This document shows, one piece after another, positions 1 to 64,000 of a DNA stretch of 64,000 nucleotides. Below the pieces are notes generated by a model that did no database searches, had not been told where the DNA came from, and saw only the letters and a program-made list of their open reading frames with translations. The position numbers and the translations under genes were made by a program. The stretch spans positions 736,024 to 800,023 of the forward strand of contig NZ_JAUCGR010000001.1 of NCBI RefSeq assembly GCF_030362815.1. The letters are read 5' to 3'. How positions within the stretch are numbered: the first letter of the stretch is position 1; each line of letters begins with the position of its first letter. Source of the DNA: Cellulomonas edaphi. GTDB lineage: Bacteria > Actinomycetota > Actinomycetes > Actinomycetales > Cellulomonadaceae.

Positions 1-444
1 TGGTCGTGGGAGTTCGTGGGCTCGGTGATCTACTACGGCGCCCTGCCCGCGCTGACGATCGTCATCTCGTCCATCGCCGGCTGGATCCTCGGCATGCGCA
101 ACATGATGGTCACGGTCTCGTCCGAGGACTACGTCACCGTCGCGCAGGCCAAGGGCCTCTCGGAGCGCAAGGTGCTGTTCGGCTACGCCGCGCGCAACGC
201 GATCCTCCCGCAGATCTCGAGCTTCGCCCTCTCGCTCGGCTTCATCGTCGGCGGGACGCTGGTCATGGAGATCGTGTTCTCCTACCAGGGCATCGGCTTC
301 ATGCTCTTCAACGCGGTGAACGCCAAGGACTACCCGCTCATGCAGGGGTGCTTCCTGGTGATCACGTTGGCGGTGCTGCTCGCCAACATCCTGGCCGACT
401 TCGTCTACGGCGTGCTCGACCCGCGCACGCGTCAGGAGGGTTGA
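1..444 (+). CDS. ABC transporter permease, DppB/OppB type (3' part only)
   Basis: This is the C-terminal 147 residues of an inner-membrane permease of the peptide/nickel/oligosaccharide importer family; the start lies outside the window. The EAA loop that docks the ATPase is visible (DYVTVAQAKGLSERKVLFGY). It is followed by two hydrophobic segments and the family's usual C-terminal signature, with LADFVYGVLDPRTR near the end. One base separates its stop from the next permease, so the two are co-transcribed and should form a heterodimeric channel. In cellulolytic actinobacteria this family imports either peptides or oligosaccharides; the substrate cannot be told from this fragment. Confidence 0.93.
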   Translation, partial: WSWEFVGSVIYYGALPALTIVISSIAGWILGMRNMMVTVSSEDYVTVAQAKGLSERKVLFGYAARNAILPQISSFALSLGFIVGGTLVMEIVFSYQGIGFMLFNAVNAKDYPLMQGCFLVITLAVLLANILADFVYGVLDPRTRQEG

Positions 445-445
445 C

Positions 446-1440
446 ATGACCGCCGTCGACAACACCGTCATCAACGACACGGTGGACCTCGCGACCGACG
501 CGACCGCACCCGACCAGGGGCGCCGCAAGTTCCTGTTCATGCGCAACGCCAAGGCCGTCACCGGCCTGGTGATCCTCGGGTTCTTCACGCTCATCGCGAT
601 CATCGGCCCGTACATCGCGCCGTACGACCCCAACGCGCGCAGCAAGGACATCCTGCAGCCGCCCTCGATGGCGCACCTGTTCGGGACGACCCACGTGGGG
701 CAGGACATCTTCTCCCAGATCGTGGTCGGCACCCGTGGCGTCATGGTGGTCGGCTTCGTGGCCGGCATCGTGGCGACCACCATCGGCGTGCTGATCGGCG
801 TGACCGCCGGCTTCATCGGCGGCTGGGGCGACGAGAGCCTGTCGGCCCTGTCCAACGTGTTCCTCGTGATCCCGCAGCTCCCGCTCATCATCATCATCGC
901 CGGGCAGCTGCCGTCCGCGGGCGGTCTCACCGTGGCGCTCGTCATCGCCGCGACCGGCTGGGCGTGGGGCGCGCGCGTGCTGCGCGCGCAGACGCTGTCA
1001 CTGCGACGGCGCGACTTCGTGGAGGCCGCGCGCGCCAACGGCGAGAAGACGTGGCGCATCATCACCGCGGAGATCCTGCCCAACCTCACCGCGATCATCG
1101 CCGCCGGCTTCGTCGGCACGGTCGGCTTCGCCGTCCTCTCGCAGATCACGCTGTCGTTCATCGGCATCACGAGCGTGAGCGACTGGAACTGGGGGACGGT
1201 GCTGTTCTGGGCCCAGCAGCAGCTCGCGCTGCAGCGTGGCGCCTGGTGGTGGTTCGTGCCGGCCGGTCTGTGCATCGCCCTGCTGGGCATGGCGCTGACC
1301 CTGATCAACTTCGGCATCGACGAGTTCGTCAACCCCCGCCTGCGGAGCACCGGCCTCAACGCCCGGTCGCTGCGCAAGCGCAAGATCCGCCCCCGCATCG
1401 GCTTCACGCCGGTGGTCTACGAGGCCAAGGAGGACCGGGG

Positions 1441-1444
<4 letters not shown>
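446..1444 (+). CDS. ABC transporter permease, DppC/OppC type
   Basis: A 332-residue second permease of the same importer. It has the long hydrophilic N-terminus typical of DppC (about 40 residues), a first membrane span around residues 40-60, a periplasmic loop with YIAPYDPNARSKDILQPPS, and the binding-protein-dependent transport domain. The EAA loop is near residue 195 (FVEAARANGEKTWRIITAEI). The C-terminus carries a basic tail (LRKRKIRPRIG). Its TGA overlaps the ATG of the ATPase gene (ATGA), which implies translational coupling. ATG start is one base after the upstream stop. Transport function is certain by family; substrate is unknown. Confidence 0.95.
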
Positions 1445-2538
<1,094 letters not shown>

Positions 2539-2550
2539 CCGATCGGAGCA

Positions 2551-2584
2551 GCTCGCCCCCGGCGCACCGCCGCCGGGGGCGAGC
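2551..2584 (+). terminator. Strong intrinsic-type hairpin ending the ABC operon
   Basis: A perfect 14-bp inverted repeat (2551-2564 with 2571-2584) closes a 6-base loop, 12 bp after the dppD-like stop codon. No U-tract follows, as is usual in GC-rich actinobacteria. Confidence 0.85.
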
Positions 2585-2614
2585 GCGGCCGCCGCGTGAC
2601 CTACCGTGGTCCGC

Positions 2615-3493
2615 GTGAGCCCGCGCCGACCCGTCCCGCTGGTCGCGGTCTCGATCGTCGTGGCCGCGGTGTCGGTGGTGGGCGTGTGGGTGCTGTGGCG
2701 CGTGTTCGTCGGCACCTGGGCGGGCCAGTCGGTGGACCAGGCGGTCATCGAGGGCGCGACCTACGGGCAGAACCAGCTGTGGCGCGTCGCCGAGAAGGTG
2801 CTCGACGTGGTGTCGGTCGGGCTCATCGCGGTGGTCCTGCTCGCGGCCGTCGTGATCGCTGTCGTCCGGCACCGCTGGGAGCTGGCCGTGCAGGCCGCCA
2901 TCGTGATGATCGGCGCCAACCTGACCACCCGGGTGCTCAAGGAGTACGTCTTCGAGCGCCCCGAGCTGGGCGTGCCCGGCGGGTACGGCAACACGCTGCC
3001 CTCGGGGCACACCACCGCGGCCGCCTCGATCTCGGTGGTGCTCATGCTCGTCGTCTCGCCGCGCGTGCGGCCCTGGGCGGCGGTGCTGGGGGCCGCGTAC
3101 ACGACGGCGACGGGCGTCTCGACCCTCATCGGCCGCTGGCACCGTCCGTCCGACGTGGTGGCCGCCGTGCTCGTCGTGCTCGCGTGGACGGCCGCCACGT
3201 GCGCCTTCGCGGTGCTGGTGCCGCGCTGGGGCCTCCCCGGGGACCGCGGCGCGGTGCCGCGGGCCACCCGGGTCGCGCTGGCATCGCTCGTCGCCGTGGG
3301 CCTCGTCGCCGGCGCGGTCGCGGGCGTCACGCTGTCGGCGACGTGGTCGCGGCTGCCGGACGTGAGCGGCCGGGACGACCTGCTCACGGCCTACCTGGGC
3401 GGTGCCGCGGGGACCGCCTCGGCCGCGTGCCTGGCGTTCGCGGTGATGCTCGCGCTCCGTCACGCGGCGGCATCAGGATTGCCACGAGGCTGA
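2615..3493 (+). CDS. PAP2-superfamily membrane phosphatase
   Basis: About 292 residues with six hydrophobic segments. The three PAP2 motifs are in order: K-x6-RP (KEYVFERP), PSGHT, and R-x5-H-x3-D within GRWHRPSDVV. These are the lipid-phosphate phosphatase / undecaprenyl-pyrophosphatase (BcrC-like) active-site motifs, so a role in lipid carrier or phospholipid dephosphorylation at the outer face of the membrane is likely. I chose the GTG at 2615 because TACCGT (2602-2607) sits 7 nt upstream, the leaderless pattern. An in-frame GTG at 2606 would overlap that -10. It is a stand-alone gene between the ABC operon terminator and topA. Confidence 0.88.
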   Translation: MSPRRPVPLVAVSIVVAAVSVVGVWVLWRVFVGTWAGQSVDQAVIEGATYGQNQLWRVAEKVLDVVSVGLIAVVLLAAVVIAVVRHRWELAVQAAIVMIGANLTTRVLKEYVFERPELGVPGGYGNTLPSGHTTAAASISVVLMLVVSPRVRPWAAVLGAAYTTATGVSTLIGRWHRPSDVVAAVLVVLAWTAATCAFAVLVPRWGLPGDRGAVPRATRVALASLVAVGLVAGAVAGVTLSATWSRLPDVSGRDDLLTAYLGGAAGTASAACLAFAVMLALRHAAASGLPRG

Positions 3494-3503
3494 CGGATGG
3501 TCG

Positions 3504-3509
3504 TAGAGT
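3504..3509 (+). promoter_or_regulatory. Candidate -10 element for topA
   Basis: TAGAGT lies 60 bp before the topA ATG, with a possible -35 TTGCCA at 3479-3484 inside the end of the upstream gene. The 19-bp spacer is long, so confidence is modest. The topA ribosome-binding site AGGGAAGG is at about 3556-3563. Confidence 0.4.
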
Positions 3510-3569
3510 CCGCCTCGGTGGAGTTCGCACGAGTCGTCCGGCTCGTGAACCGGTAGGGAAGGCCGTCGC

Positions 3570-6296
3570 ATGTCAGCAGGGCGAAAGCTCGTCATCGTGG
3601 AGTCGCCCGCCAAGGCGCGCACGATCGCGGGATACCTCGGCGAGGGGTACGACGTGGAGGCGAGCGTCGGGCACATCCGCGACCTGCCCCAGCCGTCGGA
3701 GCTGCCGGCGGACATGAAGAAGGGCCCCTTCGGCAAGTTCGCCGTCGACGTGGACAACGGCTTCGCGCCGTACTACGTCGTGGACGCGGACAAGCGCAAG
3801 AAGGTCAGCGAGCTGAAGAAGCTGCTCAAGGAGTCCGACGAGCTCTACCTCGCCACCGATGAGGACCGCGAGGGCGAGGCCATCGCCTGGCACCTGCTCT
3901 CCGAGCTCAAGCCGAAGGTCCCGGTCAAGCGCATGGTGTTCCACGAGATCACCCGCGAGGCCATCGGGCGCGCGCTGGAGAACACCCGCGAGATCGACGA
4001 CCGGATGGTCGACGCGCAGGAGACCCGCCGCATCCTCGACCGGCTCTACGGGTACGAGGTCAGCCCCGTGCTGTGGCGCAAGGTCCGCCAGGGGCTGTCG
4101 GCGGGCCGCGTGCAGTCCGTGGCGACGCGCCTCGTGGTCGAGCGTGAGCGTGAGCGCATGGCGTTCGTCGCGGCCGACTACTGGGACGTCAACGGCACGT
4201 TCGCGGTGGCCGACGCGGGCGAGCCCGTGTTCCCCGCCCGGCTCACGGCGCTCGACGGGCGCCGCGTGGCCAGCGGCAGGGACTTCGACGACCGAGGCGT
4301 GCTCCGCTCGTCGGACACCACGCACCTCACCGAGGAGACCGCGACCGCGCTCGTGGCGGGCCTCGCCGAGGCCCCGTTCGAGGTCCGCTCGCTCGAGACC
4401 AAGCCGTACACGCGCCGCCCCGCGGCCCCGTTCACCACCTCGACGCTGCAGCAGGAGGCCTCGCGCAAGCTGCGCATGGCCTCGCGCCAGACCATGCGCA
4501 CCGCGCAGTCGCTGTACGAGAACGGCTACATCACCTACATGCGTACCGACTCGCCGGTGCTCTCGACGCAGGCGATCGACGCCGCGCGTCGGCAGGCCGC
4601 CGAGCTGTACGGGCCCGAGTACGTCCCGGACGCCCCCCGCACGTACGCGAGCAAGGCCAAGGGCGCGCAGGAGGCGCACGAGGCCATCCGGCCCGCCGGC
4701 GACCACTTCCGCACGCCGGCGCAGGTCTCCAAGGAGCTGTCGGGCGACCAGTTCCGGCTCTACGAGCTGATCTGGAAGCGTACGGTCGCCTCGCAGATGG
4801 GCGACGCGCGCGGCTCGACCGCCTCGGTGCGGCTGGGCGCCGTGGCGAGCACGGGGCAGGACGCCGTGTTCTCCGCCTCGGGCACCGTCATCACGTTCCG
4901 CGGCTTCCTGGCCGCGTACGAGGAGGGCCGCGACGAGTCGCGCGACGACGAGAAGGTGGAGGCCGACGCCGAGAAGGGCGACGCGCGCCTGCCGCGGATG
5001 GCCGAGGGTGACCCGCTCACGGCGTCCGACCTGGCCGCCGCCGGGCATCGCACGTCGCCGCCGCCGCGCTACACCGAGGCGTCGCTCGTCAAGGCGCTCG
5101 AGGAGCGCGGCATCGGCCGGCCGTCCACGTACGCCGCCACCATCTCCGTGATCCAGGACCGCGGCTACGTCACGTCTCGCGGTCAGGCGCTCGTCCCCTC
5201 GTGGCTCGCGTTCGCGGTGACGCGGCTGCTCGAGGAGAACTTCGACTGGCTGGTCGACTACGACTTCACGGCCGAGATGGAGCAGGACCTCGACGCCATC
5301 GCCGCGGGCGACCAGGACCGCGTGGCCTGGCTGACGCGCTTCTACTTCGGCGACGGCAGCGGACGCGAGGAGGGCGAGGGCCTGCGCGACCTGGTGGCCA
5401 ACCTGGGCGACATCGACGCGCGCGAGGTCAACTCGATCCCGATCGGTGACGGCATCACGCTGCGGGTCGGCCGGTACGGCCCGTACCTCGAGGACGCGAA
5501 CGCGCCCCTGGGCGAGGACGGCAACCCGAAGCGCGCGTCGGTCCCGGACGAGCTGGCACCCGACGAGCTCACGCCCGCCCGGGCGCGCGAGCTGCTCGAG
5601 ACCCAGCCCGAGGGCGACCTGGTGCTCGGCCAGGACCCGGTCACGGGCACGACCATCGTCGCGAAGAACGGCCGGTACGGCCCCTACGTCACCGAGATCC
5701 TGCCCGAGCCGGAGCTGGAGGAGGGCCTGTCGGCCGCGGCCCGCAAGCGTGCGCTCGCCGCGGCACCCAAGCCGCGCACGGGCTCGCTGTTCAAGTCGAT
5801 GAGCCTGCAGACCCTGACGCTCGACGACGCGCTGAAGCTGCTCTCGCTGCCGCGCGTGGTGGGCGTGGACCCCGAGTCGGGTGCGGAGATCACCGCGCAG
5901 AACGGCCGCTACGGGCCGTACCTCAAGAAGGGCACCGACTCGCGGACCATCGCCTCGGAGGAGGCGTTGTTCACGACGACGCTCGAGGAGGCGCTGGCGA
6001 TCTACGCGCAGCCGAAGCGCGGGCGCGGGGCCACGGCCACGCCGCCGCTGCGCGAGCTGGGCGACGACCCCACGTCGGGCAAGCCCATCGTGGTCAAGGA
6101 CGGCCGGTTCGGCGCGTACGTGACCGACGGCACCACCAACCGGACGCTTCCGCGCGACCTCACGCCGGAGTCGATCACGCCCGAGCAGGCCATCGAGCTG
6201 CTGGCGGAGAAGCGCGCGTCGGCGCCGGCGAAGAAGAAGGCACCGGCTCGCAAGGCGCCGGCCCGCGCGAAGGCGGCGACGGCGAAGAAGAAGTAA
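3570..6296 (+). CDS. topA: DNA topoisomerase I (type IA)
   Basis: A 908-residue enzyme that relaxes negative supercoils by transient cleavage of one strand through a 5'-phosphotyrosine. The N-terminal Toprim domain shows VIVESPAKA (residues 8-16) and the acidic triad in ATDEDREGEAIAWHL. The catalytic tyrosine is Tyr323 in YITYMRTDSP. The central region has GIGRPSTYA. As in other actinobacteria there are no C-terminal zinc fingers. Instead there are four repeats with GRYGPY or GRFGAY (about residues 630, 695, 775 and 850) and a Lys/Ala-rich tail of about 25 residues that probably aids DNA binding and processivity. TAA stop is 5 bp from the convergent stop of the hemerythrin-like gene. Confidence 0.98.
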   Translation: MSAGRKLVIVESPAKARTIAGYLGEGYDVEASVGHIRDLPQPSELPADMKKGPFGKFAVDVDNGFAPYYVVDADKRKKVSELKKLLKESDELYLATDEDREGEAIAWHLLSELKPKVPVKRMVFHEITREAIGRALENTREIDDRMVDAQETRRILDRLYGYEVSPVLWRKVRQGLSAGRVQSVATRLVVERERERMAFVAADYWDVNGTFAVADAGEPVFPARLTALDGRRVASGRDFDDRGVLRSSDTTHLTEETATALVAGLAEAPFEVRSLETKPYTRRPAAPFTTSTLQQEASRKLRMASRQTMRTAQSLYENGYITYMRTDSPVLSTQAIDAARRQAAELYGPEYVPDAPRTYASKAKGAQEAHEAIRPAGDHFRTPAQVSKELSGDQFRLYELIWKRTVASQMGDARGSTASVRLGAVASTGQDAVFSASGTVITFRGFLAAYEEGRDESRDDEKVEADAEKGDARLPRMAEGDPLTASDLAAAGHRTSPPPRYTEASLVKALEERGIGRPSTYAATISVIQDRGYVTSRGQALVPSWLAFAVTRLLEENFDWLVDYDFTAEMEQDLDAIAAGDQDRVAWLTRFYFGDGSGREEGEGLRDLVANLGDIDAREVNSIPIGDGITLRVGRYGPYLEDANAPLGEDGNPKRASVPDELAPDELTPARARELLETQPEGDLVLGQDPVTGTTIVAKNGRYGPYVTEILPEPELEEGLSAAARKRALAAAPKPRTGSLFKSMSLQTLTLDDALKLLSLPRVVGVDPESGAEITAQNGRYGPYLKKGTDSRTIASEEALFTTTLEEALAIYAQPKRGRGATATPPLRELGDDPTSGKPIVVKDGRFGAYVTDGTTNRTLPRDLTPESITPEQAIELLAEKRASAPAKKKAPARKAPARAKAATAKKK

Positions 6297-6301
6297 CCGG
6301 C

Positions 6302-6745
6302 TCAGCGGGGCGTCGCGTCCAGCGCGGCGACGAGTGCGCGCTCCTCCCACGCGAGGTGCGACACGAGGAGTGCCGCGAGACCGTCGACCTCCGCGCGCAG
6401 GTCGTCGGTCGCGCCGCCCGCGCCGGCGGTCTGGAGCACGGTCTCGAGCCGGCCCAGGAGGCTGTGGATCGCGACGTGGTCCTGCGCGAGCCCGTCGAGC
6501 GTCTCGCGGAGCTCGGGGTGCGCCGCAGCGAGCGCGGGGAACATGCCCGCGTCCTCACGCGTGTGGTGCTCACCCACCGCCTGGCAGAACGTCGCGCAGT
6601 GCAGGCGGACGTCGGGCGCCAGGGTGACCCCGGGCTCTCCCAGCGACTCCCGGACGCGCGCGAGGTCGGCTCGCAGCGCGTCGTGGACCTGGATGAGCTG
6701 CTGGCCCCAGCCGAGCACGCGCTCGGGCTCGTCGGCGGTCGTCAC
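6302..6745 (-). CDS. Hemerythrin-like HHE cation-binding protein
   Basis: A 147-residue helical protein with His/Glu ligands for a di-iron site: HD near residue 20, HCATFCQAVGEHHTREDAGMF at about residues 48-68, HVAIH near 90 and HLAWEE near the end. Related actinobacterial proteins bind oxygen or sense redox state or NO; the exact role here is unknown. Its GTG start overlaps the stop of the upstream glycosidase gene (GTGA, 6742-6745), so it is translated from the glycosidase mRNA. It converges on topA with only 5 bp between stops. Confidence 0.85.
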   Translation of the reverse strand: MTTADEPERVLGWGQQLIQVHDALRADLARVRESLGEPGVTLAPDVRLHCATFCQAVGEHHTREDAGMFPALAAAHPELRETLDGLAQDHVAIHSLLGRLETVLQTAGAGGATDDLRAEVDGLAALLVSHLAWEERALVAALDATPR

Positions 6746-8031
6746 GCTGCCTCCCACACCCCCCACCCACGGGGAGGCAGGGTCCAGTCCGGGCCGACGG
6801 GCTCGGCGAGCCCGGCCTTCAGCGTCGCAGAGCCGATCGCGCAGGTCCAGGGTTCCCCGGCGTCCAGGTTCAGGCCGACGAGGAGGGCCTGGTCGCCCGC
6901 TCGCACCTCGTAGAGCAGGTGCTCGTTGCTCAGCTCGACGGTGCGGGTGGTCGCCCGGTGCAGCCACGGGTGCCGCCTGCGCAGGCCGATGAGCTCCTGG
7001 TGCAGCCGGTAGGCCCACCAGCCCTCGGGTGCGAGCTGGTCGGGCGAGGCAGGGAGCTCGGGGCGGATCGCGTCGTCGCCGCCGAACCGCTCCTCCTTGA
7101 GGCCGCGGAACGCCTGCTCGTCGCCGTAGTAGACGGCGGGCGTGCCACCGACCGTGAACAGCACCACGAGCGCGAGTGCCACGAGCGCGTCGTCGTCGAG
7201 CTGGGTGGCGATGCGCGTGACGTCGTGGTTGCCGACGAACGTCCAGGGCGCGAAGGCCTCGACGAAGGGGGCGTGCCGGTCCAGCGCCCACGCGAGCTCC
7301 CAGAAGTTGGCGGAGGCGAGCGCGGACCAGATGGCCTTCCACAGCTCGTACTGGGTCACGGAGTCGAAGCCCGAGCGCGCGACGATCGCGGGGTAGTCGC
7401 CGTGGATCACCTCGCCGACCACGTAGACGTCGGGGTGTGCGGCCCGGACCCGCGCCAGCACCGGCTTCCAGAACTCGGGCGGCACCGCGTAGGCCGCGTC
7501 CAGCCGCCACCCGTCGGCGCCCAGGTCGAGCCAGTGGGTCATCACCTCAGCGACGAGGTCGGCGACCGCCGGAGCGGAGTGGTCGAGGGTGACCAGGTCC
7601 TCGTGCCCCTCGAACGAGTGCCACGTGCCGTCGTCGTTCAGGCGGATGAGGCCGGCGCCCCCCTCGCGCGCTGCGGCCTGCGCCTGCGCGACCAGCGGGT
7701 GGGCGCGCCCGACGTGGTTGAACACCCCGTCGAGGAGCACGCGCAGGCCGCGTGCGTGCGCCTCGGCGACCAGCGTGCGGAGGTCGTCGAGCGTCCCCAG
7801 GCGTGGGTCGATCCGGAGGTGGTCGACGGTGTCGTAGCCGTGCGTGCTCGACGCGAAGACCGGGCCGAGCGCGAGGCCCGAGACGCCGAGGTCGCGCGCG
7901 TAGTCCAGCCAGCCGACGAGCCGGAGCAGCCGGTGCGCGTCTGCCGGTGCGTCGGCGGGATCCTCATCGACCGCCCCGACGAACCCCAGGGGGTACACCT
8001 GCCACCACACGGCGTGCTCGACCCAGCCCAT
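6742..8031 (-). CDS. GH13 alpha-amylase-family glycosidase
   Basis: A 429-residue cytoplasmic enzyme (no signal peptide) of the alpha-amylase clan. The four conserved regions are present: I DGVFNH (about 101-106), II GWRLDAAY with the nucleophile Asp178, III VVGEVIHGD with the acid/base Glu207, and IV FVGNHD with the transition-state Asp270. A small beta-sandwich follows. The compact size and intracellular location suggest action on short alpha-glucosides or imported maltodextrins rather than starch; linkage specificity cannot be read. The ATG at 8031 has TACGGT exactly 6 nt upstream, so the mRNA is probably leaderless. Confidence 0.9.
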   Translation of the reverse strand: MGWVEHAVWWQVYPLGFVGAVDEDPADAPADAHRLLRLVGWLDYARDLGVSGLALGPVFASSTHGYDTVDHLRIDPRLGTLDDLRTLVAEAHARGLRVLLDGVFNHVGRAHPLVAQAQAAAREGGAGLIRLNDDGTWHSFEGHEDLVTLDHSAPAVADLVAEVMTHWLDLGADGWRLDAAYAVPPEFWKPVLARVRAAHPDVYVVGEVIHGDYPAIVARSGFDSVTQYELWKAIWSALASANFWELAWALDRHAPFVEAFAPWTFVGNHDVTRIATQLDDDALVALALVVLFTVGGTPAVYYGDEQAFRGLKEERFGGDDAIRPELPASPDQLAPEGWWAYRLHQELIGLRRRHPWLHRATTRTVELSNEHLLYEVRAGDQALLVGLNLDAGEPWTCAIGSATLKAGLAEPVGPDWTLPPRGWGVWEAA

Positions 8032-8059
8032 GGCCCCACCGTACGGATAGGTTGACCGC
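8032..8059. promoter_or_regulatory. 28-bp divergent region with two leaderless promoters back to back
   Basis: The plus strand has TAGGTT (8048-8053) 6 nt before the ATG at 8060. The minus strand has TACGGT (8043-8038) 6 nt before the ATG at 8031. The -10 elements are 4 bp apart, so the two polymerases must exclude one another. Confidence 0.7.
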
Positions 8060-9064
8060 ATGGCTCGCACTCCCGACCCCCGTACCGCACCTCCGATCCG
8101 CTGGGGCATCCTCGGCGCCGGGGGCATCGCCTCCGTCTTCGCCAGCGGCGTCACGCAGCACACGCGCGCCCAGCTGGTCGCCGTCGGATCCCGCAACCGT
8201 GACCGGGCCGAGCGCTTCGCCACCGCGCACGGCATCCCGACCACGCACGTGGGCTACCGGGAGCTCGTCGAGGACCCGCAGGTCGATGCCGTGTACGTCG
8301 CGACGCCGCACTCCGAGCACCGCGAGCACGCGCTGCTCGCGATCAGGGCCGGCAAGCACGTGCTCGTCGAGAAGGCGTTCACGCGCAACGAGGCCGAGGC
8401 GCGCGAGGTGTTCGACGCGGCGCGGGCGGCCGGCGTGTTCGTGATGGAGGCGATGTGGACGCGGTTCCTGCCGCACGTCGACGCGCTGCACCAGGTCATC
8501 GACGCGGGCGAGATCGGCGAGATCGTCAACCTGTCCGCGGACCACGGCCAGTTCATGGCGTTCGACCCGGCCTCGCGCCTGTACGACCCGAACCTCGCGG
8601 GAGGGGCGCTGCTGGACCTGGGCGTGTACCCGGTCGCGTTCGCACACGACTTCCTGGGCGTCCCGGACTCCGTCACCGCGGTGGGCACGCTCACCGACAC
8701 GGGCGTCGACGGGCAGATCTCGATGGTGCTGTCCTACGGCCGGCGGACGCTGGCCACGCTCGCGACGACGCTGTGGGCCAAGACGCCGACCATCGCGACG
8801 ATCTCCGGCACGGAGGGCTTCATCTCCGTCGCGGGCGACTTCTACGGGCCCACGTCGTTCCGCGTGCAGCGCCGCGACGGGCGCATCTGGGAGTTCGACC
8901 AGCCCGGCCCCAAGGGCCTGCAGTTCGAGGCGGCCGAGGTCGCGCGCCGCGTCGCCGAGGGTGTGCTCGAGAGCCCGCGCATGACGTGGCAGGGCACGCT
9001 CGACGTGATGCGGACCATGGACACCATCCGCTCCCAGGTGGGCGTCGTCTACCCGGGCGAGTGA
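8060..9064 (+). CDS. Gfo/Idh/MocA-family NAD(P)-dependent oxidoreductase
   Basis: A 334-residue dehydrogenase. The N-terminal Rossmann motif is WGILGAGGIASVFASG (about residues 15-30). The family signature AGKHVLVEKAFTRN gives the EKP-like motif here as EKA, with Lys present. The C-terminal alpha/beta domain has GGALLDLGVYPVAFAH. Relatives act on sugars, trans-dihydrodiols or sugar acids. The divergent GH13 gene suggests sugar metabolism, but the substrate is not determinable. Probably leaderless from the ATG at 8060. A strong terminator follows at once. Confidence 0.88.
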   Translation: MARTPDPRTAPPIRWGILGAGGIASVFASGVTQHTRAQLVAVGSRNRDRAERFATAHGIPTTHVGYRELVEDPQVDAVYVATPHSEHREHALLAIRAGKHVLVEKAFTRNEAEAREVFDAARAAGVFVMEAMWTRFLPHVDALHQVIDAGEIGEIVNLSADHGQFMAFDPASRLYDPNLAGGALLDLGVYPVAFAHDFLGVPDSVTAVGTLTDTGVDGQISMVLSYGRRTLATLATTLWAKTPTIATISGTEGFISVAGDFYGPTSFRVQRRDGRIWEFDQPGPKGLQFEAAEVARRVAEGVLESPRMTWQGTLDVMRTMDTIRSQVGVVYPGE

Positions 9065-9072
9065 TGCCGGCT

Positions 9073-9108
9073 CCCGTCCGGCGGGCAGCGTTCTGCCCGC
9101 CGGGCGGG
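9073..9108 (+). terminator. Hairpin terminator after the oxidoreductase gene
   Basis: A 16-bp stem with one G-U pair (9073-9088 with 9093-9108) closes a CGTT tetraloop, starting 8 bp after the stop codon. Confidence 0.85.
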
Positions 9109-9203
9109 AAGTTCGCTGCCCACCCGATGACGTCAGCCCGTGGGTGCGCCGACGGTGGACGGGTGGCCGGGCGGTGTGGGCACGCGCGGCTACTCTGTCG
9201 CAC

Positions 9204-9815
9204 GTGACGTCACCAGGCCTGTTCGTGTCCCTCGAGGGTGGGGACGGTGCGGGCAAGTCGACCCAGGCGCACAAGCTGCGGGACTGGCTGGTGGCCGCGG
9301 GCCGCGAGGTGGTGCTGACGCGCGAGCCCGGGGGCACGCAGCTCGGCAGGACGCTGCGCGACGCGGTGCTGCACGGCGAGGACGTCGACGCCCGCACCGA
9401 GGCGCTCCTGTACGCCACCGACCGTGCTCACCACGTCGCGTCGCTGGTGCGGCCCGCCCTGGAGCGCGGCGCCGTCGTCGTCACCGACCGGTACCTCGAC
9501 TCTTCGGTGGCGTACCAGGGCAGCGGCCGGGACCTGGGCGCCGACGAGGTCGAGCGCCTGTCGATGTGGGCCACGGGCGGGCTGCTGCCCGCGCTCACCG
9601 TGCTCCTCGACCTGGACCCCGTGGAGGGGCAGCGACGCCTGACGGGCGCGCCCGACCGTCTCGAGCGCGCCGGGGACGACTTCCACCGCCGCACCCGGCA
9701 GGCGTTCCTGGACCGCGCGGCCGCCGACCCGGCCCGCTGGCTCGTGCTCGACGCCTCCCGCGGGCCGGACGAGCTGGCCACCGCCGTCCGTGCGCGCGTC
9801 GAGGGGCTGCTGTGA
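9204..9815 (+). CDS. tmk: Thymidylate kinase
   Basis: A 203-residue enzyme that phosphorylates dTMP to dTDP. The P-loop EGGDGAGKST is at about residues 11-20, the DR(Y/H) motif is TDRYLDSSVAYQG, and the LID region has the RRLTGAPDRLE segment. The GTG at 9204 is chosen because TACTCT (9191-9196) sits 7 nt upstream and the protein then starts just before the first beta strand; longer frames have no conserved sequence. Its stop overlaps the GTG of holB (GTGA), giving a coupled tmk-holB unit as in many actinobacteria. Confidence 0.97.
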   Translation: MTSPGLFVSLEGGDGAGKSTQAHKLRDWLVAAGREVVLTREPGGTQLGRTLRDAVLHGEDVDARTEALLYATDRAHHVASLVRPALERGAVVVTDRYLDSSVAYQGSGRDLGADEVERLSMWATGGLLPALTVLLDLDPVEGQRRLTGAPDRLERAGDDFHRRTRQAFLDRAAADPARWLVLDASRGPDELATAVRARVEGLL

Positions 9816-10948
9816 GCGTCTGGGACGACGTGGTGGGCCAGGAGCCGACGGTCGAGGTGCTGCGCGCCGCGGTCGCCGACGCCGCGGCCATGACGCACGC
9901 CTGGCTGCTGACGGGCCCGCCGGGTTCCGGGCGCTCGAACGCGGCTCGTGCGTTCGCGGCGGCGCTGCAGTGCGCCGACGACGGTTGCGGGCACTGCCAC
10001 GACTGCCTCACCACGCTGCACGGCACCCACCCGGACGTCACCGTGGTGGCCACGGAGGGCGTGTTCATCCGGGCCGAGGTGGCTCGTCCGCTCGTCGAGC
10101 TCGCGCAGCGCGCGCCGTCCCAGGGCCGCTGGCGCGTGATCATCGTCGAGGACGCCGACCGGCTCAACGACACGAGCGGCAACGCGCTGCTCAAGGCCAT
10201 CGAGGAGCCGGCGGCCCGCACGGTGTGGATGCTGTGCGCCCCCAGCCCGCAGGACGTGCTGGTCACCCTTCGCTCGCGCAGCCGGTCCGTCGCTCTGCGC
10301 GTGCCGCCGGTCGATGCGGTGGCCGCGCTGCTGGTCAGCCGCGACGGCGTCGCGCCCGAGGTCGCCGCCGTCGCCGCGCGTGCGGCGCAGTCGCACGTCG
10401 GCATCGCCCGACGCCTCGCGCGGGACCCTGAGGCTCGGGCCCGCCGGGACGCCGTGCTGTCGGTCGCGGCGCGCATCCGCGGCGTGGGCGACGCGGTCCT
10501 CGCGGCGGGTGACCTCGTCGCGACCGCGCAGGCCGACGCGAAGGCGGCGACGGAGGAGCGTGACGCCGACGAGCGCGCCGCGCTGCTGCGCTCGCTCGGC
10601 GCGGAGGGGGCGGCCACGCTCCCGCCCGCCGTCCGCTCGCAGGTCAAGACGCTCGAGGAGGAGCAGAAGCGTCGCGCGACCCGCGCGCAGCGCGACGTCC
10701 TCGACCGCGCCATGGTCGACCTGCTGTCGCTGTACCGCGACGTGCTCGTGGTCCAGCTCGGCGCCGACGTGGAGCTGGTCAACACCGAGCACGCGGAGGA
10801 CGTGCGGCGGTTGGCCCGGAGCAGCACGGCGGAGCAGACGCTGCGCCGCATGGACGCCGTGGGCCAGGCCCGCACGCGCCTGGCGGGGAACGTCGCGCCG
10901 CTGCTCGCGGTGGAGGCGATGACGATCGCGCTGCGACCGCAGGGCTGA
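9812..10948 (+). CDS. holB: DNA polymerase III subunit delta prime
   Basis: A 378-residue clamp-loader subunit. The AAA+ domain has a degenerate P-loop GPPGSGRSNA (Arg in place of Lys), typical of delta prime, which does not hydrolyse ATP. The zinc module is C-ADDG-CGHC-HDC at about residues 53-66, and the SRC-like motif region is SRSRSVALR. The C-terminal half is helical with a charged stretch around residue 285 (KTLEEEQKRRATRAQRDVL). Translation starts on GTG overlapping the tmk stop. Together with tmk it links nucleotide supply to replication. Confidence 0.95.
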   Translation: MSVWDDVVGQEPTVEVLRAAVADAAAMTHAWLLTGPPGSGRSNAARAFAAALQCADDGCGHCHDCLTTLHGTHPDVTVVATEGVFIRAEVARPLVELAQRAPSQGRWRVIIVEDADRLNDTSGNALLKAIEEPAARTVWMLCAPSPQDVLVTLRSRSRSVALRVPPVDAVAALLVSRDGVAPEVAAVAARAAQSHVGIARRLARDPEARARRDAVLSVAARIRGVGDAVLAAGDLVATAQADAKAATEERDADERAALLRSLGAEGAATLPPAVRSQVKTLEEEQKRRATRAQRDVLDRAMVDLLSLYRDVLVVQLGADVELVNTEHAEDVRRLARSSTAEQTLRRMDAVGQARTRLAGNVAPLLAVEAMTIALRPQG

Positions 10949-10986
10949 GGCCTCCGCGCGGTTCCCGGCTTGTCAGGATCGCGCAC

Positions 10987-10992
10987 TACCCT
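10987..10992 (+). promoter_or_regulatory. Leaderless -10 element (TACCCT) of the hydrolase lipoprotein gene
   Basis: TACCCT ends 6 nt before the ATG at 10999, so transcription should start at or next to the A of the start codon. Confidence 0.6.
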
Positions 10993-10998
10993 CGTCGC

Positions 10999-12534
10999 AT
11001 GCCGACCCCTCGCGCGCTGCGCCCCCTCGTCGTCCTGGTCGGCATCGCGGCCCTCGTGCTGGCCGGCTGCGCCCCGGGGAAGAACCAGGTCACCGCCCCG
11101 GCCTCGTCGGCGAGCGCGTCCTCGTCGGTCCCCGCGCAGGACTACGGCGACCTCGCCGACTTCTACGGGCAGCAGCTCGACTGGACGACGTGCGACGCGG
11201 GCGAGTGCTCGAAGGTGACCGTGCCGCTCGACTACGACGACCCGTCGGGCCCCACGATCAGCCTGGCGATCTCGCGGCACGCCGCGGAGGGGACGCCGAT
11301 CGGCTCGCTGCTCATGAACCCGGGCGGCCCCGGCGCCTCCGGCATCGACTTCCTCGAGTCGTTCCTGGGCGAGGCGACCAGCAAGCTCAAGAAGAACTAC
11401 GACCTGGTCGGGTTCGACCCGCGGGGGATCCAGCGCTCGGCGCCCATCACCTGCGTCGACCCGGAGGAGATGGACCGGATCATCGCGCTCGACCCCGACA
11501 CCTCCACGGATGCGGGCCTGCAGGCGATGATCGACGAGAGCGCGACCTTCTCCAAGGAGTGCGTCAACCGCTCGGGCGACGTCTTCGGCCACGTCGACAC
11601 GATCAGCGCGGCCAAGGACCTCGACATCATGCGGGCCGCCCTCGGCGACGACCAGCTGCACTACCTGGGCTTCTCGTACGGGACCAAGCTGGGCGCGACG
11701 TACGCCGCGCTCTTCCCGAAGACCGCGGGGCGGCTGGTGCTCGACGGCGCGCTCGACCCCACGCTCTCCGAGGGCGAGATCGAGTCGGGCCAGGCCGGCG
11801 GGTTCGAGAACGCGTTGCGCGCCTACGTGGCCGACTGCCTCAAGGGCAGCTCGTGCCCGCTCACGGGCTCGGTCGACGACGGGATGACGCAGATCCGGGC
11901 GCTGCTCGACCGCGCGAAGGTGAACCCGCTGCCGACCGGCACGGACCGTGACCTGACCCAGTCGCTGACGTTCTCCGGCATCGCGGTGACCCTGTACTCG
12001 CAGAGCTACTGGGCCGCGCTGACGCAGGGCCTCGCCGCGGCGATCCACGACAACGACGGCTCGATCCTGCTGTCCTTCGCCGACGTCTACTACGACCGCG
12101 ACGAGGACGGCACGTACTCCACCAACTCGACCGAGGCGTTCCGTGCGGTGAACTGCCTCGACGACCGCAGCGACCCGGACTTCGACGTCATGCGCGCCGA
12201 GGCCGCCCAGATCCAGAAGGTGGCCCCCACCGTCGGCTCGTTCTTCTCCTACGGGGCCACGGGCTGCGCGGACTGGGCGGTCCCCGAGGTCGGCGGCCTC
12301 GACGACTACAGCGCGAAGGGAGCACCGCCGGTGCTCGTCGTGGGCACCACCAACGACCCCGCGACGCCGTACGCGTGGGCCCAGTCGCTCGCGCAGACGC
12401 TGACGTCGGGCGTGCTCCTGACCTACGAGGGGGAGGGCCACACGGCCTACCGGGCGAGCAACACGTGCATCGCGAAGGTGGTCGACGCGTACCTGGTGGA
12501 CGGGAAGGTCCCCGACGACGGCACCCGCTGCTGA
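10999..12534 (+). CDS. Secreted alpha/beta-hydrolase lipoprotein (SlpD/SlpE or tripeptidyl-aminopeptidase type)
   Basis: A 511-residue exported hydrolase. The signal peptide ends in a lipobox LVLAGC with Cys24 as the lipidation site, followed by a Ser/Ala-rich linker. The oxyanion motif is NPGGPGASG, the nucleophile Ser226 lies in GFSYGT, the Asp is in VVGTTNDPATPY and the His in EGEGHTAYR. Several Cys pairs in the lid and C-terminal region suggest disulfides. Family members release tripeptides or act as prolyl-type aminopeptidases outside the cell; Cellulomonas-type genomes carry several copies. It stands alone, leaderless, before the tRNA gene. Confidence 0.87.
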   Translation: MPTPRALRPLVVLVGIAALVLAGCAPGKNQVTAPASSASASSSVPAQDYGDLADFYGQQLDWTTCDAGECSKVTVPLDYDDPSGPTISLAISRHAAEGTPIGSLLMNPGGPGASGIDFLESFLGEATSKLKKNYDLVGFDPRGIQRSAPITCVDPEEMDRIIALDPDTSTDAGLQAMIDESATFSKECVNRSGDVFGHVDTISAAKDLDIMRAALGDDQLHYLGFSYGTKLGATYAALFPKTAGRLVLDGALDPTLSEGEIESGQAGGFENALRAYVADCLKGSSCPLTGSVDDGMTQIRALLDRAKVNPLPTGTDRDLTQSLTFSGIAVTLYSQSYWAALTQGLAAAIHDNDGSILLSFADVYYDRDEDGTYSTNSTEAFRAVNCLDDRSDPDFDVMRAEAAQIQKVAPTVGSFFSYGATGCADWAVPEVGGLDDYSAKGAPPVLVVGTTNDPATPYAWAQSLAQTLTSGVLLTYEGEGHTAYRASNTCIAKVVDAYLVDGKVPDDGTRC

Positions 12535-12541
12535 CTCCGCT

Positions 12542-12570
12542 TTGGACCTGCCCGTCCGGGCGGGTACAGT
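12542..12570 (+). promoter_or_regulatory. Consensus promoter of tRNA-Thr
   Basis: TTGGAC (12542-12547) and TACAGT (12565-12570) are separated by 17 bp. Transcription would start about 12577, some 29 nt before the mature tRNA. Confidence 0.7.
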
Positions 12571-12605
12571 GGGCGCGCTCGCCGGGTCCTTCGGGCCCCG
12601 ACGAT

Positions 12606-12681
12606 GCCGCCTTAGCTCAGTCGGCAGAGCGTCTCACTCGTAATGAGAAGGTCAAGAGTTCGATTCTCTTAGGCGGCTCCA
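12606..12681 (+). tRNA. tRNA-Thr (anticodon CGT)
   Basis: A complete 76-nt cloverleaf. The acceptor GCCGCCT pairs with AGGCGGC, the D arm is GCTC/GAGC, the anticodon stem TCTCA/TGAGA encloses the loop CTCGTAA (anticodon CGT at 12639-12641, reading ACG), and the T arm is AAGAG/CTCTT. The discriminator is U and CCA is encoded (12679-12681). Confidence 0.97.
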
Positions 12682-12683
12682 CC

Positions 12684-12726
12684 ACGAAGGCCCCGACCAG
12701 CGGAAACGCTGGTGCGGGGCCTTCGT
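12684..12726. terminator. Bidirectional terminator between tRNA-Thr and the kinase gene
   Basis: A 12-bp outer stem (12684-12695 with 12715-12726) continues into a 7-bp inner stem with a GAAA tetraloop (12703-12706) and one bulged G. It serves the tRNA on the plus strand and the convergent kinase gene on the minus strand. Confidence 0.85.
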
Positions 12727-12788
12727 CGTGAAGCGCGGCGAGACACGGACCGGGCGGGCGCCGGGTGCGCGGCCCGCCGGCGCCTCGG

Positions 12789-13271
12789 TCACCCCGCAGC
12801 GTGCGGGTTCCGCGGTCCGGGGACGGTTCCCTCCTCGCGCACGACCTCGAACCAGACGGTCTTGCCCCCGTCGGTGTGCGGCTGCACTCCCCAGGCGTCG
12901 GCCAGCCGGTCGATCAGCAGCACCCCGCGCCCGCTGAGCGCGGTCGGCGGGGGAGTGCGCAGCACGGGCAGGGCATCGCTGTCGTCGCGGACGCTGACGC
13001 GGAGCGTGGCACCCGTCGGGTCGAGACTGACCTGGACGGCGCCCGCGGGCGGGCCGTGCATGACCGCGTTGGTGACCGCCTCCGTGACGAGAAGCTCCAC
13101 GGTGTGCACGGAGTGCGGGGCGAAACCGTGCACGCGCGCCTGCTCCGCCGCCCAGTGGCGGGCGTGCGGAATGGCAGAGGGGTGAGCGATGAAACGCACG
13201 GACGTGCTCCCGGAAGACAGGTGCGAGATCCGCACCCGGCACATCATGTGCCCTGACGAGGCCGTGCGCAT
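12789..13271 (-). CDS. RsbW-like histidine-kinase-fold ATPase (anti-sigma type)
   Basis: Up to 160 residues with a GHKL ATPase fold of the HATPase_c_2 family. The N box is LLVTEAVTNAVMHGP and the G2-type motif is SGRGVLLIDRLAD. Such small stand-alone kinases bind anti-sigma antagonists or sigma factors, and in actinobacteria many have no known partner. It lies 21 bp downstream of a STAS gene on the same strand, the classic RsbV-RsbW arrangement, but no SigB-family sigma gene is adjacent. Start is uncertain: ATG 13271, or the ATG pair at 13247/13244; none has a good ribosome-binding site. Confidence 0.82.
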   Translation of the reverse strand: MRTASSGHMMCRVRISHLSSGSTSVRFIAHPSAIPHARHWAAEQARVHGFAPHSVHTVELLVTEAVTNAVMHGPPAGAVQVSLDPTGATLRVSVRDDSDALPVLRTPPPTALSGRGVLLIDRLADAWGVQPHTDGGKTVWFEVVREEGTVPGPRNPHAAG

Positions 13272-13292
13272 GCCGGCACGACGGCCGCACGG

Positions 13293-13631
13293 TCATACGT
13301 GCAGAATGTTCACCTTCGAGGCGGCGGCCAGCCCGCACGCCTCGAGGGTGCGGCGGACGGCCTCGTTCGCTCCGCGGACCGAGAACGCGCCCGCCGGAGC
13401 GGCCGCTCGCAGCGCGACCAGGGCGTCGGCGGCCCACGCGCCGAAGAACGTCACCTCGCTGAGGTCGACCGCCAGCGGCAGCCCTCGAGCCTCGACGAGC
13501 GCGGGCAGCGGCGCGAAGTGGTCGGCGAGCGACATGTCGAGCTCGCCCGCGAAGGTGACGAGGAGCTCGGCGTCGGACGCGGTCGCCCGTATCCCCGAGC
13601 ACGGGGTAGGGACGGCTGACGTGTCGTTCAT
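13293..13631 (-). CDS. STAS-domain protein lacking the phosphorylatable serine
   Basis: A 112-residue single STAS domain like SpoIIAA/RsbV. It keeps the fold (LLVTFAGELDMSLADHF, then LPLAVDLSEVTFFGAWAADAL). At the loop where antagonists have D-S-S/T-G it has GAWA (residues 64-67), so it cannot be phosphorylated at the usual site. It would be expected to act as a constitutive binder of its partner kinase, or to sense something else. It is the first gene of a two-gene unit with the kinase downstream. GAAGG precedes the ATG by about 9 nt, and TTAGAT on the minus strand (13687-13682) may be its -10. Confidence 0.8.
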   Translation of the reverse strand: MNDTSAVPTPCSGIRATASDAELLVTFAGELDMSLADHFAPLPALVEARGLPLAVDLSEVTFFGAWAADALVALRAAAPAGAFSVRGANEAVRRTLEACGLAAASKVNILHV

Positions 13632-13902
13632 GGTGACGATCCTTCGGGGACCAGCGACGGTCCGGCTGCTGCGAGCCGTTCATCTAAGACGGTCCACTCG
13701 AAGGTGAGCAGGCTCAGAAAGCCGACGACCCCTTCACCATGCGCCCTGCTGTCAAGTGCTGGCGTCCCGTGGCTCGGATGTCGCGCGCCTGGTCGACGAG
13801 GCGAAGTGCCCGGTGCGCCGGTCGCGAGATCCCGTGCGCGCCCGCCCTCAGGTGGGATGCTGCCGTCGACGCGATGTACCGGGCACCCCGACGAGGAGAT
13901 CC

Positions 13903-14427
13903 GTGAGCTACCCCCAGGACGTCCTGACCGACGGCGAGCAGGTGGTCGTCCACAACCACCCGCACATCAAGGCGCTCGTCGGCCGAGGACTGCTGCTGCT
14001 GCTCGCGACGGTCCTGTGCGGCTGGGGTGCCGCCTGGGCGGGCACGAGCGACTCGGTCGACGGCGCGCGGACGCCGCTGCAGATCGCGCTGACCGTGGTG
14101 TGGCTCGTGGTCCTCGTGCTGTTCCTGCTCCGGCTGATCAGCTGGGCGACGACCCACTTCGTCATCACCGACCGCCGCGTGATGTTCCGCAAGGGGGTGC
14201 TGACGCGCTCCGGCATCGACATCCCGGTGCGCCGCATCAACTCCGTGCAGTTCCGCCACGGGCTCATCGACCGGATGCTGCGCACGGGCACGCTCATCAT
14301 CGAGTCCGCCTCCGACGACCCCCTCGAGTTCGACGACATCCCCCGGGTCGAGCGGGTTCACGCTCTGCTCTACGCCCGCCTCGAGGACACCCTGGACGGC
14401 GAGGACGAACCGATCGCGCCGCGCTGA
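13903..14427 (+). CDS. PH-domain membrane protein (bPH_2, YdbS/YdbT-like)
   Basis: A 174-residue protein with two adjacent membrane spans (about residues 29-48 and 59-80), followed by a bacterial PH domain: THFVITDRRVMFRKGVLTRSG and then IPVRRINSVQFRHGLIDRMLRTGTL. The role of the family is poorly known; many sit beside envelope stress or secretion genes. The GTG at 13903 is preceded by GAGGAG with about 6 nt spacing; the longer upstream frame has no conserved sequence. It is a single gene converging on the unknown gene at 14433. Confidence 0.85.
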   Translation: MSYPQDVLTDGEQVVVHNHPHIKALVGRGLLLLLATVLCGWGAAWAGTSDSVDGARTPLQIALTVVWLVVLVLFLLRLISWATTHFVITDRRVMFRKGVLTRSGIDIPVRRINSVQFRHGLIDRMLRTGTLIIESASDDPLEFDDIPRVERVHALLYARLEDTLDGEDEPIAPR

Positions 14428-14432
14428 TCCCC

Positions 14433-14876
14433 TCAGTACTCGAGCGGCCGCTCGAGGTAGGCCCACGGACCGTTGACAGACACGAGGCGCCAGCCCGCGG
14501 CTGCGTGCTCGGCGAGCGCAGCCTCGACGACCGGCGCGAAAGACGGAGCCCGGTCGTCGTCGGGCAGGCGAAGGAGCCGGTACTCGACGACGGGACCGGC
14601 AGCCGTGGCGAGGACCAGGAGCTCGGACAGTCGCTGCGAGATCGCGACCAGGGACGCGTAGACCTGCACGGCCGAGCGCGTGCCGACGAGGTCGGGGTCG
14701 GTGCCTTCCAGCAGCAGCGTGCCGTGGTCGGCGTCATGGGCCGTCCACGGGCCGGCGAGCGCGCCCGTGGGGTCACCCGCGAATCTCACCAGCACGGCGG
14801 TGTCGCCGACGGTGGCCGTGAACGCCCGGCCGCCCTGGTCGGCGTCGGCGGGCTTCCACGCGGGTGTGGTGGTCAA
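14433..14876 (-). CDS. Protein of unknown function, DUF4177-like C-terminus
   Basis: 147 residues, no signal peptide or membrane span. The first 95 residues are not recognised. The end (VEAALAEHAAAGWRLVSVNG) resembles the short DUF4177-type pattern in which a conserved Leu/Gly/Trp-rich helix-strand unit ends small proteins. Converges on the PH-domain gene with 5 bp between stops. Function unknown; whether it is related to DUF4177 is a guess from the motif. Confidence 0.6.
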   Translation of the reverse strand: MTTTPAWKPADADQGGRAFTATVGDTAVLVRFAGDPTGALAGPWTAHDADHGTLLLEGTDPDLVGTRSAVQVYASLVAISQRLSELLVLATAAGPVVEYRLLRLPDDDRAPSFAPVVEAALAEHAAAGWRLVSVNGPWAYLERPLEY

Positions 14877-14971
14877 CGGTCCCTCCCGGGGGCATGGTTC
14901 GGCGTGCTGGGCATCCTGACGCCCCCGATGGCGCCGGACAAAGGCCTGTGGCCGCGCCCGTGCCGCATGCT

Positions 14972-15030
14972 AGCGTCGCCGCGAATCGTCGACCGCTGGT
15001 CGTCGACCGTCGATCGTCGACCGTCCTGAG
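14972..15030 (+). promoter_or_regulatory. Promoter and three-copy 14-bp iteron before the patatin gene
   Basis: TAGCGT (14972-14977) is a likely -10. TCGTCGACCG then occurs three times with starts at 14987, 15001 and 15015, an exact 14-bp period, spanning the expected transcription start. The last copy runs into a GAGGAGGTGA ribosome-binding site. The iterons could be an operator or fold in the RNA. Confidence 0.45.
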
Positions 15031-15042
15031 GAGGTGAGCCCC

Positions 15043-15096
15043 GTGAATGCAGTTCCCGCCCCCGGCGCTCCCTGTCAGGCACGACCGCGCGACTGA
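15043..15096 (+). CDS. Possible 17-codon leader peptide before the patatin gene
   Basis: A GTG-initiated frame (MNAVPAPGAPCQARPRD) sits 5-6 nt after an excellent Shine-Dalgarno sequence, GAGGAGGTGA, far better than that of the patatin gene itself, 50 bp further on. It holds one Cys and four Pro. This could be a regulatory uORF, or the RBS may serve a longer unrecognised product. Low confidence. Confidence 0.35.
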   Translation: MNAVPAPGAPCQARPRD

Positions 15097-15146
15097 ACCC
15101 GTCGCAGCCATGGGAGCCCTCCGGTTCATCGTGAAAGGCCACCCCC

Positions 15147-16133
15147 ATGGACACCACTCCTTCCTCGGTCCGCGCCGCGACGTCCGCCGTCGGCCCCGCG
15201 ACGTCCGCCGTCCGCCCCGCGCCGTCCTCGGTCCGCTCCGCGACGCCTGATGCCAGCCCTCGGCCGCCTCTCACTCCTGAACGGGCGCTCGTGCTCGGCG
15301 GAGGCGGGTCGACCGGCAACGCCTGGCTGATCGGCGTCGTCGCCGGCCTGTACGAGGCGGGGCTCGACGTGACGCAGGCCGACCTCCTGGTCGGTACGTC
15401 CGCGGGCGCGACAGCCGCTGCGCAGCTCACCGCCGCGGACCCGCCCGCCCTGTTCGCCCAGATCGTCGACGCGCAGGTCCCGCAGCGGTCTGGGGCAGCC
15501 GGCGCAGCGCGCGGACCCGTGGTCGACCACCTCGCCCGGACGCGGGAGATCATCGACGCCTCCAGCGATGCCGCCGACATGCGCCGCCGGCTCGGTGCCG
15601 CGGCGCTCGACCTGGAGCCGGACGGCTCTCGCAGTGCGCGGTGGCGCGCCATCGTGGCCGCGCGGCTGCCCCGCCAGGAGTGGCCCGCGCGCCGGGTGAT
15701 CCTCACGGCCGTCGACGCCGTGACGGGCGCGCCCGTGGTGTTCGACGCGACGAGCGGGGTCGATCTCGCGGACGCCGTCGCGGCCAGCTGTTCGAGCGGC
15801 GCGGCGTACCGCATCGGTGACGGCCGGTTCATCGACGGCGGCTACCGGCGCAACGAGAACGCCGACCTCGCGGCCGGGCACGCGCGCGTGCTGGTCCTGT
15901 CGCCCTTCGGTGGCCGGTCGAGGCACCCGTCCGCCTGGGGCAGCGACCTCGCGACCCAGGTCGAGGAGCTGCGGGCGCAGGGGAGCACCGTGGAGACGCT
16001 GTTCCCGGGTGCCGCGGCCGAGCACCTGTTCGGCGTCGACGCGATGGATCCGACGCTGCGCACGCCGGCCGCGCTGGCCGGCTACGAGCAGGGCCTCGCC
16101 CGCGCCGGGGCGCTCGCCGGCTTCTGGGCCTGA
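15147..16133 (+). CDS. Patatin-like phospholipase
   Basis: A 328-residue putative lipid acyl hydrolase with the Ser-Asp dyad of patatins. The oxyanion loop is LVLGGGGSTGNAW (about residues 49-61), the nucleophile is in the GTSAG motif (about 85-89) and the Asp in FIDGGYRRNENAD (DGG). The first 40 residues are low-complexity Ser/Ala/Val/Arg/Pro with imperfect repeats (SVRAAT, SAVGPAT, SAVRPAP, SSVRSAT) and are probably disordered; no signal peptide is seen, so the enzyme is likely cytoplasmic. ATG 15147 has a weak GAAAGG upstream; the stronger RBS further up belongs to a possible leader peptide. Confidence 0.85.
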   Translation: MDTTPSSVRAATSAVGPATSAVRPAPSSVRSATPDASPRPPLTPERALVLGGGGSTGNAWLIGVVAGLYEAGLDVTQADLLVGTSAGATAAAQLTAADPPALFAQIVDAQVPQRSGAAGAARGPVVDHLARTREIIDASSDAADMRRRLGAAALDLEPDGSRSARWRAIVAARLPRQEWPARRVILTAVDAVTGAPVVFDATSGVDLADAVAASCSSGAAYRIGDGRFIDGGYRRNENADLAAGHARVLVLSPFGGRSRHPSAWGSDLATQVEELRAQGSTVETLFPGAAAEHLFGVDAMDPTLRTPAALAGYEQGLARAGALAGFWA

Positions 16134-16170
16134 GGTCCGCCGGCGCTCCGCCGCCCGGCAGGATGGGCGC

Positions 16171-16464
16171 ATGCCGTCGTATCGCGTGAGCGCCGCCGTC
16201 GGGCTGCTGCAGCCCGGGACCGACGCCGCGCAGGTGCTGCCGGAGGCGGTGGCCGTCGCCGAGCAGCGCGTGGTGGTCGAGGCGTTCGACCTGGCCGTGG
16301 TGCGGGGCGAGGCCCGCGTCACGCTCCGGTTCGACGCGCCCGACGACCAGACGGCGCGGCAGGTGGGGTGGGGCGTCCTGGCGCGGCTCGACGAGCTCGC
16401 GGACATCAGCGGACGGCAGGTGACGCGGCGCTGGGGTGCGCGCTGGCTGCCGCTGCGCGCCTGA
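16171..16464 (+). CDS. Small conserved actinobacterial protein of unknown function
   Basis: 97 residues of clearly coding composition: an alternating hydrophobic pattern (YRVSAAVGLLQPG, then VVVEAFDLAVVRGEARVTLRF) that suggests two to three beta strands and a helix, ending in a basic tail (TRRWGARWLPLR). No catalytic motif is visible. The ATG at 16171 follows CAGGAT by 6 nt, so it may be leaderless. It follows the patatin gene by 37 bp. I do not recognise the function. Confidence 0.65.
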   Translation: MPSYRVSAAVGLLQPGTDAAQVLPEAVAVAEQRVVVEAFDLAVVRGEARVTLRFDAPDDQTARQVGWGVLARLDELADISGRQVTRRWGARWLPLRA

Positions 16465-16509
16465 GCGCCGCGTCCGGCCGCGCCGCCCGGTCGCGACGCG
16501 GTCGTCCGG

Positions 16510-17454
16510 CTACAGCAGCGGGGCGCCCTGCCCGACGATGACCAGGTCGTCGACCGGAGCGGCCGCGAAGCGGTGCGCGACGACGAGCGTGGCGACGCCG
16601 CGCTCGCCGGCCTCGACGAGCACGGCCGGGGTACCGGCACCGACGTGGCCCTCGTCGTCGAGGCTCGAGACCCAGACGACCGCCGCGACCTCGGCCCCGC
16701 CGCCCGCTGCGGCGAGCCGTGCCGCGGCCTGGCTCGCGACGGGCACGAGCGCCCCCTCCGAGCCGTGCACCACGAACGCCAGCCCGGCCGGATCGGGCGA
16801 CGCGCACGCCAGCTCGAGCCCCTGGTCGAGCGCTCGCAAGGCGATCATCTGGACGCGGACCGACGGCGGGACCGGCAGGTCGGCGGGGATGCGCGGCCGC
16901 GGCACGCGCGAGGAGCGCCGGCTCGGCAGGTCCGGCTGCGCCGGCTTGCGGCTCGGGAGCGGGGTCGGGACCGCGGGCGGCGCCGCGCCGGCGAGCGGCG
17001 TGGGAACAGGCGCGGGTGTGTCGGCGGCCGGCGAGTCCGCGACGGGGGACAGGTGCCGGGCGGCGGCGGCCACGTACGCGGGCACCCAGTCGCGGGCGCC
17101 GGAGATCCACCGGTCGCGGACGTCGTCGAGGGGCACCACCGCGGCACCGCCCTCGGCGAGCAGCGCGGGCGCCGGACGGTCGCTCGCGGTCCGCAGCACC
17201 CAGTGCGCGTCGTCGGCCGAGGCAAGCACGAGGTCGCCGATGCCGACGCCGAACGCGGCGAGCACGGCTTCGGGCAGCTCCGAGGAGCCCGCGGCCTCCC
17301 ACCGGGCACGCTGCGTGTCGAGCAGCGCACCGAGGGCACGGGCGTCGCTCACGTCGGTCCTGCTCGCGGCGAGGAACTCCCGCAGGCGGTCGAGGTGAGC
17401 GTGCTCCGCGGGCGTGAGCGGGCGCATCCCCACGACGACCGGAGCAGGCACCAT
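16510..17454 (-). CDS. DUF3806-like protein with C-terminal SseB-type region, unknown function
   Basis: About 314 residues. Residues 10-125 resemble DUF3806: a helical start (HAHLDRLREFLAAS) followed by AAFGVGIGDLVLASADDAHWVLRT and VPLDDVRDRW. A Pro/Ala/Arg-rich linker follows (about 145-195). The last 100 residues form an alpha/beta domain with VSSLDDEG and ATLVVAHRFAAAPVDDLVIVGQG. The gene at 30363-30857 carries the same DUF3806 pattern. No enzyme motif is seen. Start is uncertain: ATG 17454 or ATG 17427; neither has a clear RBS, and TACGGT at 17514-17509 could be the -10. Confidence 0.6.
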   Translation of the reverse strand: MVPAPVVVGMRPLTPAEHAHLDRLREFLAASRTDVSDARALGALLDTQRARWEAAGSSELPEAVLAAFGVGIGDLVLASADDAHWVLRTASDRPAPALLAEGGAAVVPLDDVRDRWISGARDWVPAYVAAAARHLSPVADSPAADTPAPVPTPLAGAAPPAVPTPLPSRKPAQPDLPSRRSSRVPRPRIPADLPVPPSVRVQMIALRALDQGLELACASPDPAGLAFVVHGSEGALVPVASQAAARLAAAGGGAEVAAVVWVSSLDDEGHVGAGTPAVLVEAGERGVATLVVAHRFAAAPVDDLVIVGQGAPLL

Positions 17455-17586
17455 GCCGGGGAGATCGGCGTCATCGCCGTCGCCCTTGAGGCACCGTCGG
17501 GTGGTTCCACCGTATGGGTGCCTCGGGCTCCGCGCGGCCGGCCGTCGTGGACGCACCAGCGCGCACGACCGCCCGCGCCAGGAGCG

Positions 17587-19014
17587 TCAGCTCGCGGTGT
17601 CGATGGGCCGGACCGCGGCGGACGAGCTGGGGATGGTGGCGAACGCGACGAGCGCCCCCGCGGCCAGGAGGCCGGCGCACACCAGCATGGCCGTCCGGTT
17701 GGCGGGCGCCAGCGTCGCCGCGTCCGTGAGGGAGGAGCCGACTCCCGCGACGAGGGGCAGGACGGCGATCGCGAGCAGTCCGGCGATGCGGGCGACCGCG
17801 TTGTTCACACCGCTGGCCACGCCGGCCAGGTGGTCGGGTGCGGCAGCGAGCGCGGTCGTGGTCAGCGGCGCCACCGTGATCGACAGGCCGATGCCGAACA
17901 GGAGGATCCCCGGCAGGACGGCGGTGACGTACGGCGCGGAGGCGTCGATGCCGGCCAGCAGCGCCGCGCCGAGCGCGCACACCACCGGGCCGATGCTCAT
18001 CGGCAGGCGGGGGCCGATGCGCACGGCGAGCGCGCCCATGCGGGGCGAGAGCAGCCACATGAGGACGGTGACCGGGAGGGGCGCGAGCCCCGAGGCGAGA
18101 GGCGAGTACCCCGAGACCACCTGCAACGTGACGACGACGAAGAAGAACACGCCCGACAGTGCGGCGTAGATGAGCAGGGTCGCGCCGTTCACCCCCGCGA
18201 ACGGCCGCCAGCGGAACAGAGCGGGCGGGAGCAGGGGTGCGGGGTGGCGCGCCTCGACGACCACGAAGGCGATGAGCGCGAGGACCCCGCCGGCGAGCGT
18301 CGCGACGACGGCGGGGGTGGCCGAGCCGTGGTCCGTCCACGCCGTGAACCCGTAGGTGAGGCCGGCGAGCCCGAGGGCGCCGAGCACCGTGCCGCCGACG
18401 TCGAGCCGCTTGGCCGCGGAGCTGTCCATCGACTCGGGCACGTGCCGCAGGGTGACGGCGACGACGACGGCGACGAGCGGGACGTTGATCGCGAAGATCC
18501 AGCGCCAGGACGCGAGCTCGACGATCCAGCCGCCGAGGAACGGTGCGAGCGCGCCGGCCACGCCGGACAGGCCCGACCACGCGCCGATCGCCCGGGCGCG
18601 GTCCTCGCCGACGAACGTCGACTGGATGAGCGCGAGCGACCCCGGCGTCAGCAGGGCGCCGCCCACGCCCTGCAGCACGCGCGCGACGATCAGGGCCGTG
18701 ATTCCCGGAGCGAGCGCGCACAGCACGGACGCGAGACCGAACCAGACCACCCCCACCAGGAACACGCGCCTGCGGCCGAACCGGTCACCCAGCGAGCCGC
18801 CGAGCAGCAGGAACGCCGCGAGCGTGAGCGCATAGCCGTTCACCGTCCACTGCAGCTGTCCCGTGGTCGCGTCCAGGTCCTCGGCGATGTGGGGCAGGGC
18901 GATCGTGACGACCGTCGCGTCGATGAAGGCGATCGCCGAACCGAGGACCGTGGCCAGCAGCACCCACCGCCCGCGCGCAGAGGCGTAGGCGGGTGCGTCA
19001 GCGGGGGCGGTCAC
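17587..19014 (-). CDS. MFS multidrug exporter, DHA2 (EmrB/QacA) family
   Basis: A 475-residue membrane transporter; about 14 hydrophobic segments are expected for the family. Motif D1 is in FIDATVVTIALPHIAEDL, motif A is GGSLGDRFGRRRVF, and motif C (antiporter) is SGVAGALAPFLGGWIV, which also points to a drug/H+ antiporter. Charged residues in the first span (Asp in FIDATVV) are as in QacA-type proteins. The GTG start overlaps the ligD-like gene by 17 bp, so the two are co-transcribed although functionally unrelated on paper. No TetR or MarR regulator is adjacent. Confidence 0.9.
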   Translation of the reverse strand: MTAPADAPAYASARGRWVLLATVLGSAIAFIDATVVTIALPHIAEDLDATTGQLQWTVNGYALTLAAFLLLGGSLGDRFGRRRVFLVGVVWFGLASVLCALAPGITALIVARVLQGVGGALLTPGSLALIQSTFVGEDRARAIGAWSGLSGVAGALAPFLGGWIVELASWRWIFAINVPLVAVVVAVTLRHVPESMDSSAAKRLDVGGTVLGALGLAGLTYGFTAWTDHGSATPAVVATLAGGVLALIAFVVVEARHPAPLLPPALFRWRPFAGVNGATLLIYAALSGVFFFVVVTLQVVSGYSPLASGLAPLPVTVLMWLLSPRMGALAVRIGPRLPMSIGPVVCALGAALLAGIDASAPYVTAVLPGILLFGIGLSITVAPLTTTALAAAPDHLAGVASGVNNAVARIAGLLAIAVLPLVAGVGSSLTDAATLAPANRTAMLVCAGLLAAGALVAFATIPSSSAAVRPIDTAS

Positions 19015-20065
19015 GGTCCTTGCTGGGCTGGACGCGCTTGGGCTCGCCCGGCATCTTCGGGTACTCCGGCGGGTAGGGCAGGTCGCCGTGGCCCTCGTCG
19101 GCCGCCTGCCGGTCGGCCAGCTCGAGCAGCGACTCGATCGAGCCGCGCGGCTCGGTGTGGGCGACGAGCGGGGCGAACCGGTCGCCGACCTCCGCGAAGC
19201 GGGCGGGCATCGTCAGCACGTCGAAGTCGTCGGGGTGCACGTCGGGCACCTCGTCCCACGTCAGCGGGGCGGAGACGGTCGCGCGCGCGTTGGAGCGGAT
19301 GGAGTACGCCGAGGCGATGGTGCGGTCGCGGGCCATCTGGTTGTAGTCGACGAAGATCTTCGAGCCCCGCTCCTCCTTCCACCACTTCATGGTCACCTCC
19401 TCGGGCATGCGCCGTTCGAGCTCGCGCCCCAGGGCGATCGTCGCGCGGCGCGCATCGACGAACGACCAGCGCGGCTGGATGGGCACGAAGATGTGGATCC
19501 CGCGGCCGCCCGACGTCTTGGGCGTGCCCTCCAGCCCGTGCTCGGTCAGCAGCTCGCGGACGCGGGGCGCGATGCGCGCGGCGTCGGAGAAGTCCGTGCC
19601 CGGCTGGGGATCGAGGTCGATGCGCAGCTGGTCGGGCGAGTCGACGTCCGAGGACGTCACCGGCCACGGGTGGAAGGTCAGGGTGCCCAGGTTGGCGGCC
19701 CACGCGACCACGGCGACCTCGCTCGGCGCGACCTCGTCGGCGGTCCGCCCGCTCGGGAACCCGATGCGGGAGGTCTTGACGTACTCCGGGGCGCCCGCGG
19801 GCACGCGCTTCTGGTAGAACGCGTCGCCCGACGAGTCCGCCCGGGTGGCCAGCTTGGCGCCCTCGAAGACGCCCTTCGGCCACCGCTCGAGCGTCGTGGG
19901 CCGGTCCAGCAGCGCGCCGAGGATCCCGGCCCCCACGCTGACGAAGTACTCCACGACCTGCAGCTTGGTGATGCCCCGCTCGGGGAAGTAGACCTTGTCC
20001 GGGCTGCTCACGCGCACGGTACGGCCCTCGACCTCGAGCTCCACGGCGGGCGTCTTTGTCGGCAT
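18998..20065 (-). CDS. LigD-type polymerase/primase domain protein (stand-alone PolDom)
   Basis: A 355-residue archaeo-eukaryotic-primase-fold polymerase used in bacterial non-homologous end joining. The metal-binding motif is LRIDLDPQPG (Asp-x-Asp), preceded by LGTLTFHPWP; the SxH-like motif is SGGRGIHIFVPI and the later acidic motif is in GSKIFVDYNQMARDRT. No ligase or nuclease domain is attached, so ligase and Ku must be encoded elsewhere. ATG 20065 has TACGGT 7 nt upstream, so the transcript is leaderless and continues into the MFS gene. Confidence 0.92.
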   Translation of the reverse strand: MPTKTPAVELEVEGRTVRVSSPDKVYFPERGITKLQVVEYFVSVGAGILGALLDRPTTLERWPKGVFEGAKLATRADSSGDAFYQKRVPAGAPEYVKTSRIGFPSGRTADEVAPSEVAVVAWAANLGTLTFHPWPVTSSDVDSPDQLRIDLDPQPGTDFSDAARIAPRVRELLTEHGLEGTPKTSGGRGIHIFVPIQPRWSFVDARRATIALGRELERRMPEEVTMKWWKEERGSKIFVDYNQMARDRTIASAYSIRSNARATVSAPLTWDEVPDVHPDDFDVLTMPARFAEVGDRFAPLVAHTEPRGSIESLLELADRQAADEGHGDLPYPPEYPKMPGEPKRVQPSKDRDRPR

Positions 20066-20105
20066 GCTGCTCACCGTAGGCCCGGGGGCCCACACCCGCC
20101 GGGGT

Positions 20106-22982
20106 TCACGCGCGTCCGATGAGCCCTCGCTGGTGCGCGATCGACACCGCCTCGGCCCGACCGGACGCGCCGAGCTTGGCCAGCAGGTTGGACACGTGCA
20201 CTGAGACGGTCTTGCCCGAGATGAACAGCTTCTCGCCGATCTGCCGGTTGGACAGGCCCTGCGCGACCAGCGTGAGCACCTCGGCCTCCCGTGCGGTCAG
20301 CACGTCGGCGCCCGGGTTGGGGACGCCGACGAGCGTGAGGCGACCGCGCCTCGACAGGCTGCGGAGCGCGCCCGCGAGCGGCACCGCCCCCATGTCGTCG
20401 GCCTCCGCGAGCGCGATCGCCGCGTGCTCGCGCGCGCCGTCGCGGTCGCCCTGCTCCAGCAGCGACTCGGCGAGGCGGAACCGTGTGCGCGCCAGCTCGT
20501 AGCGGTAGCCGTAGTCGAACTCGCGCAGCGCGTCCGCCCACAGCGCGGGGTCGTTGCCGGCCGGGCCGAGCAGCCGCCCGTGCTCGGCACGGGCGCGGGC
20601 CAGCCACGCGCGACCCTCGGGACCCAGGCGTCCGCCGCGCGGGCGGCCGCGCTCGGCGGTGGTCAGCGCGCGCTCCAGCAGCGCGTCGCCCACGGTGAGG
20701 CGCGGCGCGGGGTCGCGGCCCTGCAGCCGGTCCTCCGCCGCGGCGTCGGCCAGCGCGGCGAGCCCGAGCGCCGACAGCCAGATGCCGCCCAGGAAGTAGT
20801 CGGTCCACGCGCGGCCCAGGAAGTCGATGACCTGCAGGGCCATCGCGACGGCCTCGTCGTACGCCCCGCGCCACGTCAGCGCGTCGGCCGCGCAGCCTCC
20901 CGCCACGAGGGCGTGGAAGCCGTCGCGCACCCACTCGGGCTGCAGCGCCGCCGCCCGTTCGGGCACGTCGTCGTCGCCGCGCGCGGTCGCGGCGTACAGG
21001 TCCACCGCGGTGAGCGGGCCCGTGCGGTCGTCGGGCACGTCCGCGACCGGCGGCGAGGGCGAGAGGTCGCCGAGCGTGTACTCGATCAGGCGCACCGACA
21101 GGGCCAGCTCCAGGCCGTAGGTGCTCGTGCCCAGTCCCACGGACCGGGCCCGGTCGAGGCCCTCGCGGGCGAGCAGCAGCGACGGGGCGAGGTGGCCGGC
21201 GTAGAAGCGGTTGAGCGCAAGGTTGTAGGTGGTGCGCAGCTCGGTGTCGAGGTCGCACGCCTCCCGCGCGCGATCGAGTGCGGTGGCCAGGAGCGTCGCC
21301 GCGCGGTCGGCGTCGTCGACCACCAGGACGGCGAGCGTGGTGAGCGCGTCGGACTCGGCGTCGCCCGCGCCCGCCTCGCGTGCCACGCGCACGGCCTGCT
21401 CACCGGCCTCGACCGCCGCCTCGTCCTGGTCCACGTTGAGCGCGCACCGCGCGTAGGTGGCCAGCGCCCAGGCCCGGGCGGGCGTGGGGTCGTCCCCGAC
21501 CGCCTCGAGCGCCCGCTCCGCCTCGAGCATGGCCTCCTCGAGGTGCTCGGCGGCCAGCAGGTGCCGAGCCAGCCGCGTGCGCAGGCCCGCCTGGCGGGGG
21601 ACGTCGTCGGCGGTGTCCTCGACGGCCGCACGCGCGAGCTGCACGCACCGGTCGACGAGACCTGCCGCGCTCGCGGCCGTCGCGGCGGCGGACAGCACGG
21701 CCGCGTGGTCCTCCCCGTCCGCCGTCGCAGGCTCCCCGACGGCGTCCCACAGGCGCAGCACGGCCTCGAGGTGCCGCAGCTCCTCGGCGGGAGCGAGCAC
21801 CTCGTGCGCCTGGTGCGCTGCGCTGCGGGACGCGGACCAGGCCACGGGCAGGTCGGGAGCGCGCAGCGCGTGGCTGGCGAGCTGCGACGACGGCCCGAGC
21901 GTCGGGTCGGCCTGCAGCGCGCGCAGGTACGCGCGGTGCAGCGACGACACCTCTCCCGGCAGCAGGTCGGCCGCGACGGCCTCGGCGAGCAGGGCGTGGC
22001 GGAACGCGAGGTGGTTGTCGTCCTCGACGGCGAGCACGTGGTGCGCGACGGCCTCACGCAGGGCGGCGTCGAAGCCGGCGAACCCCTCGCCGACGGCCGC
22101 GCGCAGCAGCCGCTCGTCCACCCGCCGCCCGGCCACGGACGCGACGCGCACCAGCTGCTGCACCTCCGGCTCGAGCACCTCGAGCCGGGTGCGCAGGACG
22201 TCCGCGAGGGACCACGGCAGCTCGTCGGCGTCGGCGCCCGCCTCCAGGAGCTCCTGGGCGAAGTAGGCGTTGCCCTCGGACCGGTCCGCGACGCGGCGCA
22301 GCTCCTGCTCGGCGACCGGCGACCCCGTCACCGCGACGGTGAACTCGCGCAGCTCCTCGGGCGTAAAGGGCGGCAGGTCGAGCCGCTGCACGCGGGGGTG
22401 CCGCACGAGCTCGGCCGCGGCCGGGCGCCACGGGTGCCGGCGGTGCAGGTCGTCCGTGCGGTAGCTCGCCACGACGAGCAGGTGCTGGTCGCGCAGTCGC
22501 GAGACGAGGAAGCGCAGCACGTCGCGGCTCGACGCGTCCGCCCAGTGCACGTCCTCCACGACCAGCAGCAGCGGCCGGCCCTCGGCCCCCACCGCGCCCA
22601 GCACCTCCACGAGGCCCTCGAACAGCTGCAGGCGGTTGGCCGAGCCGTCGCCCGGCGCCTGTCCGGGCATGAGGCGCGCGAGCGCGGGCCGGGCGGCGAC
22701 GATCTCGTCGACCGTGTCGGGAGCCAGCGCGCGCAGCTGCGCGAGCGTCTCCGCGAACGGCAGGTAGGGCAGCCCGACGTCGCCCAGGTCGACGCAGTGC
22801 GTGACGACGACGTGCGCCCCGGACTCCGCGGCCAGCGCCGCGACGTGCTGCAGCAGCCGCGTCTTGCCCACGCCGGCGTCGGCCGCGAGCAGCACGGCTC
22901 CAGCCATGCCGGTGCCCGCGCGGTCGAGCGCCTCCACCAGCAAGGCGACCTCGTCCGCGCGGGCGACGAAAGGTGCGTTCAT
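20106..22982 (-). CDS. Large LuxR-family (LAL, AAA-ATPase) transcriptional regulator
   Basis: A 958-residue ATP-dependent regulator of the MalT/LAL type. The N-terminal ATPase has Walker A AADAGVGKTRLL and Walker B LLLVVEDVHWAD (about residues 120-135). A long TPR-like helical middle follows, and a C-terminal LuxR HTH of about 65 residues (LTAREAEVLTLVAQGLSNRQ ... VSVHVSNLLAKLG). These act as ligand-gated activators; the inducer and targets are unknown. ATG 22982 is chosen because it overlaps the TGA of the upstream 62-residue gene (ATGA). Another ATG lies at 22997. Confidence 0.9.
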   Translation of the reverse strand: MNAPFVARADEVALLVEALDRAGTGMAGAVLLAADAGVGKTRLLQHVAALAAESGAHVVVTHCVDLGDVGLPYLPFAETLAQLRALAPDTVDEIVAARPALARLMPGQAPGDGSANRLQLFEGLVEVLGAVGAEGRPLLLVVEDVHWADASSRDVLRFLVSRLRDQHLLVVASYRTDDLHRRHPWRPAAAELVRHPRVQRLDLPPFTPEELREFTVAVTGSPVAEQELRRVADRSEGNAYFAQELLEAGADADELPWSLADVLRTRLEVLEPEVQQLVRVASVAGRRVDERLLRAAVGEGFAGFDAALREAVAHHVLAVEDDNHLAFRHALLAEAVAADLLPGEVSSLHRAYLRALQADPTLGPSSQLASHALRAPDLPVAWSASRSAAHQAHEVLAPAEELRHLEAVLRLWDAVGEPATADGEDHAAVLSAAATAASAAGLVDRCVQLARAAVEDTADDVPRQAGLRTRLARHLLAAEHLEEAMLEAERALEAVGDDPTPARAWALATYARCALNVDQDEAAVEAGEQAVRVAREAGAGDAESDALTTLAVLVVDDADRAATLLATALDRAREACDLDTELRTTYNLALNRFYAGHLAPSLLLAREGLDRARSVGLGTSTYGLELALSVRLIEYTLGDLSPSPPVADVPDDRTGPLTAVDLYAATARGDDDVPERAAALQPEWVRDGFHALVAGGCAADALTWRGAYDEAVAMALQVIDFLGRAWTDYFLGGIWLSALGLAALADAAAEDRLQGRDPAPRLTVGDALLERALTTAERGRPRGGRLGPEGRAWLARARAEHGRLLGPAGNDPALWADALREFDYGYRYELARTRFRLAESLLEQGDRDGAREHAAIALAEADDMGAVPLAGALRSLSRRGRLTLVGVPNPGADVLTAREAEVLTLVAQGLSNRQIGEKLFISGKTVSVHVSNLLAKLGASGRAEAVSIAHQRGLIGRA

Positions 22983-23167
22983 CGGGCCGCGTGCCATGCC
23001 CCCGATCCTCGCAGCAGCCACCGACGCGCGGTGGCGCCCGAGCCGTCGCGGCGCTTGGCGGTGCGTCGCGCCGTCCGGCGTGCGCGTGTGCCGGCCACGT
23101 CCGCGCGCATGCTCTCGCGCCGGTAGGCGAGCTCGGCGTCGAGCCCGGGTCCCCAGATCTCGTTCAT
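22979..23167 (-). CDS. 62-residue Arg-rich small protein coupled to the LuxR regulator
   Basis: A short gene with a strong GGAGGAG ribosome-binding site 7 nt before ATG 23167 (MNEIWGPGLDAELAYRRESM...). Its TGA overlaps the regulator's ATG (ATGA), so the two are translationally coupled. The N-terminal ELAYRRE pattern is shared by many tiny actinobacterial proteins of unknown role. The rest is highly basic (about 17 Arg) and ends in a Trp-containing segment, suggesting membrane or nucleic-acid contact. It may be a partner or a translational leader for the regulator. No function assigned. Confidence 0.7.
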   Translation of the reverse strand: MNEIWGPGLDAELAYRRESMRADVAGTRARRTARRTAKRRDGSGATARRWLLRGSGAWHAAR

Positions 23168-23283
23168 CGACTTCTCCTCCGCTCGGTGGGCCGGTGCTCC
23201 GGTCCCTGCTGACACCCACGACTCTCGTCCTGAGGTCGCAGCCGGCGGATCGGACGATCGACGGGTTCTGGCGCCGAGAACGC

Positions 23284-23310
23284 TCTGAGGTGGTCTGAGG
23301 TACCTCAGAC
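23284..23310. promoter_or_regulatory. Candidate operator: perfect 18-bp palindrome plus an extra half-site
   Basis: GTCTGAGGTACCTCAGAC (23293-23310) is fully palindromic. A third copy of TCTGAGGT lies at 23284-23291, 10 bp upstream in direct orientation. It is between the divergent regulator unit (minus) and the kinase gene (plus), so it could control either. Confidence 0.55.
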
Positions 23311-23378
23311 GGGTGTCAGTCCTGCTCCTGCGGCGCTCCCACCCGGCGGATCGCGGCGCCGTCGTGCACCCTGGTCAG

Positions 23379-23825
23379 GTGGGAGACGTCAGGGATCTGC
23401 GCAGCGCGCCGAGCGTGCGCCGAGCCGAACGCCAGACGCCGTCGTTCCAGGACGAGATGGTGCTGCGGGCCGAGCCTCGTGCGCCGCGCGCCGTGCGGCA
23501 CTGGGTGATGCGCACCATCGCGGGCCTGGGGGTGACCGGAGCGGCCAACCAGGTGGTCGAGCTCCTCACGGCCGAGCTGGTCTCGAACGCGGTGGTGCAC
23601 GGACCCGAAGGGGGTGAGATCCGGGTGCAGCTGCGGGTCGCCGGGTCCAGCGTGCGGGTCGAGGTCCAGGACACCGGCCACGGGTCGCCCACGGTCCGCC
23701 ATCCCGAGCTGACCGCGCCGAGCGGCCGCGGCCTGGCCCTCGTCGAGGCGCTCTCGGGGTCCTGGGGAACCCGGCCGGACGAGTCCGGGACGTCGGTGTG
23801 GTTCGAGGTCGACGCCGACGCCTGA
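23379..23825 (+). CDS. RsbW-like ATPase / anti-sigma-type kinase (second copy)
   Basis: About 148 residues of HATPase_c_2 fold. The N box is LLTAELVSNAVVHGP, the G1 region is VEVQDTGHGSP and the G2 motif is SGRGLALVEALSG. It is a paralogue of the kinase at 12789-13271 and, like it, lacks a neighbouring SigB-type sigma. Starts: GTG 23379 has CACCCT 6 nt upstream (leaderless pattern). An in-frame GTG at 23313 is only 2 bp after the palindrome, and ATG 23457 would still leave the whole kinase core. I prefer 23379. Confidence 0.8.
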   Translation: MGDVRDLRSAPSVRRAERQTPSFQDEMVLRAEPRAPRAVRHWVMRTIAGLGVTGAANQVVELLTAELVSNAVVHGPEGGEIRVQLRVAGSSVRVEVQDTGHGSPTVRHPELTAPSGRGLALVEALSGSWGTRPDESGTSVWFEVDADA

Positions 23826-23903
23826 CCGCTCTGGCCTGGACATTCGGCCCGTTTCGCGTAGTTTCGGCCACGGGACGTGCGTGACGTGAGGAGTGGGACC
23901 GGG

Positions 23904-25358
23904 ATGAGCGACGACGAGGTGCAGCGGGTGGTGACGACGATCCGGGTGCCGCAGATCAGCGCCGAGGTGCGTGAGGACGGCACGGGCGAGATCTCCGTCG
24001 ACGGCAGGATCGAGCGCATCCAGCGCGACACCCTCCAAGAGGCCGGCGCCGCCATCACCACCCGGATCGCCGAGCTCGCCGACGAGGTGGGCCAGCCGCT
24101 GCCCGTGCAGGTCAAGGACCCCGAGGGCGTGTGGGCGCTGCTGATCCACCCTGACGGCACCGTCGACGAGGCGCCGGTCGACGAGCCCGCCGATCTGCCC
24201 GCGGCCGCATCCGAGCCGGCCGCACCGGCGCCCACCTCCGGGCCCGTGACCGCGGTCGACGAGCCGTCGGAGCCGGTGGCCGCGGCGGAGCCTGCGAACC
24301 CGATGCCCGCGACCCCGGACCCCGTCCCGGCCCCCGAAAACGCCGCGCCGGAGCCGGCCGCCGCGACCGAGCCACCAGCCGGGCTCATCCCTGCCGCCGT
24401 CCCGCCGCGCGACCGCTCAGCCACGCTGCCGACGCTCGACGACCTGCTCGCCGCGCGGCACCCCGTGACGGCCGGGCCGGCGGAACGGGGCTGGCGCGTG
24501 GGCCTGCGCCGGGTGACGTTCGGCGCCGTCTCGCCGGGCCCGGGCCGCGCGGAGCAGCGCCACCGGGTGCAGCAGGCGGCGGTGCGCCGGGGCTTCGACG
24601 GGCCCAAGACGATCGTCGTGATCAATCCCAAGGGCGGGGCCCACAAGACCACCGCGACGATGATGCTCGCCGCGACCTTCGGGCTCGAGCGGGGCGGCTA
24701 CACGCTCGCGTGGGACAACAACGAGACCCGCGGCACGCTGGGCTGGCGCTCGGCGCACACGGACCACGCGAACACCGCGGTCGACCTGCTGCGTGCGCTG
24801 CCGACGCTCGGCGACGAGGGCACCGTGCGCGTGGGAGACCTCGACGGGTACGTGCGCACCCAGTCCTCGCAGCAGTTCGACGTGCTCGCGTCCGACGAGG
24901 ACTCCGCGTCCGCCGCCTCGATCGACGCCGCGGCGTTCACGTCGCTGCACGACGTCCTCTCGCGCTTCTACCGCGTGCTGGTGGTGGACACGGGCAACAA
25001 CATGCGGGCCTCGAACTGGCAGGCGGCCGTCGCCGCCGCGGACCAGATCGTGGTGGTCAGCACCATCCGCGAGGACACCGCGCAGTCGGCCGCGTGGGCG
25101 CTCGACGCCCTGCGCGCCACGGGCCACGAGGACGCGGTCCGCCGGGCCGTGACCGTGCTCTCGGAGCCGGACCGCAAGGTGGACAAGGACCTGCGACGCC
25201 GGCTGCGCAGCCACTTCGGTGCCCTCACCCGCGCGATCGTCGAGGTTCCCCACGACTCGGGTCTGGTCGCCGGCGGACCGATCGACTACGACAGCCTCAA
25301 GCCGGCCACCCGGGAGGCGTGGCTGCGGGCGACGGCGGTCGTCGCCGACGGCCTGTAG
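23904..25358 (+). CDS. MinD/ParA-like ATPase with Pro/Ala-rich N-terminal region
   Basis: 484 residues. Residues 1-90 form a small alpha/beta region of unknown type, 90-160 are Pro/Ala/Glu-rich and likely disordered, and 230-484 are a SIMIBI ATPase. The deviant Walker A is VINPKGGAHKTTA (about 239-251): the canonical KGGVGKTT has become KGGAHKTT. The later Walker B-like strand is YRVLVVDTGNNM. Proteins with a disordered N-terminus and a MinD-like end occur near type VII secretion systems (EspI-like), but no other secretion gene is here. RBS GAGGAG at about 23888; candidate promoter TGGACA (23837) and TAGTTT (23859). Confidence 0.78.
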   Translation: MSDDEVQRVVTTIRVPQISAEVREDGTGEISVDGRIERIQRDTLQEAGAAITTRIAELADEVGQPLPVQVKDPEGVWALLIHPDGTVDEAPVDEPADLPAAASEPAAPAPTSGPVTAVDEPSEPVAAAEPANPMPATPDPVPAPENAAPEPAAATEPPAGLIPAAVPPRDRSATLPTLDDLLAARHPVTAGPAERGWRVGLRRVTFGAVSPGPGRAEQRHRVQQAAVRRGFDGPKTIVVINPKGGAHKTTATMMLAATFGLERGGYTLAWDNNETRGTLGWRSAHTDHANTAVDLLRALPTLGDEGTVRVGDLDGYVRTQSSQQFDVLASDEDSASAASIDAAAFTSLHDVLSRFYRVLVVDTGNNMRASNWQAAVAAADQIVVVSTIREDTAQSAAWALDALRATGHEDAVRRAVTVLSEPDRKVDKDLRRRLRSHFGALTRAIVEVPHDSGLVAGGPIDYDSLKPATREAWLRATAVVADGL

Positions 25359-25377
25359 CGGCTGCTTCCTCCCACCG

Positions 25378-25410
25378 TGCAAGATTCGACCCGGCCGCCA
25401 CACAAGCGGG
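25378..25410 (+). promoter_or_regulatory. Putative ECF promoter, copy 1 (before the sigma gene)
   Basis: TGCAAGATTCG (25378-25388), 11 bp, then ACACAAGCGGG (25400-25410). The same two blocks at the same spacing precede the next gene at 26032-26064. This is the pattern expected for an autoregulated ECF sigma factor. Confidence 0.6.
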
Positions 25411-25461
25411 TGGGGCGACGTCTGTCGCCCGTCGATTCGCTGGTGCAGCGCAGGGGGCAGG

Positions 25462-26010
25462 GTGGGCGTGCAGACCGAGGAAGCCGCGGTGGGCGTGGAC
25501 GACGAGCGCGAGCAGGGCGATGAGCCGCGCGCCGAGCGGGGCGCGCCGTGGTTCGAGGCCCTGGTGCGCGACCACGCCACGCCCGTGCACCGCTACCTCG
25601 CGCGCAGGGTCGCGGCCGACGACGTCGAGGACCTGACCGCGGACGTGCTGACCATCGCGTGGCGACGACGCGAGGAGGTGCCCTCCGGCGCCGAGCTGCC
25701 CTGGCTGTACCGCACGGCGGGCTTCGTGGTCGCGAACCACCGTCGCAAGTCACGTCCGGTGCTGATGGCCGACGTCCCGGAGGACGCGGACGACGACGAC
25801 CCCGCCCTGCTCGCCGTGCGCGACGACCAGGCGCGCCGTGCGTTGGCCGCCCTCAGCCCCCGGGACCGGCAGATCGTGCTGCTGCACGCCTGGGAGGGAC
25901 TCACCGGCGACGGGCTCGCGGAGGTCCTCGGGATCGGCCGGGGTGGGGCGGACGCCGCCCTGAGCCGCGCCCGCTCCAGACTCGCCGCGGCGTGGGCAGC
26001 GCAGGGCTGA
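25462..26010 (+). CDS. ECF-type RNA polymerase sigma factor
   Basis: About 182 residues. Region 2 spans roughly residues 28-90 (FEALVRDHATPVHRYLARRV, then DVEDLTADVLTIAWRRREEV, then LPWLYRTAGFVVANHRRK). Region 4 spans about 120-180 (ALAALSPRDRQIVLLHAWEG, then LAEVLGIGRGGADAALSRAR). Start could be GTG 25462 or GTG 25468; a run of G at 25453-25457 is a suitable RBS for either. The next gene, a single-span membrane protein, is its likely anti-sigma or effector. An identical promoter motif before both genes suggests positive autoregulation. Confidence 0.9.
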   Translation: MGVQTEEAAVGVDDEREQGDEPRAERGAPWFEALVRDHATPVHRYLARRVAADDVEDLTADVLTIAWRRREEVPSGAELPWLYRTAGFVVANHRRKSRPVLMADVPEDADDDDPALLAVRDDQARRALAALSPRDRQIVLLHAWEGLTGDGLAEVLGIGRGGADAALSRARSRLAAAWAAQG

Positions 26011-26031
26011 GCCCGCGCTGCTGGTCGCGGC

Positions 26032-26064
26032 TGCAAGATTCGCCGAGCCGGGGACACAGACGGG
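26032..26064 (+). promoter_or_regulatory. Putative ECF promoter, copy 2 (before the membrane protein gene)
   Basis: TGCAAGATTCG (26032-26042), 11 bp, then ACACAGACGGG (26054-26064). It matches copy 1 at 11 of 11 and 9 of 11 positions with identical spacing, while the 11-bp spacers differ. Confidence 0.6.
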
Positions 26065-26097
26065 GTGGAAGCAACCGCCTCGTGACCCTCGGAGCCC

Positions 26098-27507
26098 ATG
26101 GTGAGTACGCCTGAGAACGACCAGAACGCGCTGGACGCCGTGCGCGCGGCCGACCCCGCCGCCGGCTCCGCTCCCGACCTCGCTCGCCTGCACGCCGCCC
26201 TGGCCGAGTCGACGGGCGTGCAGCTGGGCGACGACGAGCTCGCCGCCCGGCGCTCGCGGCGCACGCCGCGCTGGATCCAGGTGGCCGCGGCCGTGGCGGG
26301 CGTGGCGCTCGTCGGCGGCGGTGGCTACGCACTGGGCAACCAGCGCGACTCGGCGAGCACGGTGGCCGGCGCCCCGCCGATCTCCCTGAGCGACTCGGCC
26401 TCCCGCCAGGCCGCCGGCGCCCAGGACGCCCAGAGCGCGCAGGGCGAGATCGCGCCGCAGTCCAACCCGTTCGGCGTCGGCGCGGCCGCGAGCGCTGACT
26501 CCTCGAAGCGGGTGGCCTCCTCGTTCTTCCCGGCCGGCTACGGGCTGCACACGGTGTTCACCGCGCGGGGGCTGTCCACCGCGGGTTCGTCTGCCGACTC
26601 CTGGGCCTATGACGCGGCCTCGGTGTACTCCGCCGGCACGGCCGCGCGCCTCGCCGAGGCCCTCGGCGTGGCCGGTACCCCGCGCGAGGACTGGGGCTGG
26701 ACCGTCGGCCCGAACGACGGCACGGGTGCGACCGTGTCGCTCGCGCCCGACGGCGTCGCCAGCATGAGCTACTACGACCCCGCCAAGGACCCGTGGGCGT
26801 GCCTCGACAAGTCCGCGCCGGACTCGATCGAGACGCCCGCCGCGGGAGAGGTCGCGTCGGACCTCGGGTCGGCGGCGATCGAGTGCGACGGCGACGCGGC
26901 ACCGCGCGGGGCCAAGGCCGTCGCCGAGGCCAAGGACGTCCTCGAGTCGCTCGGGGTCGACACCGGGGCGCTCGAGCTCGAGTCGCAGGGCGACGGCGAC
27001 GACCGCATGACGACGGTCATCGCCTACCGGGTGGTCGACGGGCAGCGCACGGACAACCCCTGGTCGGTCAGCCTGGTGGCGGACGGTGTCTCGTCCGTCA
27101 ACGGGCCGGTCGCGCCGCTCGTCGGGCTGGGGAGCTACGACGTGGTGAGCCCGGCGCAGGCGGTGGAGCGCCTCGGCGACCCGCGCTTCGGGGCGTCGGG
27201 CGGAGGGCCCGTTCCGTACGCCGCGCGTGAGGGCGTCGCGGCCTCGGCCTCGGCCTCCGACGACGTGGCCGTGGCGCCCACCCAGGAGCCGAAGCCCACC
27301 GTGCCGCCGACGGCGTCGGCCGGCGACCCGCTGAGCTGGCCGGTGACCGAGGTGACGATCACCAAGGCCCGGCTCGGCCTGGCCACGCAGACAGCGCCCG
27401 ACGGCTCGACGACGCTCGTCCCGAGCTACGAGCTCACGGGCACGGACGGATCGACGTGGTCGGTCGTCGCCGTCGTCGACCAGCAGCTGGACTTCGCGTC
27501 CCGCTGA
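26098..27507 (+). CDS. Single-span membrane protein paired with the ECF sigma factor (putative anti-sigma)
   Basis: 469 residues: a cytoplasmic N-terminus of about 58 residues, one transmembrane helix (about 60-80, VAAAVAGVALVGGGGYALG), and a large exported region ending in a Ser/Pro/Thr linker and a C-terminal beta-rich segment. The short N-terminal region resembles the place where anti-sigma domains sit but lacks a zinc HxxxCxxC motif. The position directly behind the sigma gene and the shared promoter support an anti-sigma or sensor role; this is inference. Two Cys pairs may form disulfides outside. A terminator follows. ATG 26098 (GTGAGTACG start at 26101 also possible). Confidence 0.72.
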   Translation: MVSTPENDQNALDAVRAADPAAGSAPDLARLHAALAESTGVQLGDDELAARRSRRTPRWIQVAAAVAGVALVGGGGYALGNQRDSASTVAGAPPISLSDSASRQAAGAQDAQSAQGEIAPQSNPFGVGAAASADSSKRVASSFFPAGYGLHTVFTARGLSTAGSSADSWAYDAASVYSAGTAARLAEALGVAGTPREDWGWTVGPNDGTGATVSLAPDGVASMSYYDPAKDPWACLDKSAPDSIETPAAGEVASDLGSAAIECDGDAAPRGAKAVAEAKDVLESLGVDTGALELESQGDGDDRMTTVIAYRVVDGQRTDNPWSVSLVADGVSSVNGPVAPLVGLGSYDVVSPAQAVERLGDPRFGASGGGPVPYAAREGVAASASASDDVAVAPTQEPKPTVPPTASAGDPLSWPVTEVTITKARLGLATQTAPDGSTTLVPSYELTGTDGSTWSVVAVVDQQLDFASR

Positions 27508-27520
27508 CCCAGCTCGAGGT

Positions 27521-27554
27521 GGACCGGCCGTCGCGGAGGGGCGTCGGCCGGTCC
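27521..27554 (+). terminator. Hairpin terminator after the sigma/membrane protein pair
   Basis: A perfect 10-bp inverted repeat (27521-27530 with 27545-27554), 14-nt loop, followed by CTCTCGTCT; starts 13 bp after the stop codon. Confidence 0.75.
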
Positions 27555-27605
27555 CTCTCGTCTCCCCGCCGGGCCGGGTGGCTCGATCGCGCCTAGCGTG
27601 GACGG

Positions 27606-28229
27606 ATGGTGTCCGGGCTGATCGTCGTCGCCGTCGGCCTCGTGCTGTGCTTCGGCGGCATCGTCTCTATCAACCTTGCGCTCCTCGCCTCCGGCTTCGG
27701 CGGCGCCTACCTGCTCGCGGAGGCGTTCGGGGCGACCGACTGGGACGCGATCTGGGTCGCCGTCGCGTCCGCCGTCATCGTCTGGCTCGTCGCGATGTAC
27801 GTCTTCCACCTCGCGCCGTTCGTCATCGGCGCCGTCACGGGAGCGGTGATCGGCGCGAAGCTGTGGGCCGCGCTGGGCAACCGGCAGACCAACGTGCTCC
27901 TGTCGGTCGTCCTGGTGCTCGCCGTGGCGGCGGCGGCGGCGATGCTCGCGGACCGGTTCGGCCGCCGCGTCATCCTGTGGACCACCGCGCTGGGCGGTGC
28001 GAGCGTCGCGATGACCGGGGTCGCGGTGGTGTGGCCCGAGCAGATGGGCGCGCTCGACCATCCCGAGCAGGGATGGCAGCAGACCGTCATGTTCCTGGTG
28101 TGGATCTGCGTGGCCGGCACGGGCTGGTACGTGCAGCGCCGCTTCTTCGGGCGCCGGCTCCAGGTCGCGGCCGCCGGGACGCACCCCGTGGGCCGCGGCG
28201 AGGGTGGCGACCTCACGCGGCCGGCCTGA
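27606..28229 (+). CDS. DUF4203-type multi-span membrane protein
   Basis: 207 residues with about seven hydrophobic helices and small-residue packing (FGGIVSINLALLASGFGGAYL, then FVIGAVTGAVIGAKLWAALG) typical of the DUF4203 / TM7S3-like group, whose function is not known. The last 30 residues are hydrophilic. The ATG at 27606 is preceded by TAGCGT (27594-27599) with 6 nt spacing, so the transcript is leaderless. The exonuclease gene begins 12 bp later and may be in the same unit. Confidence 0.78.
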   Translation: MVSGLIVVAVGLVLCFGGIVSINLALLASGFGGAYLLAEAFGATDWDAIWVAVASAVIVWLVAMYVFHLAPFVIGAVTGAVIGAKLWAALGNRQTNVLLSVVLVLAVAAAAAMLADRFGRRVILWTTALGGASVAMTGVAVVWPEQMGALDHPEQGWQQTVMFLVWICVAGTGWYVQRRFFGRRLQVAAAGTHPVGRGEGGDLTRPA

Positions 28230-28241
28230 CAGACTCGGGCC

Positions 28242-29192
28242 ATGACCGCGCCGACCGGACGCCTGCTGCTGCTCGACACCGCCTCGCTGTACTTCCGCGC
28301 GTACTTCGGTGTGCCCGACTCGGTGAAGGCGCCCGACGGCACGCCGGTCAACGCCGTGCGGGGTCTGGTCGACATGATCGCGCGCCTGGTGGCCGACCAC
28401 CGGCCCACGCGGCTGGTGGCGTGCTGGGACGACGACTGGCGACCCGCGTTCCGCGTCGAGGCCATCCCCTCCTACAAGGCCCACCGTGTCGCGCAAGAGC
28501 GCCCCGACGGCGACGTCGAGGAGATCCCGGACACGTTGGCGCCGCAGGTCCCGGTCATCGCGGACGTCCTCGCGGCGTTCGGCATCGCCCGGCTGGGCGC
28601 GGCGGGGTACGAGGCCGACGACGTCATCGGCACGCTGGTCGCGCGCGAGCGGGCCAAGGCGCCGGCCGAGCGCGACGCGATCGACGTGATCACCGGTGAC
28701 CGCGACCTGTTCCAGCTGGTCGACGACGAGGCCCACGTGCGCGTGCTGTACACCGTGCGCGGCATCAAGGACCTCGAGGCGGTGGACCAGGCGCGCCTGG
28801 CCGAGCGTTACGACGTCGCCACGGGCCAGGGCTACGCCGACATGGCGGTGCTGCGCGGCGACCCCTCCGACGGGCTGCCCGGCGTGCCCGGGATCGGCGA
28901 GAAGACGGCGGCAGCCCTGGTGCACCGGTACGGCTCGCTGGTCGGCATCCTCGAGGCGCGCGACGCGCAGGACAAGGGGCTCACGGCCACGCAGCTGCGA
29001 CGTCTGACCGAGGCCGCCGACTATCTGGCGGTCGCACCGAACGTGGTGCGCGTGGCACCCGACGCGCCGGTCGCGGTGGTCGACGACCGGCTGCCGGCGA
29101 CGCCGGCCGACCCCGAGGCGCTCGTCGCGCTCGCGGAGCGGTGGGGGCTGACGTCGAGCGTCCGGCGGCTCGTGGACGTGCTCGCCGGCTGA
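28242..29192 (+). CDS. 5'-3' exonuclease (PolA N-terminal-domain family, stand-alone)
   Basis: A 316-residue FEN-type nuclease. Metal-ligand acidic residues are seen in LLLLDTASLYFRAYFG (first Asp), ACWDDDWRPAFR (with the arch region IPSYKAHR), GYEADDVIGTLV and VITGDRDLFQL. The H3TH DNA-binding motif is SDGLPGVPGIGEKTAAALV. Length matches the free-standing actinobacterial homologue of the PolA 5' nuclease, likely for flap or RNA-primer removal. ATG 28242 has CAGACT 6 nt upstream, a NANNNT leaderless pattern. Confidence 0.93.
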   Translation: MTAPTGRLLLLDTASLYFRAYFGVPDSVKAPDGTPVNAVRGLVDMIARLVADHRPTRLVACWDDDWRPAFRVEAIPSYKAHRVAQERPDGDVEEIPDTLAPQVPVIADVLAAFGIARLGAAGYEADDVIGTLVARERAKAPAERDAIDVITGDRDLFQLVDDEAHVRVLYTVRGIKDLEAVDQARLAERYDVATGQGYADMAVLRGDPSDGLPGVPGIGEKTAAALVHRYGSLVGILEARDAQDKGLTATQLRRLTEAADYLAVAPNVVRVAPDAPVAVVDDRLPATPADPEALVALAERWGLTSSVRRLVDVLAG

Positions 29193-29243
29193 CGCGGCCG
29201 GGTCGAAGAGAGGCTCAGGACCGGCCGGTCGGCACGTGGCGCG

Positions 29244-29795
29244 TCAGGACGAGGCCGGCACGACCCAGAGTCCCGGGCTCGTCTCGGTCCAGCCGTCCGC
29301 CTCGTCGGGCGCGGTGCCGCCGGTGGTGACGAGCGCGATGCCCGGCCCGTCGGCGTCCGGCCGCAGCTCCAGGACGGAGCCTTCGCGCGGCGTGAGGCAG
29401 GTGGTCGAGGTGAGGTCCCCCTCGGGGACGGCGAGCAGGCAGAGCTTGTCGTCGGCGCCCACCCCCGCGTAGACGCGGCCCAGGTCGGTCTGCCCGAGGA
29501 ACCGGGTGCTCGCCGTGCGCACGCCGGTGCCGTCCAGGCCGGTCGCGCTGATCTGGTCGGAGGGAGTCTGGGGCTCGCCGAGCGCGGGCAGCGCGACGAC
29601 CGGCGTGACGACGGCGGCCGGGGGCGTGGAGTGCCGGCTGGCGCCGAGCCACAGGAGGCCACCGGCGACCAGCAGGACGGCGAGACCGAGCGCCACCACG
29701 GTGATCCAGGCCGCATGACGGCGCGGCGGATCGTCCTGCGCTGGGAAGTCGTCGCCGAACGCCTCTGCGAGATCGAGGTCCTCGAACATCGTCAT
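29244..29795 (-). CDS. Single-span membrane protein of unknown function
   Basis: 183 residues: an acidic N-terminus (MTMFEDLDLAEAFGDD...), a membrane helix at about 32-52 (WITVVALGLAVLLVAGGLLWL), and an exported beta-rich domain with two Cys (KLCLLAV and TTCLTPR) that likely form a disulfide. The topology, short cytoplasmic acidic tail plus outer domain, recalls regulators of envelope enzymes, but nothing identifies a function. The ATG at 29795 follows GATACT by 7 nt; a second in-frame ATG is 6 nt further in. Convergent with the exonuclease gene; divergent from rnhA. Confidence 0.65.
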   Translation of the reverse strand: MTMFEDLDLAEAFGDDFPAQDDPPRRHAAWITVVALGLAVLLVAGGLLWLGASRHSTPPAAVVTPVVALPALGEPQTPSDQISATGLDGTGVRTASTRFLGQTDLGRVYAGVGADDKLCLLAVPEGDLTSTTCLTPREGSVLELRPDADGPGIALVTTGGTAPDEADGWTETSPGLWVVPASS

Positions 29796-29885
29796 ACGTT
29801 CCAGTATCGGACGGAACGGGCTCGAGGCTTAGCCCATGTGGCCCGCGCGTCGAGATCCGGTGCCGGCAGGGCAGAATGGCGCACC

Positions 29886-30386
29886 GTGATCACGGTCAGC
29901 ACGGACGGCTCCTGCCTGCGCAACCCGGGTGGGGCCATCGGCTGGGCCTGGGCCAACCACGACGGCTCCCACGCGAGCGGTGCGGTGGCCGCGGGGACCA
30001 ACCAGATCGCCGAGCTCATGGCGGTGCTCGAGGCCATCACGTCGCACCCCGGCGACGAGCCGCTGTGCATCCAGGCCGACTCGCAGTACGCCATCAAGTG
30101 CGCGTCGGAGTGGGTGCACGGCTGGCGGCGCAAGGGCTGGCGCACCGCCGGCGGCAGCCCGGTGCAGAACCTCGCGCTGGTGCAGGCGATCGACCGGGCT
30201 ATCACCGAGCGTCCGGGGCCCGTGAGCTTCGTGTGGGTGCGTGGGCACCAGGGTGACCGGTTCAACGAGCGGGCCGACGAGCTGGCCGGCATCGCGGCTC
30301 GGGCCATGCGGGACGGCAGCCATGTGCCCTCGGGGCCGGTCGGCGTGCCGGTCGAGGCGGGGTCAGTCGTCGACACCCTGTTCTGA
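29886..30386 (+). CDS. rnhA: Ribonuclease HI
   Basis: A 166-residue enzyme that cleaves RNA in RNA-DNA hybrids. The DEDD catalytic residues are visible: Asp in VSTDGSC (residue 8), Glu in NQIAELMAVLEA (about 47), Asp in IQADSQYAI (about 69), and the last Asp in NERADELAG (about 130), after the conserved WVRGHQG. It has the basic handle region HGWRRKGWR as in E. coli RNase HI. GTG 29886 is the only start that begins directly at the first strand. Its 3' end overlaps the convergent DUF3806 gene by 24 bp. Confidence 0.93.
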   Translation: MITVSTDGSCLRNPGGAIGWAWANHDGSHASGAVAAGTNQIAELMAVLEAITSHPGDEPLCIQADSQYAIKCASEWVHGWRRKGWRTAGGSPVQNLALVQAIDRAITERPGPVSFVWVRGHQGDRFNERADELAGIAARAMRDGSHVPSGPVGVPVEAGSVVDTLF

Positions 30387-30857
30387 GCGGTCGGCCGTCG
30401 AACGTCGTAGCTGGCGCACGGTCTCGTGCACCACGGCGTGCACGTGCGCGGTGAACCACCCGTCGGCCGCGATGCCCCAGTGCTCCTCGACCGAGGCGAT
30501 GGGGAACACGACCAGGGGGCTGTCGGGGCTCGAGAGGGCGAGCGTGACGCGCGTGTCGTCGTCGCGGTAGGACACCCACGCCAGGCCGCGCACCTCGCGC
30601 AGCACGAGGTCTCCCAGGGCGACGCCGAAGGCGTGCACCAGGGGAGCGGGGTCGGGCTGCTCCTCGGACTCGAGCCACGTCGTGTGCACGCGGTCGAACA
30701 GGTGGCCCACCGTCCACTCGTCGACGTCGCCGTCGCACAGCTCCGAGACCAGCTCGCGGTGCTGTGCCGCCCACACCTGCTCGGCCGCGTTGAGCGGAGC
30801 GGTGCACCCGGAGGGCTCGTCGTCACCCGGCAGGTGCGGCGAGGGGAGCAGGTCCAT
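30363..30857 (-). CDS. DUF3806 protein, unknown function
   Basis: 164 residues. A helical N-terminus (LNAAEQVWAAQHRELVSELC) leads to the family's core AFGVALGDLVLREVRGLAWVSYRD, then LVVFPIASVEEHW and a C-terminal helix. The core matches the N-terminal domain of the protein at 16510-17454. No signal or membrane span. ATG 30857 follows GATGCT by 6 nt, compatible with a leaderless transcript. Its 3' end overlaps rnhA. Confidence 0.72.
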   Translation of the reverse strand: MDLLPSPHLPGDDEPSGCTAPLNAAEQVWAAQHRELVSELCDGDVDEWTVGHLFDRVHTTWLESEEQPDPAPLVHAFGVALGDLVLREVRGLAWVSYRDDDTRVTLALSSPDSPLVVFPIASVEEHWGIAADGWFTAHVHAVVHETVRQLRRSTADRSEQGVDD

Positions 30858-31002
30858 GGGCTGAGCATCGACCTCGTCCGGCGGGCGCTTGACCGGCTCG
30901 GGCGCTTTTCCCCCGTTCGGACCGTGGCGTACGCCCTGAGGGCGGACGACGAAGGGGCCGCGTCGACCGGGTGGTCGGCGCGGCCCCTTCTGGGCTGTCA
31001 GG

Positions 31003-34000
31003 TCACTTCACCTTGATCGAGTGGCTCTTCGACACCGAGGTGTAGCTGCTGCTGCCCTTGTAGGTGACGGTCACCGTCGTCGCCTTGGTGATCTTCGGCA
31101 GGCGGACGGTCGCCTTGCCGCTGGACAGGGACGCCGTGACCGACTTCGAGCCGACCGTCACGACCACCTTGCCCGTGGGCAGGGGAGCGCCCGTGGAGCC
31201 CTTGACGGTGACGGACAGCTTGGGCGTGCTGTTCTTCTTCACCGTCCACGAGCTCGTCGAGAGGGTGAGCGACGGAGTCGCCTTGGCGACCGTGAGGCTC
31301 GCCGTGCCCTTCGACGACGCGACCGAGGTGTTGCCCAGGTACACCGCGGTCAGGGTGTGCTTGCCGACCTTGAGCGACTTCGGCAGCGTGACCTTCGCCG
31401 TGCCCGTCTTGCCGCTGACCACGACGGTCGCGGTGGCGAGCACCTTGCTGCCCTCGCGGAACTCGACCTTGCCGGTGGGTGCGGACGAGCCCGTCACCGT
31501 GGCCGTGGCCTTGGCGGCGGTGCCGAACTTCACGGCGGTCGGGCTGATCGCCAGCTTGGTCCTCGACGCCGTCTTGACGTCGACGACCTGCGCCCGGGTG
31601 GTCGGGCTGGAGTTCTGCGGGGTCAGGACGAGCAGCTTGCCCGACGTGACGCCAGCAGCCTTGTGGACGGTGATCGACGTGACGTCCGAACCGTCGATCC
31701 ACGTGTTCGCGAAGTCGTCCGTGACGAACCAGAACGGCGGCGCGAACGGGTCGACGGTGAAGGCCGGGGTCGTGTCGACGAGCCCGTCCTCCGCCGAGGC
31801 GTAGGACGAGTACGTCGAGACCTTGATGGACGGCTTGGCGCCGGCCGTGATCCCGTTGTCCGCCAGGTTGATCGGTGCCACCAGGACGCTGTTGTCGAAC
31901 ACGCTCGTGTCGACGTCGCCCGCCTCCTCGTTGACGAGCTCGATGCCCAGCAGGTCGCCCGACTCGTAGTCGTACGACTCGACCGTGGTGAGGTCGCTGT
32001 CGGCGTTGAGCTTGGTGACGATCGCCTCGACGTCCGGGGTGCCGTCCTTGTCGATGTCGATGTCGATCACCGGCGTGACCACCCGGCCCAGCGAGGCCCA
32101 GTTGCCGTGGACGGCGATGCCGATCTCCAGCTTGTTGTAGGCCGCCGGCGGGATGTGCGTCGGGTCGTCCAGCTCGGCCACGAACGGCACCGTGGAGGAC
32201 CAGCCGACGTACTTCAGGTCACCCGAGGCCAGCGCGGACTGCGAGGTGTGCAGGGCCGGGTTGACCGCGATCTTCGGGCTGGTGGCCGCGAGGATGAACG
32301 GCGCGCTGAGCGAGTCGAAGCCACCCGTGGTCACGGCCCGGCCCTTGATCGGGATCTCCCCGAACGAGGCCGCCGACGAGGCGAACACCGGCGACGTGGC
32401 CGTCAGGGCGCTGACCAGCTTGGGAGCGGCCTGCACGGGCACCCGCAGCTCGGTGCCGGTGGGCGGCGTGAGGACCAGGCGTCCGGCCACCTCCGTGACG
32501 AACTCGCGGTCGAGCGGGATGCCGCTGACCTCCTTCTCCGAGGTCGGGTCGATCTCCTTCTTCAGGGTGGCGGGGTCCGCCGTGAGCGTCAGGGTGACGT
32601 CGGCGCTGCCGCCGGCCGGCACCGAGATCGTCGCGGGCGAGGCGGTGATCGTCGCGCCGCCCGACCTCGTCGCGAGCGTCACGCCCGTCGTGAAGGTCTT
32701 GGCGGCCTTGGTGTCGAAGTTCTTGACCGTGACGACCTGCTTCTGCACGACCTTGGCGGCGCCCACGGGAACCACGCCGAACGTCACCGAGGTGAGCGCG
32801 GGCTTGGCCTTGTTGTAGGCGATCACCTTGGTGTTGACGGCGTCGAGAGCGTCGACGCGACCCGAACCGACACGCTGCGGGCCGTACTTCAGCCCCGTGC
32901 CGCCGGGGCCCGTGGTGACGTCGTGCGTGGCCGTGTTCATGACCGCGGCCTTGACCTGCGCGCTGCTCCACGCCGGGTGGGCCCGGACGACGAGAGCCGC
33001 GATGCCCGCGACGTGCGGCGACGCCATGGACGTCCCGGAGAGCACGTGCGGAGCGTCGCCCGCACCCGAGGCTGCGGAGCTGATGCCGGTGCCGGGAGCG
33101 GCCACGTCGGGCTTGATGACGCCGAGCGAGCCGTGCACGCCGCGCGACGAGCTGCTGTTGAGCAGGTCGCCCGCGCCGTCCTGGACGCCGGTCATCGCCA
33201 GGCTCGGGCCGATGTGCAGCGTCAGGGTGCCGGCGACGATCTCCGGGAGGAGCGCATCCGTCGCCGAGGCGATGAGCTGCGCGCCGGGGATGCTGGCGAT
33301 GCCCGAGATGCCGGCGGCGAACACCGGGACCTCGGTGGGCAGGATGACGCCGACGGCGCCGGCGTTGGCCGCGTTGGTGAACCTCACGACGGAGCCGCAG
33401 TTGCGCGTCGCGTCGTTGTCGTCCCACCACAGGTAGGCGATCTTGCCGGCGACCCCCGCAGCCTGCTCCGCCGTGAAGGGGGTGCAGCCGTCGAACGCCG
33501 GGTTGCCGGAGTACCAGACCGGCGCCGTCACGTCGGACGTGCCGGTGTAGGCGACCGAGTTCTGGGCCCCGAACTTCTTGCCCTCGAGCGAGTCGTCGCC
33601 GGCCGCGGTGACCTCGACCGAGTCGAGGACGGGCGTCGCGACCGAGTTCGCGACCGTCAGCGCGCTGGCCGCGTTGCCCGGGCCGCCGCCGATGTCGGTG
33701 ATGTCGCCGGCGTTGCCCGACGAGATCGCGACCACCGTGCCGAGGGCGCTCAGCTTGTCGATGACCAGGTTGTCCGGGTCGTCCGCCGGGGTGCCGTCGC
33801 TGCCCAGGGACAGGTTGACCACGTCGAGCCGGTCCGAGAAGTCGCCGTCGTTGTTCGGGTCGGCCGCGCGGTCGAGCGCGAGCGCCGTGACGTCGGTCGA
33901 GCCGCCGATGTCACCGAAGACCTTCAGCGAGAAGAGCTGCGCCTCGGGCGCGGTGCCCGGGCCGATCTCCCAGCCCGCGAGCGAGTCGAGCTTGGAGTAG

Positions 34001-34902
34001 TCGCCCGTGAACGTCTTGCCGTCGGCGTCGACGCCGTAGCCGGCAGCGGTGCCCGCGACGTGCGTGCCGTGACCCGAGTTGTCCGACGTGGACAGCGAGT
34101 CGATCGGGTTGGTGTCCGGGCTGGGGACCGGGTTGTAGTCGGGCGAGTCGGGGTCCGCGTTGTAGAGGGGGCCCGCGAAGTCGTACCCACCGATGAACTT
34201 GGTGCGGTCGAAGTAGCCGTCGGGCACGGGGGCCGTGCCGTTGGTGCCGTACGCCTCGTTGTACGCGGCAACCGTGCCGGGGCCGCCGAAGTCGGCGTGC
34301 GTGTAGTCGAGACCGGTGTCGATGATGCCGATCCGCACGCCGTAGCCCGTGTTGCCGGTCGCCTTCCACGTGTCCAGCGCCTTGGTGAAGGCGTCGGAGT
34401 TCGCGTTCTCCACCTTCTTGCGCGCGACTCGGTACACGGCGACCACGTCCGGGTCGGCGGCGAGCGCGCGGATCCGCGCGGCGTCGCCGGTGACCAGGGT
34501 GGCGGCGACCAGGTTGGTCAGCGTCCCGAGGCGCTTGGGCGCGGCGCTGTCGACGTTCGTCTTGGTCAGCGTGGCGGGCACGACGTCGGCGGCGAGGGCC
34601 CGGGTCTCGCGGGCGGCCACCTTGACGTCGGCGTCGTCCGTGCCCGCCTTCTTCGCAACCTCCACGCCCGAGGGCGCCTTGAGCTGGACGAACGCGGTCA
34701 CCGTGCCCGTCGCACCGGCGAGGCCGACGACCTTGCGCGCGTCCTTCGCTGCCTTGTCGCGCAGCGAGGACGAGACGTCGCTGAGCTTGCTCGGTGAGGG
34801 GACGTCGGGTGGTGGGGCGGCGGTTGCTGGGCTGGCCAGCATGGCTGCGCTGAGCACCACCGATGCGGCAGTGACGGACGCGAGGATCGGTCGACGGATC
34901 AT
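31003..34902 (-). CDS. Secreted subtilisin-like serine protease (S8), multidomain
   Basis: A 1299-residue exported protease. Signal peptide about 1-30 (AMLASPATAAP), an inhibitor-I9-like propeptide to about 165, then the S8 catalytic domain with Asp195 (IIDTGLDYTHADFG), His278 (NSGHGTHVAGT) and Ser625 (GTSMASPHVAG). The large gap between His and Ser holds a PA domain (about 440-560). Fn3/beta-sandwich regions follow and the C-terminus has two Ig-like repeats (about 1100-1299: TGKVEFREGSKVL... and TGKVVVTVGSKSV...). No LPXTG anchor. ATG 34902 has AGAGG 9 nt upstream; GTG 34908 is in frame but too close to it. Likely digests extracellular protein. Confidence 0.92.
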   Translation of the reverse strand: MIRRPILASVTAASVVLSAAMLASPATAAPPPDVPSPSKLSDVSSSLRDKAAKDARKVVGLAGATGTVTAFVQLKAPSGVEVAKKAGTDDADVKVAARETRALAADVVPATLTKTNVDSAAPKRLGTLTNLVAATLVTGDAARIRALAADPDVVAVYRVARKKVENANSDAFTKALDTWKATGNTGYGVRIGIIDTGLDYTHADFGGPGTVAAYNEAYGTNGTAPVPDGYFDRTKFIGGYDFAGPLYNADPDSPDYNPVPSPDTNPIDSLSTSDNSGHGTHVAGTAAGYGVDADGKTFTGDYSKLDSLAGWEIGPGTAPEAQLFSLKVFGDIGGSTDVTALALDRAADPNNDGDFSDRLDVVNLSLGSDGTPADDPDNLVIDKLSALGTVVAISSGNAGDITDIGGGPGNAASALTVANSVATPVLDSVEVTAAGDDSLEGKKFGAQNSVAYTGTSDVTAPVWYSGNPAFDGCTPFTAEQAAGVAGKIAYLWWDDNDATRNCGSVVRFTNAANAGAVGVILPTEVPVFAAGISGIASIPGAQLIASATDALLPEIVAGTLTLHIGPSLAMTGVQDGAGDLLNSSSSRGVHGSLGVIKPDVAAPGTGISSAASGAGDAPHVLSGTSMASPHVAGIAALVVRAHPAWSSAQVKAAVMNTATHDVTTGPGGTGLKYGPQRVGSGRVDALDAVNTKVIAYNKAKPALTSVTFGVVPVGAAKVVQKQVVTVKNFDTKAAKTFTTGVTLATRSGGATITASPATISVPAGGSADVTLTLTADPATLKKEIDPTSEKEVSGIPLDREFVTEVAGRLVLTPPTGTELRVPVQAAPKLVSALTATSPVFASSAASFGEIPIKGRAVTTGGFDSLSAPFILAATSPKIAVNPALHTSQSALASGDLKYVGWSSTVPFVAELDDPTHIPPAAYNKLEIGIAVHGNWASLGRVVTPVIDIDIDKDGTPDVEAIVTKLNADSDLTTVESYDYESGDLLGIELVNEEAGDVDTSVFDNSVLVAPINLADNGITAGAKPSIKVSTYSSYASAEDGLVDTTPAFTVDPFAPPFWFVTDDFANTWIDGSDVTSITVHKAAGVTSGKLLVLTPQNSSPTTRAQVVDVKTASRTKLAISPTAVKFGTAAKATATVTGSSAPTGKVEFREGSKVLATATVVVSGKTGTAKVTLPKSLKVGKHTLTAVYLGNTSVASSKGTASLTVAKATPSLTLSTSSWTVKKNSTPKLSVTVKGSTGAPLPTGKVVVTVGSKSVTASLSSGKATVRLPKITKATTVTVTYKGSSSYTSVSKSHSIKVK

Positions 34903-35045
34903 GCGCACACACCTCTGAGAGCTCGAACGACACGGTGCGCCCCAGGCCGAACGCAGGTGTGACCTGGTTCACCGAGGGCGCCGGGGGGCACGTTACTTAC
35001 CGGTACGGAGTTTCGGAAGACTTCGGACGTTTCCGTCTCGTTGCG

Positions 35046-35627
35046 TCATCGCAGCGGGACGAACGAGTACGAGCCGTGCGTGCTGACCGTGACCCCGTCC
35101 GCGGTCCGCTCCACCAGGTGCATCGTGGTGCGGACCGGGATCATCATCCGTCCGGACGGGCCCAGCTGCTCGACGAGTGCGGCGGGCAGCTCGGTCGCGG
35201 CCGCGGAGACGAGGATCCGGTCCCACCCGCCCGCGCGCTCGCGGCCGAGGGAGCCGGGCACGGCCCGCTCGATGCGAGCCCAGCCCATACCCCTCGCGTA
35301 CAGGTTGGCCGCGCCCCAGGCGGCCAGCTCGGGGTCGAGCTCGACTCCCAGCACCTCGCCCGTCGGCCCGACGAGCTGCGCGAGGATCGCCGTGGTCCAT
35401 CCCGATCCGGCCCCGACGTCGAGGACCGCCGCACCCGGGTTGACCTGCAGGAGTCGGAGCATCGCCGCGACGGTGCTCGGCTGCGAGCTCGTCTGGCCGT
35501 GCCACAGCGGCAGCGGCCGGTCCTGCGCAGCGAACGGGCGCCGGCGACGCGGGAGGAACCGGGCGCGGGGCTGGGCGCGCATCGCACGGGCGACGGCGTC
35601 GTCGTCCGGGTCCTGCACGTGCGACAT
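35046..35627 (-). CDS. Protein-L-isoaspartate O-methyltransferase family protein
   Basis: About 193 residues. The PCMT-specific pre-motif is WHGQTSSQPSTVAAML, SAM-binding motif I is VLDVGAGSGWTTAIL, followed by VGVEL-like VLGVELDPELA and post-motif DRILVSAAATELP. Family members methylate isoaspartyl residues to repair aged proteins. The protein is a little shorter than E. coli Pcm (208). ATG 35627 has GGAG 6 nt upstream; in-frame codons further up are less likely. Single gene between the protease and the HTH gene. Confidence 0.85.
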   Translation of the reverse strand: MSHVQDPDDDAVARAMRAQPRARFLPRRRRPFAAQDRPLPLWHGQTSSQPSTVAAMLRLLQVNPGAAVLDVGAGSGWTTAILAQLVGPTGEVLGVELDPELAAWGAANLYARGMGWARIERAVPGSLGRERAGGWDRILVSAAATELPAALVEQLGPSGRMMIPVRTTMHLVERTADGVTVSTHGSYSFVPLR

Positions 35628-35723
35628 GACCGGCTCCGTCCCGCGGCACCGTGTGGCGATGCCACCGGTCACCACGCTAGGCCCGTCGTCGACGGCGGTC
35701 CTATGGGGCAGTGGAGAGACGCG

Positions 35724-36008
35724 TCAGCCCGCGTCGGCCGCCACCGGGACGGCGGCCACGACGGAGACCGGGGCGGCCACGGTCGCGCGGGGCTTGGGGC
35801 CTGGCCGGCCCTTCACGCGGCGGTCCTCGATGCCCTCCAGCGTGCTCGCGCGCCACACGGCGCCGCCGTTCAGGCGACCGTCCGGGCGAGGGAGCCACGG
35901 CACGCCCCGCGAGAGCCACACGCGGATCGTCGCGTTCTCGACCTCAAGGCGGTGAGCGAGACGGCCGATGTCGTAGAGGTCGTCGAGGTTGCCGGAGGTG
36001 GCGTGCAC
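35724..36008 (-). CDS. Small MerR/excisionase-type HTH protein
   Basis: 94 residues. LYDIGRLAHRLEVENATIRVWLSRGVPWLP is a winged-helix/MerR-like DNA-binding motif of the HTH_17 kind, followed by a wing (RLNGGAVWRASTLEGIEDRR) and a Pro/Ala/Val tail. It lacks an effector domain, so it is a minimal DNA-binding protein; targets unknown. The GTG at 36008 is 7 nt after TAGTGT, the leaderless pattern; no other start fits better. It is divergent from the VanY-like gene and could regulate that intergenic region. Confidence 0.7.
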   Translation of the reverse strand: MHATSGNLDDLYDIGRLAHRLEVENATIRVWLSRGVPWLPRPDGRLNGGAVWRASTLEGIEDRRVKGRPGPKPRATVAAPVSVVAAVPVAADAG

Positions 36009-36055
36009 GGGAGGAACACTAGTCGCGCACGCACCCCCCGAATGCGCGGCGCAAA

Positions 36056-36071
36056 CGTGATGAGGGTCACG
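36056..36071. promoter_or_regulatory. CRP-family-like binding site
   Basis: CGTGATGAGGGTCACG has perfect CGTGA-N6-TCACG arms, matching the TGTGA-N6-TCACA consensus of actinobacterial Crp/GlxR except for the outermost base on each side. It lies about 70-84 bp before the VanY-like gene's inferred start and about 50 bp upstream of the HTH gene's. Confidence 0.5.
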
Positions 36072-36139
36072 CCGAATAGTGCCCTGATCAGGCCCTTTGT
36101 CCGGATTCACGACCGATTCGACCCCTTACGGTGTTACGG

Positions 36140-37429
36140 ATGAGTAACGTGACTCGGAGCGCCGAGCGACTTGCCGTGCGCCTGACCAAGGGCGCACTCG
36201 TCGCCGTCCTCGCCGGCGGGCTGACCGCCACGGCGGCGGTGGCGCGGACAGCCACGGTCGCGGAGTCGAACCCCGGCGAGTCCGCCTCGACGCTCGTCGC
36301 CTCCGGGCGTGCGGCGGAGGCCGGCGCCACGGGCGGTGGCACGGGCGGCGTGTCGTCGTCCGCGACGCACTCCGCGAGGACGGTCGCCGCGGCGCGGACG
36401 GCCGTGGTGGACGTCGCCGCCGACGCGGTCGAGGTCGCTCGCGCCGCGCAGTCCACGGGCAAGGCCACCGACGTCGACACCGCGCAGCTCACGAAGCTCA
36501 AGGCGGCGACGGTGAAGCTCGAGGCGCTCGTCGAGAAGGCACGCACCACCCCCGTGACGGCCGCCCCGCGCAAGCAGGCCGCGGCGTCGCGGTCCGCCTC
36601 GCGCCTGGCACCGGAGCCGGGCTCGTCGTCCGAGCCGGCCGACCGGTCCACGTCGGCAGCGTCCGATGCGGCGGCCGCGACCCCGGACGCCGCCGCGAGC
36701 GCTCCGGTGGCGCCCGACGTCGCGCCGCGGGCCCCCGAGGTCGACGGCCCGCTCACGTCGGCCGCCGAGTCCGCGCAGGTCTTCTCGCTCGACCTCAGCC
36801 CGTCGGCCGCTGCGGCGGCCGGTAGCGGACGGCCCGACTCCGTCGACGATCTCGTCGTCCCCGCGGTGACCGGACCCGAGGACGCGACCACCGAGCAGCT
36901 GCGCGACGCCGTCGAGGACGTCGTCGCGATCACGGCCTCGGTCGAGCACAGCGCCGAGGTGCACAAGAAGGCCGACGAGGCCGCCGAGCGTCGGGCCGCC
37001 GCGCAGCGCGCCGCCTGGAAGAGGTCGCTGCAGGGGTATCCCAACGGCCAGGTGCCGGCGAGTGCCCTGTGCCGGCCGTCCTTCGACGCCCACGCGCTGC
37101 TGCGCTGCGATGCCGCACAGGGGCTGGAGAAGCTGAACACGGCCTACCGCGCGCAGTTCGGGCGCAACGTCGAGCTCACGGACTCCTACCGGTCGTACGC
37201 CGGACAGGTCTCCTGCCGTGCGCGCAAGGGCTCCCTGTGCGCGGTCCCCGGCACGTCCAACCACGGCAGCGGCGTCGCGGTGGACTTCGCGGGTGGGATC
37301 CAGACGTTCGGCAGCCGCCAGCACCAGTGGATGGTGGACCACGCGGCCGCGTTCGGATGGCACCACCCGGCGTGGGCGCAGGCGGGCGGCGGTAAGCCGG
37401 AGGCGTGGCACTGGGAGTACGCCGGCTAG
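36140..37429 (+). CDS. M15 (VanY-like) D-Ala-D-Ala carboxypeptidase, membrane anchored
   Basis: 429 residues. An N-terminal signal anchor (about 18-38) precedes an Ala/Ser/Thr/Pro-rich region of about 250 residues with predicted coiled coil (DVVAITASVEHSAEVHKKAD). The C-terminal M15B peptidase (about 300-429) has YRSYAGQ, the zinc ligands in SNHGSGVAVDFAGG (His, Asp) and the distal His in PEAWHWEYAG. Cys pairs are present in the catalytic domain. It probably trims the peptidoglycan peptide stem outside the membrane. ATG 36140 is 7 nt after TACGGT (leaderless); a CRP-like site lies upstream. Confidence 0.88.
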   Translation: MSNVTRSAERLAVRLTKGALVAVLAGGLTATAAVARTATVAESNPGESASTLVASGRAAEAGATGGGTGGVSSSATHSARTVAAARTAVVDVAADAVEVARAAQSTGKATDVDTAQLTKLKAATVKLEALVEKARTTPVTAAPRKQAAASRSASRLAPEPGSSSEPADRSTSAASDAAAATPDAAASAPVAPDVAPRAPEVDGPLTSAAESAQVFSLDLSPSAAAAAGSGRPDSVDDLVVPAVTGPEDATTEQLRDAVEDVVAITASVEHSAEVHKKADEAAERRAAAQRAAWKRSLQGYPNGQVPASALCRPSFDAHALLRCDAAQGLEKLNTAYRAQFGRNVELTDSYRSYAGQVSCRARKGSLCAVPGTSNHGSGVAVDFAGGIQTFGSRQHQWMVDHAAAFGWHHPAWAQAGGGKPEAWHWEYAG

Positions 37430-37509
37430 ACCTCGCGCGCGTGGGCGGGTGCTCCTAGCGTGGGGTGCTGGTGGTCGACCGGCCCCCTACGCCGCACGGA
37501 GGAGCCCGC

Positions 37510-37941
37510 ATGCCTACGCGTTCTGCACACACCGCCTGGAAGGGCACCCTCGCCGACGGTGCCGGTCAGACCGAGCTCACCAGCTCGGGTGCCGGGTCGT
37601 TCGAGGTGTCGTTCCCCAAGCGCGCGGCCGACGAGGCGGGCGGCACCACGAGCCCGGAAGAGCTCATCGCCGCCGCCCACGCGTCCTGCTACGCCATGCA
37701 GCTGTCGGCACTCGTCGCCGAGGCGGGCGGGACCCCGGTCTCGCTCGACGTCACGGCCGACGTGACGCTGCGTCCCGACCCCGCGGGCGGCTTCCGCATC
37801 TCGGGGATCGTCCTCAAGGTCAGCGGCGAGACGGACGGTCTCGACGCCGACGGATTCCGGCAGGCGGCCGAGGCCGCCAAGGCCACGTGCCCCGTCAGCA
37901 AGGCGCTCACGGGGACGGAGATCACGCTGGAGGTGTCCTGA
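37510..37941 (+). CDS. OsmC/Ohr-family peroxidase
   Basis: 143 residues, of the size of OsmC. Both redox cysteines are present: the peroxidatic Cys in AAHASCYAMQLSA and the resolving Cys in AKATCPVSKALTG; the catalytic Arg/Glu region is TTSPEELIAAAH. Reduces organic hydroperoxides. The ATG at 37510 has GGAGGAG 6 nt upstream. The VOC gene begins 1 bp after its stop, so they form a two-gene unit. Confidence 0.92.
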   Translation: MPTRSAHTAWKGTLADGAGQTELTSSGAGSFEVSFPKRAADEAGGTTSPEELIAAAHASCYAMQLSALVAEAGGTPVSLDVTADVTLRPDPAGGFRISGIVLKVSGETDGLDADGFRQAAEAAKATCPVSKALTGTEITLEVS

Positions 37942-37942
37942 G

Positions 37943-38356
37943 ATGACCACGCTCAACCCGTACCTGGGCTTCCGCGACCAGGCCCGCGACGCGCTGACGT
38001 TCTACCACTCGGTGTTCGGCGGTGACCTCACCATCAGCACTTTCGCCGAGTTCCACGCGAGCGAGGACCCGAGCGAGGCCGACAACGTGATGCACGGACA
38101 GCTCGAGGGCCCGGGCGGCCTGGTGCTCATGGCCTCGGACACGCCGAAGTCGATGGCGTACACCCCGGGCAGCGCGCACTCGGTGTCGCTGAGCGGCGGC
38201 GCGGCGGACCAGGCAGAGCTGACCCGCTTCTGGGAAGGTCTGTCCGACGGTGCCACCATCACGATGCCGCTCGCCGTGGCACCGTGGGGCGACACCTTCG
38301 GGATGCTGGTCGACAAGTTCGGCGTCAGCTGGCTGGTGAACATCACGACGAGCTGA
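37943..38356 (+). CDS. PhnB-like VOC (glyoxalase/dioxygenase fold) protein
   Basis: 137 residues of vicinal-oxygen-chelate fold in the PhnB/YjdN group: LNPYLGFRDQARDALTFYHS, then HGQLEGPGGLVLMASD, then a second half ending WGDTFGMLVDKFGVSWLVNI. Several family members are of unknown activity. Overlap-spacing with osmC suggests a shared role in detoxification. A strong terminator follows. Confidence 0.85.
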   Translation: MTTLNPYLGFRDQARDALTFYHSVFGGDLTISTFAEFHASEDPSEADNVMHGQLEGPGGLVLMASDTPKSMAYTPGSAHSVSLSGGAADQAELTRFWEGLSDGATITMPLAVAPWGDTFGMLVDKFGVSWLVNITTS

Positions 38357-38365
38357 GCGCCGTGC

Positions 38366-38415
38366 GTCCTGCACGGACGGGCGGGTCACTGCGGAGCCGC
38401 CCGTCCGTGCTGGAC
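38366..38415 (+). terminator. Hairpin terminator after osmC-VOC
   Basis: A perfect 14-bp stem (38371-38384 with 38397-38410) extended by GTCC/GGAC after one mismatch, 12-nt loop; starts 10-15 bp after the stop codon. Confidence 0.85.
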
Positions 38416-38486
38416 CAGCGGTGCCGCACGTCTTCCGCAGCGGACGGCGCGGCAGACCCACCGCTCCGCGGTGCGAAGATGCCCCC

Positions 38487-41414
38487 GTGGCTGCCGTGAC
38501 CGACGACCTGCGAACCCGCACCGACGTCGTGGCCGCGCTGCGCTCGTCCGTGCGCGGCGCGGTCGACGACTCGACCCGCCGGCGCGCCGAGTACTCCACC
38601 GACGCGTCGAACTACCGCGTCGTCCCCCAGATCGTCGTCTTCCCGCAGGACCCCGACGACGTGCAGGCGGCCCTCGTCGTGGCACGGGACGCGGGCGTCC
38701 CCATCACCTCGCGCGGCGGCGGCACGTCGGTGGCGGGCAACGCGGTGGGCACCGGGGTGGTGCTCGACTTCTCGCGGCACGTCAACCGCATCCTCGAGAT
38801 CGACCCGGACGCCCGGACCGCGCGCATCGAGCCGGGCGTCGTCATGGCGTCGCTGCAGAAGGCCGCGGCCCCGCACGGGCTGCGCTTCGGCCCCGATCCC
38901 TCGACGCAGGCGCGCGCGACGCTCGGCGGGATGATCGGCAACAACGCCTGCGGTCCGCGCGCGGTGGCGTACGGACGCACGGCGGACAACGTGCTTGCGC
39001 TCGACGTCGTGGACGGCACGGGTCGGCGCCTCACCGCCGGAGCGGGGTCGCTCGACCCCGTGCCGGGTCTGGACGCTCTGGTCCGCAGCAACCTCGACGT
39101 CATCCGTACTGAACTGGGGCGGTTCGGCCGCCAGGTGTCGGGCTACTCGCTCGAGCACCTGCTCCCGGAGCGCGGCGCAGACCTCGCCAAGGCTCTCGTC
39201 GGCACGGAGGGCACGGTCGGGACGCTCCTCGGGGCCACCGTGCGCCTGGTCCCGATCTCGGCCGCGCCCGTCCTGGTGGTGCTCGGCTACCCGGACATGC
39301 CGTCCGCTGCGGACGCGGTGCCCGCCCTGCTGGCGCACGGTCCGCTGGCGATCGAGGGCATGGACTCGCGACTCGTGGACGTGGTGCGCCGGGTGCGCGG
39401 TGCTGCGGCCGTCCCCGACCTCCCGCCGGGCGCGGGCTGGCTCATGGTCGAGGTGGGTGGCGAGTCGCTCGACCAGGCGATGGCCGCCGCGGGCGCGCTG
39501 GCCGCCGACGCCGGCACCTCCGCGGTCGCCGTGTTCCCGCCCGGGCCGGCGGCGACCGCCATGTGGCGCATCCGTGAGGACGGCGCCGGGCTCGGCGGCC
39601 GCACGCCGTCCGGTGCGCAGGCATGGCCCGGCTTCGAGGACTCGGCGGTGCCACCCGCCCGGCTGGGCGCCTACCTGCGTGAGCTCGAGGCGCTCATGGC
39701 CACGCACGGCGTGGACGGCCTCGCGTACGGGCACTTCGGCGACGGCTGCGTGCACCTGCGGCTGGACGTCCCGATGGAGCGCTCCGGGGATCCCCTGCGC
39801 GCGTTCATGACCGACGCCGCGCACCTCGTCGCCTCGCACGGGGGCTCGCTGTCCGGCGAGCACGGCGACGGGCGCGCCCGCTCGGAGCTGCTGCCCGTCA
39901 TGTACTCGGAGCGCGCCATCGCGCTGTTCGGGCAGTTCAAGGCGCTGCTGGACCCGCGGGACCTGCTCAACCCGGGCGTGCTGGTGCGACCGGCCGCCCT
40001 GGACGCGGACCTGCGCCGGCCCGCGGCCCGGCCCCTGCTCGCGACCACCGGCTTCTCCTTCGCGCACGACGCGGGCGACCTGACCACGGCCGTGCACCGG
40101 TGCGTGGGCGTGGGCAAGTGCCGCGCGGACAACACCGCGGCCGGCGGGTTCATGTGCCCCTCCTACGTGGCGACGAGGGACGAGAAGGACTCGACGCGCG
40201 GCCGGGCGCGCGTGCTGCAGGAGATGGCCAACGGGTCCCTCGTCTCGCGCGGGTGGTCCTCGCCCGAGGTGCACGAGGCGCTCGACCTGTGCCTGTCGTG
40301 CAAGGCGTGCTCGTCGGACTGCCCCGCAGGGGTGGACATGGCGCAGTACAAGTCCGAGGTGCTGCACCGTACATACCGCCGGCGGCTCCGTCCCCGCTCC
40401 CACTACGCGCTGGGCTGGCTGCCCCGGTGGGCTCGTCTCGTCACCTCGTCGCGCGCCCTCACCACGCTCGTCAACTCCGTGCTCGGTGTCCGCCCCGTCG
40501 CGAAGGCGGTCCTGGCGGGCGGGGGCATGGACACCAGGCGCGCGATGGTCAGCTTCGCGCCCGAGCCGTTCCGCCGCTGGGTGCGCGGCCAGGGTGCGGG
40601 TCAGGTGACCGTGGCCCGTCGAGCCGCCGACCACGCGGCGACGCCGCGCACCGGGCACGCGGCCCCCGAGGTGCCGCGGCCGCCCGTGCTGCTGTGGACG
40701 GACTCGTTCTCCGACGCCCTGTCGCCGTCGGTCGCCCAGGCGGCGGTCGTGGTGCTGCGCGACGCCGGCTACGAGGTGCTCGTGCCGGACCACCAGGCGT
40801 GCTGCGGGCTGACGTGGATCAGCACGGGCCAGCTGGACGGTGCCCGCACGCAGCTCACGCACCTGCTCGAGGTGCTGGGGCCGTTCGCGGTCAACGGGAT
40901 CCCGATCGTCGGGCTCGAGCCGTCCTGCACCGCGGTGCTGCGGTCGGACCTGCTGGACCTGCTGCCCGAGGACCCGCGCGCGGCCGCCGTGGCGCGCGAG
41001 ACGCGCACGCTCGCCGAGCTGCTCACGGCACCGGCCCCCGTCGGCCCCGGCGACCGCTGGCAGGTCCCCGACCTGTCCGACGTGACCGCCGTCGTGCAGC
41101 CGCACTGCCACCACTACTCGGTCATGACGTGGAACGCGGACCGCGCGCTGCTCACGGACGCGGGGGCGAGCTTCTCCGCGCTGTCCGGCTGCTGCGGTCT
41201 CGCCGGCAACTTCGGCATGGAGAAGGGCCACTACGACGTGTCGGTGGCAGTGGCGGAGAACGCCCTGCTTCCGGCGCTCCGGGCGGCCGAGCCGGGCGAC
41301 GTGTACCTGGCCGACGGGTTCTCGTGCCGGACGCAGGGCGAGCAGCTGGCCGGCGCCGCCGGCGTGCACCTGGCCGAGCTGCTGGCCAGCCGCATCGCAC
41401 CGGCGGGCGCGTAG
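38487..41414 (+). CDS. FAD-linked oxidase / Fe-S (CCG) fusion, D-lactate or 2-hydroxyacid dehydrogenase type
   Basis: A 975-residue fusion of GlcD-like and GlpC-like parts. Residues about 50-250 are the FAD-binding PCMH domain ([20 protein letters not shown]), about 260-535 the FAD-oxidase C-terminal domain ([16 protein letters not shown], then [14 protein letters not shown]). About 560-650 hold two 4Fe-4S motifs ([11 protein letters not shown]...MCP and [12 protein letters not shown]). Two CCG domains follow (HQACCGLTW and [17 protein letters not shown]). Such proteins oxidise D-lactate or similar acids and pass electrons to quinone or heterodisulfide-type acceptors. GTG 38487 is 6 nt after GAAGAT, a weak leaderless pattern. 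Confidence 0.9.
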
Positions 41415-41461
41415 CACCCGACGCCTGGACATCGGCACCCGGGTCGGGTGAGGGTGGGGGC

Positions 41462-41758
41462 ATGCTCGTCGCCTTCTCCGTCGCCCCCCTCGGTGCCGGC
41501 GAGTCCGTCACCGAGGCCGTCGTCGATGCCGTGCGCGTGGTCCGCGACTCCGGGCTCCCGCACCGCACCGACGCGATGTTCACCACGATCGAGGGCGAGT
41601 GGGACGAGGTGATGGACGTGGTCAAACGTGCCACCGAGGCGGTCGGCAGGCATGGCAACCGCGTGAGCCTGGTGCTCAAGGCGGACATCCGCCCTGGGCA
41701 CACCGGGCAGCTCGACGCCAAGGTCGCGCGCGTGGAGGCCGGCCTCGCCGAGGGCTGA
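41462..41758 (+). CDS. MTH1187/YkoF-family thiamine-binding protein
   Basis: 98 residues, the usual length for the family. A ferredoxin-like fold is read as [20 protein letters not shown] (strand-helix), [20 protein letters not shown] with the conserved Thr/Glu loop, and [14 protein letters not shown]. Family members bind thiamine or its precursors; the role is not settled. ATG 41462 follows GAGGGT by 6 nt. Single gene. Confidence 0.85.
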
Positions 41759-41910
41759 CGCGGGTGTGGTGAATCTCCCGCATGCCATACCCGTCCGGCG
41801 GGCTGACGCGGCCCTCGCGCTGTGCCAGAGTGTGGGCGCCGGGTCTGGGACGAGGACCGATCGGCGGGGATGACGCGCGCACGTGAGCCGCGCAGGAAGG
41901 CCAGGACGGG

Positions 41911-43209
41911 ATGCCGATCTTCGAGCTCGACGAGGGGCGCCCGCGTCTCGTCCAGCCGATGCAGCCGCTGGCCGGATCCTTCGCGCAGGAGTGCGAGGCG
42001 CTGCTCACGCACCACCTGACGGCGATCGCCGGTGAGCCGTTGTTCCCGGTCCGCTCGCGCACGGGCGCCCCGGACCACGCGCACCTGCCTGCGCTGCTCG
42101 CCCTCGACGCGACCGGCCGTCCGGTGGTCGTCGAGATCGTCCAGGTCGTCGACGACGACGCCGTGGTCAGCGCGCTGCGGCACGCGGGTGCCGCCGCCCG
42201 CATGACCACCACCGACCTGTCGCGGGCCTACCACGCCGACCCCAGCCGGTTCGGCGTGGAGTTCGCCGCCTTCCGCGAGCAGGTCGCCTTCGGTGCCCAG
42301 ACCAGCCGCCGCGAGGGCGTGCGCCTGGTGCTGCTGTGCTCGGAGGTCGCGGCCGAGGCCACGGACACGCTCGGGTTCCTGCGCGGACCCGGTCGGCACG
42401 TCGACATCCTGCAGGTGGGCGTCGTCCGGGGCAGCGACGACCGCCGGCTCATCGACGTCTCCCCGCTGGCCAAGCACGAGGGCAGCCGGCGCGCGGTCGA
42501 GCCCACCGCGCTGCGGCTGGTCCGCGCCAGCGAGACCACCTTCGCGTCCGCGATGGCGCACGAGCCGGAGCGGCGGGTCCTCCCGCCCATCCCCAGCCGG
42601 CCGTGGGCCGACCACCCGTCGTCGGGCGAGCTGCGCGCGGTGCCCTCGCCGCCGCCCATGCCGCGGGCTCCCGCGCCCACGCCGCTCGTGCCGCAGCCGG
42701 TGACCACCGCACCGACGCCCGTGGTGGCCGCTCCGACTGCGCCCGAGCGACCCGCCGCCCCGGCCCCCGCCGCCGCGGCGCCTGCCGTCCCTGCCCCCGC
42801 GGCCCCGGCCGCCCCCGTTCCCACCGCCCCGGCCCCCATCCCGGCCGGGCCGTCGCCCGCCGAGCTCGTCCCGCCGGCACCGGTCAACCACGCGCCGAAG
42901 CCGGCGGTGCCGGCCATCTCCGCGCCCGGCCTGGTCGATGTGCCTCATCCGCGGCTGGCCACGCTGGCCAAGCAGCGGCGGGCGATGACGACCCTCGTCT
43001 GGTACCGCGAACGCCGCAACCAGCGCGTGCTCGCCATGCTCCGCAACGACGGCCTCATCCAGCTCGGCGCGGGCCAGGTGTTCGCCGACCCGGGCCACGC
43101 CGCGGCGGCCGCGATCGGCACGGACAGCGTCATCGACGGGTGGCGCGCCTGGCGCCTCGGCGACGGCGGACCGACACTGGGTGAGGCGACCGGCTTCACC
43201 ACGAGCTGA
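41911..43209 (+). CDS. Unknown protein: degenerate PD-(D/E)XK-like N-terminus and RAMA-like C-terminus
   Basis: 432 residues in three parts. Residues 1-200 resemble NucS/RecB-type nuclease folds ([20 protein letters not shown]..., then VVSALRHAG). The ExK of active enzymes appears as EIV, so the metal site seems lost. Residues about 245-345 are a Pro/Ala/Val linker. The last 75 residues ([54 protein letters not shown]) match the shape of the RAMA/DUF4357 domain found in restriction-modification-linked proteins. It may bind nucleic acid without cutting. No restriction genes are adjacent. ATG with upstream AGGAAGG, about 10-15 nt away. Confidence 0.6.
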
Positions 43210-43249
43210 CCCGGGCGCCGATCCGTCCCGTCACGTCCGGAGGTCCGCT

Positions 43250-44293
43250 GTGCCCGTCGTCGTCCCCGCCCTGTCCGTCCCGGCCGCTGGTGCGGCCTTC
43301 GAGCGCACGACGATCGAGCGCCGCGACCTGCGCGGCCACGACGTGCGCATCGAGATCGCGTACGCGGGCATCTGCCACTCCGACATCCACCAGGCTCGCG
43401 CGGAGTGGGGTGCGGGGCTCTTCCCCATGGTCCCGGGGCACGAGATCGCGGGCGTCGTGAGCGAGGTGGGTCCCGAGGTGACGAGGTTCGCGGTCGGGGA
43501 CCGGGTGGGCGTGGGCTGCTTCGTCGACTCCTGCCGCGAGTGCGAGAACTGCCTGGCCGGCGAGGAGCAGTTCTGCTCCCGCGGCATGGTCGCCACCTAC
43601 AACGGGAAGTTCTACGACGGCGAGCGCACCTTCGGCGGCTACAGCACGCAGATCGTGGTCGACGAGGCCTACACGCTGCGCATCCCGGACGGGCTCGAGC
43701 TCGACGTGGCCGCGCCGCTGCTCTGCGCGGGCATCACCACCTACTCCCCGCTGCGCCACTACGGCGTGGGCCCGGGCAGCCGCGTCGCGATCGTGGGCAT
43801 GGGCGGGCTGGGGCACATGGCGGTGCAGATCGCGCACGCGATGGGCGCCGAGGTCACGGTGCTGAGCCAGTCGCTGTCCAAGGAGGCCGACGGTCGCCGG
43901 CTGGGCGCCGACCACTACTTCGCGACGAGCGACCCGGCCACGTTCCGCGAGCTGCGCCGATCGTTCGACCTGGTCCTGTCGACGGTCTCGGCCGACCTGG
44001 ACCTCGACGCGTACCTCGGCCTGCTGCGCCTGGACGGCTCGTTCGTCTTCGTCGGCCTGCCGGAGCAGCCGCAGACGTTCGGGGTCTTCGCGCTGGTGGG
44101 CGCACGTCGGTCGCTCGCGGGCTCCAACATCGGCGGCATCGCCGAGACCCAGGAGATGCTCGACTTCTGCGCCGAGCACGGGATCGGCTCCGTCATCGAG
44201 ACGATCAAGGCCGACGAGGTGGGCGACGCCTACGACCGCGTCGTCGCGAGCGACGTGCGCTACCGGTTCGTCATCGACACCACGACCATCTGA
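43250..44293 (+). CDS. Zinc-dependent NAD(P)(H) alcohol dehydrogenase
   Basis: A 347-residue MDR enzyme of the YahK/cinnamyl-alcohol type. Catalytic zinc ligands: Cys in [10 protein letters not shown] and His-Glu in PGHEIAGVV. The structural zinc Cys4 lobe is [20 protein letters not shown]. The cofactor motif is [17 protein letters not shown]. The GTG at 43250 is preceded by GGAGG with 6-7 nt spacing. The NUDIX gene starts 1 bp after its stop, so they are co-translated. Substrate range (aldehydes) is inferred from the family. Confidence 0.92.
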
Positions 44294-44294
44294 C

Positions 44295-44762
44295 GTGCCG
44301 CGGACCAGCGCGGCGCTGCTGCTGTTCCGGGCGGCCGACTCCGGGGTCGAGGTGCTGGCGGGCCACATGGGCGGCCCGTTCTGGGCCCGCAAGGACGCCG
44401 GCGCGTGGACCATCCCCAAGGGGGAGATCGAGCCCGGCGAGGACGCGCACGCCGCGGCCCTGCGCGAGTTCGCGGAGGAGCTCGGCGTCGCGGTCCCGGC
44501 CGCGACGGAGCCGGACATCGACCTCGGCGAGGTCCGGCAGCGCAGCGGCAAGGTGGTCCGGGCCTGGGCCCGCCGCGGCGACCTGGACGTGGCGCGCATC
44601 GTGGGCAACACCGCCGTCATCGAGTGGCCGCCCCGTTCGGGCCGGCAGCTGGAGGTGCCCGAGCTGGACCGCGCCGCGTGGCTGACCCCCGCGGCGGCGG
44701 CGCCCCTTCTGGTCGCGGGCCAGGACGCGTTCCTCACCCGCCTCGTGGCGGCGCTGACCTGA
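44295..44762 (+). CDS. NUDIX hydrolase
   Basis: 155 residues with a full NUDIX box G-x5-E-x7-REUxEExGU: GEIEPGEDAHAAALREFAEE followed by LGV. The N-terminus AALLLFRAADSGVEVLAGHM is like the short actinobacterial NUDIX proteins related to Ap4A or oxidised-nucleotide hydrolases. The GTG start is 1 bp after the alcohol dehydrogenase stop. Substrate unknown. Confidence 0.88.
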   Translation: MPRTSAALLLFRAADSGVEVLAGHMGGPFWARKDAGAWTIPKGEIEPGEDAHAAALREFAEELGVAVPAATEPDIDLGEVRQRSGKVVRAWARRGDLDVARIVGNTAVIEWPPRSGRQLEVPELDRAAWLTPAAAAPLLVAGQDAFLTRLVAALT

Positions 44763-44786
44763 CCCGCCGGCCAGGCCGGCTCGAGT

Positions 44787-44842
44787 CGAACCTGTGGTTG
44801 TCCTCGCTCCCGGACCGCGAGACGTGGACAACCACAGGTTCG
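44787..44842. terminator. 17-bp inverted repeat between the convergent NUDIX and PadR genes
   Basis: CGAACCTGTGGTTGTCC (44787-44803) is perfectly repeated in inverse at 44826-44842 around a 22-bp spacer that itself has a short stem. Position fits a bidirectional terminator, but the arms are less GC-rich than other terminators here and carry GTGGACAA, so it may also be a palindromic repeat element. Confidence 0.55.
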
Positions 44843-44886
44843 GCCCGGGCAGCCGGCCGGGCCGGGTGGCCGGGCCGGGTGGCCGG

Positions 44887-45585
44887 TCAGGCGGTGGGTG
44901 GCTCGCCGGCCAGGATCAGGTAGAGGTCGCGGCGGGCGCGGTCCAGGACGGCGAGTGCCGCGGCGGCCTGCTCGTCCGTTCCCGTGCGGCCCACCTGGCC
45001 CGCGGCGGCGCCGAGTGCCTCGAGCGCGTCTCGCAGCGGCCGACCCGGGTGGCCGGGGCGGGACTGGGCGTCGTCGAACGGGGAGCCGAGCTCCGCGGCG
45101 TTCTCCGCCACGTAGGCGGTGCCCGCATCCGTGAGGGAGGCGAGCTTGCGGCCCGCGTCGGCCGTGATGCCGACCAGGCCCTCGTCCTCGAGCAGCGCGA
45201 GGGCGGGGTAGATGGCACCCGGCGAGGGTCGCCACCGACCGCCCGATCGCTGTCCGATCTCCTGGATGAGCTGGTAGCCGTGCATGGGCTGCTCCGACAG
45301 CAGGAGCAGCACCGCAGCGCGGATGTCACCGCGGCCGGCCCGACGGCCGGGGCCCCGGCCGGGACCGCGACCGCGGGCCTCGTCGGGCTGGCCGTGCGGG
45401 CCTCCGAAGCCGTGGCCGTGGCCCCGCGGGCCGTGGCCCTGGGAGCCGAAGCCCTGCGGGCCGAAGCCCTCGGGGCGCCAGCGGCGCCCGGCCAGACGAC
45501 CCGTGAGGGGGTCGGTGACGTCGGGGCGACGCGGTCCGCGCTCGCGGTGGTCGCCCGGGTGGCGGGGTATGTGGTCGTACGTCAT
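44887..45585 (-). CDS. PadR-family transcriptional regulator
   Basis: 232 residues. About 95 N-terminal residues are Pro/Arg then Gly/His-rich (FGPQGFGSQGHGPRGHGHG), a common lead-in for this subgroup. The winged-helix domain follows: AAVLLLLSEQPMHGYQLIQE, then GRWRPSPGAIYPALALLEDE, and a C-terminal dimerising helix. ATG 45585 has AGGAG 7 nt upstream. A palindromic AT-rich operator lies 90-104 bp upstream, so autoregulation is likely. The Gly/His-rich stretch might bind metal; no target gene besides itself and the nearby hydrolase is evident. Confidence 0.88.
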   Translation of the reverse strand: MTYDHIPRHPGDHRERGPRRPDVTDPLTGRLAGRRWRPEGFGPQGFGSQGHGPRGHGHGFGGPHGQPDEARGRGPGRGPGRRAGRGDIRAAVLLLLSEQPMHGYQLIQEIGQRSGGRWRPSPGAIYPALALLEDEGLVGITADAGRKLASLTDAGTAYVAENAAELGSPFDDAQSRPGHPGRPLRDALEALGAAAGQVGRTGTDEQAAAALAVLDRARRDLYLILAGEPPTA

Positions 45586-45675
45586 GGGAACTCCTGGGGG
45601 ATGTGTGGGGACGAGCGGTGCTCGTCGGAGGGCGTCCGGGACGGTCCGCACACGGGGGCGTCGACCAGACGACGT

Positions 45676-45720
45676 AACGATATATCGTTGATACGTCGAC
45701 GACAACCCCCAACGATCTAT
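45676..45720. promoter_or_regulatory. Operator region of the PadR regulator
   Basis: AACGATATATCGTT (45676-45689) is a perfect 14-bp palindrome, and AACGATCTAT recurs at 45711-45720. These are the only AT-rich stretches nearby. CGATATATCG-type sites are typical of PadR proteins in actinobacteria. Confidence 0.65.
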
Positions 45721-46685
45721 CCCCAGCCGAACGCCGCCGTCCAGCGGTCGATCTCGGCGTAGTACCGCTCACGCGCGGGGCGGGCCGACAACGCCAGGTC
45801 GTGCATGCCGCCCTCGATCCGCACCACCGTGACGTGCGAGCCCAGCTGCACGGCGCGGCGTGCGAGCTGGTCGACCTCCAGCACGATGTCGGCGCTGCGC
45901 ATGTCCTCGCTCCAGCGCGGGCTGATCAGCGACCGGGCAGAGATCAGGGCCAGGACCGGCACGCGGATGCTCAGCCCGCGGGCCACCTGCGCGTGCCCGG
46001 TCATCACGGCGCGGAGCCAGCCCGCGCGCACCGGGAAGGCGGGGGTGGGCCGCCACCGGGTCTCGAACGTCCACTCGCCGCCCGAGTCCATGCTGAGCGT
46101 GCGGTTGTAGTAGCCGGGGTCGATGTTGGGCAACGGGGTCTTGGGCTGGAAGCGCGCCAGCTGGGCGACGGCCGGGCCCGACAGGTGCCGGATCACCGAG
46201 GACCCCTGCAGCTCGAGCCACGGGCTGTTGAGCACCAGCGCATCCACCGTGCCGGGGAAGTGGTGTGCCCACAGCACGGCGACCAGCCCGCCGGTGGAGT
46301 GCCCGTGCAGCATGACGCGCCCGTGCGCGCCGATCTCCGCACGCACCACCGAGAGTGCGGCGCTGATGTCGGCCCGGTACGCCGACAGGTCGTCGACGTA
46401 GCCCGGCGTCTGGTGCGGCCGGAGGCTGCGCCCGTACTTGCGCAGGTCGAGGGCGTAGAACGCCGCGCCGCGCGCGTGCCAGAACTCGGCGAGCGCGGTC
46501 TGGAAGAAGTAGTCCGACCAGCCGTGGAGGTACACGACCGCGCGGGACGGGCGCTGAGGCTCGGGCGTGGCCGGCTGGTAGCGGACGAGGCTGGCGACGA
46601 CGGGGCCCTCCTCGTCGGGCACGAGCTCCAGGGTCGCCACCTCGAACCCGTCGCCCAGGACGTCCGGGACCCACTCGACCGGCAC
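45717..46685 (-). CDS. Alpha/beta-hydrolase (lysophospholipase/Hydrolase_4 type)
   Basis: About 322 residues. AVVYLHGWSDYFFQTALAEF gives the oxyanion HG motif, ALDLRKYGRS the Asp-containing strand, GHSTGG the nucleophile Ser, and IEGGMHDLALS the catalytic His. Similar to monoacylglycerol lipase-like serine hydrolases of actinobacteria. No signal peptide. The GTG at 46685 is chosen because it lies just after the upstream stop and has GGAG about 9 nt before it; an in-frame GTG at 46724 would overlap the quinone reductase gene by 35 bp. Its end reaches into the PadR operator region. Confidence 0.82.
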   Translation of the reverse strand: MPVEWVPDVLGDGFEVATLELVPDEEGPVVASLVRYQPATPEPQRPSRAVVYLHGWSDYFFQTALAEFWHARGAAFYALDLRKYGRSLRPHQTPGYVDDLSAYRADISAALSVVRAEIGAHGRVMLHGHSTGGLVAVLWAHHFPGTVDALVLNSPWLELQGSSVIRHLSGPAVAQLARFQPKTPLPNIDPGYYNRTLSMDSGGEWTFETRWRPTPAFPVRAGWLRAVMTGHAQVARGLSIRVPVLALISARSLISPRWSEDMRSADIVLEVDQLARRAVQLGSHVTVVRIEGGMHDLALSARPARERYYAEIDRWTAAFGWG

Positions 46686-46689
46686 GGCG

Positions 46690-47646
46690 TCAGGGCTCCA
46701 CGACGATCTTGCCGAACTGCTCACCCTCCGCGAGCCGGCCGAGCGCCCCGCGTGCGTCGGTCAACGGGAACGTCGAGTCGACCAGCGGCCGCACGCCGGT
46801 GCGGGCCAGGAACGCGAGCAGGTGCTGCAGGTCGTCGCGCGAACCCATCGTGACGCCCCGCACGGTCAGCTCGGTGAAGAAGATCCGCGTGAGCTCGGCG
46901 GGGGACGCGTCGCCGCTCGTCGCGCCCGCGACGACGATCGTGCCGCCGGGCCGCACCGACCGCACGGAGTGCGACCACGTGGCGCGGCCGACGCTCTCGA
47001 GCACGAGCTCGACCCGGGGCACGCGCGCTCCCGGCTCGACGGCCGCCGCCGCGCCGAGAGTCAGCGCGCGCTCGCGGCGCGCCGACGACCGGCTGGTCAC
47101 GACCACCTCGAGCCCCGCCGCGGCGCCCAGCAGGATCGCCGCGGTGGCGAGCCCGCCACCGGCGCCCTGCACCAGCACCCGCTGACCGGGTGTGGCGCCG
47201 CCGGCGGTGAAGAGCATCCGATAGGCCGTCAGCCAGGCCGTCGGGAGGCAGGCGGCCTCGGCGAACGACAGCTCGGGCGGCTTGTCCACGAGGTTCCACG
47301 TCGGGACGGCGACCTGCTCGGCGAGAGTCCCGTCGTAGCGCTCGGACAGCAGCGAGCGCGGCTCGTCGGCGTCGACGCCGCGGCCCGACGGTCCGCCGAT
47401 CACGCCGTGCAGCACCACCTCCCGTCCGTCGGCGGTGACGCCCGCCGCGTCGGTGCCCAAAATCATGGGCAGCTGCTCGGGGCGCAGGCCGACGCCCCGC
47501 AGCGACCACAGGTCGTGGTGGTTGAGGGCGGCTGCGCGCACGTCCACCACGGACCACCCGTCGCGCGCGGTGGGGGCGGGCCGCTCGCCCACCTCCAGCC
47601 CCGAGACGGCGTCGTCGGCGAACCGGGCGGCGTAGGCAGCGATCAC
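46690..47646 (-). CDS. Zinc-free MDR (quinone reductase-like) oxidoreductase
   Basis: A 318-residue medium-chain dehydrogenase/reductase without the zinc ligands. AALNHHDLWSLRG and GTDAAGVTADGREVV define the GroES-like domain. The nucleotide motif is VLVQGAGGGLATAAIL (GxGxxGx) followed by VVVTSRSSARRERALTLGA. Probably uses NADPH to reduce quinones or enones. GTG 47646 is 6 nt after TAGGTT on the minus strand, so leaderless. The hydrolase gene downstream is co-transcribed. Confidence 0.88.
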   Translation of the reverse strand: MIAAYAARFADDAVSGLEVGERPAPTARDGWSVVDVRAAALNHHDLWSLRGVGLRPEQLPMILGTDAAGVTADGREVVLHGVIGGPSGRGVDADEPRSLLSERYDGTLAEQVAVPTWNLVDKPPELSFAEAACLPTAWLTAYRMLFTAGGATPGQRVLVQGAGGGLATAAILLGAAAGLEVVVTSRSSARRERALTLGAAAAVEPGARVPRVELVLESVGRATWSHSVRSVRPGGTIVVAGATSGDASPAELTRIFFTELTVRGVTMGSRDDLQHLLAFLARTGVRPLVDSTFPLTDARGALGRLAEGEQFGKIVVEP

Positions 47647-47697
47647 GGACCCAACCTAGCTCTGGTCGGTCGCGACGGGAGTGGGCAGGGTGAGCAC

Positions 47698-48375
47698 ATG
47701 TCACAGACGCCGATCGGGCAGGTGGTCGCGGCCATGGACCGCGTGCGGGGCGGGTGGGCGCGCGACGACGGGCTCGGGGTGTTCCTCGACGTCTACCGGC
47801 GCGTCACCGTGCTGGTCGAGGAGCGCGTGGCGGGGACCACGTTCCGCGATCCCCGCTTCGTCGAGGACCTCGACGTGCGGTTCGCGGGGTTGTTCCTGGA
47901 CGTCCCCCGGGACCTCGCGGCGGGCCGCCGCGTGAACAGGGCGTGGGCGCCGCTCGTCGAGCGGCGTGGTCTGCGCGGCATCGAGCCGGTCCAGTTCGCG
48001 CTCGCCGGCATGAACGCGCACATCAACCACGACCTCGCGCTCGCGGTGGTCGCAACGTGCGAGGCGCGCGGGGTCACCCCGGCGAGCGCGGGCGTCTACG
48101 CGGACTTCGAGCGCGTCAACGGGGTGCTGGCCGAGGTGGTGCGGCCGATCCGCCAGTCGTTCCTCGACCGGTGCGTGGTCGAGGCCGGCGCCCCGCTGTC
48201 GCCCGTCGCCGACCTGGTCAGCACCTTCTCCATCGACAAGGCGCGCGACGCCGCATGGGCGTCCGCCGTGACGCTGTGGGCCGTGCGCGAGATCGGCTTC
48301 GTCTCGCGGGCCGCGCGCGATGCGCTCGCCCGGACCGTGGGCCTGGTGGGGCGCCAGCTGCTGGTCCAGGTCTAG
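47698..48375 (+). CDS. DUF5995 family protein
   Basis: 225 residues, all helical. It shows the family's central motif LRGIEPVQFALAGMNAHINHDL with two conserved His-Asn/Asp pairs that may bind a ligand or metal, and the earlier DVRFAGLFLDVPRDLAAGRR. Function unknown. ATG 47698 follows CAGGGT by 6 nt. Its TAG and the stop of the convergent gene share the bases CTAG (48372-48375). Confidence 0.75.
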   Translation: MSQTPIGQVVAAMDRVRGGWARDDGLGVFLDVYRRVTVLVEERVAGTTFRDPRFVEDLDVRFAGLFLDVPRDLAAGRRVNRAWAPLVERRGLRGIEPVQFALAGMNAHINHDLALAVVATCEARGVTPASAGVYADFERVNGVLAEVVRPIRQSFLDRCVVEAGAPLSPVADLVSTFSIDKARDAAWASAVTLWAVREIGFVSRAARDALARTVGLVGRQLLVQV

Positions 48376-49094
48376 AGCACGGGCAGCATGAGCCCGAGGT
48401 CGGGGACGCCCTCCGACGTGTAGCGGGGCCGCAGCGCACGCGCGAGCTCGTCGACGTCGTACGGGCTGCGCCCGGCGGCGAGCCGGAGCCAGCGCTTCTC
48501 GTCGGCGACCTCGAGGTCCCAGCCGCCGCGGGCCACGACGATGCCGAGCAACGTGTCGGCGACGAGCGTCAGCGCGGCGTGGTCGATCGGGTCCGGGCCG
48601 GCTCCGGCGGCGGCCGCGCGACGGACGGAGCCCGCCAGGTCGTCGGCGTGCACCACGAGCTCGATCACGCGCGAGATGGTCATCGTGGAGAGCAGGACAG
48701 GCCCCCGCCGCGCCTGCACCGTGAGGTCGCCGGGGCCCAGCTCGTCGAGCCGCGCGAACGCCGCCGCGGCGTGCTGGTCGACCCAGGCCAGGGGGTTGCC
48801 CGAGATCTGGGCGGCCAGCTCGCGCGTGGTCTGCGCGATGTCCGCGGCGCGCGCGACGTACGTGCCCAGGTACTCGGCCAGGCTGAGCGGGACCGTGCCG
48901 GCGGGTGCGGGCGTGCACACGGCGAGGGCGTCCATCGCCCGGCCCAGGTGCGCGACGAGCTCGGCGACCGACCAGCCCTCGAGCACCGACTGCTGGGCCC
49001 CGACCTCGTCGTCGACCACCTCCGCGATCCAGCCGCGCAGGCGGTCCCACTGGGCGTGCAGGGCCGACGAGGCCTCGGCGATGGTGGCGCTCAC
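48372..49094 (-). CDS. Maleylpyruvate isomerase / DinB-like mycothiol-dependent family protein
   Basis: 240 residues with the MDMPI N-terminal four-helix fold: LEGWSVAELVAHLGRAMDAL carries the conserved His, and STMTISRVIELVVHADDLA the second His region. Members are mycothiol-dependent S-transferases or isomerases in actinobacteria, but the activity of this one is unknown. GTG 49094 follows CAGGAT by 6 nt (leaderless pattern). Stop overlaps the convergent DUF5995 gene. Confidence 0.8.
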   Translation of the reverse strand: MSATIAEASSALHAQWDRLRGWIAEVVDDEVGAQQSVLEGWSVAELVAHLGRAMDALAVCTPAPAGTVPLSLAEYLGTYVARAADIAQTTRELAAQISGNPLAWVDQHAAAAFARLDELGPGDLTVQARRGPVLLSTMTISRVIELVVHADDLAGSVRRAAAAGAGPDPIDHAALTLVADTLLGIVVARGGWDLEVADEKRWLRLAAGRSPYDVDELARALRPRYTSEGVPDLGLMLPVL

Positions 49095-49140
49095 GCCCTC
49101 ATCCTGCCCGCACCGGGCAGTCCCCGCGGGGTGAATCGGG

Positions 49141-50358
49141 TCAGCGCACCCGCACGGACTCGTTGAGGAACTCCGAGACGTGCCGGCCCACCTGGTCCTC
49201 CTCGATGAGGAAGCCGTCGTGGCCGTAGTCGGAGTGCACGGTGCGCACCGGCCCGGCGCCGGGCACGCCCGCCGCGATGCGCTCGGACTGCGCGGGCGGG
49301 AACAGCCGGTCGGAGTCGACCGCGATGACCAGCCCGCGCGCCGTGATGCTCGCCAGAGCCGCCTCGACCCCACCGCGGTCGCGGCCCAGGTCGTGGGTGA
49401 TCATCGACCGGGTCAGCGTCACGTACGTGTTGGCGTCGAACCGGCGCGTGATCTTGTCGCCGTGGTGGTCCAGGTAGGACTGGACCGCGAACCGCCCGCC
49501 CTCGAGCGGGTCCTCGCCGCCCTGGGGGATGCGGCCGAACCGCTCGTCGAGCTCGTAGGCGCTGCGGTAGGTCTGGTGCGCGATCTGCCGCGCGAGGCCG
49601 AGGCCGACGTGGGGGCCGTCGCCGTCCGCGGCGTCGTAGTAGTCGCCGTCGCGGAACCGCGGGTCGGCGGCGATGGCCGCGAGCTGGGTGTGGAAGCCGG
49701 CGATCTGGTCGCCGGACGTCTGAGCCGCTGTCGCGATGGCCGCGAACGCCTCGACCCGATGCGGCTCGGAGGCCGCCCACTCGAGCACGCGCAGCCCGCC
49801 CATCGAGGCGCCGATGACGAGGGCCCACGTGTCGACGCCCAGCAGGTCGGCGAGCCGCACCTCGGCGGCCACCTGGTCGCGGACGGTGAGCAGCGGGAAG
49901 CGGCTGCCCCACGGGCGGCCGTCCGGAGCGGGTGAGGCGGGGCCGGTCGAGCCCTGGCAGCCGCCCAGCACGTTGGGCGCGACGACGAACCACTCGTCGG
50001 TGTCGATGGGCGCACCGGGCCCCACCATCGACGACCACCAGCCGGGCGTCGGGTGCGCCTCGTCGGCGTCCCCGATCACGTGCGAGTCGCCGGTCAGGGC
50101 GTGCAGGACGAGGACCGCGTTGGTGCCGTCCTCGTTGAGGGTGCCCCACGTCTCGTACGCGAGCCGGACGGCGGGCAGGCGCCCGCCCGACTCGAGCGCG
50201 AACGGCCCGAGGTCGGCGAACTGTCGACGGCCGACGGGGTCTCCCGCACGCCACGCCGCGGTGGCCGGCACCGCGGGTCGCGACGGCACCGGCACCCGGC
50301 TCGCGCGCGTCGAGGCGCGGGCGCGGGAGGGCGCGAAGGAGGGGAGATCGTCGGGCAC
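49141..50358 (-). CDS. metX: Homoserine O-acetyltransferase
   Basis: A 405-residue alpha/beta-hydrolase-fold acyltransferase that makes O-acetylhomoserine for methionine synthesis. HALTGDSHVIG gives the oxyanion strand, NVLGGCQGSTGPAS is the family signature, GASMGGLRVLEWA holds the nucleophile Ser, AVDSDRLFPP the Asp and DYGHDGFLIE the His. GTG 50358 is 7 nt after TAGATT on the minus strand, so it has its own leaderless promoter in the 84-bp gap after metY. The next enzyme of the pathway, metY, is directly upstream. Confidence 0.95.
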   Translation of the reverse strand: MPDDLPSFAPSRARASTRASRVPVPSRPAVPATAAWRAGDPVGRRQFADLGPFALESGGRLPAVRLAYETWGTLNEDGTNAVLVLHALTGDSHVIGDADEAHPTPGWWSSMVGPGAPIDTDEWFVVAPNVLGGCQGSTGPASPAPDGRPWGSRFPLLTVRDQVAAEVRLADLLGVDTWALVIGASMGGLRVLEWAASEPHRVEAFAAIATAAQTSGDQIAGFHTQLAAIAADPRFRDGDYYDAADGDGPHVGLGLARQIAHQTYRSAYELDERFGRIPQGGEDPLEGGRFAVQSYLDHHGDKITRRFDANTYVTLTRSMITHDLGRDRGGVEAALASITARGLVIAVDSDRLFPPAQSERIAAGVPGAGPVRTVHSDYGHDGFLIEEDQVGRHVSEFLNESVRVR

Positions 50359-50442
50359 GGCGACCAATCTACGCAAGGGGTCGGGATCCAGCGGGCGCCG
50401 ACCGGTGGGCGGGACGGGCAGCCCCGGCCCGCCCACCGTCGA

Positions 50443-51762
50443 TCACGCTCCCTTGGCGGCGCGGAAGCCCGCGTCGAGGTCGGCGAGGATGTCGTCGATG
50501 TGCTCGATGCCCACCGACAGGCGGACGAGCCCGGGGGTCACGCCCGAGAAGGCCTGCTCCTCCGGCGTCAGCTGGCTGTGCGTCGTGGAGGCCGGGTGGA
50601 TCACGAGCGAGCGCACGTCGCCGATGTTGGCCACGTTCGAGTGCAGCTCGAGCGCCGAGACGAACGCCTGGCCGGCGGCGGCGCCACCCTCCACCTCGAA
50701 CGCGAGCACCGCGCCCGCGCCCCGCGGCGCGTACTTGAGCTGGTTGGCGTGCCAGGGCGAGGACTCCAGGCCCGCGTAGTGCACGGCCAGCACGTCGTCA
50801 CGGGCCTCGAGCCACGCCGCGACCTTGGCCGCGTTCTCCACGTGCCGCTCCACGCGCAGCGAGAGCGTCTCGATGCCCTGGGCGATGAGGAACGCGTTGA
50901 ACGGCGAGAGCGACGAGCCGAGGTCGCGCAGCAGCTGCACGCGCGCCTTGAGGATGAAGGCGAGGTTGACGCCGAACAGGCCGCCGACGCCGAGGTCGCG
51001 CGCGAACACGAGCCCGTTGTAGGACGGGTCGGGGGTGTTGTAGTTGGCGAAGCGCTCCGGGTACTGCGCGTAGTCGAACGAGCCGCCGTCCACGATCACG
51101 CCGCCGATGGCCGAGCCGTGCCCGCCCAGGTACTTGGTGGCCGAGTGCACCACCACGTCGGCGCCCCACTGCAGCGGGTTGATGAGGTACGGCGTGGCCA
51201 CCGTGTTGTCCACGACGAGCGGCACCCCGTACTCGTGCGCGACGCCCGCCACGAGCTCGATGTCGAGCACGTCGGCCTTGGGGTTGGGGATCGTCTCCGC
51301 GAAGAACAGCTTGGTGTTGGGGCGGATCGCGTCCTTCCACGCCTGGGCGTCGTGCGGGTCGGTGACGAACGTCGTCTCGATGCCGAGCTTGGGCAGCGTG
51401 TAGTGGAGCAGGTTGTAGGTGCCGCCGTAGAGCGACGGGCTCGCGACCACGTGGTCGCCAGCCTCGGCGATGTTGAGGATCGCCAGCGTCTCGGCCGCCT
51501 GGCCCGACGAGACGAGCAGCGCGCCCACGCCGCCCTCGAGCGAGGCGATGCGGTTCTCGACGACCTCCTGCGTCGGGTTGCCGATGCGCGTGTAGATGGG
51601 CCCGAGCTCCTTGAGCGCGAACCGGTCGGCCGCCTGCTGGGCGCTGTCGAAGACGAAGGAGGTCGTCTGGTAGATCGGCAGCGCGCGGGCGCCGGTCGCC
51701 GGATCAGCCGTCTGGCCGGCGTGGATCTGGCGGGTCTCGAAGTTCCAGTTCTCGTTGCTCAC
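50443..51762 (-). CDS. metY: O-acetylhomoserine aminocarboxypropyltransferase (sulfhydrylase)
   Basis: A 439-residue PLP enzyme of the Cys/Met metabolism family that joins O-acetylhomoserine and sulfide to give homocysteine. The PLP Lys is in VVHSATKYLGGHGSAIGGV, and the phosphate-binding SSGQAAETLAI and YGGTYNLL motifs are present. The length fits MetY rather than the shorter MetB/MetC. GTG 51762 has GAGGAG 7 nt upstream. A 200-nt leader with a Cys/Met leader peptide and hairpins precedes it. Confidence 0.95.
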   Translation of the reverse strand: MSNENWNFETRQIHAGQTADPATGARALPIYQTTSFVFDSAQQAADRFALKELGPIYTRIGNPTQEVVENRIASLEGGVGALLVSSGQAAETLAILNIAEAGDHVVASPSLYGGTYNLLHYTLPKLGIETTFVTDPHDAQAWKDAIRPNTKLFFAETIPNPKADVLDIELVAGVAHEYGVPLVVDNTVATPYLINPLQWGADVVVHSATKYLGGHGSAIGGVIVDGGSFDYAQYPERFANYNTPDPSYNGLVFARDLGVGGLFGVNLAFILKARVQLLRDLGSSLSPFNAFLIAQGIETLSLRVERHVENAAKVAAWLEARDDVLAVHYAGLESSPWHANQLKYAPRGAGAVLAFEVEGGAAAGQAFVSALELHSNVANIGDVRSLVIHPASTTHSQLTPEEQAFSGVTPGLVRLSVGIEHIDDILADLDAGFRAAKGA

Positions 51763-51984
51763 GGTGGTGCTCCTCAGGTCTGCGGGATCAGTCGGGTGGA
51801 CGACCGCGGGGGAGCTGTGCGCGCTGCTGCCCGTCCCGCGGGGGGATCGAAGGGGCGCACGGATCGAGCGAGGCTCGTGGCGGGGTGCGTCGTCCGTCCG
51901 TCATCGACGGCGACGACCTGCCCGCGGGCACAGCCGAGCGTGCGCTGGTCAGCGACACATTCGGCAGGTCATGCGCCGAGGGTA
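51763..51984 (-). promoter_or_regulatory. metY leader region: leaderless promoter, leader peptide and hairpins (putative attenuator)
   Basis: Reading the minus strand: TACCCT (51984-51979) is 6 nt before the leader-peptide ATG (51972), so the transcript starts on that codon. After the peptide's stop the leader has a 12-bp palindrome TGCCCGCGGGCA (51930-51919), a hairpin with GTCGTC/GACGAC outer and CCGTC/GACGG inner stems (51917-51889), and a CCGCGGG/CCCGCGG pairing closer to the metY RBS. No SAM riboswitch core was recognised. In 51985-52087, toward the divergent gene, I see nothing but its promoter region. Confidence 0.6.
51949..51972 (-). CDS. Seven-residue Cys/Met leader peptide (MTCRMCR) of metY
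   Basis: ATG ACC TGC CGA ATG TGT CGC TGA on the minus strand, 187 nt before the metY GTG. Two of seven codons are Cys and two are Met. It begins 6 nt after TACCCT, so it should be translated leaderlessly from the first base of the mRNA. Short leaderless Cys-rich leader peptides that sense cysteine supply through stalling are known upstream of sulfur genes in other actinobacteria. No homology search was possible; the case rests on composition, position and promoter. Confidence 0.55.
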   Translation of the reverse strand: MTCRMCR

Positions 51985-52087
51985 GGGCGCTCGTCCCTGT
52001 GGGTGGAACGCCCATCTTGACATCCGAGACGTCCACTCTCGCGCCCGTATCTGGCGCACCGACGCTCCGCCCTTGATCTGCATGCCA

Positions 52088-52107
52088 GCGGCGCACCGAT
52101 GCGCCGC
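52088..52107 (+). repeat. 8-bp stem, CCGA loop, in the leader of the RCC1-like gene
   Basis: GCGGCGCA (52088-52095) pairs with TGCGCCGC (52100-52107) just before the GAGGGG ribosome-binding site at about 52113. It could shape the leader or limit readthrough; function unknown. Confidence 0.4.
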
Positions 52108-52124
52108 ACGACGAGGGGACGATC

Positions 52125-53678
52125 ATGCAGACAGCTTCGAAGGCCCCGGCTCTGCGACGCACCGGCGTCGCACTGCTCGCGGCCGCAGCACTCACGTTCA
52201 CCACCCTCGGGCCGGCGCACGCCGTCCCCGAGGGTGCTCGCGTCTCCACGGGCGGCGACGTCGTCGCGTGGGGCCTCGCCAGCGACGGTCGCACCACCGT
52301 GCCCGAGCTGCCGCCGGGCGTCGCCTACCGCGCGATCAGCGGCGGGGACTCCGCGAGCCTCGCCGTGCGCTCCGATGGTCAGGTGGCCGGATTCGGCTAC
52401 GGCTCGCCGACGGCACCGGCCCTCGCAGGGTCGCAGAAGTACATCGGCGTCTCGGCGGGCTCGGCCCACTACCTCTACCTGCGCTCCGACGGCCAGGTCC
52501 GCGGCTCGGGGGACAACACGTACGGCGAGCTCAACCTCCCGGCCCTGCCGGCTGGTGCCCGGTACAAGGCCGTCTCGGCGGGGAACTACTGGAGCCTGGC
52601 GCTGCGGTCGGACGGCCGGATCGCAGCGGCCGGGTACACGGGGTACGGCACCACGACCGTGCCCGCGCTCCCCGCCGGCCTGCGGTACACGGCGGTCGCG
52701 GCGGGTTACGCGCACGCGGCCGCGCTGCGCAGCGACGGCCGCATCGTCGCCTGGGGCTCGCCGATCGCGGGGGAGACGACCATCGCCAACCCGCCGAGCG
52801 GCGTGCACTACACGGCGGTCACGACGACCTACGGCCTGACGCTGGCGCTGCGCTCCGACGGCAAGGTGGTCGGCTTCGGCTACAACTCCGACGGCCAGGC
52901 CACCCCGCCCCACCCGCCGAGCGGATCGAAGTTCGTCGCGGTCGCCGCGACGTACTTCACGGGCGCCGCACTGACGAACAAGGGCAAGATCGTCACGTGG
53001 GGCAGCTCGGCGAACGGCCTCCTGGACGTGCCCGCGGCGCCGGCCGGCACCCGGTACTCGGCGCTCGCCGGCGGTGGCTACCACTTCCTGGCGCTGACCA
53101 GCCGGACCACGAAGACGACGGCCGTCGCGCCGAGCGTGTGGCGGTACGGCAAGACGGCCAAGCTCACGGCGAAGGTCACGGCCGTCGGCGTCACCCCCAC
53201 GGGGACGGTGTCGGTGTTCAAGGGGTCGAAGCTCGTGGGCAAGGCGGCGCTGTCGTCGGGCAAGGCCAAGGTCACGCTCAAGGCCAAGGCGCTCAAGCCG
53301 GGCACCTACACGCTCGCCGTGAAGTACAGCGGCGCGACCGCGCTGGCGCCGTCGAAGACGTCGGTGCGCGTGAAGGTGGTCAAGGCGACGGCGACCGCAA
53401 GGGCGGCGCTGGTCGCCCCGACGATCGGCCGGACGGCGCACGGCAAGGTCAAGGTCGTCGTGACGGCGCCCGGTGTGACGCCGACCGGAAAGGTGCGGGT
53501 CTACGACGGCAGCACGCCGCTCGTGACGGTCACGCTCACGAGCTCGCACCACGGCAAGATCACGGCGACGCTGCCCCGGCTCTCGCCGGGCACGCACCAC
53601 CTCAAGGTGTTCTACCTGGGCTCCTCGCTCGTCGCGAAGGACCAGGCTCCGACGGTGCACCTCACGGTCAGGAGCTGA
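52125..53678 (+). CDS. Secreted RCC1-like beta-propeller protein with Ig-like C-terminal domains
   Basis: 517 residues. Signal peptide about 1-33 (AALTFTTLGPAHA). Seven RCC1-type blades run from about 40 to 325, each with a SDG(Q/R/K) turn and a G-x-G or WG ending (DVVAWGLASDGRTTVPELP, GQVAGFGYGS, GQVRGSGDN, GRIAAAGYTG, GRIVAWGSP, GKVVGFGYNS, GKIVTWGSS). Two Ig-like repeats follow (about 335-425 and 430-517; TGTVSVFKGSKLV, TGKVRVYDGSTPL), like those of the S8 protease. No catalytic motif. Propellers of this type often bind polysaccharide or protein; ligand unknown. ATG has GAGGGG about 8 nt upstream. Divergent from metY. Confidence 0.82.
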   Translation: MQTASKAPALRRTGVALLAAAALTFTTLGPAHAVPEGARVSTGGDVVAWGLASDGRTTVPELPPGVAYRAISGGDSASLAVRSDGQVAGFGYGSPTAPALAGSQKYIGVSAGSAHYLYLRSDGQVRGSGDNTYGELNLPALPAGARYKAVSAGNYWSLALRSDGRIAAAGYTGYGTTTVPALPAGLRYTAVAAGYAHAAALRSDGRIVAWGSPIAGETTIANPPSGVHYTAVTTTYGLTLALRSDGKVVGFGYNSDGQATPPHPPSGSKFVAVAATYFTGAALTNKGKIVTWGSSANGLLDVPAAPAGTRYSALAGGGYHFLALTSRTTKTTAVAPSVWRYGKTAKLTAKVTAVGVTPTGTVSVFKGSKLVGKAALSSGKAKVTLKAKALKPGTYTLAVKYSGATALAPSKTSVRVKVVKATATARAALVAPTIGRTAHGKVKVVVTAPGVTPTGKVRVYDGSTPLVTVTLTSSHHGKITATLPRLSPGTHHLKVFYLGSSLVAKDQAPTVHLTVRS

Positions 53679-53695
53679 CGCCCGGCACCTGACAA

Positions 53696-53738
53696 CCCGG
53701 CGCCGGTCGGTCACCACGCGTGGCCGGCCGGCGCCGGG
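53696..53738 (+). terminator. Hairpin terminator after the RCC1-like gene
   Basis: An 11-bp perfect outer stem (53696-53706 with 53728-53738) with an inner CGGTCAC/GTGGCCG extension that includes wobble pairs; 18 bp after the stop codon. Confidence 0.8.
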
Positions 53739-53873
53739 CGCGGAGAGCCGTCGGCCGATCGTCGCCTGCCGTTCGTCCACCCGTCGCCCGCCCGACGCCC
53801 ACGCACCGGCGGGGCACGGTGGACTGCCACCTCGGGGGCCGCGCACGGCGGCCGCGACGAGGGGGTCCGCGCG

Positions 53874-54248
53874 GTGCCGGCAACGTTCCAGCTCTACCGG
53901 TTCTCCGACGACGACCTCGTCTGGTGGCGACTGGTGAGCCCCAACGGCCGCGGCGTGGCGCGCATGCCCCACGGTGTGGGATCGCTGGACGAGGCGCGGG
54001 ACGCGGTCGCGACCGTCGTCGGACGCCTGGACGACCTGAGCACCGTGCTCCGGCTGACCGACACCTACCGCTGGCACTGGGTCCTCCAGGCGGACGGCGT
54101 GCCGGTGGCCGAGGGGATCGGCGACCAGGACCGCCGGGTGCGGTGCGAGTACGCCTGCCGGACGTTCGCGGTGCTGGCGGTCACGGCGCGGGTCGATCCC
54201 GCGCTGGTCACGTTCCGCCGCGTGGGCGCCCCGTCGCGCCCGCGCTGA
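53874..54248 (+). CDS. DUF1508-like small protein, unknown function
   Basis: 124 residues. The first 60 have the DUF1508 (YegP-like) shape: FQLYRFSDDDLVWWRLVSPN, then GSLDEARDAVATVVGRL. The second half repeats a related Trp-containing strand (YRWHWVLQADGVPVAEGIGD), so it may be a degenerate tandem of the domain. No signal peptide. GTG 53874 has GAGGGGG about 9 nt upstream. Function of the family is unknown. Confidence 0.68.
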   Translation: MPATFQLYRFSDDDLVWWRLVSPNGRGVARMPHGVGSLDEARDAVATVVGRLDDLSTVLRLTDTYRWHWVLQADGVPVAEGIGDQDRRVRCEYACRTFAVLAVTARVDPALVTFRRVGAPSRPR

Positions 54249-54334
54249 GCGACGCCCGGCCGCGCGGCGCGCGGGCGCGTGCGGCGAACGGGTGATCCTG
54301 GCTCACCGGTGGCCGATATGCCCGATTGCGGACC

Positions 54335-54370
54335 GTGTGACGGGTGTGACTCGTGTGACTGGTGTTCACT
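54335..54370 (-). promoter_or_regulatory. Four 9-bp direct repeats, MtrA-box-like, before the NlpC/P60 gene
   Basis: The plus strand reads GTGTGACGG, GTGTGACTC, GTGTGACTG, GTGTTCACT at 54335, 54344, 54353 and 54362, an exact 9-bp period; on the minus strand this is GTCACAC three times plus a degenerate copy. Direct repeats of GTCACA with 9-bp period are how the MtrA response regulator binds in mycobacteria. They sit about 18-53 bp upstream of TAGCGT (54388-54393), the likely -10. Confidence 0.6.
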
Positions 54371-54387
54371 TCTGGGACTCGCCCGGG

Positions 54388-54393
54388 TAGCGT
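54388..54393 (+). promoter_or_regulatory. -10 element of the NlpC/P60 gene
   Basis: TAGCGT, 56 bp before the GTG at 54449 and directly downstream of the 9-bp direct repeats; transcription should start near 54400. Confidence 0.5.
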
Positions 54394-54448
54394 CCCTCGG
54401 GGCGGCCCCGACTGTGCGCCGCCTGAGCGCCGAGCGAGGGAGTGGCCA

Positions 54449-55909
54449 GTGACGCAGGGCAGCAGCGCGCGCAGACGTCCCGTGGTGGGCAGTCTCGTGG
54501 CCGCGCTCGCGGTCTCCGGGCTGCTCATCGGCGGCGCGCCGCTGGCCAGCGCGGACCCGACGCCGCCCAGCGACAGCGATGTCCGGGACGCGCGCAGCGC
54601 GGTGGACGACGCCAAGCGCTCGGTCGCCCAGATGGAGGTCAGGCTCGCCGAGCTCAGCGTCGCGAGCGACGCGGCGGAGCTGAAGGTCCAGCAGGTGGGC
54701 GAGGCCTACACCCGGGCGCTCGTCGACGCGCAGGACGCTCAGGACGCGGCCGAGGACGCCGCGGCCGCCTCTCGCCGCGCCGCGGACGAGGCCGAGCAGG
54801 CGCGGCGCACGCTCGTCGCCATCGCGCGCGAGATGGCCCGTTCGGGCGGCTCCGCGGACCAGATCGAGGCGCTGCTGTCCGCCGACGGCTTCCAGGAGGT
54901 GGCGGAGCGCACCAGCGCGCTCGACCGCGTCAGCGGCAAGGCCGACGAGGCGGTGCAGGAGTTCCGCGCGGCCACCCTCGTGGCCACCACCCTCGAGGAG
55001 CACGCGAAGTCGACGGCGGCCACGGCGACCCGCACGTCGAAGGCTGCGGCGGCTGCGCTGAAGTCCGCGGAGAAGTCGCAGCAGGAGGCCGACGAGGCGG
55101 TCGCGGGTGCGGCGATCGAGCGCGACGAGCTCATCGGCGCGCTCGCCGCCGCCCGGCAGACGAGCGTGGCGGTCGAACGCGCGCGCCAGGACCAGCTCGA
55201 CGCGGACCGTCGTCAGCGGGCTGACGACGAGGCGCGCCAGGAGCGGGAGAACGACACCACCGACGACCCGCCCGCGTCGAACCCGCCCGCGTCCAACCCG
55301 CCCGCGTCCAACCCGCCGTCCGACCCGCCCTCGAACCCGAGGCCGACGAAGGACCCGCAGCCCACCTCCGACCCGAAGCCGACCTCGGACCCGAAGCCGA
55401 CCAAGGAGCCTCGGCCGACGGCGGACCCGCAGCCGACCGCGAACCCCACGGTCGCTCCTCCGCGACCCAGCCCGAAGCCGACCCCCAAGCCGACCCAGGC
55501 GCCTGCGTACGGGCTCGGCACCGGGGTGTCGAGCGGCTCGGCCTCCGGCGGCCGCGCGGCGCTGGCGTGGGCCAAGACCAAGATCGGGCTGCCGTACATC
55601 TGGGGCGGGACCGGCCCCGACGGCTACGACTGCTCGGGCCTGACGATGTCGGCGTGGAGGGCGGCGGGGGTGTACCTCAACCGCACCTCGCGCGACCAGT
55701 ACAAGCAGGTGCTCAAGATCCGCTACGACGACCTGCGGGTGGGCGACCTGGTGTTCTGGTCCTCCGACCCCGGCAGCGCCGACGCGATCTACCACGTGGC
55801 GATGTGGGCCGGGAACGGGCAGATCATGGAGGCCGCGCGGCCGGGCAAGCCGCTCCGGCTGGTCCCCATGCGATGGGCGGGGACCATGCCGTACGCCGGC
55901 CGCCCCTGA
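54449..55909 (+). CDS. Secreted NlpC/P60 peptidoglycan endopeptidase (RipA-like)
   Basis: 486 residues. Signal peptide about 1-38 (LLIGGAPLASA), a long Ala/Glu-rich coiled coil (about 45-255) as in RipA/CwlO proteins, and a Pro-rich linker with repeats (PPASN three times, then DPKPTS units, about 268-350). The catalytic NlpC/P60 domain follows, with Cys395 in YDCSGLTMSAW and His in AIYHVAMWAGNGQIMEA. It cleaves stem peptides during cell separation. GTG 54449 has GAGGGAG 6 nt upstream. The promoter region carries MtrA-like direct repeats. The following 590 bp are non-coding repeats. Confidence 0.92.
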   Translation: MTQGSSARRRPVVGSLVAALAVSGLLIGGAPLASADPTPPSDSDVRDARSAVDDAKRSVAQMEVRLAELSVASDAAELKVQQVGEAYTRALVDAQDAQDAAEDAAAASRRAADEAEQARRTLVAIAREMARSGGSADQIEALLSADGFQEVAERTSALDRVSGKADEAVQEFRAATLVATTLEEHAKSTAATATRTSKAAAAALKSAEKSQQEADEAVAGAAIERDELIGALAAARQTSVAVERARQDQLDADRRQRADDEARQERENDTTDDPPASNPPASNPPASNPPSDPPSNPRPTKDPQPTSDPKPTSDPKPTKEPRPTADPQPTANPTVAPPRPSPKPTPKPTQAPAYGLGTGVSSGSASGGRAALAWAKTKIGLPYIWGGTGPDGYDCSGLTMSAWRAAGVYLNRTSRDQYKQVLKIRYDDLRVGDLVFWSSDPGSADAIYHVAMWAGNGQIMEAARPGKPLRLVPMRWAGTMPYAGRP

Positions 55910-55979
55910 CCGCGGCTCTGGCTGCCTGGCGACGTCCAGGCCCGGTCCGGCCAGGTCACCCCGGGCCGCCCCTCCTCAC

Positions 55980-56440
55980 GTCGTCGGCTGCTCATCACCT
56001 CGCCGACTACCCGTCACTTCGCCGATTCCGCATCACTTCGCCGACTCGAATCGGCGTACTGATGCGGAATCGGCGTGCTGACGGCTCATCGCGTCGCCGC
56101 CTGCCCACGCTTCGCCGACTGCTCATCGCTTCGCCGATTGCTCATCGCTTCGCCGACTCGAATCGGCGTACTGATGCCAAATCGGCGTGCTGACGGCTCA
56201 TCGCGTCGCCGCCTGCCCACGCTTCGCCGATTGCTCATCGCTTCGCCGATTGCTCATCGCTTCGCCGACTCGAATCGGCGTACTGATGCCAAATCGGCGT
56301 GCTGACGGCTCATCGCGTCGCCGCCTGCCCACGCTTCGCCGATTGCACATCGCTTCGCCGATTGCTCATCGCTTCGCCGATGCGCACCGCTTCGCCGACT
56401 CGAATCGGCGAGGTGATGCGGGATCGGCGTGCTGATCGGC
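55980..56440. repeat. Palindromic tandem repeat array, 112-bp period
   Basis: GAATCGGCGTACTGATGC recurs at 56048, 56160 and 56272 (period exactly 112), then a variant GAATCGGCGAGGTGATGC at 56402 (130 bp on, one extra sub-unit). Within each unit the sub-repeat TTCGCCGATTGCTCATCGC recurs with a 19-bp period. CGCCGA ... TCGGCG arms make hairpins; the largest pairs 56020-56035 with 56060-56075 over 16 bp. It fills the gap between two convergent genes (55910-56499). Bases 55910-55979 hold nothing recognised. Apparent reading frames inside it are repeats in shifting frames and not genes. Confidence 0.85.
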
Positions 56441-56452
56441 CGCCGCAGCATG

Positions 56453-56493
56453 ACGAAGGCCGCCCGACCCCCGCAGGGGTGGGCGGCCTTCGT
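56453..56493. terminator. Bidirectional hairpin at the 3' end of ppa
   Basis: A 13-bp stem (56453-56465 with 56481-56493) with an inner ACCCC/GGGGT stem, 6 bp from the ppa stop on the minus strand. It also closes transcription from the repeat side. Confidence 0.85.
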
Positions 56494-56499
56494 CGTGGG

Positions 56500-56994
56500 T
56501 CAGTGGTTGTAGCCCGCGTCGATCGCGCGCTGACGCGACCGCTCGATCTCGGCCTCGGCCTCGGCGCGACCGGTCCAGTGCGCGCCCTCCACCGACTTGC
56601 CCGGCTCGAGGTCCTTGTAGACCTCGAAGAAGTGCTGGATCTCCAGGCGGTGGAAGTCCGAGACGTCGTCGATGTCCTGGCGCCAGGCGGCGCGCTGGTC
56701 GCCCGTGGGCACGCACAGGACCTTGTCGTCGCCGCCGGCCTCGTCGCGCATGCGGAACATGCCCAGCGCGCGGCAGCGGATGAGGCAGCCCGGGAACGTG
56801 GGCTCCTCAAGCAGCACGAGGGCGTCCAGGGGATCGCCGTCCTCGCCCAGGGTGCCCTCGATGAACCCGTAGTCGTCGGGGTAGCGCGTCGAGGTGAACA
56901 GCATCCGGTCGAGGCGGATGCGCCCGGTGGCGTGATCCACCTCGTACTTGTTGCGCTGGCCCTTCGGGATCTCGATCGTGACGTCGAACTCCAC
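56500..56994 (-). CDS. ppa: Inorganic pyrophosphatase
   Basis: A 164-residue type I soluble pyrophosphatase. [20 protein letters not shown] (Lys/Glu), [21 protein letters not shown] with the Asp cluster that binds magnesium, and the later KDLEPGK motif are all present. It removes pyrophosphate from biosynthetic reactions. GTG 56994 has GGAGGAGA about 7 nt upstream. Divergent from dacB, with overlapping promoters. Confidence 0.96.
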
Positions 56995-57100
56995 AGCTCT
57001 CCTCCACCGCGCTGACGGCGACCGGGTCCCGGGGCCTTGCGACGCGCGACACGTGTCGTGGTGACGGCGCGCCTGGGTGTCGGGGGCGCCTTTGTCTCGG

Positions 57101-57110
57101 ACAGTAGTCT
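57101..57110. promoter_or_regulatory. Overlapping divergent -10 elements for ppa and dacB
   Basis: The plus strand has TAGTCT (57105-57110) toward dacB; the minus strand has TACTGT (57106-57101) toward ppa. They share two bases in the 162-bp divergent gap. Confidence 0.5.
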
Positions 57111-57156
57111 GACGCACCGCCGGGGCGCGTGCTCCGTCGGTTCTGGGTGAGGACAG

Positions 57157-58593
57157 GTGATCATGGCCACAGGCGCGCGGGTCGCCGGCACGCTCGTGCT
57201 CGTGCTCAGCCTCGCGGCGGGTGCCTACCTCACGGGCGACGCGCACGACGTGGTCCCCGGTCCGCTCACCCTCGAGCCGTCGCCCACGCCGCCGCCCCCG
57301 TTCCCGACGGCTCCCGGAGCGGTCGACGCCCCGGACGCCGAGCCCGCCCTGAGCGACCTCGACCCGCAGGCGCCGGTCCCCACGGCCACCCGGATCCAGG
57401 CGCTGGTCGACGAGGTCGCGACCGACGACCGACTGGGCACCCCGTCGCACGTGGGCGTCGTGGTGACCGACCGGCTGACGGGGGACCTGCTGGGCGCGCA
57501 CCTGCCCGACCGAGGCCGGACGCCGGCGTCGACGGCCAAGCTGGTGACCGCCGTCGCCGCGCTCGCGTCGTTGCCTGCGGACACCACGCTGCCGACCCGT
57601 GTCGTCCGGGCCGGCGCGGGCACCGTCGTGCTGGTGGGCGGCGGCGACATGATGCTCGCGGCCGACAAGGGCGACCCCGACGCCGTGCTCGGCCATGCCG
57701 GGCTGGGTGACCTCGCGCGCTCGGTCGCCGCCAAGCTCAAGCTCGCCGGGACCACGGCGGTGCGCGTGCAGTGGGACGACTCGCTCTTCTCCGGGCCGAC
57801 GATCAACCCCGACTGGGACCCGGCGGACGTCGTGGCCGGCTACGTCGCGCCCGTGACACCGCTCGCGGTCCAGATTGCCGCGACGCGGCCGTTCCGCAGC
57901 AGCGAGGACTACCCGCCGCGCTCGGCCGCGCCCGCGTTCGAGGCGGCGAAGACGTTCGCGGCACGGCTCGAGGCCGCCGGGATCACCGTGCAGGGCACGC
58001 CGACGCGCGGCCTCGCCGACGCCGACGCGCAGGAGCTGGGCGTCGTGCGCAGTGCGCCCCTCGAGCAGATCGTGCACTACTTCCTCGACACCTCGGACAA
58101 CACCATCACCGAGGTGGTCTCCCGGATCGTCGCGGTGCACCAGGAGCTGCCCGCGAGCTTCGAGGGCGGCACGCAGGCCGTGCTGCGGGCGGTGCAGCAG
58201 GCCGGCGTGGACACCACCGGCGCGCACCTGGCCGACGCGTCGGGCCTCGCCCGCGGCTCGCGGCTGCGGCCCGCGATGCTCGCGGACCTGGTGCGGCTCT
58301 CCACCGACCCGGCTGAGCCGATGCTGCGGCCGGTGGCCATCGGGATGCCGATCGCGGGCCTGACCGGGACGCTGGCCGACCGGTTCACGCGCTCGCCCGC
58401 CCGCGGCCTGCTGCGGGCCAAGACCGGCAGCCTGCAGTCGGTCACGGCGCTGTCCGGCACCGTGGTCGACGCCGAGGGCCGGCAGCTGGTGTTCGCCGTC
58501 CTGGCCGACAAGACGGGTGCCATCGGGCAGGCCGTCCCCCGCACGGCGGTCGACGCCTTCGCCACCAGGCTGGCGGCCTGCGGCTGCAGCTGA
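57157..58593 (+). CDS. dacB: D-alanyl-D-alanine carboxypeptidase/endopeptidase (PBP4 family, S13)
   Basis: 478 residues. N-terminal signal anchor (about 8-26), a Pro-rich stalk (about 35-80), then the class C-type penicillin-binding domain with SxxK ([11 protein letters not shown], about residues 127-130), SxN (DTSDNTITE, about 311-313) and KTG (RAKTGSLQS, about 423-425). It trims or opens peptidoglycan cross-links outside the membrane. Start is GTG 57157 or ATG 57163; GAGG at 57149-57152 and AGG at 57155-57157 fit either. First gene of the conserved run dacB - metalloprotease - tilS - hpt - ftsH - folE. Confidence 0.93.
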
Positions 58594-58658
58594 GCCGCCG
58601 ATTGCGCGCTGGGCGCAACCACGGCTGAACCCCGGCCCGCCGGGTTAGCGTGGCCCGC

Positions 58659-59681
58659 ATGGATCAGCCGGTCGACTGGGACGCCGCCGCCAGGGTCGCG
58701 GGCCGGCTCGCCCCGCCCGGGCCGCGCGCCGCGCGCGTCCAGCTCGAGGAGCTCGTCGGGCAGCTGCGCGACGTGGCCGGCCCGGCGGCCGAGCACGTCT
58801 CGCGGACCACGGATCTGGTCCCGGCGGACGGCAGGCCGCCCGCCGACGTCTCCCGGGTGCTCGTCGTCGACCGCCCCGGCTGGGCCCGGGCCAACACCCA
58901 GATGTTCGCCGTCATGGCGGCACCGCTCGCCGACGCGGGGAAGCGCACCACGAGCGCGTCTCGGCTGGCGGCCGCGACGCAGGTGGGCGGTGTGCTCGCG
59001 CTGCTCGCCGGGAAGGTGCTGGGTCAGTTCGACCCGTTCACGCCCACCGCCGACGGCCGCGGGCGCCTGCTGCTCGTCGCGCCGAACGTGCTGCACCTCG
59101 AGCGCACCATGCGCGTGGAGCCCGCCGACTTCCGTCTGTGGGTCGCCCTGCACGAGCAGACCCACGCGCTGCAGTTCGCCGCCGCGCCGTGGCTCGCCGG
59201 CCACCTGGCCGAGCGGTCCGCGGCGCTGCTGGGCGACTTCACCGACGAGCGCCGCGGGGACCTGGTCATGTCCGTGCGCAGCGTGCTGAACGGCGGCTCG
59301 GTGTTCGACGTGCTCACCGAGGACCAGCGCGGCATCTTCGAGGAGATGGGCGCTGCGATGGCGCTGCTCGAGGGACACGCGGACCACGCGATGGACGAGG
59401 TCGGTCCGTGGGTGGTGCCGAGCGTGAAGAAGATCCGTGCCAAGTTCGAGGCCAAGCGCGACCAGGGCGCCTCCGCCGGCGGTGCGGCGCGCGTGCTGCG
59501 CCGGTTGCTGGGCCTGGACACCAAGCTCGCGCAGTACCGGGACGGCGCGAGGTTCGTCCGTGCGGTCCAGCGCGACGTGGGCCGCGGCGGATTCAACGCC
59601 GTCTGGGCGGGCCCGCACAACCTGCCGACCGCCGCCGAGATCGCCGACCCGCCCGCGTGGGTGCGTCGCGTGCACGGCTGA
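58659..59681 (+). CDS. Zinc-dependent metalloprotease-like protein (F420-cluster-associated family)
   Basis: 340 residues. HExxH is in [13 protein letters not shown], with a downstream acidic helix ([20 protein letters not shown]) supplying a third ligand, as in the family found next to tilS in actinobacteria (sometimes called coenzyme-F420 biosynthesis-associated). Its substrate is not established. No signal peptide. ATG 58659 is 7 nt after TAGCGT (58646-58651), so it has its own leaderless promoter. The tilS gene starts 4 bp after its stop. Confidence 0.88.
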
Positions 59682-59685
59682 CGAG

Positions 59686-61002
59686 ATGAGCGGGCCGCAC
59701 CCGGCGGTCGCCGCCGCGCGGGTCGCGGTCGCCGACGCGACCGCCGACCTGCCCGCCGGTGCGCTCGTGCTGGTGGCGTGCTCGGGCGGCGCCGACTCGC
59801 TCGCGTTGGCGGCGGCCACGGCGTTCGTCGCCCGGCGCGCCGGGCTGCGCGCGGGGGCCGTCGTGGTCGACCACGGCCTTCAGCAGGGCTCGGCCGACGT
59901 CGCGAACGAGGCCGCGGACGCGTGCCGGTCGCTCGGCCTGGACCCTGTCCTGGTGCGGCGCGTGGACGTGTCGGGCGGCGGGGGACCGGAGAAGGCGGCG
60001 CGCGACGCCCGCTACGCGGCGCTCGAGGAGGCCGCGGACGACGAGCGCGCGGGGGCGGTGCTGCTCGGCCACACCCTCGACGACCAGGCCGAGACCGTGC
60101 TGCTGGGGCTCGCGCGCGGCTCGGGCGCGCGCTCGCTGGCCGGGATGCCGGCGGTCCGGGGGATCCTCCGGCGGCCGCTGCTCGGCCTGCGGCGGTCCGA
60201 GACGGAGGCGGCCTGCCGCGCGCAGGGGCTCGAGCCGTGGCACGACCCCACCAACGCGGGAGCGCCCGACGACCCCGTGCGCAGCCGGCTGCGCGCCGAG
60301 GTGATGCCGGCCCTCGCGCGCGTCCTCGGGCCCGGGGTGCCGCAGGCGCTCGCCCGCACGGCCGAGCAGCTCGCGCAGGACGCGGAGGCGCTCGACGCGC
60401 TCGCGTCGCAGCTCCTCGCGGCGTCCCGCGTCGCCCCCCCGGACGCCCCGACGGTCGGGGCCCCGCCGCACACCGCGTCGCTGGACCCCGGACGGGTCGG
60501 CGCTTTCGCCTCGAACCGTGACATTGAAGTAGCGACCCGACGAGGAAGTGACGACTCGAGGGCGGCGCGCACCGGGCGCGCGGGCGACGCGAGCGCGGCG
60601 CGCACCGGGCACGCGGACGACGCGAGCGCGGCGCGCACCGGGCACGAAGGCGACGAGCGCCCCGCGCACACCGCCCACGAAAGCGGCCAGGCCGCGGCAG
60701 CAGTGGTCTGGCTCGATCTCGACGTGCTCGGGCGCGCCGCGACGGCCGTCCGCAGGCGGGCGCTGCGCGCCGCGGCCGTCGAGGCCGGGAGCCCGCCGGG
60801 CTCGCTGCACCGCGTGCACGTGCTGGCCCTGGACGCGCTGGTCACGGACTGGCGCGGGCAGGGCGCCGCGGCGCTGCCGGGCGGGCTGGCGGGTGCGCGC
60901 GCGTGTGGCAGGCTTGTCATCGGCTCGCCCGCGGCCCTCTCGGGCGTGCGGATGGCGGGCCGGCGGCGCGATGTCCAGAACCGGCACACGAACGAGGAGT
61001 AG
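59686..61002 (+). CDS. tilS: tRNA(Ile)-lysidine synthase with a tandem-repeat insertion
   Basis: 438 residues. The N-terminal PP-loop is SGGADS at residues 33-38, followed by [34 protein letters not shown] and the PxxxRPLLG motif ([10 protein letters not shown]), ending the catalytic part near residue 250. It makes lysidine in the tRNA-Ile CAU anticodon. Residues about 293-335 are an 11-residue tandem repeat ([33 protein letters not shown]) encoded by exact 33-bp periods. Normal TilS sequence resumes after it ([20 protein letters not shown]). ATG follows the metalloprotease stop by 4 bp. Confidence 0.92.
60562..60660 (+). repeat. 33-bp tandem repeats inside tilS
   Basis: Starts at 60562, 60595 and 60628, each beginning GCGGCGCGCACCGGGC. 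A fourth, degenerate unit runs to about 60690. All are in frame. The 50 bp before it (60510-60555) are less GC-rich than the rest of the gene. Confidence 0.85.
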
Positions 61003-61004
61003 CG

Positions 61005-61559
61005 GTGGATCCTGCGGACATGGGCGACGACCTCGAGAAGGTCCTGCTCAGCGAGGAGCAGCTGCACGCGCGGCTCGACGAGATCGCCGCTCAGATCGAC
61101 GCCGACTACGCCGGCAAGGACCTGCTGCTCGTCGGCGTCCTCAAGGGTGCCGTCATGGTGATGGCGGACCTGGCCCGCCGCCTGCACTCGTCGGTGCAGA
61201 TGGACTGGATGGCCGTCTCGTCGTACGGGTCCGGCACCAAGTCGTCGGGGGTCGTGCGCATCCTCAAGGACCTGGACGCCGACCTCACCGGCCGCCACGT
61301 GCTCGTGGTCGAGGACATCATCGACTCAGGGCTCACGCTGTCCTGGCTGCTGTCGAACCTGCGCAGCCGTGGGCCCGCGAGCGTGGAGATCGCCACGATG
61401 CTCCGCAAGCCCGAGGCCGCCAAGGTCGAGGTGGACGTCCGCTACGTCGGCTTCGACATCCCGCCGGAGTTCGTCGTCGGGTACGGCCTGGACTACGCCG
61501 AGAAGTACCGGAACCTGCCGTTCGTCGGGACGCTCGCGCCGCACGTCTACGGGGCCTGA
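61005..61559 (+). CDS. hpt: Hypoxanthine phosphoribosyltransferase
   Basis: A 184-residue purine salvage enzyme. The PRPP motif is [14 protein letters not shown], the flexible loop is [17 protein letters not shown], and the purine-binding region is [25 protein letters not shown]. Length is typical. GTG 61005 is 5 nt after GAGGAG and 2 bp after the tilS stop; ATG 61020 is also in frame. The tilS-hpt-ftsH order is widespread in Gram-positive bacteria. Confidence 0.95.
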
Positions 61560-61678
61560 GCCACGGCCTCAGCGGTGTGTGCCCTGGGCGAACAGCGGCC
61601 GGAGCCTACAGATTCACCGTGTAGTTTCGAGCCGACCAGCCCTGCGAACACAGGAGGAAGGGCTCGCCCCGACCGCCG

Positions 61679-63709
61679 ATGAACCTCAAGCGCCTCACTC
61701 GTGGCCCCTTCCTCTGGGTGCTCCTCGCCGTGATCCTCATCTGGATCGGCATGAGCACCCTGGCGTCGCCCAAGGTCTCCAGCATCGACATCTCCGACGG
61801 CTTCGCGCTGCTCAAGGGCACCACGGTCGAGCAGGCCAAGATGACGGACGGCGTCCAGCGCGTCGACCTCACGCTGTCGCAGGACTTCGTCGACGGCAAG
61901 GAGAACAAGGGCAAGCGGGTGTACTTCAGCTACACCGAGCCCCAGGGCACCACGGTGGCCGAGGCGATCACCGCGGCCGACCCGCCCAAGGGCTACTCGT
62001 CGGTGAACCCGCAGCCGTCCTGGTGGTCGGGCCTGCTGGGCATCGTGATCCCGTTCATCATCATCCTGGCCGTCTTCTGGTTCCTCATGTCGAACATGCA
62101 GGGCGGCGGCTCGAAGGTGATGAGCTTCGGCAAGTCGCGCGCCAAGCTGGCCAACAAGGAGTCGCCGCAGGTCACGTTCGCGGACGTCGCCGGGGTCGAC
62201 GAGGCTCTCGACGAGCTGCAGGAGATCAAGGAGTTCCTCTCCGAGCCGGCCAAGTTCCTCGCGGTCGGCGCCAAGATCCCCAAGGGCGTGCTGCTGTACG
62301 GCCCGCCCGGAACCGGCAAGACGCTGCTGGCCCGCGCGGTCGCGGGCGAGGCGGGCGTGCCGTTCTACTCCATCTCGGGCTCGGACTTCGTCGAGATGTT
62401 CGTCGGCGTGGGCGCGAGCCGCGTGCGTGACCTGTTCCAGCAGGCCAAGGAGAACAGCCCCGCCATCATCTTCGTCGACGAGATCGACGCCGTGGGTCGT
62501 CACCGCGGCGCGGGCCTCGGCGGCGGCCACGACGAGCGCGAGCAGACTCTCAACCAGATGCTGGTCGAGATGGACGGCTTCGACGTCAAGACGAACGTCA
62601 TCCTCATCGCGGCGACCAACCGCCCCGACATCCTCGACCCCGCGCTGCTGCGCCCCGGCCGGTTCGACCGCCAGGTGGCCGTGGACCCGCCCGACCTCAA
62701 GGGCCGCGAGCGGATCCTGCAGGTGCACGCCAAGGGCAAGCCCATGGCGCCGCACGTCGACCTGCTCGCCGTGGCGCGTCGCACGCCCGGGTTCACGGGT
62801 GCCGACCTGGCCAACGTGCTCAACGAGGCGGCCCTGCTCACCGCGCGGCACAACGCGCAGGTCATCGACGACAACGCGCTCGACGAGGCCATCGACCGCG
62901 TCATCGCCGGACCGCAGAAGCGCACGCGGGCGATGAACATCAAGGAGCAGAAGATCACCGCGTACCACGAGGGCGGGCACGCCCTGGTGGCGGCGGCGCT
63001 GCGGTACACCGACCCGGTGACCAAGGTGACGATCCTGCCGCGAGGGCGCGCGCTGGGCTACACGATGGTCATGCCGCTCGAGGACAAGTACTCCACGACG
63101 CGCAACGAGCTGCTCGACCAGCTCGCCTACGCGATGGGTGGCCGTGTCGCCGAGGAGCTCGTGTTCCACGACCCCACGACGGGCGCGAGCAACGACATCG
63201 AGAAGGCCACCGCCACCGCGCGTCGCATGGTGACGCAGTTCGGCATGAGCGCCCGCCTGGGCGCCATCCGCCTGGGTGCCGAGTCCTCGGAGATGTTCCT
63301 GGGCCGCGACGTGGGGCACCAGCGCGACTACTCCGAGGACGTCGCCGGGTCGATCGACCTCGAGGTGCGCGCCCTGATCGAGCGCGCGCACGACGAGGCG
63401 TGGGAGGTGCTGGTCGAGTACCGCGACGTGCTCGACGAGCTGGTGCTCGAGCTCCTGGAGAAGGAGACCCTGAACGCCGAGCAGCTGGCGCGCATCTTCG
63501 CCCCCGTGGTCAAGCGCGAGCCCCGCACGGTGTGGCTCTCGAGCGACCAGCGCGCGGTCTCCGACCGGCCGCCCGTGCTGGGGCCCGGCGAGAAGAAGCT
63601 GCTCAACGGCCACGCGACTGTCCCCGAGGACGAGGCCGCGGCGGCCCACGAGGAGCACCCCGCCACCGAGGTCATCGAGGTCCCTCCGACGCAGACCCCG
63701 GACGCCTGA
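61679..63709 (+). CDS. ftsH: ATP-dependent zinc metalloprotease FtsH
   Basis: 676 residues. Two N-terminal membrane spans (about 8-27 and 118-137) flank an extracytoplasmic domain. The AAA+ module has Walker A GPPGTGKT, Walker [14 protein letters not shown] and the arginine-finger region [20 protein letters not shown]. The M41 protease has [11 protein letters not shown] with the distal Asp further on. The C-terminal tail is acidic and probably disordered. It degrades misfolded membrane proteins and regulators. The nearest good RBS (AGGAGG, 61652-61657) is about 21 nt from the ATG, separated by a small GGG/CCC hairpin. Its stop overlaps the folE ATG by one base. Confidence 0.97.
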
Positions 63710-64000
63710 TGGTCGACCCGGTGAGCGCGCCCGGCAACGCCGTGGGCGAGTACGACCAGGATAGGGTCGAGGCGGCCATCCGCGAGCTGCTCCTCGCGGT
63801 CGGTGAGGACCCCGACCGCGAGGGACTGCGGGAGACCCCGGCGCGCGTCGCGCGGTCCTACCGCGAGATCTTCGCCGGCCTCTTCCAGGAGCCGGCCGAC
63901 GTCCTGACCACCACGTTCGACCTCGGTCACGAGGAGATGGTGCTGGTCAAGGACATCGAGGTGTACTCCACGTGCGAGCACCACCTGGTGCCGTTCCACG
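63709..64000 (+). CDS. folE: GTP cyclohydrolase I (5' part, runs off the window)
   Basis: The first 97 residues of the first enzyme of folate synthesis. [20 protein letters not shown] is the family's N-terminal helix pair, and [13 protein letters not shown] contains the zinc ligands Cys and His. The TGATG overlap with ftsH implies coupled translation. The 3' part lies beyond the window. Confidence 0.95.

Follow-up and report, generated by a model that had tools for sequence, protein, structure and literature searches.

The window, a stretch of 64,000 nucleotides from Cellulomonas edaphi, carries on its minus strand a metY-metX operon preceded by a very short open reading frame (Table 1). The start codon of metY is a GTG at 51762. 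The initial annotation had placed TACCCT 6 nt before the ATG of the frame MTCRMCR*, which is confirmed; its distance of 187 nt from the frame to metY is corrected to 186 nt, counted from the leader stop to the GTG. Transcription would be expected to start at, or adjoining, the A of the leader ATG. A consensus scan of 51600-52200 found no sigma-70 promoter, so that the assignment of the -10 box rests on leaderless geometry; no T-tailed terminator was found by scan of the same interval. Taken whole, the 222-nt leader shows no clear folding advantage over its shuffles (z -1.37; 16 of 200 as good). At the gathering score, tRNA is the only Rfam match in the window, with no curated cis-regulatory family in the leader, and a search of 51650-52120 at E up to 5 returned two weak matches, SECIS_2 (21 bits, gathering 70) and a trypanosome snoRNA. 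Seven SAM-IV riboswitch matches occur in this genome (e.g. C1:14240-14353 and C1:969880-969994), none of them at metY. The leader ORF is the sole match in its own genome to the pattern CATGN{2,30}CGAATGNNNNNNTGA. A divergent ORF at 52125-53678 on the plus strand starts 152 bp from the leader ATG, and its repeats, we presume, resemble RCC1 repeats.

Table 1. Features of the metY-metX operon and its leader in the window
Feature	Position	Strand	Support or remark
metY, bifunctional O-acetylhomoserine/O-acetylserine sulfhydrylase, 439 aa	50443..51762	minus	NCBIfam NF005872 761.7 bits (cut-off 703), Pfam PF01053
metX, homoserine O-acetyltransferase, directly 3' of metY	49141..50436	minus	NCBIfam NF047917 510.7 bits (cut-off 475)
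metY Shine-Dalgarno sequence GAGGAGC	51769..51775	minus	similar in most rows of genus alignment A4
-10 box TACCCT (TANNNT), 6 nt 5' of leader ATG	51979..51984	minus	sequence and spacing in relatives
Leaderless leader ORF, ATG ACC TGC CGA ATG TGT CGC TGA = MTCRMCR*	51949..51972	minus	
Rare-codon pair CGA-AUG (Arg-Met), two codons before the stop; proposed pausing/sensing point	51958..51963	minus	comparison
RNA arm 1, inside the ORF, 5' side of hairpin 1:2	51951..51965	minus	predicted folds
RNA arm 2, core GCGCAC 51945-51940; 3' side of hairpin 1:2, alternative partner of arm 3	51933..51946	minus	
RNA arm 3, CGTGCGC, complementary to arm 2	51855..51861	minus	nearly invariant block of genus alignment (one of few)
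C-rich stretch just 3' of arm 3; possible Rho-entry-like region	51836..51854	minus	suggestive only
12-bp palindrome TGCCCGCGGGCA	51919..51930	minus	perfect in few relatives
Two-part hairpin	51889..51917	minus	not conserved

Conservation of the frame and its codons

Absence of the frame from close relatives, the outcome against which the initial annotation had staked its proposal, is clearly not what is found: the frame precedes metY in 28 of 29 same-genus loci, and the exception has just 54 nt of upstream sequence. CGAATG-NNN-NGC-TGA is the most conserved part, and codon 2 and the promoter spacer vary. For the genus alignment, leaders had to contain RM and then C, R or P. A search of the wider family found metY in 92 of 101 genomes. 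Using a codon-free rule (TANNNT 4-9 nt before ATG or GTG; Arg or Lys, then Met, 1-3 residues before the stop), a leaderless frame was recovered in 70 of 79 further family metY loci and in 4 of 17 loci from the same genus and other families, giving 74 leaders in total. Four further family loci (L301, L304, L314 and L325) carry the frame without TANNNT at that distance, and in G058 and G219 the leader sits before metX instead of metY. One concern for an attenuator is that metY is without the leader in three genomes of one genus (G275, G822 and G834).

In 106 of 117 related leaders, which were collected by requiring CGAATG, a TANNNT box is separated from the leader start by 6 or 7 nt; only 4 of 549 other ATGs of the same upstream regions have the box at this spacing. 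Against this control, the leaderless geometry is in excess of chance. Duplicate sequences entered the counts only once; the keys used to recognise them differed in length, which is why n is 113 or 117. Five metagenome loci of other architecture (L037, L038, L039, L043 and L046), all with CGA-AUG, were excluded from the tallies (n 118, 113 and 117), as was L030 with its irregular metY start; L234, whose contig ends 31 bases beyond the gene, was also excluded.

The leader peptides (MTCRMCR, MSRRMCR, MFRRMCR, MTKRMCC, MTMRMCC, MTRRMCCC, MTRRMCSC, MTCRMCCH, MTRRMRS, MFRRMPS and MFRRPEALRPDTPTTGRMRS) vary at their start and end, and the constant core is Arg-Met followed by a short tail and the stop. 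Two codons lie between Met and the stop in 103 of 113 leaders and three in 10 of 113; metagenome and metN-like leaders may have more. The frame is retained with N-termini of varied length, with ATG or GTG as start and TGA, TAA or TAG as stop, whether leaderless or led by a Shine-Dalgarno (SD) sequence. Since either Arg/Lys-Met or CGAATG was a search requirement, Met is constant in part by design of the search. The residue before Met is Arg, encoded by CGA, in all 74 leaders of the codon-free search, and the constancy of CGA is claimed from that search only, because the other set required CGAATG and a stop within 8 codons. Elsewhere CGA is a rare Arg codon, with 4 occurrences among 608 across 33 metY genes and 41 among 956 across those window ORFs that were chosen by codon-position GC. 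Neighbouring synonymous sites vary (the codon before CGA is CGT in 41 cases and CGC in 32; Cys is TGT in 80 and TGC in 25), and therefore it is specifically the A of CGA that is kept.

The mixed Cys/Met peptide of the initial annotation holds as far as its Met and Cys codons are concerned, but the Cys before CGA is found in only 32 of 113 distinct leaders, the usual residue being Arg. Within the family, Cys is about as constant as Met. In 105 of 113 leaders the residue after Met is Cys, in some cases the first of a run, and at least two Cys are present in 50 of 113; four of the 113 metY leaders have none (MTRRMRS, MFRRMPS, MFRRPEALRPDTPTTGRMRS and VNHHRMRR). The window leader has two separated Cys codons and no contiguous Cys run, such runs occurring in some relatives only. 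Most leaders contain a single internal Met and no Met run, which counts against an attenuator. At two metagenome metY loci (L037 and L043), longer leaderless-type leaders with VSRR(F/Y)VDxxRVASQMC end in RMPSAA or RMPGCP; this type joins a Cys-containing motif to the CGA-AUG end.

Alternative pairing in the leader RNA

In many family members, CGAAUGUGY of the ORF is predicted to pair with RCACGUUCG just 3' of the stop (hairpin 1:2); in 67 of 118 leaders this pairing is equalled by no more than 2 of 50 shuffles. The hairpin is missing from the lineages L036, L284, L301 and L325, which counts against an attenuator. When arm 2 has its main form, GCGCAC, a distal arm 3 GTGCGC is its partner in 71 of 84 leaders and is missing in 13 of 84. 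Leaders with GCACAC as arm 2 have the compensatory partner GTGTGC in 4 of 5 cases (main type: 1 of 84), and those with CCGCAC have GTGCGG in 4 of 7 (main type: 5 of 84). Fisher p values for this 2:3 covariation are 1e-5 for GCACAC and 1.4e-3 for CCGCAC, without correction for relatedness; two genera contribute the GCACAC pairs (L028; L267, L268 and L270) and one genus the CCGCAC pairs. Counting against 2:3, GTGCGC is also or instead present in 3 of 5 GCACAC leaders and 1 of 7 CCGCAC leaders. Other arm-2 triplets have their own partner in only 1 of 17 leaders. Taken together, 80 of the 113 leaders having arm 2 possess their own arm-3 partner, and 4 more leaders are without arm 2. Measured against shuffles the 2:3 signal is modest, with 18 of 118 leaders at or under 2 of 50, and thermodynamic support for it is weak. 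Among the compared leaders, mutually exclusive pairings involving the ORF (1:2 versus 2:3) are present, though not in every lineage, and the idea that the leaderless short frame before metY-metX overlaps an RNA structure able to switch is borne out to that extent.

The structures originally singled out, the palindrome and the two-part hairpin, exist in the window but are not conserved. Since just 12 of 118 leaders have the palindrome in perfect form and the hairpin falls in a gappy stretch of the alignment, the frame, rather than either of these, is the conserved object. TGCC[CT] is better preserved than the palindrome around it: 95 of 118 leaders have it no more than 55 nt past the stop.

Other structural candidates were rejected. 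RNAalifold on the genus alignments gave 5 pairs with no double change for A3 and 18 pairs with one for A4; the genus varies too little for this approach, and the cross-family covariation test was therefore used instead. For a 3:4 terminator, neither a conserved arm 4 (mean percentile 0.54, n 80) nor a T-tailed site was found. Sequestration of the metY SD by a GCTCC(TCG) anti-SD is attractive in some members of the genus, but across the leaders as a whole it does not outdo shuffles (8 of 118). At the 73 loci with a recognisable SD, modelled stalling changes access to it little (p 0.037; 18 up, 11 down). The maximum C-over-G excess lies in the top 5% of the local background in 14 of 32 leaders, a richness that is suggestive only and fits a Rho-type exit without showing it.

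Outside the metY set, pairing of arm 1 with the next 35 nt was at or under 5 of 100 shuffles in 0 of 21 loci (11 before the f19 regulator described below, 4 before metF, 1 before a metN-like gene, 2 before f15 metY and 3 before metX). CGA-AUG is retained in all 21, CGAATG having been required by the pattern that collected them. At metY loci of families f3, f13 and f20, arm-1 pairing was at or under 2 of 100 shuffles in 4 of 5.

SAM-IV-linked leaders and other target genes

In the initial annotation, a mixed Cys/Met peptide before metY-metX would be a distinct version of the leaderless leaders known from actinobacteria. The element is not confined to this locus: it belongs to a broad family, whose members also stand before metX, metF, metN-like genes and a regulator gene, and in some loci follow a SAM-IV riboswitch. 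A SAM-IV aptamer (RF00634) was found in 16 of 40 loci scanned, in 15 cases before metY. Eight of the 15 metY cases have, 28-39 nt after the aptamer, the start of an ORF with an SD-like sequence, and the peptides linked in this way are VNCRMCC, MSCCRRMLLR, MCCCCRMTSR, MSCCRR, MTCRMPF, VTCRMRR, VIERMCR and VNHHRMRR. MSCCRR has no internal Met, which counts against Met sensing. At a ninth locus (L242) the sequence is present with a broken frame, and 6 of the 15 have no such ORF. In a broader survey, SAM-IV was found in 148 of 248 genomes of the order; 30 SAM-IV loci were taken, of which 25 could be anchored, and 3 of the 25 show such an ORF, two already counted and one new (L343, VIQRMCP, with metY behind). 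Two f15 genomes (L162 and L163) have an aptamer ending 30 nt before the ORF of a peptide identical to that of the window, MTCRMCR, followed by metY. The full succession of SAM-IV, an SD-led Cys/Met ORF and metY is seen at L046, L038, L039, L057, L162, L163, L239, L240, L243, L238 and L343. With both SAM-IV-led and leaderless cases at hand, it follows that one kind of ORF is found under either arrangement and that the gate in front differs. From position only, we infer that SAM-IV controls the leader ORF.

A pattern search requiring CGAATG over 396 genomes of the order gave matches in 123, many of which hold chance matches inside other genes (e.g. in f6 and f7); 70 loci (L112-L181) were examined. 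Leaders were found in families f1, f3, f9, f12, f13, f15, f19 and f20 (numbering of this analysis), to which other searches add f2 and f5. The same peptide ending precedes metX in L151, L152 and L154, whose products are 68-69% identical to the window MetX, and metF in L116, L120, L143 and L144, with the peptide MCGSIRARMCS; the MetF product has its best NCBIfam match below the cut-off (233.8 of 293.7 bits) and a clear Pfam MTHFR match. A metN-like transporter gene in L146 is preceded by MCRARMCR, and the f20 metN-like loci L185, L191, L199 and L200 also have a leader, with CGA-ATG doubled in three of the four. An RM leader is present in 5 of 31 metN-like loci examined, the best NCBIfam match of the metN-like protein being below its cut-off (284 of 499.7 bits). 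A 33-residue frame ending in RMS at the metN-like locus L197 lacks start signals and was taken for chance.

At the f19 loci L164-L171 and L179-L181, MCCRMCR or MCCRMCS precedes an ORF for a winged-helix protein with Trans_reg_C as its only Pfam match (checked on L180), possibly a sulfur-amino-acid regulator that is itself controlled by this sensor. No such leader is present at L249, the only f19 locus whose metY upstream sequence was examined. Several f19 loci have a palindrome like GCCGGC-ATGATGATG-CCGGC just upstream. A phylum-wide M-C-R-R-M pattern matched 21 of 396 genomes, and was rejected since none of the 21 loci resembles the short leader; neither metN nor metY, the two genes checked, lies within 1400 nt downstream of them.

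A candidate ribosome-sensing attenuator

On balance, the translated leaderless leader peptide is probably a cis-acting, ribosome-sensing attenuator of the metY-metX operon, a reading held with somewhat better than even confidence. It would sense through its Met codons and, probably, its Cys codons. The basis is comparative and consists of conservation, codon choice, covariation, gene context and the position behind SAM-IV. As the frame is conserved across many relatives, it is very probably a real sensing switch. The stalling, the signal, its direction and the output step are what we infer. A ribosome would start at the 5'-end AUG and slow at the poorly decoded CGA, with AUG, and then usually UGY, next. 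If charged tRNA-Met, and probably tRNA-Cys, were scarce, the ribosome would wait and cover arm 1, 2:3 could form and metY would be on; a stall at AUG (Met-tRNA short) or at UGY (Cys-tRNA short) would leave arm 2 free for arm 3. If Met and Cys were plentiful, the ribosome would finish at the stop two or three codons on and leave, 1:2 would reform and metY would go down. In the SAM-IV versions, SAM would block initiation at the leader as a second input, acting in the same OFF direction as ribosome release. For the output step, Rho-dependent transcription termination and access to the metY SD come into consideration, with a lean towards transcription.

A bolder extension, which is offered tentatively and at rather less than even confidence, is that CGA-AUG near a stop constitutes a portable methionine-sensing cassette of an actinobacterial order, with cysteine as a second reader, placed under one of two gates: a leaderless promoter or SAM-IV acting on the start of the leader ORF. 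In the SAM-IV form, the riboswitch would decide whether the sensor is read, amounting to an AND gate of low SAM and low Met/Cys charging. The rare CGA would be part of the sensor because its slow decoding would hold the ribosome with AUG next. Slow decoding of CGA has a precedent in a his leader, which we take to be that of Salmonella. The report on that leader states that CGA is decoded more slowly than CGU and CGC (PMC4046918).

The chief rival is an attenuator of the mycobacterial polycysteine type that reads Cys alone, with the Cys after Met as sensor and Met and CGA as mere context. Cys after Met in 105 of 113 distinct metY leaders, at least one Cys in 109 of 113, and the existence of Cys runs (MTRRMCC, MTRRMCCC, MTCRMCCC, MCCCCRMTSR and MSCCRR) speak for it, as do the Cys-responsive leaderless leaders that articles on mycobacteria treat as established (PMC9031893, PMC13236596). 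It is nevertheless judged unlikely. Orthologous leaders occur without Cys after Met (MTRRMRS, MFRRMPS, MTCRMPF, VTCRMRR, VNHHRMRR and MSCRLTRRMHH), the metN-like leaders end in RMPQRG or RMPRRG, also without it, and metX, metF and metN-like genes, whose products serve methionine synthesis or import, are among the targets. A sensor of Cys alone further leaves the fixed CGA unexplained. That same wobble base weighs on a ligand-dependent arrest of the nascent chain, in which R-M-C at the tunnel entrance would sense free methionine, SAM or another metabolite, comparable to TnaC and tryptophan: CGC, CGT and CGG would encode the same peptide, yet CGA is constant. Conservation of the C-terminal peptide at a fixed distance from the stop would suit such an arrest, and SAM is already a signal in the SAM-IV versions. 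However, the residues after Met vary (C, R, P, H), the peptide is merely 5-7 residues long at Met in most leaders, and arrest of this kind is improbable.

If the constant and rare CGA were instead a timer of fixed length, coupling the ribosome to the polymerase irrespective of amino acid supply, the slowing of decoding by CGA described for the his leader (PMC4046918) would find a ready use; but such a timer would account neither for the AUG that comes next nor for methionine genes as the targets, and very little weight is given to this reading. Least probable, and by a small step only, is a structured RNA or protein-binding motif that contains CGAATG and in which the frame is incidental and untranslated. 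The pairing of CGAAUGUGY with the downstream RCACGUUCG in many family members is what such a motif would predict, whereas the frame is kept despite varied N-terminal lengths, start codons and stops and in both leaderless and SD-led form, and CGAATG is kept at loci where that pairing is unsupported.

By analogy, the leader favoured here as a ribosome-sensing attenuator would work like the amino-acid leader-peptide attenuators, and it resembles the polycysteine leaders of mycobacteria. With attenuators of the trp/his type, in the broad sense, it shares a conserved ORF with Met, and usually Cys, codons, here before metY-metX, and mutually exclusive RNA pairings involving the ORF; unlike them, the window leader has no intrinsic U-run terminator hairpin (3:4). 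The mycobacterial polycysteine leaders, as sketched in secondary accounts (Canestrari et al. 2020, via PMC9031893, PMC13236596 and PMC9094748; earlier PMC4633059), are likewise leaderless short ORFs of actinobacteria with Cys near the stop, before sulfur-amino-acid genes. By comparison with those accounts, the present family differs in its constant CGA-AUG, in Cys that mostly does not form a run, in its methionine-gene targets and in its SD-led occurrence behind SAM-IV. Candidate Cys leader peptides of mycobacterial cys operons and of P. acnes and B. longum cbs (Seliverstov 2005, PMC1262725) are similar in having Cys near the stop and no conserved terminator, and Rho was suggested for them; in contrast to the family described here, that 2005 actinobacterial survey is reported to have found no conserved RNA element upstream of methionine operons (PMC1262725).

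The metL leader of Streptomyces lividans TK24, MSTTSDRTPATEATTTPGARCMCRRMCAF*, is leaderless, lies before the methionine-uptake genes metNIQ and ends in Met/Cys/Arg codons including RRMC (PMC8079986 Table 4). It differs in its 29 codons and its spacing to the stop, and as far as known from that source, no CGA-AUG rule or alternative pairing is described for it (PMC8079986). A search for the metL motif CMCRRMC in 101 genomes of one genus, probably Streptomyces, gave no match. For M. tuberculosis metE and ppe2, B12 riboswitches and uORFs are described as together governing the downstream gene (PMC11260477), a parallel to SAM-IV and leader in the relatives; judged by that description, the ligand class and the ORFs are different, and the window locus is without a riboswitch. 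SAM-IV (RF00634) precedes metY in relatives and has no match in the window leader.

Among the matches listed in a search of the open-access literature, no earlier description of the CGA-AUG leader family was found. Leader-peptide control of methionine genes seems rarely described, S. lividans metL being the case found. Because annotation passes over frames of this length, further cases may come to light by the same search. The constancy of a synonymous codon choice across several families makes a single base, the A of CGA, a testable part of a sensor. Further, to judge from the SAM-IV version, the direct target of some riboswitches may be a leader ORF instead of the enzyme gene; riboswitches of this kind would then have to be interpreted differently.
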